DNA of 64,000 bases from Pseudofrankia inefficax (GTDB lineage: Bacteria; Actinomycetota; Actinomycetes; Frankiales; Frankiaceae): the NCBI RefSeq assembly GCF_000166135.1, contig NC_014666.1, forward strand, positions 3,038,001 through 3,102,000, read 5' to 3'. Shown piece by piece: positions 1-64,000 of this stretch. A program made the position numbers and the translations under genes. The stretch's first letter is position 1, and every line of letters begins with the position of its first letter. A model generated the notes under the pieces. The model worked only from the letters and a program-made list of their open reading frames with translations, did no database searches and had not been told where the DNA came from.

Positions 1-2
1 CC

Positions 3-596
3 TCGATCTTCTCGTTCGTCGAGCTGGTGTGGGCCGAGTTCTGGGCGGACTTCCCGGACCTGCGGTTCTCCCTGACCGAGGGCGACATCGGCTGGGTGCC
101 GTACTTCCTGTGGCGCAGTGAGCACGTCCGGCGCCGCCACTCCGGCTGGACCAGGCCGGTCTTCCCCGCGGGGCTCGACGGCCCGGCGGACGTCTTCCGC
201 AGGCACATCCTGACCTGCTTCATCAGCGACACCGTCGGCCCGCGGCTGCTCGACTGGTTCGACGTCGACAACGTCTGCTGGGAGTCGGACTTCCCGCACT
301 CCGACTCCAGCTGGCCGAACGCGCCCGAGGACGTCCTGGCCAACCTCGGCGGCCTCCCCGACGAGACGATCAACAGGATCACCCACGAGAACGCCATGCG
401 GCACTTCCGGTTCGACCCGTTCGCGACCCGACCGCGGGAGCGGGCCACGGCCGGCGCGCTGCGCGCCGAGGCGACCGACGTCGACGTCGTCACCCGGGTC
501 GGCCGCCCGGCCAGCGAGCGTGACCTGGCGAGCTGGAAGCGCCTCACCACCCGCGCCGCGCCGCCGGCCGCCGCCGCGCCCGGACCTCGGGCCTAG
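3..596 (+). CDS. Amidohydrolase family protein (ACMSD-like), 5'-truncated by window edge
   Basis: The reading frame is open from base 3, so this is the C-terminal 197 residues of a gene that starts outside the window. It matches the amidohydrolase-2 (ACMSD-like decarboxylase/hydrolase) family: a stretch for the barrel strand with the sequence EGDIGWVPYFL, and a late SDFPHSDSSWP segment that carries the conserved metal-site Asp. It resembles the complete paralogue at 5048-6256, which has DYPHGDGTWP at the same place. It is the first gene of a forward operon: nine bases separate its stop from the CoA-transferase. The substrate is unknown; hydrolysis or non-oxidative decarboxylation of a ring-cleavage product is the family expectation. 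Confidence 0.85.
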   Translation, partial: SIFSFVELVWAEFWADFPDLRFSLTEGDIGWVPYFLWRSEHVRRRHSGWTRPVFPAGLDGPADVFRRHILTCFISDTVGPRLLDWFDVDNVCWESDFPHSDSSWPNAPEDVLANLGGLPDETINRITHENAMRHFRFDPFATRPRERATAGALRAEATDVDVVTRVGRPASERDLASWKRLTTRAAPPAAAAPGPRA

Positions 597-604
597 GCGC
601 CCGG

Positions 605-3109
605 ATGGCCCCCGACCGCGCCGCCCCGGCACAGCCTGCCGCTCCCCTTGCCGGCGTCCGCGTCCTGGAGCTCTCGACGCAGCTCGCCGGGCCCTACTGC
701 GGCAAGCTGTTCGCCGACGCGGGCGCCGACGTCGTGAAGGTCGAGCCGCCCGGCGCCGGCGACCCGCTGCGTGCCTGGTCCGCCTCGGGCGCACCGCTCG
801 ACGGTGATGGCGCGCTGTTCCGCTACCTCAACGCCTCGAAGCGGTCCGTCGCCGCCGAGCCCGACAGCCCACGGGTGCGCGGCCTGGCGGCGGCGGCCGA
901 CGTCGTCATCACCGGCGGCGCGCTCGCCGGCGGGAACCACGCCGGCCACGGCCTCGACGCCGCGGCCGTCCGGCGTCTGCACGCAGACAACCCGCGCGCC
1001 GTCGTCGTGTCCATCAGCCCGTTCGGCCTGGCCGGCCCGTGGACGGGCGCCGGCGCCGCGCACGGGTCCCAGCCACCGCGGGACCGGGCGGTGAACGAGT
1101 TCCTGCTGCAGGCGCTGTGCGGCTCGACCGCGGCCCGTGGCGAGCCGGACGCCGCCCCGCTGCAGGCGGGCGGCCGGATCGGGGAGTGGGCCGCCGGGGT
1201 CTACGCGGCGGTGGTGGGGCTCGCCGCGTTGCGCGGCGCCCGGCGCGACGGCGTCGGCGACCTGGTCGACCTCTCGATCCTCGAATGCATGACGATCATG
1301 ATGGGCGGCCTGTCGGTGGTCGGGCCGACCATCATGGGCGGCCCAGGACCCGGGGTCTCCGGCTCGCCCGGCCGGGTACCGGAGATCCCGTCGATCGTGC
1401 CGACCAAGGACGGGCTGGTCGGCTTCTGCACCATCACCGCCCAGCAGTTCCAGGACTTCCTGGTCCTCATCGAGCGGCCCGACCTGCTCGGCGACCGCGA
1501 CCTGGCGCTGCTCGCGCGCCGCCACGCCCGCCGCGACGAGTTCCTGGCCGCCGTCCACTCGTGGTCCACCCGGCACACCACCGACGAGATCGTGGAGCTC
1601 GCCGCCGGGCTGCGCATCCCGGTCACCCCCGTCGGGACGCCCTCCACGGTGACGACGATCGACCACTTCACCGCCCGCGGCGTCTTCGTCCCCAACCCGA
1701 GCGGCGGGTTCGCCCAGCCGCGCACGCCCTACCGGGTCGACGGGTTCCGCGGCCGGCCGCTCGTCGGTGCGCCCGCCCTGGGCGAGCACACCGACACCGT
1801 CGCCTGGGAACCCGGGCCGGCGCCGGTCCAGGCCGGCGCGGCGGCGCGGGAGCTGCCACTGGACGGGCTGCGGGTCCTCGACCTGACCGCGTTCTGGGCC
1901 GGTCCGTCCGCGACCATGCTGCTCGGCTCACTCGGAGCCGACGTCATCAAGGTCGAAGGGGTGACCAGGCCCGACGGCCTGCGGTTCGCCGGCGGCAAGC
2001 CGCCGACCGAGCCGAGCTGGTGGGAGTGGGGCACGATGTTCCTGGCCACGAACGCCAACAAGCGCGCGGTGAGCCTGGAGCTGTCGACCCGCGAGGGGCA
2101 GGATCTGGCCCAGCGCCTGATCGGCGCCTGCGACGTCGTCATCGAGAACTTCACGCCCAGGGTGCTGCCCAACCTCGGCCTCGACCGGGACGCGGTGCGC
2201 GCCGCGAACCCGGCCACGGTGCTCACCCGGATGCCGGCCTTCGGCCTGGACGGCCCGTGGCGCGACCGCACCGGCTTCGCCCAGACGATGGAGCAGGCCA
2301 GCGGCCTGGCCTGGCTCACCGGCACCCGCGACGGCCCGCCGGTGATCCCGCGCGGCGCGTGCGACCCGATCGCCGGCCTGCACGCCGCCTTCGCCACCCT
2401 GGTGGCGCTCACGGCGCGGGACCGCCCGGGCGGTGGCGGCGTCGGCGCGTTCGTCGAGGCGACCATGGTCGAGTCGGTCCTCAACGTCGCCGCCGAGCTG
2501 ACCGTCGAGCACTCGGCGTACGGCGCCTCGCTGCACCGCGACGGCAACCGCGGGCCGCTCGCCGCCCCGCAGGGCACCTACCACTGCTCACGCGACCCGG
2601 CGGGCCCCGACGTCTGGCTCGCGCTCGCGGTGACCGACGACGCCCAGTGGCCGCGGCTGTGCGCGGTGGCCGGTCGTCCGGACCTGGCCGCCGACCCGGG
2701 CCTGGCGACGCTCGCCGGCCGGCGGGCCACCCCCGCCCACGACCGCGTCGACGCGGCGCTGGCCGCCTGGGCCGCCGCGCTGCCCGACCGGGCGACCGGG
2801 CTCGCGGCGCTCGCCGAGGCCGGGGTCCCGGCCGCGCCCGTCACCCCGGCCGCCGCGCTGCTGGCCAACCCGCAGCTGGTGGCCCGGGGCTTCTTCGAGC
2901 GGCTGGCCCACCCGGTGGTCGGCGAGCACCCGATGCCCGGCGTCGCGTTCCGCCTCGCCAGCCATCCCGGCCCGTTGCTGCGCCGGCCGGCGCCGGTCTT
3001 CGGCCAGCACGACGACGAGGTGTACCGGGACCTGCTCGGCCTCACCCACCCGGAGATCGAGGGCCTGCGCGCACGGGGCGTCCTCGCCGACCGGCCGGCG
3101 GGCGTATGA
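605..3109 (+). CDS. Fused tandem CaiB/BaiF family III CoA-transferase
   Basis: At 834 residues this is about twice the usual family III CoA-transferase, because it holds two complete CaiB/BaiF modules. Module 1 begins near residue 15 (GVRVLELSTQLAGPYCGK) and module 2 near residue 420 (GLRVLDLTAFWAGPSATM); each is followed by the GADVVKVE or GADVIKVE signature. Such enzymes move CoA between carboxylic acids in the cytoplasm. At the place of the family catalytic Asp, module 1 appears to have Glu (GRIGEWAAG) while module 2 keeps Asp (GACDPIAGLHAA), so the two halves may not be equivalent. Its TGA overlaps the ATG of the PadR gene (ATGA), implying translational coupling. It probably activates the substrate of the neighbouring amidohydrolases and thiolase. 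Confidence 0.92.
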   Translation: MAPDRAAPAQPAAPLAGVRVLELSTQLAGPYCGKLFADAGADVVKVEPPGAGDPLRAWSASGAPLDGDGALFRYLNASKRSVAAEPDSPRVRGLAAAADVVITGGALAGGNHAGHGLDAAAVRRLHADNPRAVVVSISPFGLAGPWTGAGAAHGSQPPRDRAVNEFLLQALCGSTAARGEPDAAPLQAGGRIGEWAAGVYAAVVGLAALRGARRDGVGDLVDLSILECMTIMMGGLSVVGPTIMGGPGPGVSGSPGRVPEIPSIVPTKDGLVGFCTITAQQFQDFLVLIERPDLLGDRDLALLARRHARRDEFLAAVHSWSTRHTTDEIVELAAGLRIPVTPVGTPSTVTTIDHFTARGVFVPNPSGGFAQPRTPYRVDGFRGRPLVGAPALGEHTDTVAWEPGPAPVQAGAAARELPLDGLRVLDLTAFWAGPSATMLLGSLGADVIKVEGVTRPDGLRFAGGKPPTEPSWWEWGTMFLATNANKRAVSLELSTREGQDLAQRLIGACDVVIENFTPRVLPNLGLDRDAVRAANPATVLTRMPAFGLDGPWRDRTGFAQTMEQASGLAWLTGTRDGPPVIPRGACDPIAGLHAAFATLVALTARDRPGGGGVGAFVEATMVESVLNVAAELTVEHSAYGASLHRDGNRGPLAAPQGTYHCSRDPAGPDVWLALAVTDDAQWPRLCAVAGRPDLAADPGLATLAGRRATPAHDRVDAALAAWAAALPDRATGLAALAEAGVPAAPVTPAAALLANPQLVARGFFERLAHPVVGEHPMPGVAFRLASHPGPLLRRPAPVFGQHDDEVYRDLLGLTHPEIEGLRARGVLADRPAGV

Positions 3110-3888
3110 CCGGCCCACGGCCAGACGTCGGCCCCGACGCCGCCGACGAGGAAGGCGCGGCCACCCCGGGCGGTCTGCCCGCGACGGCCTACGCCGTGCT
3201 CGGGCAGCTGGCGGTGGCCGACGTGCCGCTGTCGCCGGTCGAGCTGAAGACGCGGGCCGACTTCAGCCTGCGCTTCTTCTACTGGGCGCCGGCGATCAGC
3301 CACATCCGCAAGGAGCTGGCCCGGCTGGAGCAACTCGGCCTGGTGACGTCCAGCCCGGCGCCGGGCCGCGGGCTGCGGCGCACCCTCGTCCACGAGATCA
3401 CGCCCGCGGGTCGCGCGGTGCTGCGCGACTGGCTGCACCGGACACCCGACGACGAGCCGGTGGTGATCAAGCACCCGGTGCTGCTGCGGGTGTGGCTGGC
3501 CGGCGAGAGCGACGACCCGGACCGGGTCGTGGAGATCCTCGACCACCACCTGGCCCAGACCCGGGCCGCCATCGACGAGCTGCGCTGGGGCCGGCGGCGG
3601 GCCCGCGAGGTCCGGCTGGCCGATCGGCCCGAGCTGCGCTACTCGGGCGCGGTCGGCGACTACGTGCTGCGCCGGATGTACGCGGAGCTGGCGAATATCA
3701 CCCAGCTGCGGGACGAGCTCGCCGCGCTGCCCACCACGCCCCGGCCGCCGTTCGCCGGCCCGCCGCCGCTGCACGACTACGCCGCCGATCCGCCGGCCCC
3801 GAGCGCCGGCCCCGAGACCACCGTCCGCGACAACGCTGACGACGCTGCCGCCCGAGGCCCCGTCGTCGGCGACGAGGAGGGGAGCTGA
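3106..3888 (+). CDS. PadR family transcriptional regulator
   Basis: This 260-residue protein begins with a winged-helix domain (about residues 25-100, LPATAYAVLGQLAVADVPLS) in PadR style. An alpha-helical C-terminal part follows (about 105-210, with a HHLAQTRAAIDELRWG helix) as in PadR proteins with a C-terminal dimerisation domain, then a Pro/Ala-rich tail. The ATG at 3106 overlaps the stop of the CoA-transferase; the frame stays open far upstream, but that part is only a shadow of the CoA-transferase. PadR proteins usually repress genes for aromatic or toxic acids and release DNA on ligand binding. Its place inside the operon suggests it controls this operon. Confidence 0.88.
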   Translation: MTGPRPDVGPDAADEEGAATPGGLPATAYAVLGQLAVADVPLSPVELKTRADFSLRFFYWAPAISHIRKELARLEQLGLVTSSPAPGRGLRRTLVHEITPAGRAVLRDWLHRTPDDEPVVIKHPVLLRVWLAGESDDPDRVVEILDHHLAQTRAAIDELRWGRRRAREVRLADRPELRYSGAVGDYVLRRMYAELANITQLRDELAALPTTPRPPFAGPPPLHDYAADPPAPSAGPETTVRDNADDAAARGPVVGDEEGS

Positions 3889-3890
3889 CC

Positions 3891-5051
3891 ATGCCGTCGA
3901 GGCCGGCCGTGATCGTCGGCGCCTACAACACCGTCCAGGCCCGCCAGCTGCCCGGCGAGACGTCTGCCAGCCTGCTGTTGGACGCCGTCGGCGGCGTGCT
4001 GGCCGACGCTGGTCTGGCCCTCGGCGACGTGGACGGCGTGAGCGCCCCGGGCATGGGCGGTGCGGTCGTCTACGACCTGGGTCTGGGCCCGGCGTGGCAG
4101 GGCGCCCAGCCCGGCATCGGGGCGGTGCTGGAGGCCGCGGCGGCGATCGCCGGCGGCCAGGCGGACTGCGTGCTGGTCGTCTCCGCCGAGGCGGGCACCT
4201 ACACCGAGCACACCGCGACCGCGCCGTGGACCCGTCCCGAGAACGAGTTCGTCATCCCGTGGGGGATGTTCACGGCCGCCGAGTTCGCCCTCATCGCCCG
4301 GCGCCACATGACCCAGTACGGAACGACCCCCGAGCAGCTCGCCGCCGTCGCGGCGACGATCCGCAACAACGGCCACGCGAACCCGGCGGCCGTCTACGCG
4401 GGCCGCGGCCCGTTCACGCCCGCCGACGTGCTCGCCTCCCGCCTGGTCGCGGACCCGTTCCACCTGCTGGACTGCTCGACGACCTCGGAGGGCGGCTGCG
4501 CCCTGCTGCTGACCACCGCCGAGCGGGCGGCCGACCTGCGCCGGGCCCCGGTCCATGTCCTGTCGGGCGGCTCCGACCACCTCGGGCCGAGCTACCGCTA
4601 CCCGCCGGCGTGGGACCACGTCGGGCGGCGCCCGGACGCACCCGTCAACGGCCTTGTCGGGCGGCGCGCGTTCGAGCGCGCGCTGGCGAACGCGGGCCTG
4701 TGCCGCGACGACGTCGACGTCCTGGAGCTTTACGACCCGTTCTCGTTCGAGATCATCCGCCAGCTGGAGGCGTTCGGGTTCTGCGGCCCGGGGGAGGGCG
4801 GGCCGTTCGTCGCGGACGGCCACATCGCCATCGACGGCAGCCACCCGGTGACGACCGACGGCGGCACCCTGTCGTTCAGCCACGCGGGCTCGTCCGTCCA
4901 GATGCTCCAGCGGGTCATCCGGGGCGTCGAGCAGCTGCGCGGCGACTGCGGCCCCGCGCTCCAGGTTCCCGATGCAGACGTCGCCCTGTGCACCGCCGGC
5001 GGTGCCGGCGCCCTCTTCCTCACCCTCGTCCTGCTGGGGAGGCACCCGTGA
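3891..5051 (+). CDS. Thiolase-like lipid-transfer protein (SCP2-thiolase/Ltp type), lacks nucleophilic Cys
   Basis: The 386-residue protein has a thiolase fold of the lipid-transfer type: RNNGHANPAA, DCSTTSEGGCALLLT, ELYDPFSFEIIRQLE and a C-terminal LCTAGGAGA. Where a true thiolase has its nucleophilic Cys (NxxCxSG), this one reads QPGIGAVLEAA, so Claisen thiolysis is unlikely. Relatives (Ltp2) act as retro-aldolases on acyl-CoAs with a DUF35/OB-fold partner; no DUF35 gene lies within this operon. The start has two bases between the upstream stop and ATG, and the 3' end overlaps the next gene (GTGA at 5048). An aldol cleavage of a beta-hydroxyacyl-CoA made by the operon is plausible. Confidence 0.8.
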   Translation: MPSRPAVIVGAYNTVQARQLPGETSASLLLDAVGGVLADAGLALGDVDGVSAPGMGGAVVYDLGLGPAWQGAQPGIGAVLEAAAAIAGGQADCVLVVSAEAGTYTEHTATAPWTRPENEFVIPWGMFTAAEFALIARRHMTQYGTTPEQLAAVAATIRNNGHANPAAVYAGRGPFTPADVLASRLVADPFHLLDCSTTSEGGCALLLTTAERAADLRRAPVHVLSGGSDHLGPSYRYPPAWDHVGRRPDAPVNGLVGRRAFERALANAGLCRDDVDVLELYDPFSFEIIRQLEAFGFCGPGEGGPFVADGHIAIDGSHPVTTDGGTLSFSHAGSSVQMLQRVIRGVEQLRGDCGPALQVPDADVALCTAGGAGALFLTLVLLGRHP

Positions 5052-6256
5052 CCACCCTCGTTCCCGCGCCCCTGGATCCCGCCCTCTTCCTGCCGGAGCC
5101 CGAGGCCCGGCCGGTCCGCTACACCGTCATCTCGGTCGACGACCACGTGGTCGAGCCGCCGCACCTGTTCGCCGGGCGGGTGCCGGCCCGGTTCGCGGAC
5201 GCGGCGCCGCGGATCGTCGAGACCGACCGAGGCCACCAGGTCTGGCGGTTCGAGGACGCGACGTTCACCCAGGTCGGCATGAACGCCGTCGCCGGCCGGC
5301 GGCCCGAGACGGTGAAGGTCGAGCCGTTCCGGTTCGAGCAGATGCGCCCCGGCTGCTACGACATCCACGCCCGGGTGAAGGACATGGACCTGGGCGGCGT
5401 GTGGGCCTCGGTCAACTTCCCGTCGCAGATCACCGGGTTCTGCGGCCGGGTCTTCTTCGGCGCCCGCGACCAGGAGCTGGGCCTTGCCTGCGTGCGGGCC
5501 TGGAACGACTGGCTGTACGAGGAGTGGTTCCAGGCCTACCCGGAGCGGGTCGTGCCGATGGGTATCGCGTTCCTGTCGGACCCGGAGCTCGCCGTCGCCG
5601 AGATCCGGCGCAACGCCGAGCGCGGGTTCACCGCCGTCACGTTCCCGGAGCGCCCGCATCGCGTCGGCCTGCCGTCGCTGTGGGACACCGACCACTGGGA
5701 CCCGATCATGCGGGCCTGTGTCGACACCCAGACCGTCATCACCCTGCACGTCGGCAGCGCCGGCCTGGAGGAGAGGCCTCCGGGCGCGCCCGGCCTGCAG
5801 CTGGGCGCGACCCTGTTCGGCCAGGCCTCGCTGACCGCGTGCGCCGAGTGGCTGTGGTCCGGCTACCCGGCCCGGCTCCCGGCCCTGAAGATCGCGATGA
5901 GCGAGGGCGGGATCGGCTGGGTCGCGATGCTGCTCGACCGGCTCGACAACCTGGTCGACCGCTCCGGCTACGGCACGGGCTGGGACACCCGGCCGGCCGA
6001 CGTGCTGCGCCGCAACTTCTGGTTCTGCACCCTCGATGACCCGTCGACCATCGACACCCGCCACCGGATCGGGGTCGAGAACATCATGGTCGAGACCGAC
6101 TACCCGCACGGCGACGGGACCTGGCCGGACACGCAGCGGCTGCTGGCCGACGTCTGGGGCCACATCCCGCCGGCCGAGATCCGGGCGATGTGCTGCGAGA
6201 ACGCGGCCGCGCTGTTCCGTCACCCGTTGCCGCCGACCGTGCTGCCGGCCGACTGA
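5048..6256 (+). CDS. Amidohydrolase family protein (ACMSD-like)
   Basis: This 402-residue protein starts at GTG 5048, overlapping the TGA of the thiolase homologue, so the two are probably coupled. An N-terminal VDDHVVEPPHLF (Asp31-His33) stands where this family binds metal. LHVGSAG supplies a barrel His, KIAMSEGGIGW is a family signature, and ETDYPHGDGTWP near residue 360 gives the late metal Asp. The family includes hydrolases and metal-dependent decarboxylases of aromatic or cyclic acids. It is a close relative of the truncated protein at 3-596, so the operon encodes two paralogues that may act on successive or alternative intermediates. Confidence 0.9.
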   Translation: MTTLVPAPLDPALFLPEPEARPVRYTVISVDDHVVEPPHLFAGRVPARFADAAPRIVETDRGHQVWRFEDATFTQVGMNAVAGRRPETVKVEPFRFEQMRPGCYDIHARVKDMDLGGVWASVNFPSQITGFCGRVFFGARDQELGLACVRAWNDWLYEEWFQAYPERVVPMGIAFLSDPELAVAEIRRNAERGFTAVTFPERPHRVGLPSLWDTDHWDPIMRACVDTQTVITLHVGSAGLEERPPGAPGLQLGATLFGQASLTACAEWLWSGYPARLPALKIAMSEGGIGWVAMLLDRLDNLVDRSGYGTGWDTRPADVLRRNFWFCTLDDPSTIDTRHRIGVENIMVETDYPHGDGTWPDTQRLLADVWGHIPPAEIRAMCCENAAALFRHPLPPTVLPAD

Positions 6257-6267
6257 AGGGCAGACCC

Positions 6268-7011
6268 ATGACGTTCGTCCCGACGGCCGAGAAGCTGATG
6301 CCGGAGCTCACCACCCGGGAGGAGATCGCCTTACTCGCCCGCGCCCTGTGGCGGGAGGGCTACAACGATCATCTCGCCGGGCACATCACCGCGCTGCAGC
6401 CTGACGGCACCCTGCTGTGCAACCCGTGGCTGGTCCGCTGGGACGAGCTGCGCCCCGAACAGGTCATCCGCATCGACCTCGCCGGGAACCTGGTCGAGGG
6501 CGACTGGCCCGTGCCGCTCGGCATCCCGCTGCACCTCGCGCTGCATGCCGCCCGTGCCGACGTCACCTGGGCCGTGCACAACCATCCGCTGTTCGGCACG
6601 GTCTGGGCCGACCTCGGCGAGATCCCGCCGATCTACGACCAGAGCTCGGCCCTCGGCGGCGGTGGCGACCTCGTTCTGGTCAACGAGTACTCCGGCCCGG
6701 TCAACGACGCCGCCACCGCGCGCAGCGCAGTCGACGCCATGAACGGCGGCCATCTCGCGCTGCTCGCCGGCCATGGCGTGTTCGTCCTCGGCGGCTCGGC
6801 CCGAGCCGTCTTCCAGCGCGCCGTCGCCCTCGAACAGCGCTGCCAGCGCGCCTGGCACGTCCGGGCGGCGGGCGGGACCCCGACCCCGGTGTTACCGGCC
6901 GGCTTCCTGAACCACCTGAAGGCCTCCGACGGCAACGGCTTCCTCGGCTTCTGGGAGTCCGCCGTCCGCGCCGAGCTCCGCGCAGACCCAACCCTCCTCG
7001 ACCCCCGCTGA
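6268..7011 (+). CDS. Class II aldolase/adducin family protein
   Basis: At 247 residues this is the usual size for class II aldolases (fuculose-phosphate aldolase type), which use Zn to cleave or form aldols. WAVHNHPLF and LLAGHGVFVLG supply the metal-binding histidines; GYNDHLAGHIT is the N-terminal signature. ATG 6268 was chosen over upstream in-frame codons because it follows a GAAGGG ribosome site by eight bases and comes just after the stop of the amidohydrolase. It closes the forward operon. It has two TTA leucine codons (6331 and 6892), rare in this base composition and possibly tying translation to the TTA-reading tRNA. The family also includes dehydratases and decarboxylases, so the reaction is open. 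Confidence 0.88.
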   Translation: MTFVPTAEKLMPELTTREEIALLARALWREGYNDHLAGHITALQPDGTLLCNPWLVRWDELRPEQVIRIDLAGNLVEGDWPVPLGIPLHLALHAARADVTWAVHNHPLFGTVWADLGEIPPIYDQSSALGGGGDLVLVNEYSGPVNDAATARSAVDAMNGGHLALLAGHGVFVLGGSARAVFQRAVALEQRCQRAWHVRAAGGTPTPVLPAGFLNHLKASDGNGFLGFWESAVRAELRADPTLLDPR

Positions 7012-7057
7012 CGCCCGAACACATCGCGATGTTGCGGACGGTCGTCAGGAGCCGTCG

Positions 7058-8272
7058 CTACCAGGTGATGGGTAGGCGTTCGGGGTAGCGCCAGATGGAG
7101 CCGGCGTGCCAGGGGACTTCCTCGGGGGGCACCGCCAGGCGCAGGGCCGGGAAGCGGGCCAGCAGGGCTTCGAGGGAGAGGCGCAGCTCGGCGCGGGCGA
7201 GGCTGGCTCCGGCGCAGTAGTGGGTGCCGTGGCCGAAGGTCAGGTGGGTCGCGGGCCGGTACCGCTGGAGGTCCAGCTGGTCCGGGTTCTGGTACACGTC
7301 CGGGTCGCGGTTGGCCGCCAGGTAGGAGACGTGGACGGCGTCGCCGGCGTGGATCGTCACGCCGCCGAGCTCGACGTCCTCGGTCGCGATCCGGGCGATG
7401 CCGACGCCCCGGCGGAACGGGATGAAGCGCAGCAGCTCCTCGACGGCGGGTTCCAGCAGGCTGGGGCGGGCGCGCAGCAACGCGAGCTGCTCGGGGTGGG
7501 TGAGCAGCGTGTAGAGGATGTTGCTGAGCTGGTAGGTGCTGGTGTCGTGGCCACTGATGGTGAGGACCATCGACATCACCGCCAGCTCGGTGTCGCCCAG
7601 CAGCTCGTCGCCGTCGCGGGCCAGGGCCAGGGTGCTGATCAGGTCGTCGCCCGGCCGGGCGCGCCGACGCGCGGTGAGTTCCAGGAAATAGGCGCGCAGG
7701 GCTGCCTTCGCCTCGCGGGTCGGGCCGGGGCCCGCGCCGGTCGACATGAGCGTGACCACCAGGTCCCGCAGGCGCCGCTGGTCGCCGTCGGGGATGGCCA
7801 TGATCTCGCAGATCGTGGTGAGGGGCAGGCGCGCGGCGAACAGCCGGGCGAAGTCGGCGGGGGCGCCGTGGGCGCCGATGTCGTCGAGGAGCCGGGCCAC
7901 GACCGCGCGGATCCTCGGCGTCATCCGCTCGATCTGGGCCGCGGTGAACCCCTGCGCGACCAGGCGTCGCAGCCGGGTGTGCCCGGGGGGATCCATCAGG
8001 TTGACCGCCTCGGCCTGGGCGATCGGCTCGGGCGTCATCCGCGGCAGGTCCCGGCCGATCCCCGCCGCGCGGCTGAAGCGGTGGTCCGTCACGACCGTCC
8101 GGACGTCGTCGTAGCGGGTCACCAGCCAGGCCCAGCCCTGGCCGTGGGACATGCTGATCCGGGTGACGGGCTCCTCGTCGCGCAGCTGGCGCAGCAGCGG
8201 GTCGAACTCCAGCGCCTCCAGGTGGCCGAACGGGCAGTGCCGTGCCCGCGGCTGGGTCTCGGTCGTCATCAC
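7058..8272 (-). CDS. Cytochrome P450 paired with RppA (pigment tailoring)
   Basis: This 404-residue soluble P450 has the I-helix SGHDTST (about 240-246), EELLR for the ExxR motif (about 278-282) and a haem loop FGHGTHYCAG with axial Cys353. Its start overlaps the rppA stop: GTG 8272 or ATG 8269 within a GTGATGA string, so the two genes are translationally coupled. In Streptomyces, P450s next to rppA (P450-mel, CYP158 type) couple the naphthol or flaviolin products of RppA into dark pigments. The same role is inferred here from context, not from residue-level assignment to that subfamily. Confidence 0.92.
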   Translation of the reverse strand: MMTTETQPRARHCPFGHLEALEFDPLLRQLRDEEPVTRISMSHGQGWAWLVTRYDDVRTVVTDHRFSRAAGIGRDLPRMTPEPIAQAEAVNLMDPPGHTRLRRLVAQGFTAAQIERMTPRIRAVVARLLDDIGAHGAPADFARLFAARLPLTTICEIMAIPDGDQRRLRDLVVTLMSTGAGPGPTREAKAALRAYFLELTARRRARPGDDLISTLALARDGDELLGDTELAVMSMVLTISGHDTSTYQLSNILYTLLTHPEQLALLRARPSLLEPAVEELLRFIPFRRGVGIARIATEDVELGGVTIHAGDAVHVSYLAANRDPDVYQNPDQLDLQRYRPATHLTFGHGTHYCAGASLARAELRLSLEALLARFPALRLAVPPEEVPWHAGSIWRYPERLPITW

Positions 8273-9375
8273 GCGGCGCTTTCACGGGCCGTGAGCCGGG
8301 TGCGCAGGTCCGAAGGCTGGCTGATGGGGGAGGACCAGGTGCCGACGCAGCTTTCGGCCGTGATGCCGGGGCCGAAGCCGGCGATCACGCCGGTCGCCCC
8401 GTGTTCGAGAACGTTGTCCTCGAACATGCGCCGCAGGGCGTCGAGGACCACGGCGCTCGCGATGTTGCCATGCTCGGTCAGGGTCGCCCGGCTGTAGCGG
8501 AAGAACGCCGGGTCCAGGCCGAGAATGTCCCGCAGGTCGTCCAGAATGCGCGGGCCGCCGGCATGGATGATGTAGAAGTCGAGCGCGCCCGCGTCCCAGC
8601 CGTGGCTTTCCGCGAGTGCGCACAGCGCCGGGGCGAGCATCGCCATCGTCTTCGGCACCCGCTTGTCGAGCCGGAAATGAAAGCCCGTCTCCTTGACCGC
8701 GTAGGAGATCCAGTCCTCGGTGTCCGGAACGAGGTAGGAGCAGTTCCGTTCGAGCTGCACCCCGTACCCGCCGCGCCCGCGGACCACCGCGGCGGCGACG
8801 GCGTCACCGAACAGGCCGTTGGCCAGCAGCGAGCCGACGTCGCGGTCCGACGGCTGGTAGAGCAGCGAGCAGAACTCGCAGGCGACGATGAGGACGTTCG
8901 CGTTCGGGTAGGCGGTGCAGAAGTCGGCCGCCCGGTTGATGGCCGCGCCACCGGCGGCGCAGCCGAGCTGGGCGATCGGGATCTGCCGGGTGTCGTTCCG
9001 GAACCCGAGCTTGTTGATCATCCAGGCCGTCGGGGACGGCATCAGGAAGCCCGTGCAGGACACGAAGATGATGGCGTCGATGTCCTCGGGCCCAAGGTCC
9101 CCGGCCGCCGCGAGGGCTGGGCGCACCACTCCTGGAATCCGGGCCATCGCCTCCTGGGCGTACACGGCGTTACGCGCCTCGAAACCGGGATGCTGCAGGG
9201 TTTCGGCCAGGGGTCGGACCAGATGTCTTTTGTTGACCCCGGTGTTCGAGATGAGCTGGAGAACGAGATCGAGCTGAGGGTGGTCCGCGTGCATGCGGCG
9301 GGCCAGCTCGAGGGTCTCCTCCATTCCGATCGTGTTTTCTGGGACCAGCACGGCAGGGCGGCAGAGGATTGGCAT
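8269..9375 (-). CDS. rppA: Type III polyketide synthase, 1,3,6,8-tetrahydroxynaphthalene synthase type
   Basis: The protein has 368 residues, close to known RppA enzymes, which condense five malonyl-CoA units into tetrahydroxynaphthalene, the precursor of flaviolin and melanin-like pigments. The catalytic triad is visible: Cys139 in QLGCAAGG, His271 in IIHAGGPR and Asn304 in EHGNIASA, one residue off the reported S. griseus RppA positions. The start MPILCRPAV (ATG 9375) is preceded by AAGGAGGGG at good spacing; the frame extends upstream only as noncoding-like sequence. The P450 gene downstream overlaps its stop. The product probably protects mycelium or spores. Confidence 0.93.
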   Translation of the reverse strand: MPILCRPAVLVPENTIGMEETLELARRMHADHPQLDLVLQLISNTGVNKRHLVRPLAETLQHPGFEARNAVYAQEAMARIPGVVRPALAAAGDLGPEDIDAIIFVSCTGFLMPSPTAWMINKLGFRNDTRQIPIAQLGCAAGGAAINRAADFCTAYPNANVLIVACEFCSLLYQPSDRDVGSLLANGLFGDAVAAAVVRGRGGYGVQLERNCSYLVPDTEDWISYAVKETGFHFRLDKRVPKTMAMLAPALCALAESHGWDAGALDFYIIHAGGPRILDDLRDILGLDPAFFRYSRATLTEHGNIASAVVLDALRRMFEDNVLEHGATGVIAGFGPGITAESCVGTWSSPISQPSDLRTRLTARESAA

Positions 9376-9627
9376 GCGAAGCGCCCCTCCTTCGCGGGCT
9401 CGCGCCAGTCTGGGCGCGGCTGGCGCGCAGCCCGCGCGGCCAGGTTGGGTTGATCCTAGGAGCCTGGATGGCTCGCTCAACGTACCCGTTCTCACAATGC
9501 CGAAACGATGGCCGCGGCCCGCTCCGGGAGCTGCCTTGACGTGCCGGAATTGTTCCGCCAAAGAGGGCCGACGGGCGGGCGCCCGTATTTCATTCCGGAA
9601 GTGCGGGCAATCCGGCCATCGCGGGGC

Positions 9628-11241
<1,614 letters not shown>

Positions 11242-11370
11242 GGGCGATCTCCTTTCGAGAAACCGCCTTTGATGGTTCGCCGGCCGCACCGCGAGGCACA
11301 TCGCCGCGGAGAACGAACCGAAGGTCACTCCCGCGGGTGACCCGCGACGACCGGCCCTGCCTTGCGACGG

Positions 11371-12036
11371 TCAGTCCTGCCCCGCGACGATCAGCCCCGA
11401 CTCGTAGGCGAAGACGACGGCCTGCGCCCGATCCCGAAGCCCGAGCTTGGTCAGGACGCTGCTGACGTGGCTTTTGACGGTGTGCTCGCTGACCACCAGC
11501 GTCGCCGCGATCTCGCTGTTGGACAGGCCCCGGCCGAGCAGCCGCAGCGTCTCGGACTCGCGCTCGGTCAGCTCGTCCAGCCGGCGCGCCAGCGCCGGGC
11601 GGGCGGCGCCGCGGCCGACGACGTCGGCGATCAGCCGACGGGTCACGCTCGGCGCCAGCAGCGACTCGCCGGCCGCGACGAGGCGTACCGCGCGGACCAG
11701 CTCGTCGCGCCGGACGTCCTTGAGCAGGAACCCGCTCGCCCCAGCCCGCAGCGCCGCGTAGACGTAGTCGTCCACGTCGTACATGGTCAGGACCAGCACC
11801 TTCGCCGCGCAGCTCTGGCAGATCGCGGCCGTCGCCCCGACGCCGTCGAGGGTCGGCATCCGGATGTCCATCAGCACCACGTCCGGGGCCAGCGCCGCCG
11901 CCGCCCGCACGGCCTCGGCCCCGTCGGCGGCCTCGCCGACGACGGTGATGTCGGGCTGGGCGTTGAGGATCATGGCGAAGCCGCCGCGGAAGAGATCCTG
12001 GTCGTCGACCACCAGGACGCGGATCGTCGCGTCCAT
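11371..12036 (-). CDS. NarL/FixJ-type response regulator
   Basis: The 221-residue protein has an N-terminal receiver (residues 1-120; acidic pair Asp11-Asp12, phosphoacceptor Asp57 in LMDIRMP, Lys in LLKDVRR) and a C-terminal LuxR-type helix-turn-helix (about 155-215, LTERESETLRLLGRGLSNSE). ATG 12036 is used; an in-frame GTG at 12045 overlaps the TGA of the kinase gene and is an alternative. It is the cognate partner of the kinase immediately upstream. Targets cannot be read from sequence, but the esterase gene downstream on the same strand is one candidate. Confidence 0.93.
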   Translation of the reverse strand: MDATIRVLVVDDQDLFRGGFAMILNAQPDITVVGEAADGAEAVRAAAALAPDVVLMDIRMPTLDGVGATAAICQSCAAKVLVLTMYDVDDYVYAALRAGASGFLLKDVRRDELVRAVRLVAAGESLLAPSVTRRLIADVVGRGAARPALARRLDELTERESETLRLLGRGLSNSEIAATLVVSEHTVKSHVSSVLTKLGLRDRAQAVVFAYESGLIVAGQD

Positions 12037-12041
12037 CGGTG

Positions 12042-13181
12042 TCACCCGCCCGCGGCGGCCGAACGCGGCCGGGGCCAGTGCTCGGCCGGTCGGCCGGGGG
12101 CCGGCAGCGACGCGGTGACGGTGAAGCCGCGCGGGTCGACGGCCAGCGTTCCGCCGCAGGACTGGGCTCGCTCCCGCATCCCGAGCAGGCCATGCCCCTC
12201 GCGCGGTGGCCCCGAGGCGCCGGTGCCGCCCCCGTCGTCGGCGATCCGGACCTCCAGCGACGCGTCGGTCCAGCTCAGAGTGACCTCCACGGACCGGGCC
12301 CCGGCGTGGCGGACCACGTTCGTCAACGACTCCTGGATGATCCGGTAGGCCGCCACGCCGACGTCCGGCGGCAGTGGGCGGCGCTCGCCCTCCTCCGTCA
12401 GGCTCGTCCGCAGCGCACCGCGGCCGGTCCGGGCCACCAGCTCGGCGACGGCGTCGATCCCCGGGACCGGCTCGCGCCCGGCCTGGCCCCGCAGCGCGCC
12501 GAGCATCACCCGCAGCTGGTCGACGGCCTCCCGGCCGGTCGCGGCGATCGTGTCGAAGACGGCCTCGGCCCGCGCCGGGTCCGTCCTGGCCACCACCGGC
12601 CCGGCCTCCGCCTGCACGATCATCAGCCCGACCGAGTGCGTGACGATGTCGTGCATGTCGCGGGCGATCCGGACCCGCTCGCGCTGCACCGCCGCGGCCC
12701 GCGCCTCGGCGGTGCGCTGGGCCCGCTCCGCGTCGGCCGCCTCCCGGTCCCGCCGCGCCCGGATCCCGCCGCCGATGGCGAACACGGCGACATACTCGGT
12801 GACCACGACGCGGGCGGTGTCGAAGCTCTCGCGTGGCACGACCAACGTGATCAGGACGCCAGCGGCGCAGATCGTGATCGCGACCGGCTGAAGCCGGCGT
12901 GTGCCGTGCGCGGCGAAGGTGTAGGCGCACAGCAGCGCGCCGTAGGGCACGAACAGCGGGCCGAGGTCCGGACACAGGGCGAGCACGGTGGTCGCCGGTC
13001 CCACGACCAGGCACACCACCAGCAGCGCCTGTCGGCGCCAGGCGACCGGCACGGACGCCGCGAGGCCGAGCGCGAGCAGCCACCACCGAGGATGGCCGGT
13101 GACGGCCGGCGGAGCGACCGTCGCCACGGTGATCGCCGCGGCGACCGCCACATCCCACCGGTTCAGGAGCCCCGCCCGCAC
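12042..13181 (-). CDS. Membrane sensor histidine kinase (HisKA_3 type)
   Basis: The N-terminal half has about four to six hydrophobic segments (AVAAAITVATVAPP, LLALGLAASVPVAW, LLVVCLVVGPATTV, AITICAAGVLITLVV), with no clear extracellular sensor domain. The phosphorylation box is RERVRIARDMHDIVTHS, and the ATPase region has ESLTNVVRHA, IADDGGG and GHGLLGMRERA. This is the usual NarL-partner kinase layout. GTG 13181 is preferred because GGGAGAGG precedes it; the frame is open to GTG 13310, which would add 43 residues rich in charged and Gly/Arg residues. It forms an operon with the regulator at 11371-12036. Confidence 0.85.
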   Translation of the reverse strand: MRAGLLNRWDVAVAAAITVATVAPPAVTGHPRWWLLALGLAASVPVAWRRQALLVVCLVVGPATTVLALCPDLGPLFVPYGALLCAYTFAAHGTRRLQPVAITICAAGVLITLVVPRESFDTARVVVTEYVAVFAIGGGIRARRDREAADAERAQRTAEARAAAVQRERVRIARDMHDIVTHSVGLMIVQAEAGPVVARTDPARAEAVFDTIAATGREAVDQLRVMLGALRGQAGREPVPGIDAVAELVARTGRGALRTSLTEEGERRPLPPDVGVAAYRIIQESLTNVVRHAGARSVEVTLSWTDASLEVRIADDGGGTGASGPPREGHGLLGMRERAQSCGGTLAVDPRGFTVTASLPAPGRPAEHWPRPRSAAAGG

Positions 13182-13343
13182 AGCCTCTCCCGCGATCGCC
13201 GACTCCTCCCATAATCGCCCGCCGGGCTGTCGGTCCGCCTCGTCCGTACGAATGATTCCGACTCCCTCGGACGAGCGAGTCGCCCCGGGCCGCTGGAGGC
13301 CGACGCACACCGACTCTTGCGCCGGGGCGACTTCAGCGCTTTT

Positions 13344-13359
13344 GTAGAACCCGTTCTAC
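13344..13359. promoter_or_regulatory. KstR-like palindromic operator
   Basis: The 16-base sequence GTAGAACCCGTTCTAC is a perfect inverted repeat of 7-base arms around CC. Its inner part fits the published KstR consensus TNNAACNNGTTNNA. It sits about 100 bases upstream of the first SDR gene and between two divergent transcription units. A TetR-family repressor of the KstR type is the likely ligand, by motif only; no such repressor gene lies beside it. Confidence 0.5.
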
Positions 13360-13383
13360 TCGGTGACGGGTGCCGCCGGTCGC

Positions 13384-13447
13384 GGCCGGGACGGACAGCG
13401 GCCGGGACGGACAGCGGCCGGGACAGACAGCGGCCGGGACAGACAGG
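13384..13447. repeat. Four tandem copies of a 16-bp unit
   Basis: The unit GGCCGGGACGGACAGC is repeated four times head to tail, with copies 3 and 4 carrying GACAGAC. The array ends about ten bases before the GTG of the first SDR gene, between the KstR-like palindrome and the start codon, so copy number could affect the 5' untranslated region. Confidence 0.95.
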
Positions 13448-13457
13448 GGTGTGCGCT

Positions 13458-14426
13458 GTGCGGGACTTCGCCGGCAAGGTCGCCGTGGTCACGGGCGCGG
13501 GCCAGGGCATCGGCCGGGCCCTCGTCGAGCGGTTCTGCGCCGAGGGGATGAAGGCCGTCCTCGCGGACGTCGTGCCTGAGCTCGTCGAGAGCACCACGGC
13601 CGAGCTGCGCGAGGCCGGCCACGAGGTCACCGGGGTGGTCGCCGACGTGACGTCGCTCGAGTCCGTGGAGGCGCTGCGGGACGCCGCGCTGGCCGCGTAC
13701 GGCGGCGTGCACGTCCTGTGCAACAACGCGGGCATCGGCTCGGGGTCGGAGGGCCAGCTCTGGGAGCACCACGTCAACGACTGGCGCTGGTCCTTCGACG
13801 TCAACGTGCTCGGGGTCGTCAACGGCATCCGCGCGTTCACCCAGACCATGATCGACCAGGACGTCGAGGGCCACATCGTCAACACGACGTCCGGCAACGG
13901 CGGCTTCACCCCCCTGATCAACAGTGCCGTCTACGCGGCGACGAAGGCCGCCGTCACCACCGTGACCGAATGCCTGTGGGGCCAGCTGCGGCAGTCGGGC
14001 GCGAAGGTCTCGGCCTCGCTGCTCTACCCCTCGACCGTGACGCCCGGGCTGCTCAACACCGGGATCTGGCGGCCGGGCGCGAACCGGCCCGACCGCTACG
14101 ACCGCCCGGGCGCTCCGCCGAAGGAGGGGCGCGACTCGCTGGGCGCCTTCCAGGAGCGGATGGACGCCGCCGGGCTGCCGGTGGTCTTCGCGCCGCTGTC
14201 CGAGGTCGCCGACCTGTGCCTGGCGGGCATCCGGGCCGACGCCTTCTGGATCACGGTGCCGAGCGAGGCACAGAGCGCGAAGATCCTCGCCCGCGCCCAC
14301 TCCCAGGTCGACCGGTCCGATCCGGGCTACCTGCTGGAGGCCAACCTCATGGCCGCCCGCCCAGCTACCCGCCCCGCCACCCGCCCGGCCTCTCGCCCAG
14401 CCGACCGCCCGGCCGGCAGGCCGTGA
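13458..14426 (+). CDS. SDR family oxidoreductase with RPAx-repeat tail
   Basis: This 322-residue short-chain dehydrogenase has TGAGQGIG for cofactor binding near the N-terminus, NNAGIGSG, a catalytic Ser in NTTSGNGG and YAATK for the Tyr-Lys pair. GTG 13458 was chosen because the protein then begins RDFAGKVAVVTG, typical of the family; GTG 13449 is the alternative. The last 22 residues are five RPAx tetrapeptides (12-bp DNA repeats), a low-complexity tail not needed for the fold. It is followed by a second SDR, in an operon. A KstR-like site lies upstream, which hints at oxidation of a hydroxy group on a steroid-like or acyl-CoA substrate. Confidence 0.9.
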   Translation: MRDFAGKVAVVTGAGQGIGRALVERFCAEGMKAVLADVVPELVESTTAELREAGHEVTGVVADVTSLESVEALRDAALAAYGGVHVLCNNAGIGSGSEGQLWEHHVNDWRWSFDVNVLGVVNGIRAFTQTMIDQDVEGHIVNTTSGNGGFTPLINSAVYAATKAAVTTVTECLWGQLRQSGAKVSASLLYPSTVTPGLLNTGIWRPGANRPDRYDRPGAPPKEGRDSLGAFQERMDAAGLPVVFAPLSEVADLCLAGIRADAFWITVPSEAQSAKILARAHSQVDRSDPGYLLEANLMAARPATRPATRPASRPADRPAGRP

Positions 14427-14467
14427 CCATCGAGCCCACCCCCGATCCGTCCCCAGGAGGCACCCGG

Positions 14468-15238
14468 ATGGCACACGACAACCTGCTGCGTCGGTTCGAA
14501 GGCCGCGCCGCGCTCGTCACCGGAGCCGCCTCCGGGATCGGGCGGGCCGTCGCGCTGCGGCTGGCGGCCGAGGGCGCCTCGGTCCTGGCCTGCGACGTCG
14601 ACGCCGCCGGCCTGGAGACCCTCGGCAAGGAGAGGCCCGAGGGCGCCGGTCCGATCGTCGGGCGGGTCACCGACGTGCGGGACCGGTCGGCCTGCTTCGC
14701 GGCCGTCGACGACGCGGTCGCCGAGTTCGGCCGGCTCGACGTGCTCGGCAACGTCGCCGGCATCCTGCGCACCGGGCACGTGACCGACGTGTCCGAGGAC
14801 GAGTACCGGCTCATGTTCGCGATCAACACCGACGCGTACTTCTTCTTCGCCCAGGCGGCGATCCCGCACCTGCTGGCGACCAGGGGCAACATCGTCAACA
14901 TCGCGTCGAACTCGGGCCTCATGGGCGGCGCCTACACCGTCCTGTACTGCATGACCAAGGGCGCGGTCGTCCAGCTGACCCGCGCGCTGGCGATGGAGTT
15001 CCTCAAGAAGAAGATCCGTATCAACGCCATCGCCCCCGGCGGGACGGAGACCGCACTGGTGGCCGCGACCGCCTTCCCCGACGACGTGGACTTCGAGCTC
15101 GTCGGCCGGTACATGGTCCCGCGGCGGATGGCCAAGCCGGACGACATCGCGAAGCTGTTCGCCTTCGTGGCCAGCGACGACGGCCGCAACATCCACGGCG
15201 CCATCCTGTCCTCGGACGGCGGCGTCACCGCCGGCTGA
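14468..15238 (+). CDS. SDR family oxidoreductase
   Basis: The 256-residue protein has the classical SDR pattern: TGAASGIG (about residues 17-24), NVAGIL, SNSG and YCMTKGA for the Tyr-x3-Lys pair, and a C-terminal SSDGGVTAG. ATG 14468 follows a strong AGGAGG at 14457-14462; an in-frame GTG at 14423 overlaps the stop of the previous gene but lacks this support. It is probably cotranscribed with the upstream SDR and could form sequential steps or a heteromeric enzyme with it. Confidence 0.92.
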   Translation: MAHDNLLRRFEGRAALVTGAASGIGRAVALRLAAEGASVLACDVDAAGLETLGKERPEGAGPIVGRVTDVRDRSACFAAVDDAVAEFGRLDVLGNVAGILRTGHVTDVSEDEYRLMFAINTDAYFFFAQAAIPHLLATRGNIVNIASNSGLMGGAYTVLYCMTKGAVVQLTRALAMEFLKKKIRINAIAPGGTETALVAATAFPDDVDFELVGRYMVPRRMAKPDDIAKLFAFVASDDGRNIHGAILSSDGGVTAG

Positions 15239-15275
15239 CCCCGGCGGGGCCGCCCTCGCCACCGCTCGTCGAGCG

Positions 15276-15935
15276 TCAGTCCGCTGCTGGGCCCGCCGCG
15301 CGGTGGGCGCGCAGCAGGGTGTCGACGGCATTGACCTCGCCCGCGGCGGTCCGCACCGGGCGCGGGACGCGGCCGGCGCGCTCGATGACGAGCCCGGGAA
15401 CGTCGGCGAGGTCGGCGGCGGTGTCCTCCGGGGTGTAGAGGACCTCGCGCTCCCCGGGACCGCCGATGCCGTCGGTCAGGTTCTCCACGTCGTGGGCGAC
15501 GACGAGCAGGGTGCCACCGGGCGCGAGCCACGCGGCGGCGCGGCGCAGCGCGATCCGGCGGGCGAGCGCGGGGATCTGCAGGTAGGCGACGATGACGGCG
15601 TCGAAGCAGCCGGCCGCCGGGAGGTCGGACCTGCCGCCGGTCTCCGGCTCCGCCTCGGCGATCACGTCGGCCACGCGGAACCGGGTGCGGTCGGCGACCC
15701 CTGCCTCGCCCGCGAGTCGGGCCGCGCGTTCGATCGCGGCGGCCGAGAAGTCCAGACCGGTGGCGTGCCAGCCCCGGCTGGCCAGCCAGATCGCGTTGCG
15801 CCCCTCGCCGCAGGCCAGATCGAGCGCGCGGCCGGCCGGCAGCTGGGCGAGCTCCGCCGCGACGAACCGGTTCGGCGGGAGCCCCCACACCAGCTCGGTG
15901 CCGGCGTACCGCGCATCCCAGTCCGACGCCCGCAT
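15276..15935 (-). CDS. Class I SAM-dependent methyltransferase
   Basis: This 219-residue protein has SAM-binding motif I in ALDLACGEGRNAIWLA (about residues 37-52), the acidic TGLDFS after strand 2, FDAVIVAYLQ and LAPGGTLLVVAHD. ATG 15935 (MRASDWDARYAG) is preceded by GGAAGGA; the upstream extension lacks coding character. The arrangement WDARYAG plus CGEGRNAIWLA is common in small methyltransferases annotated as tellurite-resistance or thiopurine-like. No substrate can be assigned. It converges with the SDR operon. Confidence 0.9.
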   Translation of the reverse strand: MRASDWDARYAGTELVWGLPPNRFVAAELAQLPAGRALDLACGEGRNAIWLASRGWHATGLDFSAAAIERAARLAGEAGVADRTRFRVADVIAEAEPETGGRSDLPAAGCFDAVIVAYLQIPALARRIALRRAAAWLAPGGTLLVVAHDVENLTDGIGGPGEREVLYTPEDTAADLADVPGLVIERAGRVPRPVRTAAGEVNAVDTLLRAHRAAGPAAD

Positions 15936-16542
15936 AGCGATCGTGGTTCCTTCCGCCCGTCCCCGGCCGCGGCCCGGCGCCGCTCGCCCCGCGGACCACT
16001 CCGGCCATGCCGGTGCCGTCCGCCCCTCGGGCCCCCGACTATCCCAGAGGCCGGGTGAACCCGGGCCAACCATGACAACCGGGCGTCCTCGGCTGCCGTA
16101 GCGTCGCGCCGGGGCTACGGAATGTGGCACGACATTCCGGCCACACCACCTGCTGGCGCCGAGAAATAACAAGGTGAGAGAAGACCACGCTCACGCCGCA
16201 CTCGCGGCATTAGGTGATGCACGGTGCGAGGATGACGCCTTGTCGACGCCTCCAACTTCTCCGTGCCATTGGATGGTGGCTTCTCTCACCTACAAGCCTT
16301 ATACCCGCCCATCCGGTCTACACACAACCCCTCCGCGCGCCGCCCATCTATCGGCACCGGGTGCCGAATTCCCGCCTGCCGTCCTGAACGCGCGCTTGCT
16401 CCCGTCCGGGCGCACCGTACGGCCCGGTCCCGCTTTGTCCCGAGAACGGGGCGCGACCACCCGCGTGGGCAGGCTCGGGGCGCGCTCTCAGCCGGCAACA
16501 CTGCCTCAGCCGGCGATACTGCCTCAGCCCGGCAACACTGCC
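15936..16542. other. 607-bp region without a supported gene
   Basis: Between the methyltransferase start and the end of the SsgA-like gene I see no convincing gene. A forward open frame exists here, but it runs antisense into the SsgA-like gene and has irregular codon use. The right end holds the 18-bp tandem repeat at 16487-16559. The methyltransferase promoter should lie at the left end. Confidence 0.5.
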
Positions 16543-16559
16543 TCAGCCGGCGATACTGG
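16487..16559. repeat. Four tandem 18-19-bp repeats spanning the SsgA-like stop codon
   Basis: The unit CTCAGCCGGCRAYACTGC occurs four times (16487-16504, 16505-16522, 16523-16541, 16542-16559). Copies alternate between CAACACTG and CGATACTG. The stop codon of the reverse SsgA-like gene (TCA on the plus strand, 16543-16545) lies in the last copy, and every copy contains the same TGA on the minus strand. The repeat therefore duplicates the 3' end of the gene. Confidence 0.95.
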
Positions 16560-16989
16560 GGCCGTCGCCGGTGAGCGGACCGCCCTCGGTGAGCGGCGCC
16601 AGCTCCAGGTCCCAGTCGATGTGGCGGGACTCGCCGCCGGAGGGCACCGCGGCGGCGGCGCGGCGCAGGAAGGTGCGCACGGCCCAGCGGGGCAGCCCGA
16701 TCCTCGCGTGCCCGCCGGGGCTCGACAGGGAGAGCTCTACGACGGTCTCGCCGGCGTGGGTTATCGGCGCGACCCGGACGTCGGCGATCCCGGCGGGCCG
16801 GCGCAGGCCGTCCTCCAGCAACTCCCGGGCGAAAACCCATTCGACCCAGGCGCCGTTGCCGACGTCGAACCGGATGACGACCGCGAACGGGTCCGTCGAC
16901 CGGTAGGACAGCTCGGCGGGGAATTTCCCGCCTTCGTCCAGGAGCCGGGCGTCGAACGAGACACTGATGATTGCTTCGGCGCGGGTCAC
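16543..16989 (-). CDS. SsgA-like sporulation/cell division regulator
   Basis: The 148-residue protein matches the SsgA/SsgB family of sporulating actinomycetes: FPAELSYRSTDPFAV, GAWVEWVFARELLEDGL, VRVAPITHAG, VVELSLSSPGGHARI and VRTFLRRA align with the conserved core. Family members localise septation and peptidoglycan enzymes during sporulation. GTG 16989 follows GGGGAGG; the frame upstream is not coding. The gene stands alone, divergent from the CBS protein gene. It is the best indicator that the organism forms spores. SsgB is the member found widely outside Streptomyces, but I cannot separate SsgB from other paralogues here. Confidence 0.85.
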   Translation of the reverse strand: MTRAEAIISVSFDARLLDEGGKFPAELSYRSTDPFAVVIRFDVGNGAWVEWVFARELLEDGLRRPAGIADVRVAPITHAGETVVELSLSSPGGHARIGLPRWAVRTFLRRAAAAVPSGGESRHIDWDLELAPLTEGGPLTGDGPSIAG

Positions 16990-17335
16990 TGCGGCCTCCC
17001 CTCGCCGGGCGAGTGTTGACGATGCCGATATGGTCGCGCGTCGGCGGGAAACCGGCCAGACCCTCAATGCGCTGCTCCTGCTGGCGCCTGTCGGCGCGGC
17101 GTACCGCCAATGGTGACATCTCGGCCGACTTCGCTCAATGTATGCGGGCACTCCGCGTCCGACTGATTTTTCGCCGACCCGCGCCGGAACGCCCGGCGGC
17201 CGGGAGACCCGCCCGGCGTCGGGGCCGACCACACCCGGCGCTGTCTCTCCCGCGACCAGCGGGGAAGGCTGGATCCGAGGGCGCCCGCGCCGCGCGACGA
17301 CCTCCGGGCGCGCGCCCGGAGCTGAGGAGGGCGAG
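16990..17335. other. Divergent intergenic region, about 350 bp
   Basis: This stretch separates the reverse SsgA-like gene from the forward CBS protein gene and should hold both promoters. It has local AT-rich patches (for example GATTTTTC near 17164) but no clear hexamer pair or palindrome that I can support. Confidence 0.4.
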
Positions 17336-18028
17336 ATGACGATTCCCTACCAGGTGCCGGTCACGGTCTCGCCGGCCACGACGCTGGCGGACGCCGCCCG
17401 CCTGATGGACCGGGCGGGAGTGGGTGCGCTGCTCGTCCTGGACGGGGAGCGGCTCGTCGGCATCGTGACCGATCGTGATCTGGTACTCCGGGCCGTCGCG
17501 CGTGGGATGCCGCGCGACGCCCGGGTCGACGCGGTGATGACCAGCGGCGTCGTCACCCTGCCGGTGACGGCCGAACGCGCGGAGGTGGTGCGGGCCTTCC
17601 AGACCCACTCGGTGCGCCGGCTGCCGCTGGTGGCCGGGGCCGAGGTGGTCGGGCTGATCTCGCTCGACGACCTGCTCGCCGAGGCCGTCCCCGAGGATCT
17701 GCGCGGCATCGGCGCCCTGGTCGTCAACGAGGCTCACCACCCCCGCCACGAGGCCGGTCTTCCGGTTCCGGCCGCGAAGGCCGAGCGGAAGGCCCGAACG
17801 GCCAGGACGGAGCCCGGGCCGGGCCAGGCCCGGGTGGGCGACCAGATCGTCGTCCATCGCCACACCCAGGACGAGCCGGACCGGGACGGCGAGGTCGTCG
17901 AGGTCAGTGGGCCGTTCGGCAACCCGCCGTTCCGGGTCCGCTGGTCGGACGACGGGAAGGTCACCTTCTTCTACCCGGGGTCGGACGCCGAGATCCGCCA
18001 TCTGGCCCGGGTGGGCCGCCACACCTGA
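17336..18028 (+). CDS. CBS-pair protein with C-terminal DUF1918 domain
   Basis: The 230-residue protein has two CBS motifs (about residues 8-60, LADAARLMDRAGVGALLVLD with VGIVTDRDLV; and 65-120, VVRAFQTHSVRRLPLV with VGLISLDDLL), which bind adenosyl nucleotides. A charged linker leads to a DUF1918 module (about 162-228, VGDQIVVHRHTQDEPDRDGE then FRVRWSDDGKVTFFYPG), a small beta-barrel typical of actinobacteria. ATG 17336 follows GAGGAGGG. A role in energy or stress sensing is likely for CBS proteins; the DUF1918 part has no known function. Confidence 0.9.
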   Translation: MTIPYQVPVTVSPATTLADAARLMDRAGVGALLVLDGERLVGIVTDRDLVLRAVARGMPRDARVDAVMTSGVVTLPVTAERAEVVRAFQTHSVRRLPLVAGAEVVGLISLDDLLAEAVPEDLRGIGALVVNEAHHPRHEAGLPVPAAKAERKARTARTEPGPGQARVGDQIVVHRHTQDEPDRDGEVVEVSGPFGNPPFRVRWSDDGKVTFFYPGSDAEIRHLARVGRHT

Positions 18029-18056
18029 GAGCCGCGGCGGCGACCGCCAGGGCAGA

Positions 18057-19205
18057 TCAGGCGTCGAGGAGCTCGACGAGGGTGGCGTTGGCCGTTCCGC
18101 CGCCCTCGCACATGGTCTGCAGGCCGTAGCGCAGGCCGTGGTCGCGCAGGTGGTTGATCAGGCGGGTCATCAGGATCGCCCCGGACGCGCCCAGCGGGTG
18201 GCCCAGCGCGATCGCCCCGCCGAGCGGGTTGACGCGCTTCGGGTCGGCGCCGGTCTCGGCGAGCCAGGCCAGCGGCACCGACGCGAACGCCTCGTTGACC
18301 TCGAAGGCCCCGATGTCGTCGATCGACAGGCCGGTCTTCGCCAGCAGCTTCTCGGTGGCCGGGATCGGGCCGGACAGCACCTCGACCGGGTTGGCGCCGA
18401 CGACCGTGCCGGCGACGTAGCGGGCGATCGGGGTCAGGCCCAGCTCGCGGGCCTTCTCGGACGTGGTGATCAGCAGCGCGGCGGCGCCGTCCGAGATCTG
18501 CGACGAGCTGCCCGCGTGGTGCAGGCCGTCCGGGCCCGCGACCGGCTTGAGGGCGGCCAGGGTGTCGGCGGTGGTCCCGCGGCGCAGGCCCTGGTCGACC
18601 GTGAACGGGCCGGCCTCGGTCGGCACCGCGACGACCTGGGTGTCGAAGGCACCGGCGTCGATCGCGGCGGCGCCCCGCTCGTGGCTGAGCGCGGAGAACT
18701 CGTCGAGCTCGCGGCGCCCGAAGCCCCAGCGGCGCGCGATCAGCTCGGCACCGGTGATCTGGTTGAAGTCGGAGCCGTCGTAGCGGTCGCGGGCCGTCGC
18801 GCCGTACGGCTCGCCGGACTGGCGGGAGGCGCCGAGCGGGATGCGGCTCATGCTCTCGACGCCACCGGCGACGACGAGGTCCTGCTGCCCGGACAGCACC
18901 GCCATCGCCGCGTACTCGATGGCCTGCTGGCTGGAGCCGCAGGCCCGGTTGATCGTCACGCCCGGGACGTGCTCGGGCCACCCCGCGGCGAGGATCGCGA
19001 ACCGGGCGACGTTGCTGGACTGGTCTCCGAGCTGGCCCACGCAGCCAAAGTGGACGTCCTCGATCAGGGCCGGGTCGACGCCCGTCCGCGTGACGAGCTC
19101 GCGCAGCACCAGCGCCGCCAGGTCCACCGGGTGCACCCCGGCGAGGGCTCCGTTGCGCTTCCCGATCGGCGTCCGAACCGCCTCGACGATCACCGCGTCC
19201 CGCAC
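18057..19205 (-). CDS. Thiolase (acetyl-CoA C-acyltransferase)
   Basis: This 382-residue thiolase has a full catalytic set: nucleophile Cys89 (INRACGSSQQA), His337 (IALGHPLGASG) and Cys366 (QTMCEGGG). NEAFAS is also present. It should catalyse either thiolytic cleavage of 3-ketoacyl-CoA or the reverse condensation. GTG 19205 (VRDAVIVEAVRTPIG) was chosen because GGGAAGGG precedes it and family members begin this way. It stands alone, convergent with the CBS gene. Confidence 0.94.
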   Translation of the reverse strand: MRDAVIVEAVRTPIGKRNGALAGVHPVDLAALVLRELVTRTGVDPALIEDVHFGCVGQLGDQSSNVARFAILAAGWPEHVPGVTINRACGSSQQAIEYAAMAVLSGQQDLVVAGGVESMSRIPLGASRQSGEPYGATARDRYDGSDFNQITGAELIARRWGFGRRELDEFSALSHERGAAAIDAGAFDTQVVAVPTEAGPFTVDQGLRRGTTADTLAALKPVAGPDGLHHAGSSSQISDGAAALLITTSEKARELGLTPIARYVAGTVVGANPVEVLSGPIPATEKLLAKTGLSIDDIGAFEVNEAFASVPLAWLAETGADPKRVNPLGGAIALGHPLGASGAILMTRLINHLRDHGLRYGLQTMCEGGGTANATLVELLDA

Positions 19206-19565
19206 TGCCGTTCCCTTCCCGACACCCGCCGCGCGGGGTCGTGGTCCGCGGTCGCGGCCGCCCGCCGGGCCGGTGGCCCGGCCGCGAGCCGACCGCCCGT
19301 CGCGTGGCGCCTGTCCGCGCCGCACGCCGCGAGGGAAGACGATAAGCGGCCTTTCGCCGTCGGCGCCGGTACTTGTGCCGAAGCGAACGTCTCTGGCTGG
19401 GCCGCGCAGCCGTCGGGCGGGGTGTAGTCGGGTCGGAACTCGGCGTTCCGGTAGTCTCCGGCTAGCTTCGATGGCAGGGTGTCCCTGTCATCCGGTGCCT
19501 GTGTCGTCGAACCGCGTCTGTGTCAACAAGCTGGGCCCAACGAGCTGTGGCTGCGTCATCCAAAT
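19206..19565. other. Intergenic region, about 360 bp
   Basis: The stretch upstream of the thiolase gene lacks a supported gene. It should carry the thiolase promoter. Forward frames passing through it have mixed codon use until the small gene at 19566. No clear palindrome or hairpin was found. Confidence 0.4.
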
Positions 19566-19802
19566 GTGTCATCCAAGGCCGAGGCAGGCCCGGGCGAACG
19601 TGAGGCGGAGGAGCCGGTGCGCCGGACCAGGGGCGGTAGTGGGGGAGACGCGGCGCCGCTGCCGCAGCGGGTTCCGAAGCCGGTCCCGCCGGCTCGTCAT
19701 CCGGTGACCTGCCTGGATGACCCAGACCTGCTCACCCGGGTCGCGGACCGGCTGCGCGCGCTCGACGAGCGCCGGCTCGCGGGCCTCGGCCGCCTCAACT
19801 AG
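19566..19802 (+). CDS. Small hypothetical protein
   Basis: A frame of 78 residues begins at GTG 19566 with a charged, Pro/Arg-rich half followed by a helical C-terminus (CLDDPDLLTRVADRLRALDE). Codon third positions are mostly G or C, especially in the last 35 codons, which argues for real coding. There is no obvious ribosome site, and a longer form from 19479 is possible. I do not recognise a family. No partner is evident: the next gene begins about 250 bases downstream. Confidence 0.45.
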   Translation: MSSKAEAGPGEREAEEPVRRTRGGSGGDAAPLPQRVPKPVPPARHPVTCLDDPDLLTRVADRLRALDERRLAGLGRLN

Positions 19803-20048
19803 CGCTGTGACCGCCGGGGTCCGACCGTCGCCCTGATCGCCGTCGTGGCCCTGGATCGGCAGCGACGGGCGCGTTTCCGCAACCACCCCAGGGCTCAAAC
19901 GGCGATCGGGGCCGGTGCGGTGGCCCGCCATCCCGAGCGCCGCCGGCGGGAGCCGGTCGCGCCGCGGCGCGTGGCGCGGCAGCATGCGGACCATGAGACG
20001 GGCTGGCCAGGGGTGGGCGTCGGTGTGGGTCGGGTCCCGGAGCGGGCG

Positions 20049-21137
20049 GTGACGGGCGCCGGTTCGGCCACCGTGGGCGCGGCCGGCCTGGTGGGGTCGC
20101 TGACCGCCGTCCGCGGGCTCTCGGTCGGGCATGCCCGCCGGGTGACCGACGGCTGGCGGACCGGGGTGACCGTCGTGCTGGCACCGCCGGGCGGCGCCGT
20201 CGGTGGCGTGGATGTCGCGGGCGGCGCGCCCGGCACCCGGGAGACAGAGCTGCTCGACCCGCGCAACATGGTCGAACGGGTCCACGCGGTCGTGCTGGCC
20301 GGCGGCAGCGCGTTCGGGCTGGCCGCCGCCGACGGGGTGATGCGTCGCCTCGCCGCCGCGGGCATCGGGTTCCCGGTCGGTGCCGCCGGGGTGGTCCCGA
20401 TCGTGCCGGCCGCGGTCATCTTCGACCTCGGCCGCGGCGGCGCGCTGCCGGCCGCCAGCGCGACCCCCGGTCCCGAGCTCGGCGCGCTCGCCTTTGACAA
20501 CGCGTCCACCGGGCCGGTGGCGCGCGGCTCGGTGGGGGCCGGTACCGGGGCCAGCAGTTGCGGCCTCGCCGGTGGGGTCGGCGGAGCGGCGACGGTGCTC
20601 GGCGACGGGACGACGGTCGCGGCGCTGGCGGTGGTCAACTCGGCCGGCTCGGCGGTCGACCCACGTACCGGGCGCCTGTACGGCGACCTCGGCGCGGTCT
20701 TTCCCGACCCGGATCCCGACCTGCTCGCGGCCTGGCTGGCCTCCGAGCGGCGGCCGAGACCGTTCCCGACCGGTTTCAACGTCAGCCACGGCCCGCCGCC
20801 GTCGTCGGCCAGCTCGCCGATGAACACGACGATCGGGGTCGTCGCGACGGACGCGGTGCTGACGAAGGCCCAGTGCGCCCGGCTCGCCGCCAGCGGCCAG
20901 GACGGCATGGCCCGCGCGATCCGCCCCGTGCACACCATGGTCGACGGGGACACGGTCTTCGCCCTGGCGACCGGAGACCGGCCGGCCGGCAACCTGAACG
21001 CCCTGCTCACCGCGGCGGCGGACGTCTTCGCGCACGCCGTCGCCGACGCGGTCTTCCACGCGACCGGCTTCGCCGACCTGCCCGGCTACGGCGAACTCGT
21101 GCTCGGGCCCGGCCGGGCGGCCGGCCTCGCCGGTTAG
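20049..21137 (+). CDS. P1 (DmpA/NylC-type) N-terminal-nucleophile peptidase/amidase
   Basis: The 362-residue protein belongs to peptidase family S58: TAVRGLSVGHAR near the start, AVVLAGGSAFGLAAADGVMR, GSVGAGTGASSCG and NTTIGVVATDA. By analogy with NylC and DmpA, it should cleave itself before Thr260 of the Asn259-Thr260 pair, leaving Thr as nucleophile. Members hydrolyse D- or beta-amino acid peptides or linear amides. GTG 20049 is preceded by CGGAG at seven bases; the frame is open further upstream, but that part is Arg-rich and unlike the family. The protein has no signal peptide, so it is cytoplasmic. Confidence 0.9.
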   Translation: MTGAGSATVGAAGLVGSLTAVRGLSVGHARRVTDGWRTGVTVVLAPPGGAVGGVDVAGGAPGTRETELLDPRNMVERVHAVVLAGGSAFGLAAADGVMRRLAAAGIGFPVGAAGVVPIVPAAVIFDLGRGGALPAASATPGPELGALAFDNASTGPVARGSVGAGTGASSCGLAGGVGGAATVLGDGTTVAALAVVNSAGSAVDPRTGRLYGDLGAVFPDPDPDLLAAWLASERRPRPFPTGFNVSHGPPPSSASSPMNTTIGVVATDAVLTKAQCARLAASGQDGMARAIRPVHTMVDGDTVFALATGDRPAGNLNALLTAAADVFAHAVADAVFHATGFADLPGYGELVLGPGRAAGLAG

Positions 21138-21626
21138 ACCGCGGCGCCGCCGGTAGCCGGGGCGGCCCGCGGGTCGGCGGGGGCCCTGGGCCGCGAGGCG
21201 GCGGTAGCCGGGAGGGGCGGGCCGGCGTGGACCTGGGCCGCGAGGCGGCGAAATTCCCGAACAGCATCGTGTTTGTGCAGGTCAGCCCGGTGACGTCGGG
21301 TGTCGTGGCGGGCGGCGTGAACTCGGGTCACGCGGGGCGCGCCGCGTGGACGAGGCGCGCCGGTCGGGGTTACCGTGCCGGCATGGCCGGGGCCGCCCGG
21401 GCCGACGAGCGCGGGACACCGTCGGGGCGCGGGCCACGCTGGCCAGGGCCGACGGACGTGAAGGCCGCGCGAGTCGGTTCGGTACGCGGTGTACCGGTGG
21501 GTTCCAGGATGGGCCAGAATTTATGTATTCGTCTGGTTACTGCCTGTTGCGCGATGAACCTCACCGTGACTGGCGCCGCGTTGTCAAGCATTGTTGGGGA
21601 GAGCCGAATTCTGGACGGGTGACCTG
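21138..21626. other. Intergenic region, about 490 bp, with a dispersed direct repeat
   Basis: No gene is supported. CTGGGCCGCGAGGCGGCG occurs twice (near 21187 and 21232), in a G-rich stretch just after the peptidase stop. The right end is more AT-rich (around 21515-21545 and 21575-21615) and probably carries the promoter of the small winged-helix gene. Confidence 0.5.
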
Positions 21627-21998
21627 ATGAATGCTGTGAGCGGTACCACCTCTTCTGGCCGCCGGAAGCCTCGGTTAGTAGCCGAGACCACGACCGGGTC
21701 AAATCAGTCGCGCCGGCTTCACCAACAGCCTGCCGCCGCGACGACCGGGCGCCCCAGCTGGGTCGCGATCCGGCTGCACGCGGCCCTCACCGAGGCCGAC
21801 CGCCCGGTCCGGGCCCGCTCCCTCGCGTATGACCTCGGTCTCTCGGCAGCCGAGGTGACCGCGGAGCTCCGCCACCTGCAGGATCTCGGCGCCGCCACGT
21901 CGCGCGACCGCCGCTGGACGGTCGCCGCCGTCGATCTCAACGCGGCCGTCGACCGGGCCGCCACCACGGCGACCGCCGCGCCGCGCCGCACGGCCTGA
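21627..21998 (+). CDS. Small winged-helix-like protein
   Basis: This 123-residue protein has a basic, Ser/Thr-rich N-terminal 45 residues and then a compact helical domain (WVAIRLHAALTEADRPVRAR, SLAYDLGLSAAEVTAELRHL, QDLGAATSRDRRWTV) that reads like a winged helix-turn-helix. ATG 21627 is the first start of the coding-like part; a start at 21591 is possible. It has a rare TTA codon at 21675. A DNA-binding role is inferred from the helix pattern only. An 18-base palindrome lies 80 bases downstream of its stop and could be its target. Confidence 0.6.
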   Translation: MNAVSGTTSSGRRKPRLVAETTTGSNQSRRLHQQPAAATTGRPSWVAIRLHAALTEADRPVRARSLAYDLGLSAAEVTAELRHLQDLGAATSRDRRWTVAAVDLNAAVDRAATTATAAPRRTA

Positions 21999-22502
21999 CC
22001 TCGCCGCACGCGCTTCCGGCGGGTTCGTCCGGACCGGGACGACCTCATCGCGTCGTTTCCAGCCGGTGACCGGTCTGTTTACACCCGCTGGTGTAACGGC
22101 CGGCGACCGGAAATTGTCCGGCAGCTGACAGCTCCCGCGGTCGTGGCGTTCAACTCGCCCGGGTCACCGCCATTAAGGCCTTTCGGCCCGGGCGTCACGG
22201 CCAGCTGGGCGCCATCCCGGTGACCACAGGTCCCGCGGGCGGCCCGCGCGCCCGGCTGCGCGCCTGTGACACATGTGGCGCACACATTCCACGGTCCCGT
22301 AACCCGGCTGGCCGGCCCGTGAAACCTCGGTACGACGTAATGGCCTGAGACGGGAACCACCGCGCGGCACCGTTGCCCGCCGGTGACGTCCGGTCCCGAC
22401 GCCCGGTCGCGCCGCCACGGCCTGGCCGAGCGCGGGACGCACGGGCGCACCGAGCCGACCACGACCGGCCCCGGACGGCGGGCCGCCCAGGCGAGGGACC
22501 GA
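21999..22502. other. Intergenic region, about 500 bp
   Basis: No gene is supported on either strand; long reverse frames here are shadows of the oxygenase gene. It contains the palindrome at 22079-22096 and a stretch with repeated CACA and TGTG words near 22265-22290. The oxygenase promoter should lie at its right end. Confidence 0.5.
22079..22096. promoter_or_regulatory. Perfect 18-bp palindrome, putative operator
   Basis: TTACACC-CGCT-GGTGTAA has 7-base perfect arms, AT-rich compared with its surroundings. There is no U-run after it on either strand, so a protein site fits better than a terminator. It lies between the winged-helix gene and the oxygenase gene. Confidence 0.45.
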
Positions 22503-23468
22503 ATGATGACGACACCTGATTTCCCGCTGCTCGACATCCGCCGGTGGCGGGACGGCACCGGCGACCAGCGTTACCGGTTCGCCTGCGAGCTGGACGTCGC
22601 CCTGCGCCAGTCCGGGTTCCTGCTCGTCGGCGGGCACGGGATCAGCGCCCGGCTGCGGGCGGACATCCGGGCCTGCGCCGCCCGGTTCTTCCGGCTCCCG
22701 CGTGAGGCGAAATCCCCCTACGTCACCCGGGTCGGCGGCCGGGGCTGGATCCCGGTCGGTGGCGAGGCCAACGCCTTCTACGGCGAGGTCGCCGACGCCA
22801 CCCGGGCCGACCTCAAGGAGACGCTCACCTTCGGCCGGGCCTTCGCCACCGGCGACCCCGAGCTGGACGACCGGTGGTTCGCGCCGAACGTCTGGCCCGG
22901 CGAGTGCCCGGAGCTCCAGGCGATGTGCGAGCGGTTCGCGGCCGAGGTGCGCGCCCTGTACGACGACCTGCTGCGGATCTGCGCCGTGGCCTTCGGCCTG
23001 CCCGAAGGCTGGTTCGTCGACCGGGTCCAGGCCGGCCCGCACAGCCTCAACATCAACCGGTACCTCCCGCGCTCCGAGACCGGGGCGCCGCGCGACCATC
23101 AGTACCGGGTGGCCCCGCACACCGACTGGGGCGTCCTGACGGTGCTCGACCGGCAGCCGGGCTACGGCGGCCTGCAGGTCCAGACCCGCGACGGCCGCTG
23201 GATGGATGCCCCCTACGAGCCGGACGCCCTGACCGTCAACGTGGGCGACCTGCTGGCCCGCTGGACCGGTGACCGGTGGCGGTCGACCCGGCATCGGGTG
23301 CTGCCGCCGCCGGCCGAGGCTCCCGACGAGGAGCTGCTGTCCCTGATCGTCTTCCTGGAGTCCGATCTGGACGCGATCGTCGAGCCGCTCGTCGCCGGCA
23401 CCGCCTACCCGCCGGTCATGGCCAGCACCTACCTGCTGGAACGCGCCAGCGCCGCCACCGTCGCCTGA
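22503..23468 (+). CDS. 2-oxoglutarate/Fe(II)-dependent oxygenase, isopenicillin-N-synthase-like
   Basis: The 321-residue protein shows the double-stranded beta-helix family pattern: an N-terminal SGFLLVGGHGIS, LNINRYLP, the iron ligands His206 and Asp208 in APHTDWG and His264 in STRHRV, and NVGDLLARWT. The usual R-x-S that holds 2-oxoglutarate seems to read L-L-S (about residues 278-280), which may point to another co-substrate or weak binding. ATG 22503 (MMTTPDFPLL) follows GAGGG. Such enzymes hydroxylate or desaturate small metabolites. The gene stands alone, so the substrate is open. Confidence 0.88.
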   Translation: MMTTPDFPLLDIRRWRDGTGDQRYRFACELDVALRQSGFLLVGGHGISARLRADIRACAARFFRLPREAKSPYVTRVGGRGWIPVGGEANAFYGEVADATRADLKETLTFGRAFATGDPELDDRWFAPNVWPGECPELQAMCERFAAEVRALYDDLLRICAVAFGLPEGWFVDRVQAGPHSLNINRYLPRSETGAPRDHQYRVAPHTDWGVLTVLDRQPGYGGLQVQTRDGRWMDAPYEPDALTVNVGDLLARWTGDRWRSTRHRVLPPPAEAPDEELLSLIVFLESDLDAIVEPLVAGTAYPPVMASTYLLERASAATVA

Positions 23469-23574
23469 CGGCCGCCGACCCGGGCCGCCTCGGGGCGAGC
23501 GTCAGGCCTCGCCGCCGCGCGCCGGGCGGTGGGCCGCGCTCTCGGGCCTAGGGCCGACTGCATAGGCTGCGGCC

Positions 23575-24456
23575 GTGGCTCGCGACCAGACGCCTGGTGA
23601 CCCGACCCCTGGTGCCCCGACGGCCGGTGACCAGGAGACGCCGCCGGACGCCCGGCGGGTTCCGGCGTCGCGCCGCCAGCTGCTGGCCGGCGCCGGAGCG
23701 GTGATCGCCACCGCCGGGTTCGCGGCGGCCTGTTCGAGCGACAGCGCGGCTCCCGCGCAGGTCCCCGCGGCCGCGTCGCCAGTACCCACGAGCCCGCGCC
23801 CGACGCCGACGGCCGAGCCGGCGCTCACGTTCGCCCCCGTCACCGCGCAGGCGGTGGCGAACGGCCCGCGTGACCGCAACCAGGTGGCGCTGACCTTTCA
23901 CATCGGCCCGCACGAGGCCGGCCAGGACGTGTCGCTCGCCCATCAGCTGCTCGACGCCGCCACGCGGCTCGGCGTACCGATCACCGTCTTCGCCGTCGGC
24001 CAGTGGCTGGACGAGCACGCCGACCTGGTCCCGGCGCTCCTGGCGTCCGGCAACGAGCTGGACAACCACACCTTCACCCATCCGACGCTGACCAGGCTGC
24101 CCGCGGCCCAGGTGGCGCAGGAGATCGTCGGCTGCCGGGACGTGCTGTCCCGGCTGGCCCCGGCCCAGGGCCGCTACTTCCGCCCGTCCGGCACCAGCGC
24201 CGCGACGCCGCTGATCGTGGAGCAGGCCGGCGCCGCCGGCTACCCGACCGTCGTCGACTTCGACGTCGACCCGCTGGACTACACCTCGCCCGGCGCGGAC
24301 GCCGTCGTCTCCCGGGTGCGGGCCGGCGCCAGGCCTGGCTCGATCGTGAGCATGCACTTCGGCTACCCGGGCACCGTGGCCGCGTTCCCCAGGATCGTCG
24401 CCAACCTGCGGGCCGCCGGCCTCACCCCGGTGACGGTCCACACCCTGCTCGCCTAA
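23575..24456 (+). CDS. NodB-fold polysaccharide deacetylase-like Tat lipoprotein, degenerate motif 1
   Basis: This 293-residue protein starts at GTG 23575. SRRQLLAGAG followed by a hydrophobic stretch and AAACSS (Cys53) looks like a twin-arginine lipoprotein signal, so the protein should sit outside the membrane. A Pro/Thr-rich linker leads to a NodB fold: ALTFHIGP (about 106-112), NHTFTHP (164-170) with both metal His, and YFRPSGTSA (201-209). Motif 1 of active enzymes is TFDDGP; here His-Ile replaces the catalytic and metal Asp pair. Either a different chemistry or loss of deacetylase activity follows. It is alone in its transcription unit, ending in tandem repeats. Confidence 0.85.
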   Translation: MARDQTPGDPTPGAPTAGDQETPPDARRVPASRRQLLAGAGAVIATAGFAAACSSDSAAPAQVPAAASPVPTSPRPTPTAEPALTFAPVTAQAVANGPRDRNQVALTFHIGPHEAGQDVSLAHQLLDAATRLGVPITVFAVGQWLDEHADLVPALLASGNELDNHTFTHPTLTRLPAAQVAQEIVGCRDVLSRLAPAQGRYFRPSGTSAATPLIVEQAGAAGYPTVVDFDVDPLDYTSPGADAVVSRVRAGARPGSIVSMHFGYPGTVAAFPRIVANLRAAGLTPVTVHTLLA

Positions 24457-24459
24457 CGC

Positions 24460-24523
24460 CTGCTGGCCTGACCCCCTGCTGGCCTGACCCCCTGCTGGCC
24501 TGACCCCCTGCTGGCCTGACCCC
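24460..24523. repeat. Four tandem copies of a 16-bp unit just after a stop codon
   Basis: CTGCTGGCCTGACCCC is repeated four times without change. The gene's own end (CTGCTCGCCTAA at 24445-24456) and the sequence after the array (CTGCTCGCC) are degenerate copies. Each unit contains TGA where the gene has TAA, so the array looks like a repeated gene terminus. It fills the space between the NodB-like gene and the convergent crotonase. Confidence 0.95.
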
Positions 24524-24550
24524 TGCTCGCCCGGCCCGCCTCGGCGTCGG

Positions 24551-25357
24551 TCAGGAGCCGGTCTGGGCTCTTCCCCGGGTGGTGACGGCGCGGCGGCGGG
24601 CCGCGAGCTCGGCCGGGTCCCGCCGCCAGGTCTCCGCGAGGATGCCCTCCAGCAGATGGGCCTCGTCCAGCGTCGCCGTGTTCGCCAGGGACCGGTAGTG
24701 GGCGAGCAGCCGGCGCACGCCGCGCTGGTCGTTGCTGACGATGTCGCCGGCGAGCTTGCGGGCGAACGGCAGCAGCTCCGCGTGCGGCACGACGTGGTTG
24801 ACCAGGCCGAGGTCCAGCGCCTCGACGGCGGTGACGAAGTTGCCGGTCAGCGACAGCTCCACCGCGCGGCGCAGGCCGATCGTCTGGGCCAGCAGCACCG
24901 TCATCCCGCCGCCCGGCATGATGCCGACCCGCGCGTGCGTGTCGGCGAACCGGGCCCGCTCGGACGCCACGAGGAAGGTGCACTGCAACGCGATCTCGAG
25001 GCCGCCGGTGACCGCCACTCCGTTGATCGCGCCGATGACCGGCTTGGAGATCACCGGCAGGAAGCGGAACAGGCCGTTGCTGTCGCGCTCGGGGCCCGCG
25101 CCGGCCGGCCGGCCGGCGGCGGACCGCGGGGCCTCGCCGGAGGCCTCCTTGAGGTCGACGCCGGCCGAGAAGGCGGGGTCCGTGCCGGTCAGGATCACCG
25201 CGTCGATCTCGGGGTCCGCCTCGGCCGCGAGGATGCCGTCCCACAGCGCCTGCAGGAGGGCCCTGTTCAGCGCGTTGCGCGCTTCCGGACGGTTGAGCGT
25301 CACGGTCGCGACGCGGTCCGCCACCTCGTAGCGGACGACGGGCTCGGTCACGGGCAC
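24551..25357 (-). CDS. Enoyl-CoA hydratase/isomerase (crotonase) family protein
   Basis: The 268-residue protein has crotonase features: LNRPEARNALN, the oxyanion-hole stretch FSAGVDLKE, INGVAVTGGLEIALQCT and VGIMPGGGMTVLLAQTIG. A Gly/Ala/Arg-rich insert (about residues 72-90) follows the first oxyanion segment. One of the two hydratase Glu residues seems absent near ADTHARVGIM, so isomerase or another crotonase reaction is possible. GTG 25357 is used; GTG 25351 is an equal alternative. It is monocistronic as far as can be seen, and divergent from the P450-ferredoxin pair. Confidence 0.9.
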   Translation of the reverse strand: MPVTEPVVRYEVADRVATVTLNRPEARNALNRALLQALWDGILAAEADPEIDAVILTGTDPAFSAGVDLKEASGEAPRSAAGRPAGAGPERDSNGLFRFLPVISKPVIGAINGVAVTGGLEIALQCTFLVASERARFADTHARVGIMPGGGMTVLLAQTIGLRRAVELSLTGNFVTAVEALDLGLVNHVVPHAELLPFARKLAGDIVSNDQRGVRRLLAHYRSLANTATLDEAHLLEGILAETWRRDPAELAARRRAVTTRGRAQTGS

Positions 25358-25561
25358 CTCGGTCTCAGCGTCTCGGCGTCACGGCGTCTCGTGGCGTGGC
25401 GGTCCTCAGCGTCACAGGTTGCCCGGCGAGAGGCAAAGGTAAGGAGCTCCCCAGCACGGTGGTTTTCGGCCGGCCGGTGAACGACGATGCTGTCCGGGTT
25501 CGGGGCGTGTCCCGGCGCACAGATCCCGGCACCAGATCCCGGCACTAGGTGGAGGTCGGCG

Positions 25562-26809
25562 ATGCCAGATCCTGTTGTCACCACGGCCCGGCGGACCGAC
25601 GGCAGGGCCCTGGGCTGCCCGGTCGCGAGCATCGTGCACGAGGCCCCGGAACGACCAGCCCTGCAGGGCTTCCGCGATTTCGACGAGTTACGCGAGCAGG
25701 GACCGCTGCACTACGTCGAGTCCGGCCGCGGGTTCTACCTGGCCGTCGGCCACGAGGAAGCCCTGGCGATCACGCAGGACTGGCGGAGGTTCCCGCAGTC
25801 CCGCTACATGCTCGGGGTGAACGGCCAGCCCAATGACTTCGTCCTCATCCCCGAGAGCCTCGACGGCCCGGCGCACACGGCGTGGCGGCGCCTGCTCGCG
25901 CCCTACTGGTCGCCCGCGGCGGTCGGAGCCTGGGAACCGGTGATGCGCCGGCACGCGGCCGAGATCATCGAGGAGCTGCGGGCGCGGGGCGGGTGCGACC
26001 TCGTCCGGGAGTTCGCGCTGCGGTTCCCGCCGACGGTGTTCCTGGAGATCATGGGCCTGCCGGTCGAGGACCTCGACGAGATGCTGGTCTGGAAGGAACA
26101 CCTGCTGCACCCCGACCACACGGACCCCGCGACGGCGGGCGTGAACCTGGAACGGTCGCTGACGGCCATCATCGACTACTTCGTCGCCGCGATGGCGGCC
26201 CGCCGTGCCATGCCGCCCGAGGACCGGCCGCGAGGCCTGGTCACGACGGCGCTGAGCTGGCGGCTCGACGGCGAGCCGGTCAGCGACGACGACCTGCTCT
26301 CGTTCTACCTGCTGATGTTCCTCGCCGGGCTGGACACCGTCACCGCCGAGCTGGGGTACGGGTTCCTGCACCTGGCGACCCACCCGGCCGACCGGCGCCG
26401 GATCGCGGCGGATCCCGCGGTCGTGCCGCACGCGGTCGAGGAGCTGCTGCGGGCCTACCCGATCGTCAACATCATGCGGGACGCGGCCGAGGACACCGAG
26501 ATCAACGGCTGCCCGGTCTACCGGGGAGACACCCTGATGATCTCGCTGCCCGCCGCGGGCAGGGACGACGCGACCTACCCCCGGGCCGCCGAGGTCGACT
26601 TCGACCGGGACCGGACGACCCATCTGACCTTCGGCGCCGGGCCGCATCGCTGCCTCGGCTCGCACCTGGCCCGCCTGGAGCTGCGCGTCGCCTACGAGGA
26701 ATGGCACCGGCTCATCCCCGAGTACGAGCTCGACCCGGAGTTCAGCCCGGCCGAGGCGTCCGGCCAGATGTTCACCCTGAACACGCTGCGGCTGCGCTGG
26801 TCGCGGTGA
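25562..26809 (+). CDS. Cytochrome P450
   Basis: The protein of 415 residues has the I-helix LAGLDTVTAE (about 254-263), EELLR (293-297) and the haem loop FGAGPHRCLGSH with axial Cys364. ATG 25562 follows GGTGGAGGT. It carries one TTA codon (25688). Seventeen bases after its stop lies a 3Fe-4S ferredoxin gene, so the pair probably works together, needing only a reductase from elsewhere. The substrate is unknown. Confidence 0.94.
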   Translation: MPDPVVTTARRTDGRALGCPVASIVHEAPERPALQGFRDFDELREQGPLHYVESGRGFYLAVGHEEALAITQDWRRFPQSRYMLGVNGQPNDFVLIPESLDGPAHTAWRRLLAPYWSPAAVGAWEPVMRRHAAEIIEELRARGGCDLVREFALRFPPTVFLEIMGLPVEDLDEMLVWKEHLLHPDHTDPATAGVNLERSLTAIIDYFVAAMAARRAMPPEDRPRGLVTTALSWRLDGEPVSDDDLLSFYLLMFLAGLDTVTAELGYGFLHLATHPADRRRIAADPAVVPHAVEELLRAYPIVNIMRDAAEDTEINGCPVYRGDTLMISLPAAGRDDATYPRAAEVDFDRDRTTHLTFGAGPHRCLGSHLARLELRVAYEEWHRLIPEYELDPEFSPAEASGQMFTLNTLRLRWSR

Positions 26810-26825
26810 CCCGGTGGGGGAGTCG

Positions 26826-27041
26826 GTGAAGGTCGCCGTCGACGGCGCGAAGTGCACCGGTCACGCGCGCTGCCAGGCGACCGCCCCCGAGGTGTTCGCG
26901 CTCGACGAGCTGGGCTACGCCGTGCCCGGCGAGCGCGAGATCGCGGCCGGCGCCGAGGCCGAGGCCAGAAGAGGAGCGTCGGCCTGCCCGGAACGGGCCA
27001 TCACGGTGTGGGGTGACCCGTTGGGCCGGCCTGCCCGCTGA
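26826..27041 (+). CDS. 3Fe-4S type ferredoxin
   Basis: This 71-residue protein has the CTGHARC plus SACPE cysteine pattern: three Cys, with His at the place of the fourth, as in P450-partner 3Fe-4S ferredoxins. GTG 26826 (VKVAVDGAKCTGH) is chosen because family members begin like this and GGGGGAG lies just upstream; GTG 26814 is an alternative. It should deliver electrons to the P450 encoded immediately upstream. Confidence 0.92.
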   Translation: MKVAVDGAKCTGHARCQATAPEVFALDELGYAVPGEREIAAGAEAEARRGASACPERAITVWGDPLGRPAR

Positions 27042-27113
27042 CGGCCGCCGTGGCCGTGGTGTCATGCCCCTGCGCGGGTGCGGCACCGCGGCCGCGAGGC
27101 ATGGAGGTGGCCT

Positions 27114-27692
27114 GTGCTCTCGGATCTGTTCACGATGGGCATTCCCATCGGGGAGAAGGTGATCCGGACCGTCGCCGTGTACGTGGCGATGACGGTGCTC
27201 ATCCGGGTGTTCGGAAAACGGGAGATGGCCCAGCTGAACACCCATGACCTGGTCGTCATGCTGCTGGTGTCGAACGTCGTCCAGAACGCCATCATCGGCA
27301 ACGACAACAGCCTGACGGGCGGGGTCATCGGCGCGGTGACGCTGTTCGTCGTCAACGGGGTGGCGGTCCGGCTGTTGCGGGACAACGCCGCGGCCGAGCG
27401 GCTGTTCGAGGGAACCCCGACCGTCCTGATCAGCGACGGCCAGTTCGATGACCGGGCGCTGCGCCACGAGGGGCTGCGCCGAGGTGACGTGGAGCGGGCC
27501 CTGCGAGTCCAGGGCGCCGACGACGTCGCGGAGGTCGAGTCCGCGACGATCGCCCCCGGCGGCGCGATCGTCGTCGAGCTCCGCGCCGCCGACCAGAACG
27601 CCTCCCGCGGCGACCTCGCCGCCCTGCGCGCCCACGTCGACGCGCGCCTTGACGAGATCAGCGCGGCCCTCGCCCGGCTGGCCCCGTCCTAG
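27114..27692 (+). CDS. DUF421 (YetF-like) membrane protein
   Basis: The 192-residue protein has two or three N-terminal membrane segments (IRTVAVYVAMTVLIRVFG, LVVMLLVSNVVQNAII, VIGAVTLFVVNGVAV) and a soluble domain (about 90-190, VLISDGQFDDRALRHEGLRR) typical of DUF421/YetF. GKREMAQLNTHDLVVMLLVS is a family signature. GTG 27114 follows GGAGG. The function of the family is not known. It follows the ferredoxin gene by about 70 bases, but a link to P450 work is doubtful. Confidence 0.9.
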   Translation: MLSDLFTMGIPIGEKVIRTVAVYVAMTVLIRVFGKREMAQLNTHDLVVMLLVSNVVQNAIIGNDNSLTGGVIGAVTLFVVNGVAVRLLRDNAAAERLFEGTPTVLISDGQFDDRALRHEGLRRGDVERALRVQGADDVAEVESATIAPGGAIVVELRAADQNASRGDLAALRAHVDARLDEISAALARLAPS

Positions 27693-27744
27693 CGCCACAC
27701 GCCCCGCGTTGATCCAGCGGCCCGGTCGCGGGCGAAGATGGGGC

Positions 27745-28281
27745 ATGCCCACGGATCTCGCCTTCGAGCCCGCGCTGTCCAGGCCCGACCTGCTGGCCGG
27801 CCCGGTCGCCGCCGCGCTCGCCTCGCTCGGTCTGGCCGACGCCGTCCAGGCCGCGCCGATCGACCCGGACCTCGCCGACACGGCGGCGTTCTGCGCCGCC
27901 TACAGGATCGGCGCTGCCGAGTCCGCGAACTGCGTCGTCGTCGCGGGCAAGCGGGGCCAGGCCGTCACCTTCGCCGCCTGCGTGGTGCTCGCGACCACCC
28001 GCGCGGACGTCAACGGGCTGGTCCGCCGCCGGCTCGACGCCCGCAAGGTCTCGTTCGCCGCCCGCGAGGACGTCGCCCGCGCCACCGGCATGGAGTTCGG
28101 CGGCATCACGCCGCTCGGCCTGCCGGCCGACTGGCCGGTCCTCGTCGACGCCGCCGTGGCCGCGGCCCCCTGGGTGGTCATCGGCAGCGGCCTGCGCCGC
28201 TCCAAGCTCGCCCTCGCCGGCAAGACCCTCGCGACCCTGCCGGCCGCCGAGGTCCTCGACGGCCTCGGCCTGCCTGCCTAG
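27745..28281 (+). CDS. YbaK/EbsC-type aminoacyl-tRNA deacylase domain protein
   Basis: This 178-residue protein shows the YbaK/ProX pattern: ESANCVVVAGKRGQAVTFAAC, LVRRRLDARKVSFAA, ATGMEFGGITPLGLP and WVVIGSGLRRSKLAL. Family members hydrolyse misacylated tRNA in the cytoplasm. ATG 27745 is the first start of the domain. It has the same direction as the DUF421 gene, with 52 bases between. Confidence 0.9.
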   Translation: MPTDLAFEPALSRPDLLAGPVAAALASLGLADAVQAAPIDPDLADTAAFCAAYRIGAAESANCVVVAGKRGQAVTFAACVVLATTRADVNGLVRRRLDARKVSFAAREDVARATGMEFGGITPLGLPADWPVLVDAAVAAAPWVVIGSGLRRSKLALAGKTLATLPAAEVLDGLGLPA

Positions 28282-28325
28282 GGGCCCGCCGCGCCCTCAC
28301 GCCGACCCGGCCGGCCAGGCCGCCG

Positions 28326-29329
<1,004 letters not shown>

Positions 29330-29330
<1 letters not shown>

Positions 29331-29902
29331 CAGGTGGAGGTCCTCTCCTCGTCAGCAACGAGCTTCTTCGCGTGAGTCCGCCCCGGCGAGCCGGCCAGTG
29401 GCGGGAGTTCCTCGCTGAGCGGTTCCCAGGGGAAGGGCCGGCCGGTCGCCTCCGGGTCGAAGACGACCCGGATGCCCCAGGCCCGCAACGTCGTCAGGGC
29501 GGCGACGAAGGCCGGGTGCCGGGCCAGCGGCCCGTTGACGGCCGGCACGAGCAGGATCTGCTTCTCCGCGCCCAGCCCCTCGTTGAGCAGGCCTAGCGCC
29601 AGCGTGTCGGAGATGCCGGCGGCCAGCTTGTTCACCGTGTTGAACGTCGCCGGCGCGACGACGAACGCGTCCGCGGGCGGCAGGACGTCGGGCTCGTCGG
29701 GCCGCTTGTACTCGGAGCGGACCGGGTGGCCGGTCAGCCGCGCGAGGAGCCCGGCGTCGATGAACTTCGTGCCCGCCGGGGTCGCGACCACGCAGACGTC
29801 CCACCCGGCGGCGAGCGCCCGCTCGACGAACGGCACGAGACCGACCGCGGGCTGGCCACCGCACACCACCACGTAGAGAACCCCGAGTTCGGGCCTGGTC
29901 AT
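29330..29902 (-). CDS. Flavoprotein (Dfp/CoaBC decarboxylase-like fold)
   Basis: This 190-residue protein resembles FMN-binding flavoproteins of the phosphopantothenoylcysteine decarboxylase and lantibiotic decarboxylase group: [20 protein letters not shown] at the start, [16 protein letters not shown], and [23 protein letters not shown], the PxMN-like motif region. ATG 29902 begins the fold; the longer frame is Pro/Arg-rich. It lies between a methyltransferase and an aldo/keto reductase. It is too short for a bifunctional CoaBC. The chemistry is likely a decarboxylation or flavin-linked step of unknown substrate. Confidence 0.85.
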
Positions 29903-29942
29903 GCGCGCAGCTCCGATCAGGTGGCGGCCCGGTGCCGGCCGG

Positions 29943-30701
29943 TCAGGCGTGGGCCTTCCCGTAGAAGGCCTCGGTGATGTACGGGACGTGGACGTGGCCA
30001 TCCTTCTCGTGGCGCGCGGCCAGCGCGCGGACGCGGCGCAGGAACTGCACGCCGACCGCGGCGATCGCGCGCTGCGCCTGGGTCGACGAGGAGCTCATCG
30101 TGACGAACTCGCCGACGGTCAGCGGCTGGCGCCAGGCCTGCTCGGCGCGCCGCACCTCGTCGAACGTGGTGGCGAGCTCGCCTTCGACGTCGATCGCCCG
30201 GAAGCCACGGCTGTAGAACGGGGACAGCTCCTCCAGCAGGTCCTCGTAGTCGGCGGCCAGGCCCCCCGCGGTCAGGTCGCGGTTGTTCTGGATGACCAGG
30301 CAGACCCCGCCCGGCCGCAGCGCGCTCGCCGCGGCGGCCCGGAACGCCGGCCGGTCCAGCCACTGGTAGGACTGCGCCGCGGTGACCAGATCGACGCCGG
30401 TGAACGTGGCCAGGTGCTGCTCCGCGTTGCCCTTCGCCCAGGTGACCGCCGGGAACTTCTGCCGGCCAAGCTCGATCATCTCGCCCGAGACGTCGACGGC
30501 GTGGACGTCGGCCTCGGCCGGGAGCAGGGGAAGGAGCGCTTCGAGCGCGATTCCCGTCCCGGCGCCCACGTCGACGACGGTGGGTCGGGCATCCGTAGGC
30601 AGGAGGCCGACCGCGTGCGCGAACAGCTCGACCGGGTACCGAGGTCGGGTGCGCTCGTAGCTGTCAGCTAGCCCGTCGAACTTGGCGGAAGGGGTGGCCA
30701 T
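29943..30701 (-). CDS. Class I SAM-dependent methyltransferase
   Basis: At 252 residues it has motif I VVDVGAGTGIALEALLP (about 42-58), AVDVSGEMIELGR, GNAEQHLATF, and LRPGGVCLVIQNNRD. FDGLADSYERTRPRYP at the N-terminus is common in UbiE/Methyltransf_11 type proteins. It is the first gene of the operon with the flavoprotein and aldo/keto reductase, forty bases upstream of the former. The substrate is unknown. Confidence 0.92.
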   Translation of the reverse strand: MATPSAKFDGLADSYERTRPRYPVELFAHAVGLLPTDARPTVVDVGAGTGIALEALLPLLPAEADVHAVDVSGEMIELGRQKFPAVTWAKGNAEQHLATFTGVDLVTAAQSYQWLDRPAFRAAAASALRPGGVCLVIQNNRDLTAGGLAADYEDLLEELSPFYSRGFRAIDVEGELATTFDEVRRAEQAWRQPLTVGEFVTMSSSSTQAQRAIAAVGVQFLRRVRALAARHEKDGHVHVPYITEAFYGKAHA

Positions 30702-30923
30702 GCCGACGATGATCCTCGGGCGGCGGGCCGGTGCCGGACGGGGGGCCGCCGACGGTGTCGGTACTCACATCTGGGCGGCCGGCTGGCTGGCCCGGCGGCC
30801 CGGCGGCGGGGCCTCGGCCCTGTTCACCCGGTCGGCGCGGCCCGCGGCGGGTCAGCCTGCCGCGGGCCGGACGCGTCCGGCGACCGCGGCAACGCGGTCC
30901 GTCCGGATACGGAGTGTGGGAGC

Positions 30924-31739
30924 GTGGTCGTCGTGACCGACCGGCTCCCGCTGTTCACAGGAATCGAACTGTTGTCCCCGGCCCGGCTGCGGCTGGTGCC
31001 CGCCGAGCCACCGCCGCTCTCGCGGGCCGACCAGGCCGCCGTCGACGACGCGTGGGACGAGGCCGTGCGGGCGAAGCCGGGCTTGTTCGACGGCCCGGTG
31101 GCGGCCTCCGGCGGGCTGCGCTGGGACGAGGCCCAGCCGGGAACGCTGGTGCTCACCTGGCTGCGGGCGACCTACCGCCGCTACGTGTCGCCCCGGACGC
31201 CTGGTTCCGCGCGCTGGCTGCCGCACCTGTTCGTCAGCGTGCTGCAGCCGACGGACGACGGCGCGCTGATGGTCGGGCGGATGGCGGCCTGGACCTCGTC
31301 GCCGGGCCGCTGGCAGCTGCCGAGTGGCACCGGCGAGCCGCCCGCGGCCGTCGGCGACCCGCTGGAGGTCGCCGACCTGCGTGCGCTGGCCGCCCGTGAG
31401 CTGCGCGAGGAGACCGGCACCGAGATCCCCGCCGCCGACCTGCGGCTCTGGCGGCTCAGCCGGGGCCGCCAGGGCGACGTCGGCGTCCTGTTCCTGGCGC
31501 CGCCCCGACCGGCCGGCGCGCTGCGGGCCAGCTACGCGGCCCTGGTGGACGCCGAGCGCGCGGTGGGCCACGAGCCCGAGCTGGACCAGATCGCCTTCGT
31601 CCGCGTCGAGGCGGACCTTCCCGCGCCCGGCGACCCGCGCGGCGATGTGGACCCGATCCTGCGGGCCTTCCGGCAGGACGCGCCGGACCTGGCCGCGGTC
31701 GCCGGCCCGGCGGCCTTCCCGTTGGGACCCGTCAGGTAG
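30924..31739 (+). CDS. NUDIX hydrolase
   Basis: The 271-residue protein contains a NUDIX box near residues 148-170: LRALAARELREETGTEI, with the key RELREETG. The region before it (FVSVLQPTDDGALMVGRM, WQLPSGTGEPP) fits the fold. About 95 extra N-terminal residues precede the domain and are not recognisable. GTG 30924 is supported by GGAG nine bases upstream; GTG 30933 is an alternative. NUDIX enzymes cleave nucleoside diphosphate-linked compounds; the specificity is not readable. Confidence 0.88.
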   Translation: MVVVTDRLPLFTGIELLSPARLRLVPAEPPPLSRADQAAVDDAWDEAVRAKPGLFDGPVAASGGLRWDEAQPGTLVLTWLRATYRRYVSPRTPGSARWLPHLFVSVLQPTDDGALMVGRMAAWTSSPGRWQLPSGTGEPPAAVGDPLEVADLRALAARELREETGTEIPAADLRLWRLSRGRQGDVGVLFLAPPRPAGALRASYAALVDAERAVGHEPELDQIAFVRVEADLPAPGDPRGDVDPILRAFRQDAPDLAAVAGPAAFPLGPVR

Positions 31740-31752
31740 GTCGCGACGGTGC

Positions 31753-31775
31753 CGGCCGGGCGGCACGCCCGGCCG
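31753..31775. terminator. Hairpin between convergent genes
   Basis: CGGCCGGGCG-GCA-CGCCCGGCCG forms a perfect 10-bp stem with a 3-base loop, between the NUDIX stop (31739) and the stop of the small membrane protein (31783). There is no U-tract, as is usual for GC-rich actinobacterial terminators, so the role is inferred from position. Confidence 0.6.
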
Positions 31776-31782
31776 CGGGCGA

Positions 31783-32055
31783 TCAGGTGGGCCGGTCGCT
31801 CGCCGCTATCCCGACGAGCCCGCCGATGACGGTCCCGATGACGACCGGGAAGCCGTCGGGCACGGCCTTGTCCATCAGCACCATGGCGATCCAGCCGCCG
31901 ATGGAGACGAGCATGGCGACGCCGAGCAGGCACAGCACGACGTAGCGCGGCTCGCGGTACTTGCGAGCCGCGGCGGGCGGCGGCGCGGGCAGGCTCGGCG
32001 CGGCCACCGGGCTCGCGGGCGTGCCGAGCGACTTCTCGGCCCCTGTGGGCGACAT
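31783..32055 (-). CDS. Small membrane protein
   Basis: This 90-residue protein has a Pro/Ala-rich cytoplasmic N-terminus, then two hydrophobic segments (YVVLCLLGVAMLVSIGGWIA and FPVVIGTVIGGLVGIAA) forming a helical hairpin. ATG 32055 follows GGAGG. I do not recognise a family. It stands alone between the NUDIX and MarR genes. Confidence 0.7.
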   Translation of the reverse strand: MSPTGAEKSLGTPASPVAAPSLPAPPPAAARKYREPRYVVLCLLGVAMLVSIGGWIAMVLMDKAVPDGFPVVIGTVIGGLVGIAASDRPT

Positions 32056-32187
32056 CGGTCCTCCGTCTCGACGCGCCGGGTCACGCGGCCCCGCCCAGGA
32101 CGGGGTCCCGGCCAAGACGGCCGTCCGTCCAGGGTGAAACGGCGCGATCCGACCCCCACCAGCCGAAATCGCCAGCAGCCTAGCCGA

Positions 32188-32754
32188 TCAGTCGGAGTCG
32201 GGTATCCGCGGGCGCATCGCCTCGGGAATGCCGGGCTCCACATCGAGGACGCGCATCAGCAGCCCCAGTAGCTGGCGCTGTTCCGCCGGCGACAGCACCC
32301 GCATCGACGGCGGTGGGACCGCGAGGAGCTTCTGGGCCTGCGCGAGGACCTCGCGGCCCTCGTCGGTCAGCGCCACGGTCTTCGCGCGCCGGTCGGTCGG
32401 GTGCGGCTCGCGCCGGGCGACGCCGCGGCGTTCCAGCAGGTCGACGACGCTGGTCAGGTAGGACGGGTCGTGCCGGAACGTCTCGACCAGCTCGCGCATC
32501 GGGCGAGGCCCGTCGGACAGCACCAGTAGGACCTTCAGCGCGGCCGGCGTGAGGTCCGTCGCCTGGCAGACGGTGTGCATCCGGGCGGGCGCCGCCCCGC
32601 CGAGCGTCAGGGCCAGCATCGCGCGCCAGGCCTCACTGGCGAACGCGTCCCGCTTGGCGATCTCCGGGCCCGCGGTCGCGCGCGCGGGTGCCGCCGGCGC
32701 GATGGCCATCCCGCCGGCCACCTCACCGGGGGTCTCCCGAGCGGCTTCGATCAT
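32188..32754 (-). CDS. MarR family transcriptional regulator
   Basis: The 188-residue protein has a MarR winged helix: LTPAALKVLLVLSDGPRPMR, LVETFRHDPSYLTSVVDLLE, RRGVARREPHPTDRRAKTVA, LTDEGREVLAQA. It lies divergent to the DHA2 efflux pump gene, the classic layout in which MarR represses the pump and itself until a toxic ligand binds. ATG 32754 is used. A short inverted repeat in the shared promoter region could be the operator. Confidence 0.92.
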   Translation of the reverse strand: MIEAARETPGEVAGGMAIAPAAPARATAGPEIAKRDAFASEAWRAMLALTLGGAAPARMHTVCQATDLTPAALKVLLVLSDGPRPMRELVETFRHDPSYLTSVVDLLERRGVARREPHPTDRRAKTVALTDEGREVLAQAQKLLAVPPPSMRVLSPAEQRQLLGLLMRVLDVEPGIPEAMRPRIPDSD

Positions 32755-32785
32755 GTCTCGATGGTAGCGGGTGCTTGCTCAGAAA

Positions 32786-32815
32786 GTGTCGTTGTGAGGA
32801 CGATATATTTGACAC
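32786..32815. promoter_or_regulatory. Putative operator/promoter of the marR-efflux divergent region
   Basis: GTGTC (32786-32790) and GACAC (32811-32815) form 5-base arms around an AT-rich spacer with TATATT. A -35-like TTGACA (32809-32814) lies 17 bases before GATGCT (32832-32837), a weak -10, reading toward the efflux gene. The match is modest; the position between divergent genes is the main argument. Confidence 0.35.
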
Positions 32816-32959
32816 CACTCAACGAACGCTGGATGCTGAGCCCGGAGCAGACGTCATCCTTAGGCCGTCAGGCCGCGGGAGCGGAGGGGGCGGGTCCGCC
32901 CGCGACCGACCTCCGCCCGTGCCGCCGTGACGGACGGCCACATTTCAGGGAGCTATTTC

Positions 32960-34528
32960 GTGTCCGACCAACCTGACGCGGCCTCGCGGCCAGCGACGGC
33001 CGCAGTGCCTGGGCCCGTCCCAGACGACGGCAAGCTCGACCCGGCGCTGCTGCGCCTCTGCGGGACCGTGATGCTCGGCGCGATCATGGTCATTCTCGAC
33101 ACCACGATCGTGTCGGTCGCGATCCGCGACCTGGGCAAGGAGTTCAACACCTCCCTGTCGACGATCTCCTGGGTGACCACCGGCTACCTGCTGGCGCTCG
33201 CCGTCGTCATCCCGCTGTCCGGCTGGGCCGTCGAGCGCTTCGGCGCCACCCGGATGTGGAACATCTCGCTGACGATGTTCATCGTCGGCAGCGCCCTGTG
33301 CGGTCTCGCCTGGTCCGCGCCGGTGCTGGTCGGCTTCCGGGTGCTGCAGGGCCTCGGCGGCGGCATGATCATGCCGATCTGCATGACGCTGCTGGCCCGC
33401 TCCGCCGGACCGACCCGGATCAACCGGGTGATGAGCATCATCGGCGTCCCGACCCTGATCGCCCCGGTCCTCGGCCCGGTGATCGGCGGCCTCATCGTCG
33501 ACAACCTCAGCTGGCGCTGGATCTTCTACGTCAACCTGCCGATCGGCGCGCTCGCGCTGTTCCTGTCGTGGCGGGTGCTGCCGCGCGACGACCGCGGCTC
33601 GTCGAGCAACCGGCTTGACCTCGCCGGCCTCGCGCTCATCTCGCCCGGGCTCGCCGGCGTGGTCTACGGCCTGTCCGAGGCCGGCAACGGCGGCGGCTTC
33701 GGCAGCCTGAAGGTCGAGCTCAGCATCATCATCGGCCTGGTACTGCTGGTGGCCTTCGTCCTGCACGCGCTGCGCGCGCAGCACCCGCTGCTGGACATGA
33801 AGCTGTTCAGCAACAAGGACTTCAGCCTGGCCAGCGTCGCCACGTTCGTGATCGGCGCGGTCCTGTTCGGCGCGCTGTTCCTGCTGCCGCTCTACTACCA
33901 GGTGGACCGCGGGCTGAGCGCGTCGACGGCCGGTCTGCTGCTGGCGCCGCAGGGCCTCGGCGCGATGATCGCGATGTCGTTCTCCGGCCGGATCGCCGAC
34001 CGGCGAGGACCCGGCTCCGTCGTCCCGGTCGGCATGGCGCTGACGCTCGTCGGCACCATCCCGTTCACGATGGTCGGCGGCCACACGAACGAGCTGGTGC
34101 TCGCGGCCGTGCTGTTCGTGCGCGGCCTCGGCTTCGGCGCGGCGATGATGCCGGCGATGGCCGCCGCCTACCAGACACTGGCCCCCAGCGCCGTGCCGCG
34201 GGCGACGACGACGCTGAACATCCTGCAGCGCGTCGGCGGCTCGGTGGCCACCGCGCTGGTCGCGGTGGAGCTGCAGCACAACATCGCCAGCCGGCTGCCC
34301 GGTGTCGGCGGTGGCAAGAGCACGCTCGCGGTGACCGGGGCGAAGCTCCCCGGCCCGGTCGCCGACAAGGTCGCCTCGGCCTTCGGCGCCACCTTCTGGT
34401 GGGTCATCGGCCTGTCCGCGCTCGGCTTCGTGGCCAGCCTGTTCCTGCCGCGCATCTCCCCGCCGGCGGCGGTCCCCACGCCGGTCACGCCGGCCACTCC
34501 CGCCCGCGAGCCCGTCGCGGTCGACTGA
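32960..34528 (+). CDS. MFS transporter, DHA2 (EmrB/QacA) drug efflux family
   Basis: This 522-residue membrane protein shows the 14-helix DHA2 pattern: LGAIMVILDTTIVSVAIRDL (motif D1-like) in helix 1, WVTTGYLLALAVVIPLSGW, GGGMIMPICMTLLAR and FYVNLPIGALALFL. GTG 32960 is preferred over GTG 32927 because GGGAG lies seven bases before it. It should export hydrophobic compounds or drugs using the proton gradient and is probably repressed by the divergent MarR protein. Confidence 0.94.
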   Translation: MSDQPDAASRPATAAVPGPVPDDGKLDPALLRLCGTVMLGAIMVILDTTIVSVAIRDLGKEFNTSLSTISWVTTGYLLALAVVIPLSGWAVERFGATRMWNISLTMFIVGSALCGLAWSAPVLVGFRVLQGLGGGMIMPICMTLLARSAGPTRINRVMSIIGVPTLIAPVLGPVIGGLIVDNLSWRWIFYVNLPIGALALFLSWRVLPRDDRGSSSNRLDLAGLALISPGLAGVVYGLSEAGNGGGFGSLKVELSIIIGLVLLVAFVLHALRAQHPLLDMKLFSNKDFSLASVATFVIGAVLFGALFLLPLYYQVDRGLSASTAGLLLAPQGLGAMIAMSFSGRIADRRGPGSVVPVGMALTLVGTIPFTMVGGHTNELVLAAVLFVRGLGFGAAMMPAMAAAYQTLAPSAVPRATTTLNILQRVGGSVATALVAVELQHNIASRLPGVGGGKSTLAVTGAKLPGPVADKVASAFGATFWWVIGLSALGFVASLFLPRISPPAAVPTPVTPATPAREPVAVD

Positions 34529-34544
34529 CGCACCCCGCGACAGC

Positions 34545-34580
34545 GAGCCCCGGCCTGGACGGCGGTCCAGGCCGGGGCTC
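34545..34580. terminator. Strong bidirectional terminator hairpin
   Basis: GAGCCCCGGCCTGGAC (34545-34560) pairs perfectly with GTCCAGGCCGGGGCTC (34565-34580) across a GGCG loop, a 16-bp stem. It lies between the convergent efflux and HAD genes, 17 bases from each stop. No U-tract is present. Confidence 0.85.
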
Positions 34581-34597
34581 GTCGCGTCGGGGGCAGG

Positions 34598-35314
34598 TCA
34601 GCCGGTCGGGACCGGGTCGTCCTCGATCAGGGCCGGCAGCAGCGCGGGCAGCTCGGTGAGCGAGGCCAGGATGGTCTCGGCGCCGGCGGCGCGCAGGTCC
34701 GCCTCGGAGTACCGGCCGGTGGTGACGGCGACGAGCCGCGCGCCCGAGACCTGGGCCGCGGTGACGTCGTTGACGGTGTCGCCGACGAGCAGGACGTCGC
34801 GGGGGGCGATCACCTCGCCGAGGCGGTGGCGGGCCCGCTCCAGGGCGATGTCGACCAGGGCCGCCCGGTCGGCGTGGTCGTCCCCGAAGGCGCCGAGGGA
34901 GAGATCCAGGTAGGGGTCCAGGCCGAACGCCTCAAGCTTGATCGCCGCGACCGCCCGGGTGTTGCCGGTCAGCACGCTCTGCCACAGGCCAGGCCGGTCC
35001 GCGAGGGCGACCAGCGCCTCCAGGGCGCCGGGCAGGACCACGCCCCTGGCGGTGAGCTCCGCGCGGGCCGCCTCGAACCCCTCGGCCAGCGCCGCCAGCA
35101 GGCCGTCGACCAGCTCGTCGGTCGCCGGAAGGCCGTGCAGCTCCAGGGTGTCCCGGATGGTCTCCAGCTCCGTGCGGCCACCGAACAGCATCGCGACCTC
35201 GCGCATCGGCTGGCCGGTGACGCCCGGGAACACACGCTCGTAGACCACCCGCCCCATGCCCCGGGCGTTGATCAGCGTCAGGTCGATGTCCCACAGCACC
35301 AGCCGCACAGCCAC
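34598..35314 (-). CDS. HAD family hydrolase (phosphatase)
   Basis: The 238-residue protein has HAD motif I as LWDIDLTLI (Asp9, Asp11), a helical cap (about 15-85), VLTGNTRAVAAIKLEAFGL for motif II/III, and LLVGDTVNDVTAAQVSGA for motif IV. It belongs with phosphoglycolate-phosphatase-like enzymes (class I cap). GTG 35314 is used, with AGGA upstream; GTG 35308 is equally possible. The substrate is unknown. Confidence 0.88.
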   Translation of the reverse strand: MAVRLVLWDIDLTLINARGMGRVVYERVFPGVTGQPMREVAMLFGGRTELETIRDTLELHGLPATDELVDGLLAALAEGFEAARAELTARGVVLPGALEALVALADRPGLWQSVLTGNTRAVAAIKLEAFGLDPYLDLSLGAFGDDHADRAALVDIALERARHRLGEVIAPRDVLLVGDTVNDVTAAQVSGARLVAVTTGRYSEADLRAAGAETILASLTELPALLPALIEDDPVPTG

Positions 35315-35391
35315 AGCCGAAATCCTGTCACACCCGGTGGCCGCGAGATTCGCGGAAAATACGGCCACCGGGTATGACGGATCTCTCGCCG

Positions 35392-36216
35392 CTATACCTC
35401 GGCCGGCGGCAGGGCCAGCGTCCGCCCGGTGACGGCCTTGTAGTCGGCCTCCAGCTGCGCGAGGTTCACGCCCTCCAGGAACGTCTTCGAGCCCAGGTGC
35501 TCCGGCCAGATCACCACCCACGCCTCCTCGACGAGCGGGGTGCCCTGGACCTTTCCGTTCCAGAACGACGGCGCGAACTCGGTCTCGGTGCCCCAGGTGA
35601 TGAACCGGACGTCGGGCGTGTAGCCGCCGGCCAGGATCGCGTGGCCGCCGTCGATCTTCGACCCGCGGACGTCGGTCCAGGGCTTGTGCGCGGCGAACTC
35701 ATCCTGGTTGGCGTCGAGCACGGTGATGCCCAGCCAGATCCCGCCGAAGATGGCGAGCGCTGCCTGCACCTCGGCGAGGTTGGTGTGGTCGACGGTCGCG
35801 AAGGCCACCGCCTTGACCCCGTCGGGGCCACCGTTGACGTGCAGGTACTCCAGGCCGGTCTGGATTTCCATGCCCTGGTCCTGGCCGCTGCCGGGGCCGT
35901 TGTCGTCGGCCGTGCCCGCGGGGTCGAAACCCGGGTTCTGGGTCTGGTAGAACTCCCAGACCTCGCGCTGGGACGGGTAGTTCTCGGTCGAGAGGTTCGC
36001 CGTGACGAGACGGCGCAGGTTCGCCCAGGTGACGGCGTTGCAGTCACCGGCGACGTCGTTGCCGAGCACCTGCCAGTCGCTGAGCTTCGCCAGGTAGTCC
36101 TCGGTCTTCGGGTGCGTGGGGACCGGTTTGCGGCCCAGAGCAGACGGGGCGACGAAGGTGCTCAGTCGCAGCGCCGGAGCCTGCTTCGGCGCGCGGCGAC
36201 CGTACTTGAATGGCAT
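35392..36216 (-). CDS. Papain-like cysteine-peptidase-fold protein of unknown function
   Basis: The 274-residue protein has no signal peptide. VLGNDVAGDCNAVTWANL places Cys59 at the start of a helix and KIDGGHAILAGGY gives His192, as in papain-fold enzymes; ITWGTETEF near 206-214 recalls the papain NSWG motif, with Ile instead of Asn. Two catalytic residues are thus visible and the third is changed. ATG 36216 is preceded by AAAGGG. I cannot name a family with certainty, and neighbours give no hint. Confidence 0.65.
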   Translation of the reverse strand: MPFKYGRRAPKQAPALRLSTFVAPSALGRKPVPTHPKTEDYLAKLSDWQVLGNDVAGDCNAVTWANLRRLVTANLSTENYPSQREVWEFYQTQNPGFDPAGTADDNGPGSGQDQGMEIQTGLEYLHVNGGPDGVKAVAFATVDHTNLAEVQAALAIFGGIWLGITVLDANQDEFAAHKPWTDVRGSKIDGGHAILAGGYTPDVRFITWGTETEFAPSFWNGKVQGTPLVEEAWVVIWPEHLGSKTFLEGVNLAQLEADYKAVTGRTLALPPAEV

Positions 36217-36443
36217 GGCGGTGCCCTTTCTGGGAACGGCGGTTCGGGCCAGGGACCGCCGCGATTGCCGCCGCGGTCGAGAGCCGTCGAGGCAGTCTCT
36301 TACCCCGTATACGCGGCAAGCTACAGAAAGAACCCTGTGAATACGATGTCAACACCCGCCGCCACGCAGTGCTTTCAGGCCCAGCCTGCATTTCTATTTA
36401 TCTGTAGAAGCTGGTCGTCCAGAAATACCTCACGCCCGGATGT

Positions 36444-37847
36444 TCACGGTCGCGCGGGGGAGGAGCCACGGTCGATCGGAAGTCTGACCCACACCACGGT
36501 GTCGCCGGGCCGCGAGTCGATGCCGATCGTTCCGCCGTGCCGTTCCTCGATGATGCGCCGGACGATGTCCAGGCCGAGCCCGGTGCCCTTGCCGACGTCC
36601 TTCGTGGTGAAAAACGCCTCGAACGCCCGGGCCCGCACCTCTGGCGGCATTCCGGGACCGGTGTCGCCGACCTCGACCACGACGGCGTCACCGTCGAGCC
36701 GGGTGGTGAGGCGCAGGGTGCCGGCACCGTCCATGGCGTCGAGCGCGTTGTCGATGAGGTTCGTCCAGGCCTGGTTGAGCTCGCCGGCGTAGGCGCTGAT
36801 CCGGGGGACCTCCTGACCGAACCGGCGTTCCACCCGCAGGCCGCCGCGCATCTTGTGCCCCAGCATGACCAGGGTGCTTTCCAGGCCCTCGACGAGGTCG
36901 GTGTCCTGCATCGACGCGCGGTCCAGCTGGGAGTACGACCGGACCGCGCCGACGAGCTCGGAGACCCGGCGCGTCGAGCTGCTCACCACACCCAGCAGAT
37001 CGGTGGCGGCGAAGGTGCTCGCGACCCAGACGAGGGCCGGGGCCAGGGCGGGGCCGGTCACCACGTCCGCCACCCGCTCGCACCAGGCGACGTCGATCCC
37101 GGCCTTGGCCAGCACCGGAGCGATCGACCAGCCCTGGCTCACGCCGTGGCCGGTGAGCCAGGACCCCAGGTCCTCCTGCAGGTCCGAGAGGTCCAGCGGG
37201 TCCAGCGGCGCCGAGGGGGCGGCCACCTCGACCCGCAGCTGGTCCAGCGCCCGGAACTGGTCGGCGGCCAGGTCCCCGTCGGCCAGCTGGCGCAGCGACG
37301 ACAGGAGCGTGTCGCAGGTGTCCTTGAGCGCGGCCACCGCCCGCGCGGCCGCCGCGGCCGGGTTGTTGATCTCATGGGCGAGGCCGGCGGCGAGCGTGCC
37401 CAGGGTGACCAGGGCGTCGCGCTGGCGCACGGCCGACTCGATGCTGCGGGCGGTCCCGAACAGGCCCTCGATGATGTGCATGCCGAACGGGAACCACGAC
37501 TCGGTCAGCGCGCGCAGATCCGTCGCGGCGACCCGGAAGAGCCGCCCCGCGGTGCGGGCCCGCCCGGTCGCCAGGTAGACGCCGCGGGCGTCCCAGGCCC
37601 GGAAGCCGCCGGCCCAGCGGCCCGGGCTCGCCATCTGGCCGACGACCGACTCGTCCTGCGCCGTCCGGCGCACCAACTCGATCGCGCCGTCGAGCAGCAC
37701 CCACCAGAAGTCCGCGGGATCGCCGTGGCGGAACAGCTCCTGGCCCGCCTCGAACCTCAGCTCGACGCCCACGGCGAGAAGCTGTTCGAGCTGCTGGTCG
37801 GTGAGCCCGTCGAAAAGGCCCACCGCGTGAAGGTCGCTGGCCCGCAT
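36444..37847 (-). CDS. Cytoplasmic histidine kinase with N-terminal cyclic-nucleotide-binding domain
   Basis: This 467-residue protein has a cNMP-binding-like domain (residues 5-120, LFDGLTDQQLEQLL, LFRHGDPADFWWVLLDG), a dimerisation helix with TLAAGLAHEINNP (phospho-His158) and an ATPase domain with NLIDNALDAMDG, VEVGDTGPGMP and GKGTGLGLDIVRRI. No membrane segment is seen. ATG 37847 lies five bases after the stop of the REC-reductase gene upstream, so the two are cotranscribed. In related cNMP-domain proteins ligand binding alters output; whether this pocket binds cAMP is not clear. Confidence 0.9.
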   Translation of the reverse strand: MRASDLHAVGLFDGLTDQQLEQLLAVGVELRFEAGQELFRHGDPADFWWVLLDGAIELVRRTAQDESVVGQMASPGRWAGGFRAWDARGVYLATGRARTAGRLFRVAATDLRALTESWFPFGMHIIEGLFGTARSIESAVRQRDALVTLGTLAAGLAHEINNPAAAAARAVAALKDTCDTLLSSLRQLADGDLAADQFRALDQLRVEVAAPSAPLDPLDLSDLQEDLGSWLTGHGVSQGWSIAPVLAKAGIDVAWCERVADVVTGPALAPALVWVASTFAATDLLGVVSSSTRRVSELVGAVRSYSQLDRASMQDTDLVEGLESTLVMLGHKMRGGLRVERRFGQEVPRISAYAGELNQAWTNLIDNALDAMDGAGTLRLTTRLDGDAVVVEVGDTGPGMPPEVRARAFEAFFTTKDVGKGTGLGLDIVRRIIEERHGGTIGIDSRPGDTVVWVRLPIDRGSSPARP

Positions 37848-37852
37848 CCCGG

Positions 37853-39505
37853 TCAGCCGAGGAACCGGTGGACCAGCGCGATCGACATCGCTCCGTCGCC
37901 CACGGCCGACGCGACCCGCTTCATCGACTCCAGCCGGACGTCGCCGGCCGCGAAGACGCCGGGAAGGCTGGTCTCCAGCGCCATCGGCGGACGTGGCAGC
38001 GCCCACCGGGCGGCGTAGGCCGGGCTGGTCAGGTCCTGGCCGGTCACGATGAACCCCGCGGGATCACGGGCGACCGCCTCGCCCAGCCACTCGGTGCGCG
38101 GCGCCGCGCCGATGAAGATGAACAGCCAGCTCGCCGGAACCTCCCGGCGGGCGCCCGAGTCGCGGTCCGCGACGGTCAGCGACTCCAGGTGGGTGTCACC
38201 GCCGCAGCCGACGACCTCGCTGCGCAGCGCCACCTCGATGTTGGCCGTCGCGACGATCCGCTCGACCAGGTAGTTCGACATCGAGTCCTCCAGGGCACCG
38301 CCCCGGACCAGGAGCGTGACCCGCTTGGCGTAACGGGCCAGGTTGAGCGCCGCCTGCCCGGCCGAGTTCGCGGCGCCGACGACGAAGACCTCGTCACCCT
38401 CGCACTGCGCGGCGTCGGCGGCGTTGGCGCCGTAGTAGACGCCGCGGCCGATCAGCCCGTCCAGGCCCGGCGCCGCCAGCCGCCGGTAGGAGACGCCCGT
38501 CGCCACGACCACCGACCGCGCCTCGACCTCGCCGGAGCCGGCCAGCCGCACGCCCAGCACCGGGCCGCGCGGCTCGATGCCGACCACCTCGCGGGCGAGC
38601 ACCATCTCCGCGCCGAACCGGGAGACCTGCGCGACCGCGCGATGGGTGAGGTCGGAGCCGGTCAGCCCCTTGGGGAAACCGAGGTAGTTCTCGATCGCCG
38701 CGCTCTGGCTGGCCTGGCCGCCGGGCGCCTCCCGCTCGACGACGACCGTGCTGAGCCCCTCGGAGGCGGCGTAGACCGCGGCGGCCAGGCCGGCCGGGCC
38801 GCCGCCGACGATGCAGACGTCGTACAGCGGCTGCTCGGCCCGGGTGCGGATCCGCAGGGCGTCGGCGAGGTCCAGCGGCGAGGGCGACCTCAGGTTCGGG
38901 CCGTCCGGGACCAGCACCAGCGGCAGGTGGTCCGTGGTAGCGCCGGCCAGCTCGACCAGCCGGCGCGCCTCGGCGTCCCGGTCGATCTCGAACCACAGGT
39001 ATGGCACGTGGTTGCGGTCCAGGAAGGTCTTGACCTCGTGGCTGCGCACCGACCAGCGGTGCCCGACGACGCGCAGGCCGCCCGCGCGGTCCGGGTTGGC
39101 GTGCCGCCAGTCCGTGAGCAGCCCGTCGATGGCCGGGAACAGCCGCTCCTGCGGCGGATCCCAGGGCTTGAGCAGGTAGTAGTCCAGCCCGATGTCGTTG
39201 ATCGCCGCGATGGCGACGTTCGTGTCCGCGTAGGCGGTCAGCAGCAGCTTCTTGGCGCCGGGCGCGTGGGTCTCGGCCTGGCGCAGCAGCTCGATGCCGG
39301 TCATGGCGGGCATCCGCTGGTCGGCGACGATCAGGGCCACCGGCTGGTCGCGCAGCGCCAGCCGGGCCAGCGTCGCCAGCGCCTGCTCGCCGGACGCGGC
39401 GGCGACGACGCGGTATTCGGACCCATACTGACTGTGGAGATCGCGGCTGATCGCCGCCGAGACGTCCGGGTCGTCATCGACCGTCACGATCGTTGGCCTG
39501 CGCAT
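37853..39505 (-). CDS. Receiver domain fused to thioredoxin-reductase-like FAD enzyme
   Basis: At 550 residues it holds three modules: a receiver (1-125; acidic Asp10-12, Asp62 in ADQRMP, Lys113 in LLKPW), a glutaredoxin-like segment (about 145-215, GHRWSVRSHEVKTFLDR) and an FAD/NAD reductase (228-550, CIVGGGPAGLAAAVYAASEG; VVGAANSAGQAALNLAR; GVFAAGDVR). The expected redox CxxC is missing in both: the glutaredoxin-like pair reads Ser-Val-Arg-Ser, and the reductase has GANAADAAQCEG with one Cys. It forms an operon with the kinase, which may phosphorylate it; redox state would be the output or input. Confidence 0.9.
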   Translation of the reverse strand: MRRPTIVTVDDDPDVSAAISRDLHSQYGSEYRVVAAASGEQALATLARLALRDQPVALIVADQRMPAMTGIELLRQAETHAPGAKKLLLTAYADTNVAIAAINDIGLDYYLLKPWDPPQERLFPAIDGLLTDWRHANPDRAGGLRVVGHRWSVRSHEVKTFLDRNHVPYLWFEIDRDAEARRLVELAGATTDHLPLVLVPDGPNLRSPSPLDLADALRIRTRAEQPLYDVCIVGGGPAGLAAAVYAASEGLSTVVVEREAPGGQASQSAAIENYLGFPKGLTGSDLTHRAVAQVSRFGAEMVLAREVVGIEPRGPVLGVRLAGSGEVEARSVVVATGVSYRRLAAPGLDGLIGRGVYYGANAADAAQCEGDEVFVVGAANSAGQAALNLARYAKRVTLLVRGGALEDSMSNYLVERIVATANIEVALRSEVVGCGGDTHLESLTVADRDSGARREVPASWLFIFIGAAPRTEWLGEAVARDPAGFIVTGQDLTSPAYAARWALPRPPMALETSLPGVFAAGDVRLESMKRVASAVGDGAMSIALVHRFLG

Positions 39506-39859
39506 AGGGGCATGCTATTAGCTCCCGAGCGCACTATTTTCATGATCAATCGGGCTGGATCGGCGACTTTCGCGATCTGTTGGGCGGGCGGCTCGCGCCG
39601 CCGAGCGCCCGGGTCGCGCGCCGGGTCCTCCGGGGTGTTGTCCTTCCGTCCGCGGCCGGTCGCCGCTGGGCAAATGCCGGACAGGACATGGACAGTTTTT
39701 CGCATAAATGTCCGAAAGTGGGCATCTGGCACGTTTGGGTGCTCCCGGGCGAGCGACATCGACTAGTTTCACCGGCACACCGGGCCTTTCGGCCGGTGAC
39801 GGGGGGAGACGGCGATCCCGGGCTCGGTGTCGTCGCGGCTTGGACCGGGCTGCCCCACC
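39506..39859. other. Divergent intergenic region, about 350 bp
   Basis: It separates the REC-reductase operon from the LuxR-type regulator gene and should hold both promoters. AT-rich patches occur near 39505-39550 and 39695-39720. A short imperfect hairpin CACCGGGCC-TTTC-GGCCGGTG lies at 39776-39798. No gene is supported. Confidence 0.45.
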
Positions 39860-40984
39860 ATGTCCTCGCCGCCCATGAACCCGGGGCGGAAGGGCGCGGC
39901 GTGCGGCGTGCGCGACGACGAGCTGTTAGGCCTCGGCGAGCTGGGACTGCGGCTGTTCCGGGCGGTGGCACGCGAGCCAGGTAGCGACCTGACTACCCTC
40001 GCCGGACTCACCGGCGATCCGGTCGAGGCCGTCGAGGCGGAGGCGCGGCGCCAGATCGCCGCCGGCCTGCTGACCGACGTCGGCGGCAGGTGGGAGGCCC
40101 GTGACCCGGCCGCGGTCCTGGCCGACCGCCAGGCCCTGGAGCTTCGGTCCCAGCACCAGGCACACCGGGCCGAACGCGCAGCCCTGGCCCGCGCCGGGCT
40201 GCTCGCTGACTACCTGACCGGCCGGCACCACCGGCGTGGCCGGGCGTACGAGGTGCTCAGCCCGCGGCAGATGTGGGCCCGGCTGGCGGAGGTCACCGAG
40301 TCCGCCCAGACCGATCTGCGGTTCCTGCTCGACGGTGGGCCGGCCCCGGCGAACGACCGCGCCGAGGTCGCGGGGGCCCTGGTGCGGGCCGCGGGCCGCG
40401 GGGTGCGCGTCACCGGGGTGTGCGCCCCGTCGCCCGAGGCCCCGCCGGAGCTCGTCCAGCTGCCGCCGCCGAGCCGCGTTCAGGTCTACCCGCACGTCCC
40501 GCTGCGCGCGGTCGTCGTCGACCACGCGACGGCCCTCGTGCCGATCAACGCGCCCCGGCTCGACCGAGGGGGCTACGCGTTCACGTCGCCCGGCCTCGTC
40601 GCGCTGGTCACCAGCCTCGTCGACCTCGTCCACGCCAACGCGGCCCGCGACCCCGCCGGCGGCGTCGGCAGCGTCGTCGGCGCCGAGGGCGCGCCGGACG
40701 CCAGCCCCACCGCCGCTGAGCTGAGCCCGTCACCGGCGCTGCGCCGCCAGGCGATCTGCGACCTGCTCGCCACCGGCGCCCGCGACCCCGAGATCGCCGT
40801 CCGCCTCGGCGTCCCCGTCCGCACGATCCGCCGCGACATCTCCGTGCTGATGGCCCAGACCGGGACGCGCAGCCGGTTCGCCCTCGGTGTCGCGCTCGCC
40901 AACGACCACCTGATGGGCCTCGCCGCCCGCGGCGGCGAGGCCACCCCGCCCCCGGCCGGGCCGCCGATGACCACGGGGCTCTGA
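39860..40984 (+). CDS. Transcriptional regulator with C-terminal LuxR-type HTH
   Basis: The protein of about 374 residues has an N-terminal winged-helix-like part (LGLRLFRAVAREPGSDLTTL), a middle domain resembling TrmB-type effector regions (LDGGPAPANDRAEVAGALVR, GVRVTGVCAP), and a C-terminal helix-turn-helix (ICDLLATGARDPEIAVRLGV, PVRTIRRDISVLMAQTGT). The start is unsure: ATG 39860, ATG 39875 and GTG 39908 are all possible, none with a strong ribosome site. It has a TTA codon at 39926. Its stop lies inside a tandem repeat. Targets are unknown. Confidence 0.82.
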   Translation: MSSPPMNPGRKGAACGVRDDELLGLGELGLRLFRAVAREPGSDLTTLAGLTGDPVEAVEAEARRQIAAGLLTDVGGRWEARDPAAVLADRQALELRSQHQAHRAERAALARAGLLADYLTGRHHRRGRAYEVLSPRQMWARLAEVTESAQTDLRFLLDGGPAPANDRAEVAGALVRAAGRGVRVTGVCAPSPEAPPELVQLPPPSRVQVYPHVPLRAVVVDHATALVPINAPRLDRGGYAFTSPGLVALVTSLVDLVHANAARDPAGGVGSVVGAEGAPDASPTAAELSPSPALRRQAICDLLATGARDPEIAVRLGVPVRTIRRDISVLMAQTGTRSRFALGVALANDHLMGLAARGGEATPPPAGPPMTTGL

Positions 40985-41048
40985 CTGGTCGCGGGGCTCT
41001 GACTGGTCGAGTGGCTCTGACTGGTCACTGGGCTCCGACTGGTCGCGC
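40977..41048. repeat. Four tandem 18-bp repeats spanning a stop codon
   Basis: GGCTCTGACTGGTCGCGG (40977-40994) is followed by three similar copies to 41048. The stop codon of the LuxR-type gene (TGA, 40982-40984) lies in copy 1, and TGA recurs in copies 2 and 3; copy 4 has CGA. The unit length is a multiple of three. Confidence 0.95.
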
Positions 41049-41276
41049 CGCGGGCCACCCCCCTGACGGTGGCCCGCGGCGCGCCGGCCCTCGCGCCGTC
41101 GCGGCGCGGGCCCGCGCCGTCGCGGACGACAGGTGTTCGGAGCCGGCGGCCGGGTGGATGGGTGCGGATGTGGACCGATGTGCCAGGAGCGCCGTGACCG
41201 GCGCCGGGACCCGGTCTCGGCCGGCGGGGAGCGGCGCCGGCCCAGGGCGCGCCGGTGCCGCGCGGCGGGATCAACT

Positions 41277-41302
41277 TTGAGGTCGACGTCGACCTCAACA
41301 TT
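41277..41302. promoter_or_regulatory. Regulon element a: 22-bp perfect palindrome
   Basis: TTGAGGTCGAC followed directly by GTCGACCTCAA (41277-41298) is a perfect palindrome. Its right part reads TCGACGTCGACCTCAACATT (41283-41302), a match to the shared island consensus. TACATT follows at 41307. It lies 319 bases upstream of the substrate-binding protein gene. A TetR-type repressor is the likely ligand. Confidence 0.65.
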
Positions 41303-41432
41303 GCGATACATTGCCTCGCGTCAGGCACCGTGCGTTCCACCGATCTCGGGGCTGGCGCGCCCGCGGGCGCCGGTCCCCAAGCCGTAGCGTCCCGCGCCGC
41401 AAGATTGGAGTCCTGACGCCCATTACTTAACA

Positions 41433-41470
41433 CCGTGGGCCGGCGGCCCTCTCTCTCGGGCGGCCCACGG
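41433..41470. repeat. Inverted repeat in the leader of the substrate-binding protein gene
   Basis: CCGTGGGCCG (41433-41442) and CGGCCCACGG (41461-41470) form a perfect 10-bp stem with an 18-base pyrimidine-rich loop, 147 bases before the ATG. It could be a terminator, an attenuator or an mRNA-stabilising hairpin. Confidence 0.6.
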
Positions 41471-41616
41471 CGGCCGGCGGGCACCTCCACAGGACCCGGC
41501 CATGTTGCCAGGGCATTTCTCCCAGGATCTTGTCAAAGGCGATCACCCGGGCATGCCAGGTTTGTCCCGCATTCGCCGTTGAAGTTCTCGCAATATCAAT
41601 CAGGAGTGGCCAGGAA

Positions 41617-42864
41617 ATGCGTTCGAGGTCAAGAAGTGTTCTTGTCGCCGTGGCTGCCGCGAGCGCTCTCGCGGCAACCGCGGCCTGCGGTTCCAGCTCC
41701 GGCGGAACCGCTGGCGCTGCGACAGCCGGCCCCAGCAAGTCGATTGTCATCGGTCTGTTAACGGACCAGACCGGCCCGGCGGCGTCCGCGGCCCGGACAA
41801 GCGTGGACGGAATGAAGGCCGGCGTTCAGTACGCGGCCCGCAACGGCTACAAGATCCGTTATGTCGTCGCGGACACGGCGACGAACCCGACGACCGCGCT
41901 GGCCGCCGCCCAGAAGATGGTCACCCGTGACCACGTCTCGGCGGTCGTCGCGCTGTCGGCGCTGACCTTCACGACCTCGGCCTATTTCACCCAGCACAAC
42001 GTCCCGGTGCTGGGCAACGGCCAGGACGGCCCCGAGTGGATCACGGCTCCCAACATGTTCTCCGTGGTGGGCGCGCTGAACACCACCAAGGTCGCCACGA
42101 CCGCGGGCACGTTCTTCAAGGCGCAGGGCGTGACCACCCTGGGCGCCCTCGGCTACGCCATCTCGCCGACGTCCGCGGAGACGGCGAAGGCGGCGGGGGA
42201 GTCGGCGAAGAAGGCCGGTATCAAGGTCGGCTACCTGAACGCCGCCGTTCCCTTCGGCACGACCGACATCGGTCCCGTCGCGCTGGCGATGAAGAGCGCC
42301 GGCGTCGACGGGCTGGCCCTCCAGATCGACCCCAACACGAGCTTCGCGCTCATCACGGCGCTTCGTGACCAGGGCGTCAACATCAAGGCCGCGCTGCTGC
42401 CGACCGGGTACGGCGGCGACCTCCTCGGGGCCGGCCCCGGGGCGATCAACGACGCGCAGGGCGCGTACTTCGGCATGCAGTTCGAGCCGATCGAGCTGCA
42501 GACCGCGGCGACCAAGCAGTTCTCGGCCGACCTCAAGGCCGGGGGCGTCACGGGTGCGCCGACGTACGCCATGTACAGCAGCTACGTCTCCGTGGGCCTG
42601 CTGGTCCAGGCCCTGAAGGCGAGCGGCGGCCAGACCGCGTCGGCTCCCCTGATCAAGGCGCTGTCCGGCATCCACGACTTCACCGCGCTCGGCCTGTTCG
42701 GCAGCCACAAGCTCGACATCAACGACCGTAAGAGCAGCGTCGGCGGCGTCGACAACTGCCTGTGGGTCACCAAGCTGGAAGGCAAGGTGTTCACGCCGGT
42801 CAAGAACGCCTCGCCGGTCTGTGGCTCGGTGATCGACGGCGTCACGGTGTCGGCCTCGTCCTGA
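41617..42864 (+). CDS. ABC transporter substrate-binding lipoprotein (branched-chain amino acid type)
   Basis: This 415-residue protein has a lipoprotein signal (basic RSRSR, then VLVAVAAASALAATAAC with Cys24) and a type 1 periplasmic-binding fold: SIVIGLLTDQTGPAA, GMKAGVQYAARNG, TALAAAQKMVTRDHVSAVV, YAISPTSAETAKAAGESAKK. Such proteins, called Leu/Ile/Val-binding, often bind aromatic or steroid-like acids in catabolic islands. No permease or ATPase gene lies beside it. ATG 41617 follows AGGAG. It has a TTA codon at 41758. It may capture the substrate of the island. Confidence 0.9.
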   Translation: MRSRSRSVLVAVAAASALAATAACGSSSGGTAGAATAGPSKSIVIGLLTDQTGPAASAARTSVDGMKAGVQYAARNGYKIRYVVADTATNPTTALAAAQKMVTRDHVSAVVALSALTFTTSAYFTQHNVPVLGNGQDGPEWITAPNMFSVVGALNTTKVATTAGTFFKAQGVTTLGALGYAISPTSAETAKAAGESAKKAGIKVGYLNAAVPFGTTDIGPVALAMKSAGVDGLALQIDPNTSFALITALRDQGVNIKAALLPTGYGGDLLGAGPGAINDAQGAYFGMQFEPIELQTAATKQFSADLKAGGVTGAPTYAMYSSYVSVGLLVQALKASGGQTASAPLIKALSGIHDFTALGLFGSHKLDINDRKSSVGGVDNCLWVTKLEGKVFTPVKNASPVCGSVIDGVTVSASS

Positions 42865-42916
42865 GGCGACGGCCTCGACGGCGGCGCAGGTCGGCCGCGC
42901 CGCCGTTCGAGGTCAG

Positions 42917-42952
42917 GAACGACCGCTCAGCCTCCGGGCTGGGCGGTCGTTC
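42917..42952. terminator. Bidirectional terminator hairpin
   Basis: GAACGACCGCTCAGCC and GGCTGGGCGGTCGTTC form a 16-bp stem with one G-T pair and a loop of four bases (42917-42952). It lies between the convergent substrate-binding protein and enoyl-CoA hydratase genes, five bases before the latter's stop. Confidence 0.8.
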
Positions 42953-42956
42953 TCGT

Positions 42957-43916
42957 CTACGGGGCGCTGGAGCCCGAGCCGTCGGTCGAGACCCGCTTCA
43001 GGGAGATCTGCGGGACGAGATCGAGCTCGGGCAGGTCCGCTCCGGTGACCGCGACCGGGTCGAGGTCGTCGGCCAGCGGCGGGAAGGCGGCCTTGCGCTT
43101 CTCCAGGTAGCTGGTCAGGCCCTCGCGGAAGTCCTGGCCGGTGACCGCGACCGCCATGGCCCGGTAGGAGCGGTCCAGCGACGCCTCGAGGTCGCCCTGC
43201 TGGTCGGTGTGCAGCTGGTGGCGCAGCAGCGCGAGGGACGTCGGCGAGCAGTTCTCGGCGATGTCGGCGGCGTAGGCGCGGGTCGCCGCGGCCAGCTCGC
43301 CCGGCTCGACGACACGGTTGACCAGGCCCAGCGCCAGCGCCTCGTCCGCGTCGAAGACCCGGGAGGACAGCAGCAGGTCGGCCGCCCGCCCGGCCCCGAT
43401 CAGCCGGGGCAGCAGCCAGGTGACGCCGAACTCGCCGGCCAGCCCGCGCCGGGCGAAGGCCGTGGTGAAACGGACCCCGCGCGCGGCGATCCGCACGTCG
43501 CACAGCAGCGCCTGCACCAGGCCCATGCCGGCGCACGCGCCGTTCACCGCCGCGACCATCGGCTTGCGCAGCGCCCGCGCCCGGACCGGCGAGCGGCGCC
43601 CGGTCAGGTCCAGGCCGTCGTTCGTGATCCCTTCGAGGCGGCCGCTGTCGACCCCCGGGCAGAAGGTGGTGCCCGCCCCGGTCAGGATCACCACCCGGAT
43701 CCGGGGGTCGCGGTCGACCAGCTCCAGGACCTCGAAGTACCGCTGCTCCAGCTCGGGGTTCCAGCCGTTGCGCCGCTGCGGGCGGTTCAGGATCACCACG
43801 CCGACGCCGTCGGTCCCGATGTGGAGCGCCACCGGCCCGTCGGTCACCTCCGCGACGTCGCCGTCAGCCGGGGCGTAGCCGAGGCTGCTCGCCGGGGCCT
43901 GGTTGTCTGCCGTCAC
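42957..43916 (-). CDS. Enoyl-CoA hydratase/isomerase family protein
   Basis: The 319-residue crotonase has LNRPQRRNGWNP, FCPGVDSGRLEG for the first oxyanion segment, NGACAGMGLVQALLCDVRIA and GLAGEFGVTWLLPRLIG. It is about 50 residues longer than usual, with an extra N-terminal stretch and a C-terminal tail. GTG 43916 overlaps the stop of the TetR gene, so they are coupled. It probably hydrates an enoyl-CoA made by the acyl-CoA dehydrogenases of the island. Confidence 0.92.
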   Translation of the reverse strand: MTADNQAPASSLGYAPADGDVAEVTDGPVALHIGTDGVGVVILNRPQRRNGWNPELEQRYFEVLELVDRDPRIRVVILTGAGTTFCPGVDSGRLEGITNDGLDLTGRRSPVRARALRKPMVAAVNGACAGMGLVQALLCDVRIAARGVRFTTAFARRGLAGEFGVTWLLPRLIGAGRAADLLLSSRVFDADEALALGLVNRVVEPGELAAATRAYAADIAENCSPTSLALLRHQLHTDQQGDLEASLDRSYRAMAVAVTGQDFREGLTSYLEKRKAAFPPLADDLDPVAVTGADLPELDLVPQISLKRVSTDGSGSSAP

Positions 43917-44614
43917 TGCGTGTCCTTTTCGCGTATGCCCAGGGCGTTGAGCCAGATCCGGGTGAGCGCCTCGATGGCGGTGTCGGTGTCCGCGTTGACC
44001 GGGTCGTGCGAGTTGAACAGCAGCTCGGCGAAGTAGGCGACCATGCCGCCGAGCGCCTGGGCCGCGTAGTAGGGCTCGATGGCCGGGTCGGCCAGGCCGC
44101 TCGCCTGCAGGGCCCGGATCCGCCGTTCGATGGCGTGCGCGAAGGCGTCCTGGCGCTGGAAGCGGGTCCGCCAGACCTCGACGTCGATGGTGGCGACCTG
44201 GTGGATGACGCGCATGATCCCGGCGTTGGCGGCGTAGGTCCGCAGGTAGTGCTCGTTGGCCGCTCGGATGCGTTCGACCGGGTCGTGGTCGTTGTCGGTG
44301 GCGTGCTCGACGGTGAGCAGGTCCAGCTCGATCGAGTCGACGAGGGTGCGGAAGATCTCTTCCTTGGAGACGAAGTACGTGTAGAAGGAGCCGTGCGAGA
44401 CGCCGGCCTCGTCGCAGATGTCGGCGACCCGGGCCTGCAGGAAGCCGTCGCGTTCGAACACGACGCGGGCCGCGTCGAGCAGCTGGTCCCGGGTCTGGCG
44501 GCCCCGGCTGGTGCGCCCGGTTCCCCGGCGCTTGTTGCGGGCCGCGCCCTGCCAGCCCCGGGTCGCGTTGGGGATCGACGCCAGCGGCTCGGCGCGCTCG
44601 GCTCCCTCAGCCAC
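43913..44614 (-). CDS. TetR family regulator 1
   Basis: The 233-residue protein has a TetR DNA-binding domain (about 40-85): TRDQLLDAARVVFERDGFLQ, ARVADICDEAGVSHGSFYTY, FVSKEEIF. The rest is helical and should hold the ligand pocket, often an acyl-CoA. GTG 44614 starts it; two near-copies of the start region lie just upstream. It is cotranscribed with the enoyl-CoA hydratase. It is one of two candidates for the protein that binds the shared 20-bp element, one copy of which lies 180 bases upstream. Confidence 0.92.
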   Translation of the reverse strand: MAEGAERAEPLASIPNATRGWQGAARNKRRGTGRTSRGRQTRDQLLDAARVVFERDGFLQARVADICDEAGVSHGSFYTYFVSKEEIFRTLVDSIELDLLTVEHATDNDHDPVERIRAANEHYLRTYAANAGIMRVIHQVATIDVEVWRTRFQRQDAFAHAIERRIRALQASGLADPAIEPYYAAQALGGMVAYFAELLFNSHDPVNADTDTAIEALTRIWLNALGIREKDTQ

Positions 44615-44646
44615 GTCGATCCTCAGCCACTGCGATCCTCAGCCAC
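44605..44646. repeat. Three tandem 16-bp repeats covering a start codon
   Basis: On the minus strand GTGGCTGAGG occurs three times at 16-base spacing, at 44646-44637, 44630-44621 and 44614-44605. The last copy holds the GTG start of TetR 1. The copies place GTG codons at 16 and 32 bases upstream, out of frame with the gene, so translation could start at several places. Confidence 0.9.
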
Positions 44647-44723
44647 TCCGAAACCCCCTGTCGGCGTCCTGCACCGCGACGCCGCCGCGGTCGGCCACCT
44701 GCCGGCCAAAGGATCGCATCTTA

Positions 44724-44743
44724 CGCATAGTAACGCATAGTAA
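44724..44743. repeat. Direct repeat in the TetR 1 promoter region
   Basis: CGCATAGTAA is repeated head to tail (44724-44733, 44734-44743). On the minus strand each copy reads TTACTATGCG and offers a -10-like TACTAT, the same hexamer seen upstream of the P450 at 50102. It may form a double promoter for TetR 1. Confidence 0.75.
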
Positions 44744-44795
44744 CGCCCTGTCCGCGCAGAGCGTTCTTCCGCGCGACCCATCGTCTCTGAGCATT

Positions 44796-44815
44796 GGAGT
44801 CGACGTCAATGTCGG
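44796..44815 (-). promoter_or_regulatory. Regulon element b
   Basis: On the minus strand it reads CCGACATTGACGTCGACTCC, close to the island consensus. It lies 180 bases upstream of the TetR 1 gene, so autoregulation of the TetR 1-hydratase operon is likely. Confidence 0.6.
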
Positions 44816-44893
44816 CTTTGACGCAGCGCCCACCCGCGGCGGGCGGGGCTGTGAGACGGGCGGGCCGCGGGGGGAGCACCCGGCCGGGGGAGT

Positions 44894-45565
44894 CTACGAG
44901 CGCGTCGTCACGGGCGTGCGTGGTGGCTCGTCCAGCCGCAGGGCGTGCAGGCACATCCGGGTGAGCTGCGTGACGGCGACGTCGAGGTCACCGGCGACGG
45001 TGCCGTCCACCAGCCAGCGCTCGGCGAACTGTTCCAGCATGCCGACGAGAGCGAAGACCGTGATCTCCGGGCTGACCCTGGCGTCGACCAGCCCGCGCCG
45101 CTGCAGCCGCCGGACCTGCTCCACGTGCCGGGCCACCGCGGGACGGCGCGGATCGCGGGAGCGGGCGCGCAGCCGGTCGTTCTGGTGCCCGGTCTCACCG
45201 AGCAGGGTCAGTATCCGCGCCTCGTCCCGAAAGACCTCCAGGTACCGGCGAATGCCGGCCGCGAGCAGGTCGGGCAGGTCGTCGAGCGAGTCGGAGTCGA
45301 ACGTGACGCCGTCGAACGGAGTGCCCAGCCGTTCGGACGCGGCCTCGGCGAGCTCCAGCAAGACGGCCTCCTTGGAATCGAAGTAACGATAGAAACCGCC
45401 GTGCGCGAGCCCGCCGAGATGCGAGATGTCGGTGATCCGCGATTTCCTGAATCCGTCACGCTCGAACACCATCCGGGCGGCCGCCAGCAGCCGGTCGCGG
45501 GTCGCCTGGCGTTCCGCGGAAAGCGCGGGCGCGCCGCGGCGGGCTAGGTCCAGGTCGACCAACAT
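44894..45565 (-). CDS. TetR family regulator 2
   Basis: The 223-residue protein has a TetR domain (about 18-65): TRDRLLAAARMVFERDGFRK, SRITDISHLGGLAHGGFYRY, FDSKEAVLLELAE, followed by a helical effector part. ATG 45565 follows AAAGGCGG; the frame is open a little further upstream. It lies downstream of the acyl-CoA ligase gene in the same direction (88 bases) and may be cotranscribed with it. It is the second candidate for the island regulator. Confidence 0.92.
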   Translation of the reverse strand: MLVDLDLARRGAPALSAERQATRDRLLAAARMVFERDGFRKSRITDISHLGGLAHGGFYRYFDSKEAVLLELAEAASERLGTPFDGVTFDSDSLDDLPDLLAAGIRRYLEVFRDEARILTLLGETGHQNDRLRARSRDPRRPAVARHVEQVRRLQRRGLVDARVSPEITVFALVGMLEQFAERWLVDGTVAGDLDVAVTQLTRMCLHALRLDEPPRTPVTTRS

Positions 45566-45652
45566 TGCCGTCCGCCTTTGCTGTCCTCGGTGTTCCACGG
45601 CGCGTGCCCCGGCCGGCGGATCCCACGGCCGGCGGCCCGTCTCACGCGCGCC

Positions 45653-47221
45653 TCACGCCCGGCTCGGGGTGCTCGCGTCGGCGGCGGCCGCGAGGTATTC
45701 CTGGCGCAGCGCGGTCTTGGCGAGCTTTCCGGTCGGCATGCGGGGCAGCTCCTCGCGGAAGGTGACCACCCGGGGGACCTTGAAGCGGGCGAGCTGTTCG
45801 CCCGCGAAGGCGAGGAGCCGTTCGGCCAGCTCGGGTGTCGGCTCGACACCGGCCGCGGGCTGAACGACGGCGTGGACGTACTCGCCCATCTCGTCGTGCG
45901 GGAGGCCGAACACGGCGACGTCGGCGACCGCCGGGTGCAGGATGAGCACCGCCTCGATCTCGGCGGGATAGATGTTCACCCCGCCGGAGATGATGGTGAA
46001 GCTCTTGCGGTCGGTCAGGTAGAGATAGCCGTCCGCGTCGAGGTAGCCCATGTCGCCGGAGGTCGTCCAGGTCGGATGGGCGGGATGACGGCCCTCGCGG
46101 GTCTTCTGCGGGTCGTTGTGGTATTCGAACAATGCCGTGTCGCGGTCGAAGTAGAGCAGCCCCGGCTCGCCCGTCGGCAGCTCCGCGCCGTCCTCGGCGC
46201 AGACATGCGGGATGCCGACGGTGGGCCGGCCGACGGAGCCCGGGTGCTCCAGCCAGTCGGCGGCGCGGATGAACGTCATGCCGGAGCCCTCGGTGCTGGA
46301 GTAGTACTCGTCGACGATCGGGCCGAGCCAGCTGATCATCTGGCGTTTCACCGCCGGCGGGCAGGGCGCGGCCGCGTGCACCAGTGAGCGCAGGCTGGAC
46401 AGGTCGTAGCGGGCCCGGACGTCGGCGGGGAGCTTGAGCAGGCGGACCATCATGGTCGGCACGACCTGGACGTGGGTCACCCGCTCGCGTTCGATCACCG
46501 CCATCAGCTGCTCGGCGTCGAAGCGCTCCATGACGACCAGCGTCGCGCCGAGCTCGTGGGCGGCGGCCGACCACTGCAGGCCGGCCGCGTGGTAGAGCGG
46601 CGCCGGCGTGAGGTAGACCGAGTCCTCCCCGATCCCGAGCAGTGCCCTGCCCATCCGGGAGGCGCTGATCCGGCCGGGCTCGTCGACCTGCAGCCCGGAC
46701 AGCGCCCGGCGGATGCCCTTCGGCCGTCCGGTCGTGCCGGAGGAGTACAGCATCACCTCGCCGGCCGGCTGGTCCGCCAACGGCGTGTCCGGCTGCGCGG
46801 CGACAGCGTCCTCGTAGGACTCGAAGCCGGCCGCCGCGCCGTCGAGCAGGAACACCGCCGCGCAGGTCGGGCTCAGGCCGGCGACCTCGCGGGCCAGGTC
46901 GGTGAACCGTGTCGTGGTCACCAGGACGCGGGCCGCCGAGTCGTTCAGCAGGTAGGCGGCCTCCGGGGCCGTCAGGTGCCAGTTGACGGCGGTCAGGTAG
47001 AGCCCGGACCGGATGACGGCCCAGTAGACCTCGAGATAGCGCACGTGGTTCTCGGCCAGGATCGCGACCGTGTCCCCGGGACGCAGCCCGCGGGCCCGCA
47101 GCACCCGCGCGAACTGGCGGGACCGCGCCTCCAGCGTGCGGTAGTCGATCCGCTCACCGGCCGGGCTGAGGACCACCGCCGGCTTGTCGGGGCTCTTCTC
47201 GGCGTACAGACCCGGATACAC
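45653..47221 (-). CDS. AMP-forming acyl-CoA synthetase (FadD-like)
   Basis: The 522-residue enzyme shows all ANL motifs: YSSGTTGRPKG (about 167-177), YYSSTEGSGM, TSGDMGYLD, LTDRKSFTIISGGVNIYP and PTGKLAK with the catalytic Lys near 506. It activates a carboxylic acid to its CoA thioester through an acyl-adenylate. GTG 47221 follows GGAG at seven bases. Two IclR-type sites lie upstream, and the iclR gene precedes it on the same strand. It likely carries out substrate activation for the island. Confidence 0.94.
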   Translation of the reverse strand: MYPGLYAEKSPDKPAVVLSPAGERIDYRTLEARSRQFARVLRARGLRPGDTVAILAENHVRYLEVYWAVIRSGLYLTAVNWHLTAPEAAYLLNDSAARVLVTTTRFTDLAREVAGLSPTCAAVFLLDGAAAGFESYEDAVAAQPDTPLADQPAGEVMLYSSGTTGRPKGIRRALSGLQVDEPGRISASRMGRALLGIGEDSVYLTPAPLYHAAGLQWSAAAHELGATLVVMERFDAEQLMAVIERERVTHVQVVPTMMVRLLKLPADVRARYDLSSLRSLVHAAAPCPPAVKRQMISWLGPIVDEYYSSTEGSGMTFIRAADWLEHPGSVGRPTVGIPHVCAEDGAELPTGEPGLLYFDRDTALFEYHNDPQKTREGRHPAHPTWTTSGDMGYLDADGYLYLTDRKSFTIISGGVNIYPAEIEAVLILHPAVADVAVFGLPHDEMGEYVHAVVQPAAGVEPTPELAERLLAFAGEQLARFKVPRVVTFREELPRMPTGKLAKTALRQEYLAAAADASTPSRA

Positions 47222-47423
47222 GTCAGGTTCTCCACGAAGTGGTCAGGACTTGCCGCTGGCCGCCGTGTCGTCGCGGGCGGGCGGGGGCGCAAGCCGAGCG
47301 TCGGTCGGCTGAGGGCCCGGCTCGCGGCCGAGGTGACCAGGCGGGGGAGTGACGTCCCGGCGAGCACGTCACCGATCTCCGCCTCGATGTCCCTGGCCGC
47401 GAGCCGGAATCGCAGCGTGTCAC

Positions 47424-47459
47424 GTCGCATTGAGCGAAGCAACAGCCGCACTATGCGAA
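47424..47459. promoter_or_regulatory. Two IclR-type half-site pairs upstream of the acyl-CoA ligase
   Basis: On the minus strand TTCGCTCAATGCGAC (47438-47424) and TTCGCATAGTGCGGC (47459-47445) share the form TTCGC-N5-GCGRM. Their centres are 21 bases apart, two turns of DNA. A third copy lies upstream of iclR. IclR proteins bind such short inverted repeats, so this is probably the control site of the ligase gene. Confidence 0.5.
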
Positions 47460-47468
47460 CGCGGGGCG

Positions 47469-48440
47469 TCAGCGGCGCCAGGTCCGCGGCGGCCGGCCCT
47501 GCGTCGCGGCCGTCAGGCCGGCGGCGGCCGCCGCGACCCGCTCGCCGAGCAGCACGACCTCGGCGCCGGTCCGGGGCGGCGCGTGGTGCTGTTCGGAGGC
47601 GCAGATGGCCGCGAGCACCACCACCACGTCACCGCCGCCGTCGAACACCGGGGCACAGACGGTGGAGACGCGGTAGCTGCCCGTGGGCTCGATCACGGCC
47701 GGAAGCGCGTCCGCGAGGCCGAAGAGCCGGTGAACGTCGCCCAGGATCCGGCGCAGCGCCGCGGCGTGCTCGACCCCGCGGTGGTCCTCGCCGAGCTCGA
47801 TGGCGAGCAGGTCGATCCGTTCGCGCAGCTGGCTGTCCACCTCGGCCGACCAGCCGCGAGCGCGCACCCCGTCGAGGCTCGGGGCGATCTGGGTCAGGGC
47901 GTCGGCGGGGCGCTCGGGACCCAGCCGGTCGAGCCACCGCTCGACGGCGGTGGGATCGTCCGACCAGGCCACACAGACCGAGCCGATCGGCGGCTTCAGC
48001 GGGAACCGGTCGCCCAGCCGCAGGTAGCGGTGCGCGTCGCCGCCTCCGCCCGCCGGCGGCTGCGGCGGCTGCCCGATCTCGCCGACGAGCAGCTCGTCGG
48101 GCTCGCCGGGCATCGCGCCGGCGACGAACGCGAGGCAGGTCAGCCCGGTGGCGGCGGCGAGGCCGCGCACCACGGGCCGGGCGGCGTCGACGACGGGGTG
48201 GCCCCGGGCCGCGACGCGCCCGGCGGCGACGAGCGCCGGGCCGAGGCGGTAGGTGTGCCGCTCGGGATGCCGCAGCAGCCAGCCCCGCCGCGTCAACGTC
48301 ACCATCATCGGATGGATGGTCGCCTTGCTCAGCCCGAGCGCGCGGGCGACCTCGGCCAGCGTGGCCCCGTCGGCCGGCTGCCTGGACAGCAGGTCGACCA
48401 GGTCGAGGAGCCGGTCTGTCTGCGGTGACGGTCTGCTCAT
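47469..48440 (-). CDS. IclR family transcriptional regulator
   Basis: This 323-residue protein has an N-terminal winged helix (RLLDLVDLLSRQPADGATLA, EVARALGLSKATIHPMMVTL) and a C-terminal IclR effector domain (GLAAATGLTCLAFVAG, ARGWSAEVDSQLRERIDLLA). ATG 48440 was chosen because the domain starts right after; the longer frame covers the promoter region. IclR proteins control aromatic and acyl catabolism. It lies divergent to the thiolase gene and upstream of the acyl-CoA ligase, its likely targets. Confidence 0.9.
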   Translation of the reverse strand: MSRPSPQTDRLLDLVDLLSRQPADGATLAEVARALGLSKATIHPMMVTLTRRGWLLRHPERHTYRLGPALVAAGRVAARGHPVVDAARPVVRGLAAATGLTCLAFVAGAMPGEPDELLVGEIGQPPQPPAGGGGDAHRYLRLGDRFPLKPPIGSVCVAWSDDPTAVERWLDRLGPERPADALTQIAPSLDGVRARGWSAEVDSQLRERIDLLAIELGEDHRGVEHAAALRRILGDVHRLFGLADALPAVIEPTGSYRVSTVCAPVFDGGGDVVVVLAAICASEQHHAPPRTGAEVVLLGERVAAAAAGLTAATQGRPPRTWRR

Positions 48441-48474
48441 GATGCGACAACGGTAGCGTCTGCGGCTGCCAGCG

Positions 48475-48489
48475 TTCGCGCAGTGCGAA
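48475..48489. promoter_or_regulatory. IclR-type palindrome in the iclR-thiolase promoter region
   Basis: TTCGCGCAGTGCGAA has perfect TTCGC and GCGAA arms around five bases. It is 35 bases upstream of the iclR ATG and matches the two sites before the acyl-CoA ligase. Autoregulation is the simplest reading. Confidence 0.55.
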
Positions 48490-48530
48490 TCGTGCACCGC
48501 GCCGCCGTTGCCAGGCCCGCGAGCCACGGC

Positions 48531-48560
48531 TAGTGTGCTCGACATCGAGGTTGATGTCGA
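48531..48560 (+). promoter_or_regulatory. Regulon element c with candidate -10
   Basis: TAGTGT (48531-48536) fits an actinobacterial -10 reading toward the thiolase. The element TCGACATCGAGGTTGATGTC (48539-48558) follows at once, and TCGACATC and GATGTCGA form perfect arms of a 22-bp inverted repeat (48539-48560). Placement over the predicted transcription start suits a repressor. Confidence 0.65.
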
Positions 48561-48638
48561 CATCGATGCAGTGGCACAAAAGGTTCGGAGCCCGGGAGGT
48601 CGGAGCCCGCGGGCGAGCCGGCGCGGAGAGGATTGACG

Positions 48639-49850
48639 ATGCGGTCAGCGGTGATCTGCGAGCCGGTGCGTACGGCGGTGGGTGGGTATGGCGGCGCGCT
48701 GAAGGCGCTGGCCGCCCATGAGCTGGGGGCCACCGTCGTGCGCGGCCTGCTGGAGCGGACCGGCCTGGAGAGCTCGGACGTCGACGACGTGCTGTTCGGC
48801 TCCTGTTACCCGACCATGGAGGCGCCGGCGCTGGGCCGGGTGGTCGCGCTCGACGCGGGGCTCGGCATCGACGTTCCCGGCCTCCAGCTCGACCGTCGCT
48901 GCGGCTCCGGGGTCCAGACCGTCACCATGGCCGCGATGCTCGTCCAGACCGGGGCCGCCGACGTGGTGATCGCCGGCGGGGCGGAGAGCATGAGCAACGC
49001 CGCGTTCTACTCCACCGAGATGCGCTGGGGCATCCGCGGCGGGGCCGTCGAGCTGCGCGACGCGCTCGCCCGCGGGCGGCTGACGGCTGGCGGCCGCAGG
49101 TTCCCCGTGCCGGGCGGAATGATCGAGACGGCGGAGAACCTGCGCCGCGAATACGCCATCTCCCGGTCGGAGCAGGACGAGCTCGCGCTGCGCTCACACC
49201 GGCGCGCCGTCGAGGCCCAGCGCGCCGGCCGGTTCGCCGACGAGATCATCCCGGTCGCGGTCCCGGCCCGTGGCGGGGAGGCGGTCGTCGACGCCGACGA
49301 GCATCCGCGCGCGGACACGACCCTCGAGAAGCTGGCCGGGCTGCGGCCCATCCTGGGCCGCTCCGACCCGGACGCGACGGTGACTGCCGGGAACGCCAGC
49401 GGGCAGAACGACGGCGCCGCGGCCTGCGTCGTGACCCATCCCGACGAGGCGCAGCGCCTCGGCCTGCGGCCGCTGGCCCGGCTGGTCAGCTGGGCGGTCG
49501 CCGGCGTCGAGCCGGCCCGGATGGGGATCGGGCCCGTCCCCGCGACGGCGAAGGCGCTCGAACGCGCCGGGCTGACGATGGCCGACCTCGACCTGATCGA
49601 GCTGAACGAGGCCTTCGCCGCCCAGGTCCTCGCCTGCGGCCGGGCCTGGGGCTTCGGCGAGAAGGACTGGGACCGGGTGAACGTCAACGGCTCCGGCATC
49701 TCGTTGGGCCACCCGGTCGCGGCCACAGGCGGCCGCATACTCGCGACGATGCTGCGGGAGATGCACCGGCGCGACGCGCGGTACGCGCTGGAGACGCTGT
49801 GCATCGGCGGCGGCCAGGGAATCGCCGCGATATTCGAACGCCTCGACTGA
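48639..49850 (+). CDS. Thiolase (acetyl-CoA C-acyltransferase)
   Basis: The 403-residue thiolase has a full catalytic set: Cys88 (LDRRCGSGVQ), His358 (SLGHPVAATG) and Cys388 (ETLCIGGGQG). ATG 48639 follows GAGAGGA; the TTG at 48633 is in frame. It should release acetyl-CoA or propionyl-CoA in the last step of a beta-oxidation round. The promoter region has a regulon element and an IclR-type site, so it may be under double control. Confidence 0.95.
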   Translation: MRSAVICEPVRTAVGGYGGALKALAAHELGATVVRGLLERTGLESSDVDDVLFGSCYPTMEAPALGRVVALDAGLGIDVPGLQLDRRCGSGVQTVTMAAMLVQTGAADVVIAGGAESMSNAAFYSTEMRWGIRGGAVELRDALARGRLTAGGRRFPVPGGMIETAENLRREYAISRSEQDELALRSHRRAVEAQRAGRFADEIIPVAVPARGGEAVVDADEHPRADTTLEKLAGLRPILGRSDPDATVTAGNASGQNDGAAACVVTHPDEAQRLGLRPLARLVSWAVAGVEPARMGIGPVPATAKALERAGLTMADLDLIELNEAFAAQVLACGRAWGFGEKDWDRVNVNGSGISLGHPVAATGGRILATMLREMHRRDARYALETLCIGGGQGIAAIFERLD

Positions 49851-49861
49851 GAGCGCGGTTC

Positions 49862-49901
49862 CGGTCTCGTGTCCGCCCTGGCGGTCTCGAGTCCGCCCTG
49901 C
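49862..49901. repeat. Direct repeat of a 20-bp unit after the thiolase stop
   Basis: CGGTCTCGTGTCCGCCCTGG and CGGTCTCGAGTCCGCCCTGC are adjacent copies, 12 bases after the thiolase stop. No known function. Confidence 0.85.
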
Positions 49902-50018
49902 GAAGCGAGGCAGAACGACGATCGTGGCGCATGGCTGATCGTTGCGGTGTGCTTGCCCGGGGCAGCGGCCAGCATGCGACGGCACCGGGCACCAGGTCCA
50001 CCCGCGCTTGATCACTGT

Positions 50019-50043
50019 TACTATCGACGTCGACGTCGAGTTT
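50019..50043 (+). promoter_or_regulatory. Regulon element d with candidate -10
   Basis: TACTAT (50019-50024) overlaps the element TCGACGTCGACGTCGAGTTT (50024-50043), whose first 16 bases are a perfect palindrome. It lies about 60 bases upstream of the P450 start. Confidence 0.65.
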
Positions 50044-50101
50044 GATTACCAGACCCGCGTCCGGCGGACGCGATCAGCGCGCAGATGCGGAGAACCCGGT
50101 C

Positions 50102-51328
50102 ATGGACAGCGAGACAGCGGCCACCGTCTTCACCGATCCCCGGGCGTACGCCGACAACGAGCGTTTCTACGCGGCCACCGCGCTGCTGCGCCGTGAGTCG
50201 CCGGTGTACCTGGTCGAGCATCCGAAGTACAACCCGTTCTGGGCCATCACCAAGCACGACGACGTCATGACGATCTCGCGGGACGCCGGGCTCTGGATCA
50301 ACGCCCCGCGCACGGCGCTCGGCCCGAAGCCGAAGGACGAGTCCCGCCAGGACATCCCGATCCGGTCCCTGGTCCAGATGGACGCGCCGGACCACCCGGT
50401 CTACCGGCACATCAGCGCGGACTGGTTCAAGCCGCTCGGTGTCCGCCGGCTGCGGGCCCGGATCGAGGAGCTCGCCAAGCGGTTCGTCGACCAGCTGGCC
50501 GACCTCGGCGGCGAGTGCGACTTCTTCGTCGACGTCGTCTCGCACTACCCGCTGTACGTGATCATGTCCCTCCTCGGGCTGCCCGAGGAGGACTTCCCCC
50601 GGATGCTCAAGCTCACCCAGGAGCTCTTCGGCGCCGACGACGAGGACCTGGCCCGCAAGGGCGACAAGCAGGCGCACATGGCCGCGCTGATCGACTTCTT
50701 CCAGTACTTCCAGACGGTCATCGCGGACCGCCGGGCCAACCCGACGGACGACCTGGGCTCCGTGATCGCCAACGCCAGGATCAACGGCGAGCTGATCGGC
50801 GAGATGGAGGCCGCCGGCTACTACGTGCTGATCGCGACGGCCGGCCACGACACCACGAGCTCGGCGCTGGCCGGCGGCATGCACGCCCTGCTGGAGCACC
50901 CGGACCAGTGGCGGCGGCTGTCCGGCGACCTCTCGCTCGTGCCGACCGCGTTCGACGAGATGATCCGGTGGGTGTCGCCGGTGAAGCAGTTCATGCGTAC
51001 GGCCACCGAGGACACCGTCGTGCGCGGCGTGCCGATCGCGGCGGGGGAGTCCGTGCTGCTGTCGTACCCGTCGGCGAACCGCGACGAGGACGTCTTCGAG
51101 AACCCGGACGCCTTCGACGTCGGCCGCAGCCCGAACAGGCACGTCGCGTTCGGGTTCGGCGCGCACTACTGCCTCGGCACCCATCTCGCCCGCCTGGAGG
51201 GCCAGGCCCTCTACGCCGAGCTCGTCCCCCGACTGCGGTCGATCGAGCTGGCCGGCACCCCCGAGTACATGGAGACCCTTTTCGTCGGCGGCCCGAAGCG
51301 CCTCCCCATCCGCTACACGATGGCCTGA
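50102..51328 (+). CDS. Cytochrome P450
   Basis: The protein has 408 residues, with the I-helix TAGHDTTSSA (about 246-255) and the haem loop FGFGAHYCLGTH with axial Cys357. The stretch SPVKQFMRTATEDTVVRG and PSANRDEDVFENPD resemble P450s of steroid and terpenoid metabolism (CYP125/142-like style), but this is only a similarity of motifs. ATG 50102 is the first start of the fold. It lies behind a regulon element and ahead of the SnoaL-like gene, so it probably hydroxylates the island substrate. Confidence 0.94.
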   Translation: MDSETAATVFTDPRAYADNERFYAATALLRRESPVYLVEHPKYNPFWAITKHDDVMTISRDAGLWINAPRTALGPKPKDESRQDIPIRSLVQMDAPDHPVYRHISADWFKPLGVRRLRARIEELAKRFVDQLADLGGECDFFVDVVSHYPLYVIMSLLGLPEEDFPRMLKLTQELFGADDEDLARKGDKQAHMAALIDFFQYFQTVIADRRANPTDDLGSVIANARINGELIGEMEAAGYYVLIATAGHDTTSSALAGGMHALLEHPDQWRRLSGDLSLVPTAFDEMIRWVSPVKQFMRTATEDTVVRGVPIAAGESVLLSYPSANRDEDVFENPDAFDVGRSPNRHVAFGFGAHYCLGTHLARLEGQALYAELVPRLRSIELAGTPEYMETLFVGGPKRLPIRYTMA

Positions 51329-51361
51329 CCGGCAGGGCCCGGCTGGCAAGGAGGAGGGCTG

Positions 51362-51790
51362 ATGCTCCCCGCTCCCGCGGACCATGTGGCCATCAGCGAC
51401 CTGGTGGCCCGTTACTGCCTGATGCTCGACCTGGACGACGTCGAAGGCTGGGTCGGGCTGTTCACCCCCGACGCCAGCTACCTGGTCTACGGGCGGTCCT
51501 TCGATGGGCACGACGCGCTGCGCGCGATGATGCGGGCCGCTCCCGGCGGGATGCACCTCGGCGGCCCGCCCAGCATCGAGATGCTCGGCCCGGACCAGGC
51601 CCGGACCACCCGGAACCTGCTGTTCGTCGACCAGGCCGGCGGCGCCCCGCGTCACGCGATCTACCACGACGACCTGGTCCGGACGCCGGACGGCTGGCGC
51701 ATCGGCCGCTGCCGCTGCCAGTTCGTCACGCCGGACGGGCTCTCCGACCGCCCGGCCCGCCCCAAGGACCAGGCGCCGCGCACCACCTAG
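51362..51790 (+). CDS. SnoaL-like/NTF2-fold protein
   Basis: The 142-residue protein has a cone-shaped NTF2-like fold pattern: ISDLVARYCLMLDLDDVEGW, LFTPDASYLVYG, FDGHDALRAMM and IYHDDLVRTPDGWRIGRCRC. Members are small isomerases, cyclases or hydratases. ATG 51362 follows AAGGAGGAGGG. It is 33 bases after the P450 and surely cotranscribed, which suggests it acts on the P450 product. Confidence 0.88.
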   Translation: MLPAPADHVAISDLVARYCLMLDLDDVEGWVGLFTPDASYLVYGRSFDGHDALRAMMRAAPGGMHLGGPPSIEMLGPDQARTTRNLLFVDQAGGAPRHAIYHDDLVRTPDGWRIGRCRCQFVTPDGLSDRPARPKDQAPRTT

Positions 51791-51816
51791 GCTCCGTGGT
51801 CCAGGGGCGTGGCCGG

Positions 51817-52653
51817 TCAGCCCGCCGTCGTCGGCGCTCGGCCCGGCCGCGACGCGGCGGCCGCCATCGCCCGTTCCATCCCGCCGATCATGTCGGGGTA
51901 GCGCATCGTCCGTCCCCCGCCGTCCACGCCGTACAGCGCGCCGGTGACGAAGGACGCCTGGTCGGACGCCAGGAAGTAGATCACGTTGGCGATCTCGTCC
52001 GGCTCGGCGAACCGGCCGAGCGGGGCGTTCTCGACGAACTCCTCGACCACGCCGGGCATCTGCCACAGGTAGCTGGTCATGGAGGTGCGGACCAGGCCCG
52101 GAGCCACGGCGTTGACCCGGATGCCGTGGCGGCCCAGCTCCAGCGCCGCGACCTCGGTCAGCGCCACGGCGCCCGCCTTCGCCGCGCAGTAGGCGCCCAG
52201 GCCGCGGCCGGGCTGCACGGCGTTGAGGCTCGCGACCGTGACGATGGACCCGCCGCGCCCCGCGTCCCGCAACGCCCGGCCACCGTGCTTGATGGTCAGG
52301 AAGGCGCCGTTGAGGCAGAGGTCGACGACGCGGCGCCAGGCCCGGAAGTCGTGGTCGGCGATCTCGCCCAGCGTGCCCACCCCGGCGTTGGCCACCACCA
52401 CGTCGAGGCCGCCGAACCGTTCGGCGGCCAGGGCCACCAGCGCGGCCACGTCGTCCTCGACGGTCACGTCGCACCGGGCGCCCGCGAAGGCCTCGGGGCC
52501 CAGCTCGGCGTCGAGCGCCGCGAGGCCCGCCTCGTCGATGTCCCCGCCGACCACCTTCCCGCCCTCGGCGACGAACCGGCGGACGACCGCCCCGCCGATC
52601 CCGCCCGCGGCACCCGTGACCAGGGCGACCCGCCCCGCGCTCGGCCCGCTCAT
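51817..52653 (-). CDS. SDR family oxidoreductase
   Basis: This 278-residue SDR shows TGAAGGIG (about 14-21), NAGVGTLGE, a catalytic Ser in TVASLNA, YCAAK for the Tyr-x3-Lys pair, and VDGGGRTMR near the C-terminus. ATG 52653 is the first start of the domain. It converges with the P450-SnoaL operon and follows the acyl-CoA ligase gene by about 120 bases. It likely oxidises a hydroxyl group or a hydroxyacyl-CoA. Confidence 0.92.
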   Translation of the reverse strand: MSGPSAGRVALVTGAAGGIGGAVVRRFVAEGGKVVGGDIDEAGLAALDAELGPEAFAGARCDVTVEDDVAALVALAAERFGGLDVVVANAGVGTLGEIADHDFRAWRRVVDLCLNGAFLTIKHGGRALRDAGRGGSIVTVASLNAVQPGRGLGAYCAAKAGAVALTEVAALELGRHGIRVNAVAPGLVRTSMTSYLWQMPGVVEEFVENAPLGRFAEPDEIANVIYFLASDQASFVTGALYGVDGGGRTMRYPDMIGGMERAMAAAASRPGRAPTTAG

Positions 52654-52772
52654 CGGGCGAGCCCCGGCACGCGGCGGTGGGCGGAGGGCGTCGGAACAGT
52701 CGATCGCAAGGCCATTGAGGGATCCTCTCGGGAAGTGCGCGGGCTCGTGGGAGTGCGGGGTTCCCAGGCTGC

Positions 52773-54380
52773 TCAGGCCTGGCGCAGGCGGGGGGCCAGG
52801 TCGCCGGCCTTCGCCGGGGCTTCCATGACCAGCCGGGACCGGACGACCTTCCCGGAGGCGGTCCGGGGCAGCGGCCCGTCCCAGCGCACCAGCTGCTCGG
52901 GCAGCTTGCGCTTGGCCAGCCCCTGCCCGAGCAGGTACTCGATGACATCGTCGAGCGTGATCGTGACGCCCTCGTCGGCGAGCACGGCCACCGCGAGCCG
53001 TTCGCCGGTGTCCGGGTCGGGCATCCCGAACGAGGCGTACTCCACCACGCCGGGCAGCGCCGCGAGCGCCGCGTCGATCTCGGTCAGCGAGACCTTGAGG
53101 CCGTTGCGGTTGACCAGCTCCTTCAACCGGCCGACGACGGTCAGCCGGCCCTGATGCGCCTCGATCTGGTCCCCGGTCCGGTACCAGCCGTCCTCGAACG
53201 CGGACTGGTCGTCCGCCGGGTCGAGGTAGCCGAGGAACACGCCGGGCCCGCGCAGCAGCCCTTCCGTCGGGTGCTCGGCCGAGCCGATCCGGACCTCGCC
53301 GCCCGGCATGAGCGCGCCGTCGTCGGACAGCCGTCGCTCGCGGTCGTCGGTGGCCAGGCTGCCGGAGAAGTTGGGCGCCTCGGAGGAGCCGTACACCCGG
53401 GCGATCTCGATCCCGAACGAGTCGGTCGCGAGCTCCAGCAACGGTCGCGGCAGCATCGCGCCGCCGAGCGCCAGGGTCCGAAGGGTGACGCTGCCCGTCC
53501 CGGCGCCGCCCGCGCCGGCGGCGGCGCGCAGCAGGCGTTCGGCGATGACCGGCGCGCCGCCCAGCAGGGTCGCGCCCGCCGCCGCCATGCGCCGGAGGGT
53601 GCCGGCCGGCTCGAACCTGTCCTCCAGCGCCAGCGTCGCGTGCTGGTCGGCGGCCAGGTGGACCTGCATGAGGCCCGTGATGCTGGTCAGCGGGCTGATG
53701 AGGAACGCCACCGTGCTCTCGTCGGCGGACGTTATCCGCGCCATGTTGGCGGCGCCCGCGGTCAGGGTGTTGAGCGAGTGCGCGACGCCCTTCGGCCGGC
53801 CGGTGGTTCCCGAGCTGAAGAGGATGACCGACGTGCGGTCCCGGTCCGGCTCGTCCCACGGCGGCGGAGCGGCCGGCCCTGGCTCGCCCCCGAAGAGCTC
53901 CAGCGGCACGGTCTCGACGCCGGCCAGCGCGTCACCGAGGCGCCCCGCCTCGCCGGCCGCGACGACGACCTTCGGCCGGCCGGGCAGCGCGTCGCGCGCG
54001 ACCTGGACGTCGGCCGGGCCGCACCGCCGGTCGAGCACCGCGACCGTCGTGCCCAGGCGCAGGAGGGCGTGGTAGGCGATCACGCCGTGCCTGGTGTTCC
54101 CGCTGACCAGGACGACCCCGTCGCCCGGCTTGACGCCGTGGCCGCGCAGGGACGCGAGGCCCTGGCCGACGGCCGCCGCCAGCTCCGCCCACGAGAGCCG
54201 GCCGTCGCCGTCGATCAGCGCCACGGCGTCCGGCCGCCGGGCCGCCGCCGCCTCGATCCCGTCGGCGAGGGTCCGGTCGTCCCACGAGCCGTCGGCCCGA
54301 TGGCGCGCCACCCGGTCCGCCCCCGCGCGCGGAAGCGCCTCGACTGCCGCCGCCGAAACCCGTCTGGTCGTGGCATCCAT
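52773..54380 (-). CDS. AMP-forming acyl-CoA ligase
   Basis: The 535-residue enzyme has the ANL motifs FSSGTTGRPKGVAHS (about 190-204), VYGSSEAPNFSGS, YRTGDQIEAHQG, VVGRLKELVNRNGLKVS and TASGKVVR with the catalytic Lys. It activates an acid to its CoA ester. ATG 54380 lies 96 bases from regulon element e, shared with the divergent LLM gene. It is the second ligase of the island and may act on a different intermediate. Confidence 0.94.
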   Translation of the reverse strand: MDATTRRVSAAAVEALPRAGADRVARHRADGSWDDRTLADGIEAAAARRPDAVALIDGDGRLSWAELAAAVGQGLASLRGHGVKPGDGVVLVSGNTRHGVIAYHALLRLGTTVAVLDRRCGPADVQVARDALPGRPKVVVAAGEAGRLGDALAGVETVPLELFGGEPGPAAPPPWDEPDRDRTSVILFSSGTTGRPKGVAHSLNTLTAGAANMARITSADESTVAFLISPLTSITGLMQVHLAADQHATLALEDRFEPAGTLRRMAAAGATLLGGAPVIAERLLRAAAGAGGAGTGSVTLRTLALGGAMLPRPLLELATDSFGIEIARVYGSSEAPNFSGSLATDDRERRLSDDGALMPGGEVRIGSAEHPTEGLLRGPGVFLGYLDPADDQSAFEDGWYRTGDQIEAHQGRLTVVGRLKELVNRNGLKVSLTEIDAALAALPGVVEYASFGMPDPDTGERLAVAVLADEGVTITLDDVIEYLLGQGLAKRKLPEQLVRWDGPLPRTASGKVVRSRLVMEAPAKAGDLAPRLRQA

Positions 54381-54480
54381 CCGTCAGTCGGTTCCATCCG
54401 CTCAGCGGCCCGCCGGGCCGCGGCCGCACGTGCTTCCGCCGGACAAGCTAGCCGCGCCGCCCGCCGGGGTCCACCTTAAG

Positions 54481-54516
54481 TCGACATTGACATCGATATT
54501 GTCATCGAACTAGTGT
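54481..54516 (+). promoter_or_regulatory. Regulon element e with candidate leaderless promoter
   Basis: TCGACATTGACATCGATATT (54481-54500) matches the island consensus. TAGTGT (54511-54516) is a candidate -10, and the GTG at 54524 lies where transcription should begin, so a leaderless mRNA is likely. Divergent control of the ligase gene is possible. Confidence 0.65.
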
Positions 54517-54523
54517 GCCGCGC

Positions 54524-55534
54524 GTGTCGGAGATTGCGCTGGGACTGAGCCTTGCCGGAATTCATGGGGACGTGGCTTCGCTCGTAGCCGTGGCGCGCCG
54601 GGCCGAGCAGGCCGGGTACGACTCGGTGTGGACGGGCGAGGCCTGGGGGAGCGACGCGTTCACCCCGCTGGCCGCCGTCGCCGCGGTGACCAGCCGGCTG
54701 CGGCTCGGTACCGCGATCGCGCAGATGCCGGCCCGCACGCCCGCCATGACGGCGATGACGGCGCTGACGCTGCAGCAGCTGTCCGAGGGGCGGTTCGTCC
54801 TCGGCATCGGCGCCTCCGGCCCGCAGGTGGTCGAGGGCTGGCACGGCGTGCCCTACCACCCGCCGGTGCCGATGACCCGGGAGTACCTGGCCGTGCTGCG
54901 CAAGGCCCTGGCCGGGAAGGAGCGGCTCGAGTTCTCCGGGTCGATCTACCAGGTTCCCTACACCGGCCCGGGCTCCACCGGCCAGGGCCGCCCGCTGCGC
55001 ACGACCCTGCCGGGCGCCCCGGACACCCCGATCCTGGTGGCCGCGCTCGGGCCGAAGAACGTGGCGATGACCGTGGCGGAGGCCGACGGCCTGCTCCCGT
55101 ACCTGTGGAGCCCGACCCGGTGGCGCGACGCCTGGGGGGACGCGCTCGCGAAGGCGCCGGACGGGTTTCAGGTGGCTCCGACCGTCCTGGCCTGCGTCGG
55201 TGACGACCTCGACGCCTGCCGCGACCAGGTCCGCCCCCGCATCGCGCTGCACATCGGCGGCATGGGCTCGAAGTCGAAGAACTTCTACGCGGCGCTGGTC
55301 GCCCGTTACGGCTACGTCGACGAGGCGAACCGCATCCAGGACCTCTACCTGGGCGGGGACCGGGCCGGTGCCTGCGCCGCCGTGCCGGACGAGCTCGTGG
55401 ACGACCTGGCCCTGGTCGGCCCGCTGGCCAGGATCGCCGACCAGCTCGCCGCCTGGCGCGACGGCCCGGTGACCACGATGATCATCGAGCCCACCGATCT
55501 CACGATGGTGGAGCCGATCGCGAGCCTCTGGTGA
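54524..55534 (+). CDS. LLM class (F420-dependent-type) oxidoreductase
   Basis: The 336-residue protein has the luciferase-like TIM barrel pattern: LVAVARRAEQAGYDSVWTGE, RLRLGTAIAQMPARTPAM, LSEGRFVLGIGASGPQV and TPILVAALGPKNVAM. Members use F420 or FMN to oxidise or reduce substrates. GTG 54524 is preferred over GTG 54515, because a -10 (TAGTGT, 54511-54516) overlaps the latter. It leads a short operon with the cupin gene. Confidence 0.93.
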   Translation: MSEIALGLSLAGIHGDVASLVAVARRAEQAGYDSVWTGEAWGSDAFTPLAAVAAVTSRLRLGTAIAQMPARTPAMTAMTALTLQQLSEGRFVLGIGASGPQVVEGWHGVPYHPPVPMTREYLAVLRKALAGKERLEFSGSIYQVPYTGPGSTGQGRPLRTTLPGAPDTPILVAALGPKNVAMTVAEADGLLPYLWSPTRWRDAWGDALAKAPDGFQVAPTVLACVGDDLDACRDQVRPRIALHIGGMGSKSKNFYAALVARYGYVDEANRIQDLYLGGDRAGACAAVPDELVDDLALVGPLARIADQLAAWRDGPVTTMIIEPTDLTMVEPIASLW

Positions 55535-55609
55535 CGGGCAACCGCCGGCGCCCCGAAATCGTTGACAGCAGGTCCGACGGGACACGTTCCTCGTAGCTGG
55601 GAGTAGCCG

Positions 55610-56113
55610 ATGTCGTCCGAGCAGCGCACCACCAAGATGGAGTTCTACACGTCGGCGGGCGCCCCCAGCCTGGAGCAGGACGGGATGATGACGCCGCCGA
55701 CGATCGACAAGGCGGTCTACACCCAGCTCGACATCCGGCCGGTCGACGCCGGGCAGCGCGTCACCGTGCTCTACAAGGGCGAGGGCCCGGACGGGTTCAG
55801 CCTCGTCCACTCCTGGTTCGGTGCCGGCTTCCGGCTGCCCCGCCACAGCCATTCGGCCGACTGCCTCTACTACGTCGTGTCCGGGGAGATCCTCATGGGC
55901 ACCCGCACCATGGGCAAGGGCGACGGGTTCTTCGTCGCGGCCGACGCGCAGTACGCCTACACCGCCGGCCCGGACGGAGCCGAGGTGCTGGAGTTCCGCA
56001 CCTCGACGAGCTTCGACATGAGGATCACCGACCAGACCGCCGAGCGCTGGAAGCCGATCGTCGAGGCCGCGGTCGCGAACCGCGAGCTGTGGGCGGCCAC
56101 CCGGCCCAGCTGA
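55610..56113 (+). CDS. Cupin domain protein
   Basis: This 167-residue protein has a single cupin core: FRLPRHSHSADCLYYVVSGE (about 76-95) with two His and a Glu-like position, and MGKGDGFFVAADAQYAY (about 102-118). ATG 55610 follows GGGAG. Cupins of this sort bind metal and act as dioxygenases or isomerases, or just bind ligands. It lies 75 bases after the LLM gene. Confidence 0.88.
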   Translation: MSSEQRTTKMEFYTSAGAPSLEQDGMMTPPTIDKAVYTQLDIRPVDAGQRVTVLYKGEGPDGFSLVHSWFGAGFRLPRHSHSADCLYYVVSGEILMGTRTMGKGDGFFVAADAQYAYTAGPDGAEVLEFRTSTSFDMRITDQTAERWKPIVEAAVANRELWAATRPS

Positions 56114-56118
56114 CCGGC

Positions 56119-56150
56119 CTGGCGTGAACCGGCCTGGCGTGAACCGGCCG
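56119..56150. repeat. Short direct repeat after the cupin stop
   Basis: CGGCCTGGCGTGAAC occurs twice in a row, from six bases after the cupin stop, with a partial third copy. Each copy contains TGA. It recalls the stop-codon repeats at 16.5, 24.5 and 41.0 kb. Confidence 0.75.
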
Positions 56151-56173
56151 AGCGGCGGCCCGGCCCGGCTGGC

Positions 56174-56221
56174 GGGACCAGCATGACCCGGCCGTCGCGG
56201 CAGCCGGGTCATGCCGGTCCC
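56174..56221. terminator. Bidirectional terminator hairpin
   Basis: GGGACCAGCATGACCCGGC (56174-56192) and GCCGGGTCATGCCGGTCCC (56203-56221) form a 19-bp stem with one mismatch and a 10-base loop. It lies between the convergent cupin and acyl-CoA dehydrogenase genes. Confidence 0.85.
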
Positions 56222-56223
56222 GG

Positions 56224-57426
56224 TCAGGCCCGCGGCAGGCCCAGGAGCTGGCGGCCGATGAGGCCGCGCATGATCTCCGAGGCGCCACCCGAGATGGTCA
56301 GGGCTCGTCCCCACAGGAAGTTGTGGTGCCACCGGGCCGCGATCGCGACGCCGTCCTCGTCGATCGAGACCGAGGACGAGATCAGCTCCATCGCGAGGTC
56401 GCACAGCGCGACGTTGGTCTCGGTGTAGGCGAGCTTGGCGACCGGGCCGTCGCTCGGGCGCTCGTCGTCGACCAGGACCCGGTCGACGGTGTCCCGCACG
56501 ATGAGCCTGACCTCCTCGACCCGGGCGAGCGCGCCGGCGAGCCTCGCCTGGACGTCCTCGTGCGCCAGCGCGGCCGTGCCGTCGGGCAGCCGGGCGGCCC
56601 CGGCCAGAGCGACCAGGTCGGCGAACATGCGCTCCAGCTGCACGGCGTTCGCGCCGACGAAGGCGCGTTCGGAGGCGAGGCCCGAGGTGACCACCTTCCA
56701 CCCGCCGTTCACCGCGCCGAGGACGTGCTCGGGGCCGAGGCGCACTCCGTCGAGGAACACCTCGCAGAACTCGGCGTAGCCGGTCATCTCGCGGATCGGG
56801 CGGACCTCGATGCCGGGCAGGCCCATCGGGACGACGAACGCGGTGAGCCCCGCGTGCCGGTCGACCGAGGGGTCGGTGCGGGCCAGCAGCATCCCCATGT
56901 CGGCCCACTGGGCGTCGGTGCTCCAGATCTTCTGACCGGTCACGACGAACCCGTCGCCGTCCGGCTCGGCCCGGGTGCGCAGCGAGGCCAGGTCGCTGCC
57001 CGTGTCGGGCTCGCTGAACAGCTGGCACCAGATGTGCTCGGCGCCGCGGATGCGGGGGAGCAGCTCGCGCCGCTGCGCGTCGGAGCCGAACTCGATGATC
57101 GCGTGGCTGGCGAGCATGACCTGGTCCAGCGGGCGGTACGCGTTCCCGCGGATGAGCTCCTCCATCAGCACGAGGTCGCGGACGGGGACGTGGCCCGCCC
57201 GGCCGCCCCACTCCGGCGGCCAGCCCGCGCCCAGGTACCCGGCCTCGTAGAGCGCCCGCAGCCAGGCCCGGATCGCCTTCTCCTCGGCCTCGTCCCGGGG
57301 GACCCGGACGCCCTCACCCACCATGGGAACGCCGTGCTCGGCGATGAAGGCCCGGACCTGGCTCCGGTAGGCCTCGACGTCCGGATCGGCCCCGACGGCC
57401 CGCTCGGCCGCGACGTCAGTGCGCAT
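56224..57426 (-). CDS. Acyl-CoA dehydrogenase, large partner of pair 1
   Basis: The 400-residue protein has ACAD signatures: GYLGAGWPPEWGG (about 70-82), WCQLFSEPDTGSDLASL, GQKIWSTDAQWADMGMLLAR and a C-terminal ISGGASEIMRGLIGRQLLGLP. FAD-dependent alpha-beta desaturation of an acyl-CoA is expected. ATG 57426 overlaps the stop of the second dehydrogenase by 11 bases. Adjacent ACAD genes of this kind in steroid degraders form alpha2-beta2 heterotetramers, so this pair probably does the same. Confidence 0.93.
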   Translation of the reverse strand: MRTDVAAERAVGADPDVEAYRSQVRAFIAEHGVPMVGEGVRVPRDEAEEKAIRAWLRALYEAGYLGAGWPPEWGGRAGHVPVRDLVLMEELIRGNAYRPLDQVMLASHAIIEFGSDAQRRELLPRIRGAEHIWCQLFSEPDTGSDLASLRTRAEPDGDGFVVTGQKIWSTDAQWADMGMLLARTDPSVDRHAGLTAFVVPMGLPGIEVRPIREMTGYAEFCEVFLDGVRLGPEHVLGAVNGGWKVVTSGLASERAFVGANAVQLERMFADLVALAGAARLPDGTAALAHEDVQARLAGALARVEEVRLIVRDTVDRVLVDDERPSDGPVAKLAYTETNVALCDLAMELISSSVSIDEDGVAIAARWHHNFLWGRALTISGGASEIMRGLIGRQLLGLPRA

Positions 57427-58324
57427 GGGTCGTCCATCCCTCAAGCTCGGCGAGCGACCGCTGGGCCGCCCGGGGGTTCGCCGCCAGGCGGGCGTCCTGG
57501 TGGACCCGGCGCTCGTAGAGGTGCAGCCCGTACTCCCAGGTGAAGCCGATCGCGCCGGTGAGCTGGAGCAGGTCGTGCAGGATGAGCGGGGCCGCGGAGC
57601 TCACGCTCAGCGCGGCCGTCGCCACGGCGCGCCGCAGCGCGGCCGGGTCGGCGTCGAACAGGCCGGCCGCCGCGCGGACCACGAGGGTCATGCCCTGCGC
57701 CCGCACGGCGTGGTCGGCCAGCCGGTGCTGGACCGCCTGGAAGCCGCCGATCGGCCGGCCGAACGCCTGGCGCTGGCCGGCGTAGGCGACGGCCCGGTCG
57801 AGCATCCGGCGCACGCAGCCGACGGCGTCGGCGGCCAGCAGGAGCTCGTACAGCTCCACCGCCTGGCCCGCCGGCGGGAGCGGGCGCCCGGCCCCCGGGC
57901 TCACGGTGACGTCGCCGCAGGTCCGGGACACGTCGAAGCCGTGCGGAGCCGGGTCGGCCGTCCAGCCGTCCGGGTCGGCGAACAGCATCAGGCCGCCGCC
58001 GGGCTGATCGAGCAGCAACAGGGCGTCCGCCCCCGGCACGCCGTCGACCAGGCGGGCGAGCCGGCCGTCCGGCCCCAGGCGGCCGAACGCGCAGACCCGC
58101 TCGCCGGCCAGGATGCCGGCGAGCAGCTCGCCCGCGACAGGGTCGCCGGCGGCCTGGGCCAGGGCGTGCGCGCTCGCGGTGAGCCCGGCGTACGGGCCCC
58201 CGTACAGGGCCGCGCCGAGCTCCGCCGCCGTCATCACGGCGGCGTCGGCCCGCAGGCCGAACCCGCCGAGCGGTTCCGGGACGCACAGCGCGGTCAGACC
58301 AAGTTCCGCCAGTGCCGGCCACAT
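57416..58324 (-). CDS. Acyl-CoA dehydrogenase, short partner of pair 1
   Basis: The 302 residues from ATG 58324 have ELGLTALCVPEPLGGFGLRA, AYAGQRQAFGRPIGGFQAVQ and LTGAIGFTWEYGLHLYERRV, the pattern of the partner subunit in heterotetrameric ACADs. The N-terminal helix is missing with this start. The frame is open for another 38 codons upstream and reads LTTTANDELLQLREALRG, which is just the expected helix, but has no ATG, GTG or TTG. A CTG at 58438 preceded by GAGG may be the true start. It shares its promoter region with the amidohydrolase at 58531. Confidence 0.88.
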   Translation of the reverse strand: MWPALAELGLTALCVPEPLGGFGLRADAAVMTAAELGAALYGGPYAGLTASAHALAQAAGDPVAGELLAGILAGERVCAFGRLGPDGRLARLVDGVPGADALLLLDQPGGGLMLFADPDGWTADPAPHGFDVSRTCGDVTVSPGAGRPLPPAGQAVELYELLLAADAVGCVRRMLDRAVAYAGQRQAFGRPIGGFQAVQHRLADHAVRAQGMTLVVRAAAGLFDADPAALRRAVATAALSVSSAAPLILHDLLQLTGAIGFTWEYGLHLYERRVHQDARLAANPRAAQRSLAELEGWTTHAH

Positions 58325-58460
58325 CGAGCGCCAGTCGGCGGCTACCGTGGGCTGGAGGTCCTGGCCGTCGGTGCCGAGCGTCCCTCGCAGGGCCTCCCGC
58401 AGCTGGAGAAGCTCGTCGTTGGCTGTCGTGGTAGTCAGGACGGCCTCACATCAAAGAAAC

Positions 58461-58488
58461 TCGACATTGGTGTCGACTTCGATACTCT
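58461..58488 (+). promoter_or_regulatory. Regulon element f with candidate -10
   Basis: TCGACATTGGTGTCGACTTC (58461-58480) matches the island consensus; TCGACA and TGTCGA are perfect arms of a 16-bp palindrome. TACTCT follows at 58483-58488, reading toward the amidohydrolase gene 43 bases away. Confidence 0.65.
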
Positions 58489-58530
58489 GGCGTTGTCCGG
58501 TCCGGCGTCAAGCCGCGGGCCCGGTGATCG

Positions 58531-59739
58531 ATGGCGGACGAGAGGCTGATCAAGATGAACCAGACGGCTCCGTGGATCTTCGACTTCGACAATCACTACT
58601 ACGAAGCCGTCGATGCCTTCACGCGCCACCAGGACCGCAGGCTGGGTAACCGAGGCGTCCGGTGGGCCGACGTCGACGGCCGGCGGCGCATCCTGGTCGG
58701 CGGGAAGATCAACAACTACATCGCCAACCCCACGTTCAACCCCGTGGCCAAGCCCGGCTCGCTCTACGACTGGTACCGGGGCAACCCGCGCCAGCAGACG
58801 ATCAAGGACGCGTTCGGCGAGCTGGAGCCGCTGCCGCCGGAGTACCAGGACCGCAAGGCCCGGCTGGCCGTCATGAACGAGCAGGGGCTGGCGGGCACGC
58901 TGCTGTTCCCGACGCTGGGCGTCGGCGTCGAGGACGCGCTCAAGACCGACCCGGAGGCCTGCGCGCAGGTCTTCGAGTCGTTCAACCGGTGGCTCGACGA
59001 GGACTGGGGCTTCCGCTACGAGGGGCGGATCTTCGCCGTCCCGTGCGTCCCGCTGCTGGACCCGGTCGCCGCCGCCGCGGAGCTGCGGCGCGTGATCGAG
59101 GCAGGGGCCGTCGCGGTGAACGTCCGCAACGCGCCGATCCCGGTGCCCGGGGGGTTCCGCTCGCCGTTCGAGCCGGCCTACGACCCGTTCTGGGCGCTGG
59201 CCGCCGAGGCCGGGATCCCGGTCGCGACGCATGCCGGCCTCGACGGCTACGACGCCCTGGTGCAGATGTGGGAGCCGGGCGGCGAGGAGAACTCGATCTT
59301 CCGTTCGCCGTTGCGGGGGATCGTCACCAAGGGCCGCGCGGTCACCGACTTCTACGCCGCCGCCGTCTGCCACAAGATCTTCGACCGGTTCCCGGCGCTG
59401 CGCTTCGCCAGCGTCGAGAACGGCGCGTCCTGGATCCCGGACCTGCTGCACCGGCTCGACGACGCCGCGAACCGCAATCCCGGCTACTTCGCCGACCACC
59501 CCCGGGAGGTCTTCGGCGAGCACGTGTGGGTCACGCCGTTCTGGGAGGACCACATCGACCAGCTGGTCGCCGACGTCCGGGTCGACCGGCTGCTGCTCGG
59601 CTCTGACTGGCCGCACGCCGAGGGCACCCGTGCACCGGTGGACTTCGTGACCGAGTCGCTCGCCGGCCTGCCGGAGGCGGACGTGCTGCGGATCGCGCGG
59701 GAGAACGCCCTCGAGGTCCTGGGCATCTCGCTCGGCTGA
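58531..59739 (+). CDS. Amidohydrolase family protein (ACMSD-like)
   Basis: The protein has 402 residues. IFDFDNHYYEAVDAF near the start holds the family metal region, IPVATHAGLDG has a barrel His, and LLLGSDWPHAEGT near 365 has the late metal Asp. It is related to the two amidohydrolases of the first operon. ATG 58531 is used; ATG 58555 is an alternative. It stands behind regulon element f and may hydrolyse a ring or amide of the island substrate. Confidence 0.92.
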   Translation: MADERLIKMNQTAPWIFDFDNHYYEAVDAFTRHQDRRLGNRGVRWADVDGRRRILVGGKINNYIANPTFNPVAKPGSLYDWYRGNPRQQTIKDAFGELEPLPPEYQDRKARLAVMNEQGLAGTLLFPTLGVGVEDALKTDPEACAQVFESFNRWLDEDWGFRYEGRIFAVPCVPLLDPVAAAAELRRVIEAGAVAVNVRNAPIPVPGGFRSPFEPAYDPFWALAAEAGIPVATHAGLDGYDALVQMWEPGGEENSIFRSPLRGIVTKGRAVTDFYAAAVCHKIFDRFPALRFASVENGASWIPDLLHRLDDAANRNPGYFADHPREVFGEHVWVTPFWEDHIDQLVADVRVDRLLLGSDWPHAEGTRAPVDFVTESLAGLPEADVLRIARENALEVLGISLG

Positions 59740-59745
59740 GTAAGC

Positions 59746-59795
59746 CTGAGCCGGGGCCGTGCGCCGACCGCTGGTCGACGCCGGTCCCGGCTCAG
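59746..59795. terminator. Terminator hairpin between convergent genes
   Basis: CTGAGCCGGGGCCG (59746-59759) and CGGTCCCGGCTCAG (59782-59795) form a 14-bp stem with one G-T pair and a 22-base loop. It lies between the convergent amidohydrolase and acyl-CoA dehydrogenase genes. Confidence 0.7.
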
Positions 59796-59813
59796 GGCCG
59801 GTCTCAGGCCGGG

Positions 59814-61007
59814 TCAGCGGGGGAGGCCGAGGCCTCGCTCGGCGATCGTGTTGCGCTGGATCTCGTCGGTCCCGCCGCCGAGGCGCAGGCCGGGGGCGAA
59901 CAGCAGCCGTTCGATCCAGGGCGCGGACGTGGCGTCGTCGACCACGGTCGTGGCCATCCCGAGGATCGTCGTCGCCGCGTCGGCGCTGAGGCGCGCGTGC
60001 TCGGAGTAGAGCAGCTTCGTCGTCGGCCCGGCGGCCGGCACCGGGTGCCCGGCCGCGATCCGCGCGCGCAGCAGGTCCAGGGTCCGCTCCCGGATGGCCG
60101 CCTGGGCCAGCAGGTCGCGCACACCCGGGTCGTCGGCGTGGCCGAGGCGCTTCGCGAGGCCGACCAGCTCGTTCGCCGACCGGGCGCTGGTGCCGCCGCC
60201 GATCGCGGCGCGCTCGCTGGCGAGCATGGTCCGCAGCACGGCCCACCCGTCGCCCAGCCCGCCGATCAGGCCGCCCTCGGGCACGAAGGCGCCGTCGAGG
60301 AAGACCTCGTTGAAGTGGTACCCGCCGGAGATCTGGCGCAGCGGACGGATCTCGACCCCGGGCTGGGTCATCTCGATCGCGAAGCAGGACAGGCCGGCGC
60401 GGCCGTCCTCCTTGCGACCGGTCCTGGCGATGAGCAGGGCGTACTCGCTGCAGCCGGCGTTCGACGTCCACACCTTCTGGCCGGTGACCGACCAGCCGCC
60501 CTCGACAGGGGTCGCCCGCGTCTGGACGCTGGCCAGGTCGGAGCCGGCGCCCGGCTCGGACAGCAGCTGGCACCAGCTGTGCTCGCCCCGCACGATCGGC
60601 GGCAGGAAGGTGGCCCGCTGCTCGGCGGTCCCGTGGCCGAACAGCACGGCGGGCACCATCTCCAGGCCGACCGCGAACATCTTGGTCGAGACGCCCCACC
60701 TCGCCTGCTCCTCGGCGACGACGTCGTCCTGCCAGGCCGGCGCGCCGTGGCCGCCGCACTCGGCCGGCCAGGACCGGCCCGCGAGGCCTGCGTCGAACAG
60801 CCGGCGCTGCCAGTCGCGCGTCACGGCGATCGCGTGCTGCTCCTGGGCGTGGAACTGCTCCGGTGTCCGCGCGCTGACGATGTGCACGGCCGAGAAGTCC
60901 GCCGAGGACCCCTTGCGGGGCGCGTTGGCCGCGAACCACGCGTGGACCCGGGCCTGGAACTCCGCTCGCCCTTCGGCATGCGCCGCCGGCTCGGCTGGGG
61001 TCGCCAT
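59814..61007 (-). CDS. Acyl-CoA dehydrogenase, large partner of pair 2
   Basis: The 397-residue protein has GLAGRSWPAECGGHG (about 73-87), WCQLLSEPGAGSDLAS, GQKVWTSNAGCSEYALLIAR and a C-terminal LGGGTDEIQRNTIAERGLGLP. ATG 61007 follows GGAGGAG; GTG 61010 is in frame. The short partner gene lies 40 bases upstream, so the two are cotranscribed and probably form a heterotetramer. Confidence 0.94.
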   Translation of the reverse strand: MATPAEPAAHAEGRAEFQARVHAWFAANAPRKGSSADFSAVHIVSARTPEQFHAQEQHAIAVTRDWQRRLFDAGLAGRSWPAECGGHGAPAWQDDVVAEEQARWGVSTKMFAVGLEMVPAVLFGHGTAEQRATFLPPIVRGEHSWCQLLSEPGAGSDLASVQTRATPVEGGWSVTGQKVWTSNAGCSEYALLIARTGRKEDGRAGLSCFAIEMTQPGVEIRPLRQISGGYHFNEVFLDGAFVPEGGLIGGLGDGWAVLRTMLASERAAIGGGTSARSANELVGLAKRLGHADDPGVRDLLAQAAIRERTLDLLRARIAAGHPVPAAGPTTKLLYSEHARLSADAATTILGMATTVVDDATSAPWIERLLFAPGLRLGGGTDEIQRNTIAERGLGLPR

Positions 61008-61047
61008 CACGTGCTCCTCCGATCGCTGGTGCGGGTCCGCCGGCCGG

Positions 61048-62184
61048 TCAGTCGTGGGCGGCGAGCAGGTGCCCGGCGAGGCGCTGGCGGTGGTACGCCG
61101 GGTTGCCGAACAGCTGGCGTGAGCTGTGCGCGCGCTTGAGGTACAGGTGGGCCGGGTGCTCCCAGGTGAAGCCGATGCCGCCGTGGATCTGGATGTTCTC
61201 GGTGGCCGCCGTGACGTAGGCGTCGCCGGCGCTAGCCTTCGCGAGGCTGGCCGCCAGCGGCAGCTCGGGTGGGCTCGCGGCGGCCGCCCACCCGCCGTAG
61301 TAGGCGGCCGAGCGGGCCGACTCGACGGCGAGGTGCAGGTCGGCGAGCTTGTGCTTGATCGCCTGGAAGGAGCCGATCGGCTTGCCGAACTGGACCCGGG
61401 TCCTGGCGTAGTCGACGGCCATGTCCAGCACGCGCCCCGCCCCGCCGACCTGCTCCAGGGCGATCGCGACGGCGGCGAGGTCGAGCACGTGGCGCAGCGC
61501 GGGCCACGCCGCGCCCTCCTCGCCCAGCAGCCGGGCGGGCGCGGCCTCGAAGACCAGGTCGGCCTGCCGGCGGGTCTGGTCGAGGGTGGCCCGTGGCTCC
61601 CGGCGCACGCCCGGGGCGTCGCCGGCCACCGCGAACACGCTGAGGCCGGCGCCGCTGCGGGCGGCGACGAGCAGCAGCGACGCGGTCTGGCCGTCGAGCA
61701 CGGACGGCTTCGTGCCGGAGACCGTCCAGCCGCGGGCGTGCCGCGCGGCGGTGACCGCGAGGGCGTCCGGTTCGTCCTGGGGGCCGCCCGCCTCCGTCAG
61801 CGCGAGCGCGGCGACGGTCGTGCCGTCCGCGATCCCGGGAAGGTAGTCCGCTCGGGCCAGGTCGTCGTCCAGCGCGAGCAGCGTCGACGCGGCGAGGACC
61901 ACGGTCGAGAGGACGGGCGCGCACAGCAGCGCGCGGCCGGCCTCCTCGAGGACGATCGCGAGCTCCGCGAAGCCGTACCCGGCGCCGCCGTACTCCTCGG
62001 GCAGGGCCAGGCCGGCGACCCCGATCTCGGCGGCGAGCTGGTGCCAGGCGGCGGGGTCGTAGCCGGCCGGCGTCTCCATGAGACGCCTGACCTCGGTCTC
62101 GGGCGAGGTCTTGTCCAGGAAGTCGCGTACCGTCCGGCGCAGTTCCAGCTGTTCCTGGGTGAAGGCGAGGTCCACGTGGCTCAC
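61048..62184 (-). CDS. Acyl-CoA dehydrogenase, short partner of pair 2
   Basis: The 378-residue protein begins SHVDLAFTQEQLELRRTVRD, a typical ACAD N-terminus, and has ALPEEYGGAGYGFAELAI, DYARTRVQFGKPIGSFQAIK and HGGIGFTWEHPAHLYLKRAH. GTG 62184 overlaps the stop of the amidohydrolase upstream (GTGA), so the genes are translationally coupled. It should pair with the product of the next gene. Confidence 0.94.
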   Translation of the reverse strand: MSHVDLAFTQEQLELRRTVRDFLDKTSPETEVRRLMETPAGYDPAAWHQLAAEIGVAGLALPEEYGGAGYGFAELAIVLEEAGRALLCAPVLSTVVLAASTLLALDDDLARADYLPGIADGTTVAALALTEAGGPQDEPDALAVTAARHARGWTVSGTKPSVLDGQTASLLLVAARSGAGLSVFAVAGDAPGVRREPRATLDQTRRQADLVFEAAPARLLGEEGAAWPALRHVLDLAAVAIALEQVGGAGRVLDMAVDYARTRVQFGKPIGSFQAIKHKLADLHLAVESARSAAYYGGWAAAASPPELPLAASLAKASAGDAYVTAATENIQIHGGIGFTWEHPAHLYLKRAHSSRQLFGNPAYHRQRLAGHLLAAHD

Positions 62185-63098
62185 GGCCTGCCGGTCAGGC
62201 CCAGGACGCGCGCGGCGTTCTCCCGCAGGAACTTCGGCCACACGTCGTCCTTCAGCGGGACCTGGCGCATCTCCGTCATGATCCGGTCAAGCGACAGGCC
62301 CATCGGGAAGTAGCCGCCGTACAGGATCTTGTCCGCGCCGCGGGTGTTGGCGTAGTCGAGGACGGCCGTCGGGTAGTAGCGCGGGGAGAACCCGCTGGTC
62401 GAGTAATAGAGGTTGGGCCACTTGAGCATCAGCTTCACGGCCAGCTCGGTCCACGGCTCGGCGCCGTGGCGCATCACGAACACCAGCTCGGGGAAGTCGT
62501 ACATCACCTGGTCGATCAGCTCGACCCGCTGGACCATGGACGGCACCCGGGGTCCGGCGATGCCGACCGTCACGAAGACCGGGATCCCCAGCTCGACGCA
62601 CTTGGCGTAGATCGGGTACATCTGTGGCGCGTCGATGGCCACCTGCGGCGACACCCCGTGGGGGAACAGGGACACGGCTCGGACGCCGAACTGCTCGTGC
62701 GCGCGGACGAGGGCGCGAATACCGTCCATCCCCTGGTTGGGATCGCAGCTCCACGAGGCGACGAACCGGTCCGGGTGCTCGGTCAGCGCCCGCTCGGCCG
62801 CCTGCGGGTGCGCGCTCATGCTGATCAGCGCGGTCTCGATGCCGTGCCGGTCCAGCTCGCCGAGCACGAGGCCGACCGGGTCCTCGTCGTCCGGGAGGTG
62901 GCTGGCCGGTACGTCGTGGAACATGTACGACGCGGGCATCACGAAGTCGTCCCGTGACTCCCGGTCGCGCAGCGAGGAGCGGATCTGCCGGTACAGCGCG
63001 GCGGGGTCCTGGGGGAGCCCGACCATTGTGTCGATCACGCCGAGGTCGGCCGGCCAGGGCTGGCCCGTCGCGGCGGGGGGCGAGAACGTGGAAGCCAC
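62181..63098 (-). CDS. Amidohydrolase-like protein with altered metal site
   Basis: This 305-residue protein has an amidohydrolase-2 style barrel: RHGIETALISMSAHPQAAER, VASWSCDPNQGMDGIRALVR, RAVSLFPHGVSPQVAIDAPQ, FVMRHGAEPWTELAVKLMLK. The usual N-terminal DxHxH region reads VIDTMVGLP (residues 21-29), so the first metal ligands are missing. GTG 63098 follows GGAAGG; the frame upstream lies in the promoter region. It heads an operon with ACAD pair 2. Confidence 0.85.
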   Translation of the reverse strand: MASTFSPPAATGQPWPADLGVIDTMVGLPQDPAALYRQIRSSLRDRESRDDFVMPASYMFHDVPASHLPDDEDPVGLVLGELDRHGIETALISMSAHPQAAERALTEHPDRFVASWSCDPNQGMDGIRALVRAHEQFGVRAVSLFPHGVSPQVAIDAPQMYPIYAKCVELGIPVFVTVGIAGPRVPSMVQRVELIDQVMYDFPELVFVMRHGAEPWTELAVKLMLKWPNLYYSTSGFSPRYYPTAVLDYANTRGADKILYGGYFPMGLSLDRIMTEMRQVPLKDDVWPKFLRENAARVLGLTGRP

Positions 63099-63258
63099 CT
63101 CGTACCTTCCGTGCCGGGGGTGCCGCACCGGGAGTGCCGCACCGGAGAATGCCCGCCGGGAGCGCCGCGGCGCCGGCCGTCCCCATCCGGGTGACGGGGT
63201 CCTGACCTGGGGCGGCGGCGGTCGTCGTGGCCGGATTGACCCAACCATAGCCCGTCAC

Positions 63259-63289
63259 TACTGTCTATGTCGACGTCGATATCGACATG
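63259..63289 (+). promoter_or_regulatory. Regulon element g with candidate -10
   Basis: TACTGT (63259-63264) is a candidate -10 toward the LLM gene. TCGACGTCGATATCGACATG (63270-63289) matches the island consensus; ATGTCGA and TCGACAT are perfect arms of a 22-bp inverted repeat (63267-63288). The site is shared by the divergent amidohydrolase-ACAD operon. Confidence 0.65.
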
Positions 63290-63333
63290 CGCACCTCACC
63301 CGGTGACCGTGGCGCGTGCGGGAGGGTGAGCGG

Positions 63334-64000
63334 ATGACGACGCAGCAGACCGCCGACGGCGAGTTCCTCACGGAGCTGGGCTTCTACACACTCGCCGGGC
63401 ACAGCGCGACCCCGCGCGACCTGGTCGGCGAGGTGCGCCAGGCCGAGCGGCTCGGCATCGGTGCCGCGTTCATCTCGGAGCGGTTCAGCACCAAGGACGC
63501 CGCGACGCTGTCCGGCGCGGCCGGAGCCGTCAGCGAGACGATCGGCATCGCGACCGGCGCGACGAACCACAACACCCGCCATCCGATCGTCACCGCGACG
63601 ATGGCGACGACGATGCACCGGCTGACCGGTGGCCGGTTCGCCCTCGGGCTCGGGCGCGGCTTCGACCGCCTCTTCCGTGGCCTGGGGCTGGACCCGGTCA
63701 CGGGCGCCCAGCTGGAGGACTTCGTCGGGCTGATGCGCCGGCTCTGGCACGGCGAGACCGTGCTCGGGCATGCCGGGCCGGCGGGCAGCTATCCCTACCT
63801 GCACCAGGACGCCACGTTCGACGAGGACGTGCCGGTGCTGCTCGCGGCGCTCGGCCCGCGCTCGCTGGAGCTGGCCGGGCGCTGCATGGACGGCGTCGTG
63901 CTGCACACCTTCTACTCCGACGAGGCGGTCAGGGACGCGCTCGCCTCCGTCGCGAAGGGCGCCGTGGAGGCGGGCCGCGACCCGGCCAGCATCCGGGTGT
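63334..64000 (+). CDS. LLM class (F420-dependent-type) oxidoreductase, 3'-truncated by window edge
   Basis: The visible 222 residues have the luciferase-like barrel pattern: DLVGEVRQAERLGIGAAFIS, GIATGATNHNTRHPI, LTGGRFALGLGRGFDRLFRG and VPVLLAALGPRSLELAGRC. ATG 63334 follows GGGAGGG. It is a paralogue of the enzyme at 54524, and like it lies directly behind a regulon element. The reaction probably uses F420 on an intermediate of the island. Confidence 0.92.
   Translation, partial: MTTQQTADGEFLTELGFYTLAGHSATPRDLVGEVRQAERLGIGAAFISERFSTKDAATLSGAAGAVSETIGIATGATNHNTRHPIVTATMATTMHRLTGGRFALGLGRGFDRLFRGLGLDPVTGAQLEDFVGLMRRLWHGETVLGHAGPAGSYPYLHQDATFDEDVPVLLAALGPRSLELAGRCMDGVVLHTFYSDEAVRDALASVAKGAVEAGRDPASIRV

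Follow-up and report, generated by a model that had tools for sequence, protein, structure and literature searches.

Two-component systems signal by His-to-Asp phosphotransfer. In one class of response regulators (RR), the receiver (REC) is fused to a module resembling thioredoxin reductase (TrxR) and the protein is paired with a histidine kinase (HK). A sequence-only reading of the locus described here had held that such a signalling output has no standard name, which proved incorrect, as censuses catalogue these proteins as 'TrxB' response regulators (PMC9739842, PMC9953108) and REC-thioredoxin reductase serves as a class label elsewhere (PMC5847659). SCO7298 of S. coelicolor is listed as TrxB-type together with the kinase SCO7297, in the order RR-HK (PMC9739842), and one TrxB-type case is recorded in thermophilic cyanobacteria (PMC9953108). 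Acid shock strongly induces SCO7298 (PMC2631018), and its transcription is also induced by polysulfide in a study that calls the gene trxB3 (PMC9952706). In the open-access papers searched we found neither a mention of redox-cysteine loss in this class nor any biochemistry of it, and the accessible parts of a Deinococcus thiol-reductase review and of a cyanobacterial thioredoxin-system review do not describe the class.

Among enzymes, the closest described systems are low-Mr TrxB, AhpF and the TrxR-fold flavoproteins that have no CxxC motif. A TrxR without its CxxC is incapable of the dithiol relay. AhpF, in which a thioredoxin-fold domain precedes a TrxR-like FAD module, uses NADH and has an eroded site for the 2'-phosphate of NADPH. 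The ferredoxin/flavodoxin reductases (FNRs) fall into groups defined by the C-terminal residue that stacks on FAD. Together with bacilliredoxin reductase YpdA they offer a precedent for a TrxR fold lacking CxxC, and FNRs reduce non-thiol partners (PMC10294844).

Results

A kinase gene directly follows a receiver-flavoprotein gene

Within the analysed window, a 64-kb stretch of the Pseudofrankia inefficax genome, both open reading frames were found in tandem on the minus strand (Table 1), confirming the two-gene module that had been read from the sequence: a protein with REC, glutaredoxin-like and TrxR-like parts, followed by a CNB-DHp-HATPase kinase. The kinase gene lies 5 bp downstream of the flavoprotein stop, the ATG at 37847 is most likely its start, and the two genes form one operon. 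Pfam scores exceeded the cut-offs for REC (59 bits) and Pyr_redox_2 (118 bits) in the flavoprotein and for cNMP_binding (40.6 bits, cut-off 27.5) and HATPase_c (91 bits) in the kinase; those for Glutaredoxin (14.4 bits, E=0.045) and HisKA (19.3 bits) fell below. Elsewhere in the host genome, a single contig of 8,815,781 bp, are a canonical trxB gene whose product has CATC, another REC-type pair (7.30 Mb) and a paralogue fused to a CNB domain (7.92 Mb), the last with a gene for a UBP-type zinc finger (zf-UBP) adjoining.

Table 1. Features of the gene pair, with positions in the window
Feature	Position	Strand	Basis
REC-glutaredoxin-like-TrxR-like flavoprotein CDS, 550 aa	37853..39505	-	first gene of pair; full-length relatives exist
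Receiver domain, residues 1-130	39116..39505	-	Pfam Response_reg E=4.5e-16
Asp62, predicted phosphoacceptor	39320..39322	-	invariant in 55-sequence alignment of HK-type proteins
Glutaredoxin/mycoredoxin-like domain, residues 141-222	38840..39085	-	profile match to 2lqo; model topology
Ser152-Val-Arg-Ser155, CxxC replacement	39041..39052	-	aligned to W-C-G-Y-C of 2lqo
TrxR-like FAD/NAD(P)H module, residues 224-550	37856..38836	-	Pyr_redox_2 E=4.9e-34
NAD(P)-binding motif GAANSAGQAA	38348..38377	-	N380 and Q384 invariant in 137 relatives
Ala360-Asn-Ala-Ala363, TrxR CxxC replacement	38417..38428	-	TrxB has C at both positions, 10/10
Soluble CNB histidine kinase CDS, 467 aa	36444..37847	-	ATG at 37847
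CNB (cNMP-type) domain	37497..37841	-	Pfam 40.6 bits
His158, predicted phosphodonor, H-box AGLAHEINNP	37374..37376	-	H in 59/59 kinases
Helical insertion within DHp hairpin, residues 191-264	37056..37277	-	predicted model
HATPase_c domain	36471..36782	-	Pfam E=1e-25

The flavoprotein retains its receiver and cofactor motifs and lacks both cysteine pairs

The phosphorylation set of the receiver is intact, comprising the acidic pair D11 and D12, D62, T90 and K113. Since the single-sequence Pfam match was too weak alone, homology of the following segment was decided by a profile search, in which a profile of 53 members matched mycoredoxin Rv3198.1 (2lqo) with E=5.7e-8; the predicted model has beta-alpha-beta-alpha-beta topology. 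Judged by this profile, the segment is a genuine glutaredoxin/mycoredoxin homologue. The W-C-G-Y-C of 2lqo aligns with W-S-V-R-S here (W-S-x-x-S in the family), leaving Ser at both positions of the catalytic CxxC, as had been proposed from the sequence.

In the reductase-like module, the residues of the FAD-binding GxGxxG and GD motifs (G234, G236, G239, G521, D522) are invariant in 137 relatives, as are S410, Y412 and R530; S410 is common to TrxB, whereas Y412 and R530 are not. The two CxxC positions are occupied by A/S/G and T/S/A/M in most of these relatives, with C never among the residues listed. The HRRxxxR motif that binds the 2'-phosphate in TrxB is reduced here to V400-R401-G402, without the last Arg, and R401 is the one Arg retained family-wide. 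Just after the lost CxxC, Cys368 is C in 99 of the 137 relatives and is replaced by M, L, Y, F or another residue in about 28%, kinase-linked members included. The protein scored 214.9 bits against the TrxB equivalog TIGR01292 (cut-off 343.45).

The AlphaFold model of the flavoprotein (pLDDT 89.3, pTM 0.76) superimposes its reductase module on TrxR structures with a TM of 0.89-0.90, which bears out the earlier description of a TrxR fold without its CxxC. The model is nearer to the flavin-reducing form of TrxR (5mh4, TM 0.89) than to the flavin-oxidising form (5mjk, TM 0.62); conformational preference in AlphaFold models is in general weak evidence. AhpF was the best whole-length match found by Foldseek, with a low overall TM because the domain orientation differs.

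These features set the protein apart from each of its nearest counterparts. Low-Mr TrxB has the same FAD and NAD(P)H domains, with an identity of about 30-35% and a TM near 0.9, but possesses the CxxC and HRRxxxR motifs, neither of which is present here. AhpF resembles it in domain order and in the eroded 2'-phosphate site, but has CxxC in both parts, where the present protein has S152..S155 and A360..A363, and carries no receiver; the N-terminal part also differs, being a single mycoredoxin-like fold in the present protein. By sequence the family lies much nearer to TrxB than to FNRs and YpdA, and unlike them it carries a receiver. The proteins named 'thioredoxin-disulfide reductase' by NCBI that contain a CNB domain possess the same glutaredoxin-like and TrxR-like module without cysteine pairs, but there CNB itself, fused to the module, stands in for REC and kinase, and many have a GE motif. 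With REC and Pyr_redox_2 in one chain and a paired kinase, the locus belongs to the TrxB-type response regulators, as do five Streptomyces loci with the same architecture and gene order; SCO7298 is likened to them by its census description. The class name implies a thioredoxin reductase, yet the relatives surveyed have no CxxC, and the name is misleading.

The kinase is soluble and its CNB domain lacks the cassette Glu

The partner is a histidine kinase with the H-box His, N box and G boxes in place; N367, D395, G397, G399, G421, G423 and G425 are invariant. In its model (pLDDT 89.4), CNB and HATPase flank a long DHp hairpin that carries an additional helical subdomain. The spacing from P163 to R294 is 129-145 residues in 59/59 kinases, and for the top matches among PDB kinases the alignment mostly covers about 150-300 columns, corresponding to their DHp-CA parts. 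Maximum hydropathy over 19 residues is 1.6 and the model has no transmembrane helix; the kinase is soluble.

The earlier description of a soluble kinase with a cyclic-nucleotide-type sensor therefore stands as regards solubility and the Pfam CNB domain, and less well as regards the nucleotide. The phosphate-binding-cassette Glu that contacts cyclic nucleotides is G81 here and is E in only 10/59 kinases, unlike in many CNB-fused flavoproteins, which retain the GE cassette motif. Because this Glu is not conserved among the kinases, their sensor may not bind a cyclic nucleotide, and we set aside cAMP sensing as its likely function.

Cysteine loss is common to the whole family

The sequence-only reading would have been overturned by close relatives that keep both CxxC motifs; such relatives were looked for and none turned up. 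In a first sample of 140 distinct relatives, obtained by scanning genome contigs and GTDB samples, the reductase-segment CxxC was present in 0/140 and Cys at both glutaredoxin positions likewise in 0/140, with a single Cys at one position in a few. A second sample of 69 members, drawn for the most part from evenly sampled genomes in three further phyla, with four plasmids added, and largely independent of the first (five genomes overlap), gave 0/69 for the reductase CxxC and Cys at neither glutaredoxin position. Two canonical TrxBs caught in the second sample showed CxxC as expected and served as a positive control; canonical TrxB of the same genomes retains CATC. TrxBs scored 200-217 bits against the family profile, compared with at least 377 bits for second-sample members, a clean separation. 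A disulfide reductase with a relocated CxxC was rejected as well, as CxxC is absent from the active segment of every member and Ser/Thr predominate in the glutaredoxin-like one.

The family spans about ten phyla. At a threshold of E<=1e-80 it was found in 28/149 Actinomycetota, 23/148 Bacteroidota, 8/117 Cyanobacteriota and 29/299 Pseudomonadota (mostly CNB-fused), fractions that are not strictly comparable since Actinomycetota were queried with a single protein and the other phyla with a profile. The pair with the kinase occurs in Actinomycetota, Bacteroidota, Cyanobacteriota, Acidobacteriota, Pseudomonadota and Deinococcota. Because the whole architecture and the pairing recur across phyla, the gene pair is not a product of chance.

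An intact phosphosite goes with an adjacent kinase

Among first-sample members with an intact receiver (D-[D/E]-D-T-K), 77/79 have the kinase in the locus within 3 kb, and 66/67 when both flanks reach at least 1.4 kb. No kinase accompanies members with a degenerate receiver (0/24), CNB-fused members (0/29) or members with neither (0/7), giving 0/60 in total. The same contrast was seen in the second sample, where the retrieved region (flanks of 1.5 kb, longer for plasmids) contained a kinase for 29/32 intact members and for none of the others. Viewed from the kinase side, 22/24 homologues in the phylum sample (E<=1e-35) adjoin such a flavoprotein by position comparison. The kinase is downstream of the flavoprotein in 69 cases and upstream in 8, the latter mainly Bacteroidota plus one Gemmatimonadota in the locus tables, so the linkage survives a change in gene order. 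Three tandem kinases (L189) or two (L038, L059) stand beside one flavoprotein in some loci, and the same pair is carried by annotated plasmids of Streptomyces, Gloeothece, Caballeronia and Deinococcus (four phyla), labelled 'FAD-dependent oxidoreductase' and 'ATP-binding protein'. Both gene pair and missing cysteines, for which a genome survey had been suggested, are thus conserved across phyla.

The tree was rooted with TrxB, and many of its deep forks are open or of low support. Its deepest branches are those of kinase-linked members, while 20 degenerate receivers (support 100) and 24 CNB-fused members (support 95) each form a derived clade. The association of intact phosphosite with kinase adjacency (Fisher p 2e-19, uncorrected for the tree) comes down to 2-3 pairs in an independent-pair sign test; its strength lies in the pattern and not in statistics corrected for the tree, and it reflects 2-3 independent losses.

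A zf-UBP gene is the recurrent neighbour

Of 97 loci with long enough flanks, 32 have a zf-UBP gene within 5 kb: 18/51 of the kinase-linked, 2/18 of the degenerate, 8/23 of the CNB-fused and 4/5 of those with neither. Calls were by Pfam above cut-off in two examples tested and by cysteine-pattern search in the others. Chance would give roughly 0.2, a rough estimate that ignores relatedness and assumes about one such gene per genome from a Frankia-centred sample. In the 64-kb window itself a zf-UBP gene was looked for and not found. In eukaryotes the UBP-type zinc finger binds the free C-terminal Gly-Gly of ubiquitin. Clustering of neighbouring ORFs (828 selected, zf-UBP then removed) yielded no cross-phylum family besides the kinase and zf-UBP, no conserved neighbour resembling an electron acceptor and no other response regulator consistently linked to the kinase; the clusters left over were confined to single lineages or belonged to common families.

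Discussion

The pair is real and conserved, and would be a two-component route to a flavin protein instead of a gene. We consider it somewhat probable that phosphorylation gates an NAD(P)H-flavin oxidoreductase incapable of the dithiol relay of thioredoxin reductase. The cytosolic kinase, through its CNB sensor, DHp with His158 and HATPase, would phosphorylate Asp62 of the protein encoded beside it in the operon. In that protein a mycoredoxin-like domain and a TrxR-like FAD/NAD(P)H module follow the receiver, which is the AhpF layout minus both cysteine relays. Phosphorylation may alter how the dimer or its domains are arranged and thereby control hydride transfer from NAD(P)H to the flavin, or else the binding of a partner; electrons would then pass to an acceptor other than a CxxC. 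Because the 2'-phosphate site is eroded, NADH is a plausible donor, though the loss of these residues could also mean lost catalysis. The sequence-only reading had already suggested a phosphorylation-controlled FAD protein that does not reduce disulfides, and gene linkage, the confinement of the intact phosphosite to kinase-linked loci and the absence of CxxC support it. The zf-UBP protein would be a frequent third component and a candidate partner of the flavoprotein; that the three form one widespread system, with a soluble kinase switching a cysteine-less AhpF/TrxR-fold flavoenzyme and the zf-UBP protein as substrate or targeting partner, we regard as tentative and on the doubtful side.

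The output might instead be non-catalytic, the module binding FAD and NAD(H) in order to sense redox state or nucleotides or to act as a scaffold, with phosphorylation and flavin state jointly controlling the binding of a partner such as the zf-UBP protein. Loss of both redox relays from a strictly retained fold with its dinucleotide motifs would fit such a role, and so would a small recurrent neighbour that is itself a binding domain; the strictly conserved NAD(P) site (N380, Q384, R401) and the hydride-transfer-competent arrangement of the model, however, fit catalysis as well or better, and we judge this explanation unlikely, if one to take seriously. Distinctly improbable, in our view, is a single-cysteine thiol or persulfide reductase in which Cys368 acts with FAD, for example on polysulfide. 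It draws on the prevalence of this cysteine and on the rise in SCO7298 transcription with polysulfide (PMC9952706), but more than a quarter of the members, including kinase-linked ones, have another residue there, and induction does not establish a substrate.

Receivers can serve as phosphate sinks, and tandem kinases beside one flavoprotein would suit either a sink or an input role, in which the FAD/NAD(H) state passes via the receiver to a kinase with other targets. The kinase, however, has no consistently linked second response regulator, and the class C proteins, in which CNB is fused straight to the reductase module, point to a signal running toward the reductase, so that only a very small chance is left to this arrangement. 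Hardly credible is the view that the gene is a degenerate copy of a thioredoxin reductase fused to REC: catalytic cysteines are indeed missing from a recognisable TrxR fold, but their loss is shared by every relative in both samples, the motifs for flavin and nucleotide are preserved, the reading frame is uninterrupted and the kinase has been retained. The family survey led us to reject decay, unless the whole clade is non-functional.

Members of the class are routinely annotated as thioredoxin reductase, and stress studies assume thioredoxin or sulfane-sulfur reduction (trxB3/SCO7298, PMC9952706); if every member of the class lacks both CxxC motifs, these assignments need revisiting. If the three-part system holds true, signalling would run straight into redox chemistry with neither DNA binding nor a dithiol relay. 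The link from kinase to flavoprotein provides a clean case, amenable to testing, in which the output of a two-component system resembles a redox enzyme.

Insertion in the DHp domain of the kinase

In 59 of 59 kinases, a segment of 129-145 residues separates conserved positions in one DHp helix from those in the other. The structure model folds part of this segment into a helical subdomain at the tip of the hairpin, over which (residues 191-264 of the window's kinase) Pfam identified no domain.

Features of the window and the host genome
Feature	Position	Strand	Remark
Helical subdomain in DHp	37056-37277		kinase residues 191-264; structure model
274-aa protein gene	35392-36216	-	immediately downstream
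385-aa protein gene	39827-40984	+	divergent
Second REC-Grx-TrxR and kinase pair	G000:C1:7304858-7306651		locus L030, same genome

Genomic neighbourhood and receiver variants

The 274-aa protein gave no match in Pfam; it contains GDCNAVTW and GGHAIL, motifs that hint at Cys and His arranged as in papain-like proteins. The 385-aa protein has a helix-turn-helix-like segment at its C-terminus (weak Pfam hits). In the flavoprotein of the second pair, the glutaredoxin-like domain carries a long Ser/Gly/Pro-rich insertion. Four sampled loci (L189, L038, L059, L056) have one flavoprotein gene next to not one but two or three members of this kinase family.

A UBP-type zinc-finger mini-gene repeatedly adjoins flavoproteins of every architectural class (L003/L031 and many others, e.g. 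L204, L067, L080, L221), in Actinomycetota, Bacteroidota, Cyanobacteriota, Pseudomonadota, Acidobacteriota and Verrucomicrobiota. One REC-Grx-TrxR clade, mainly from Actinomycetota (L165-L184, L072-L074, L091, L098, L101), has no kinase neighbour, and its receivers have lost Asp, Thr or Lys; these proteins are pseudo-receiver versions.
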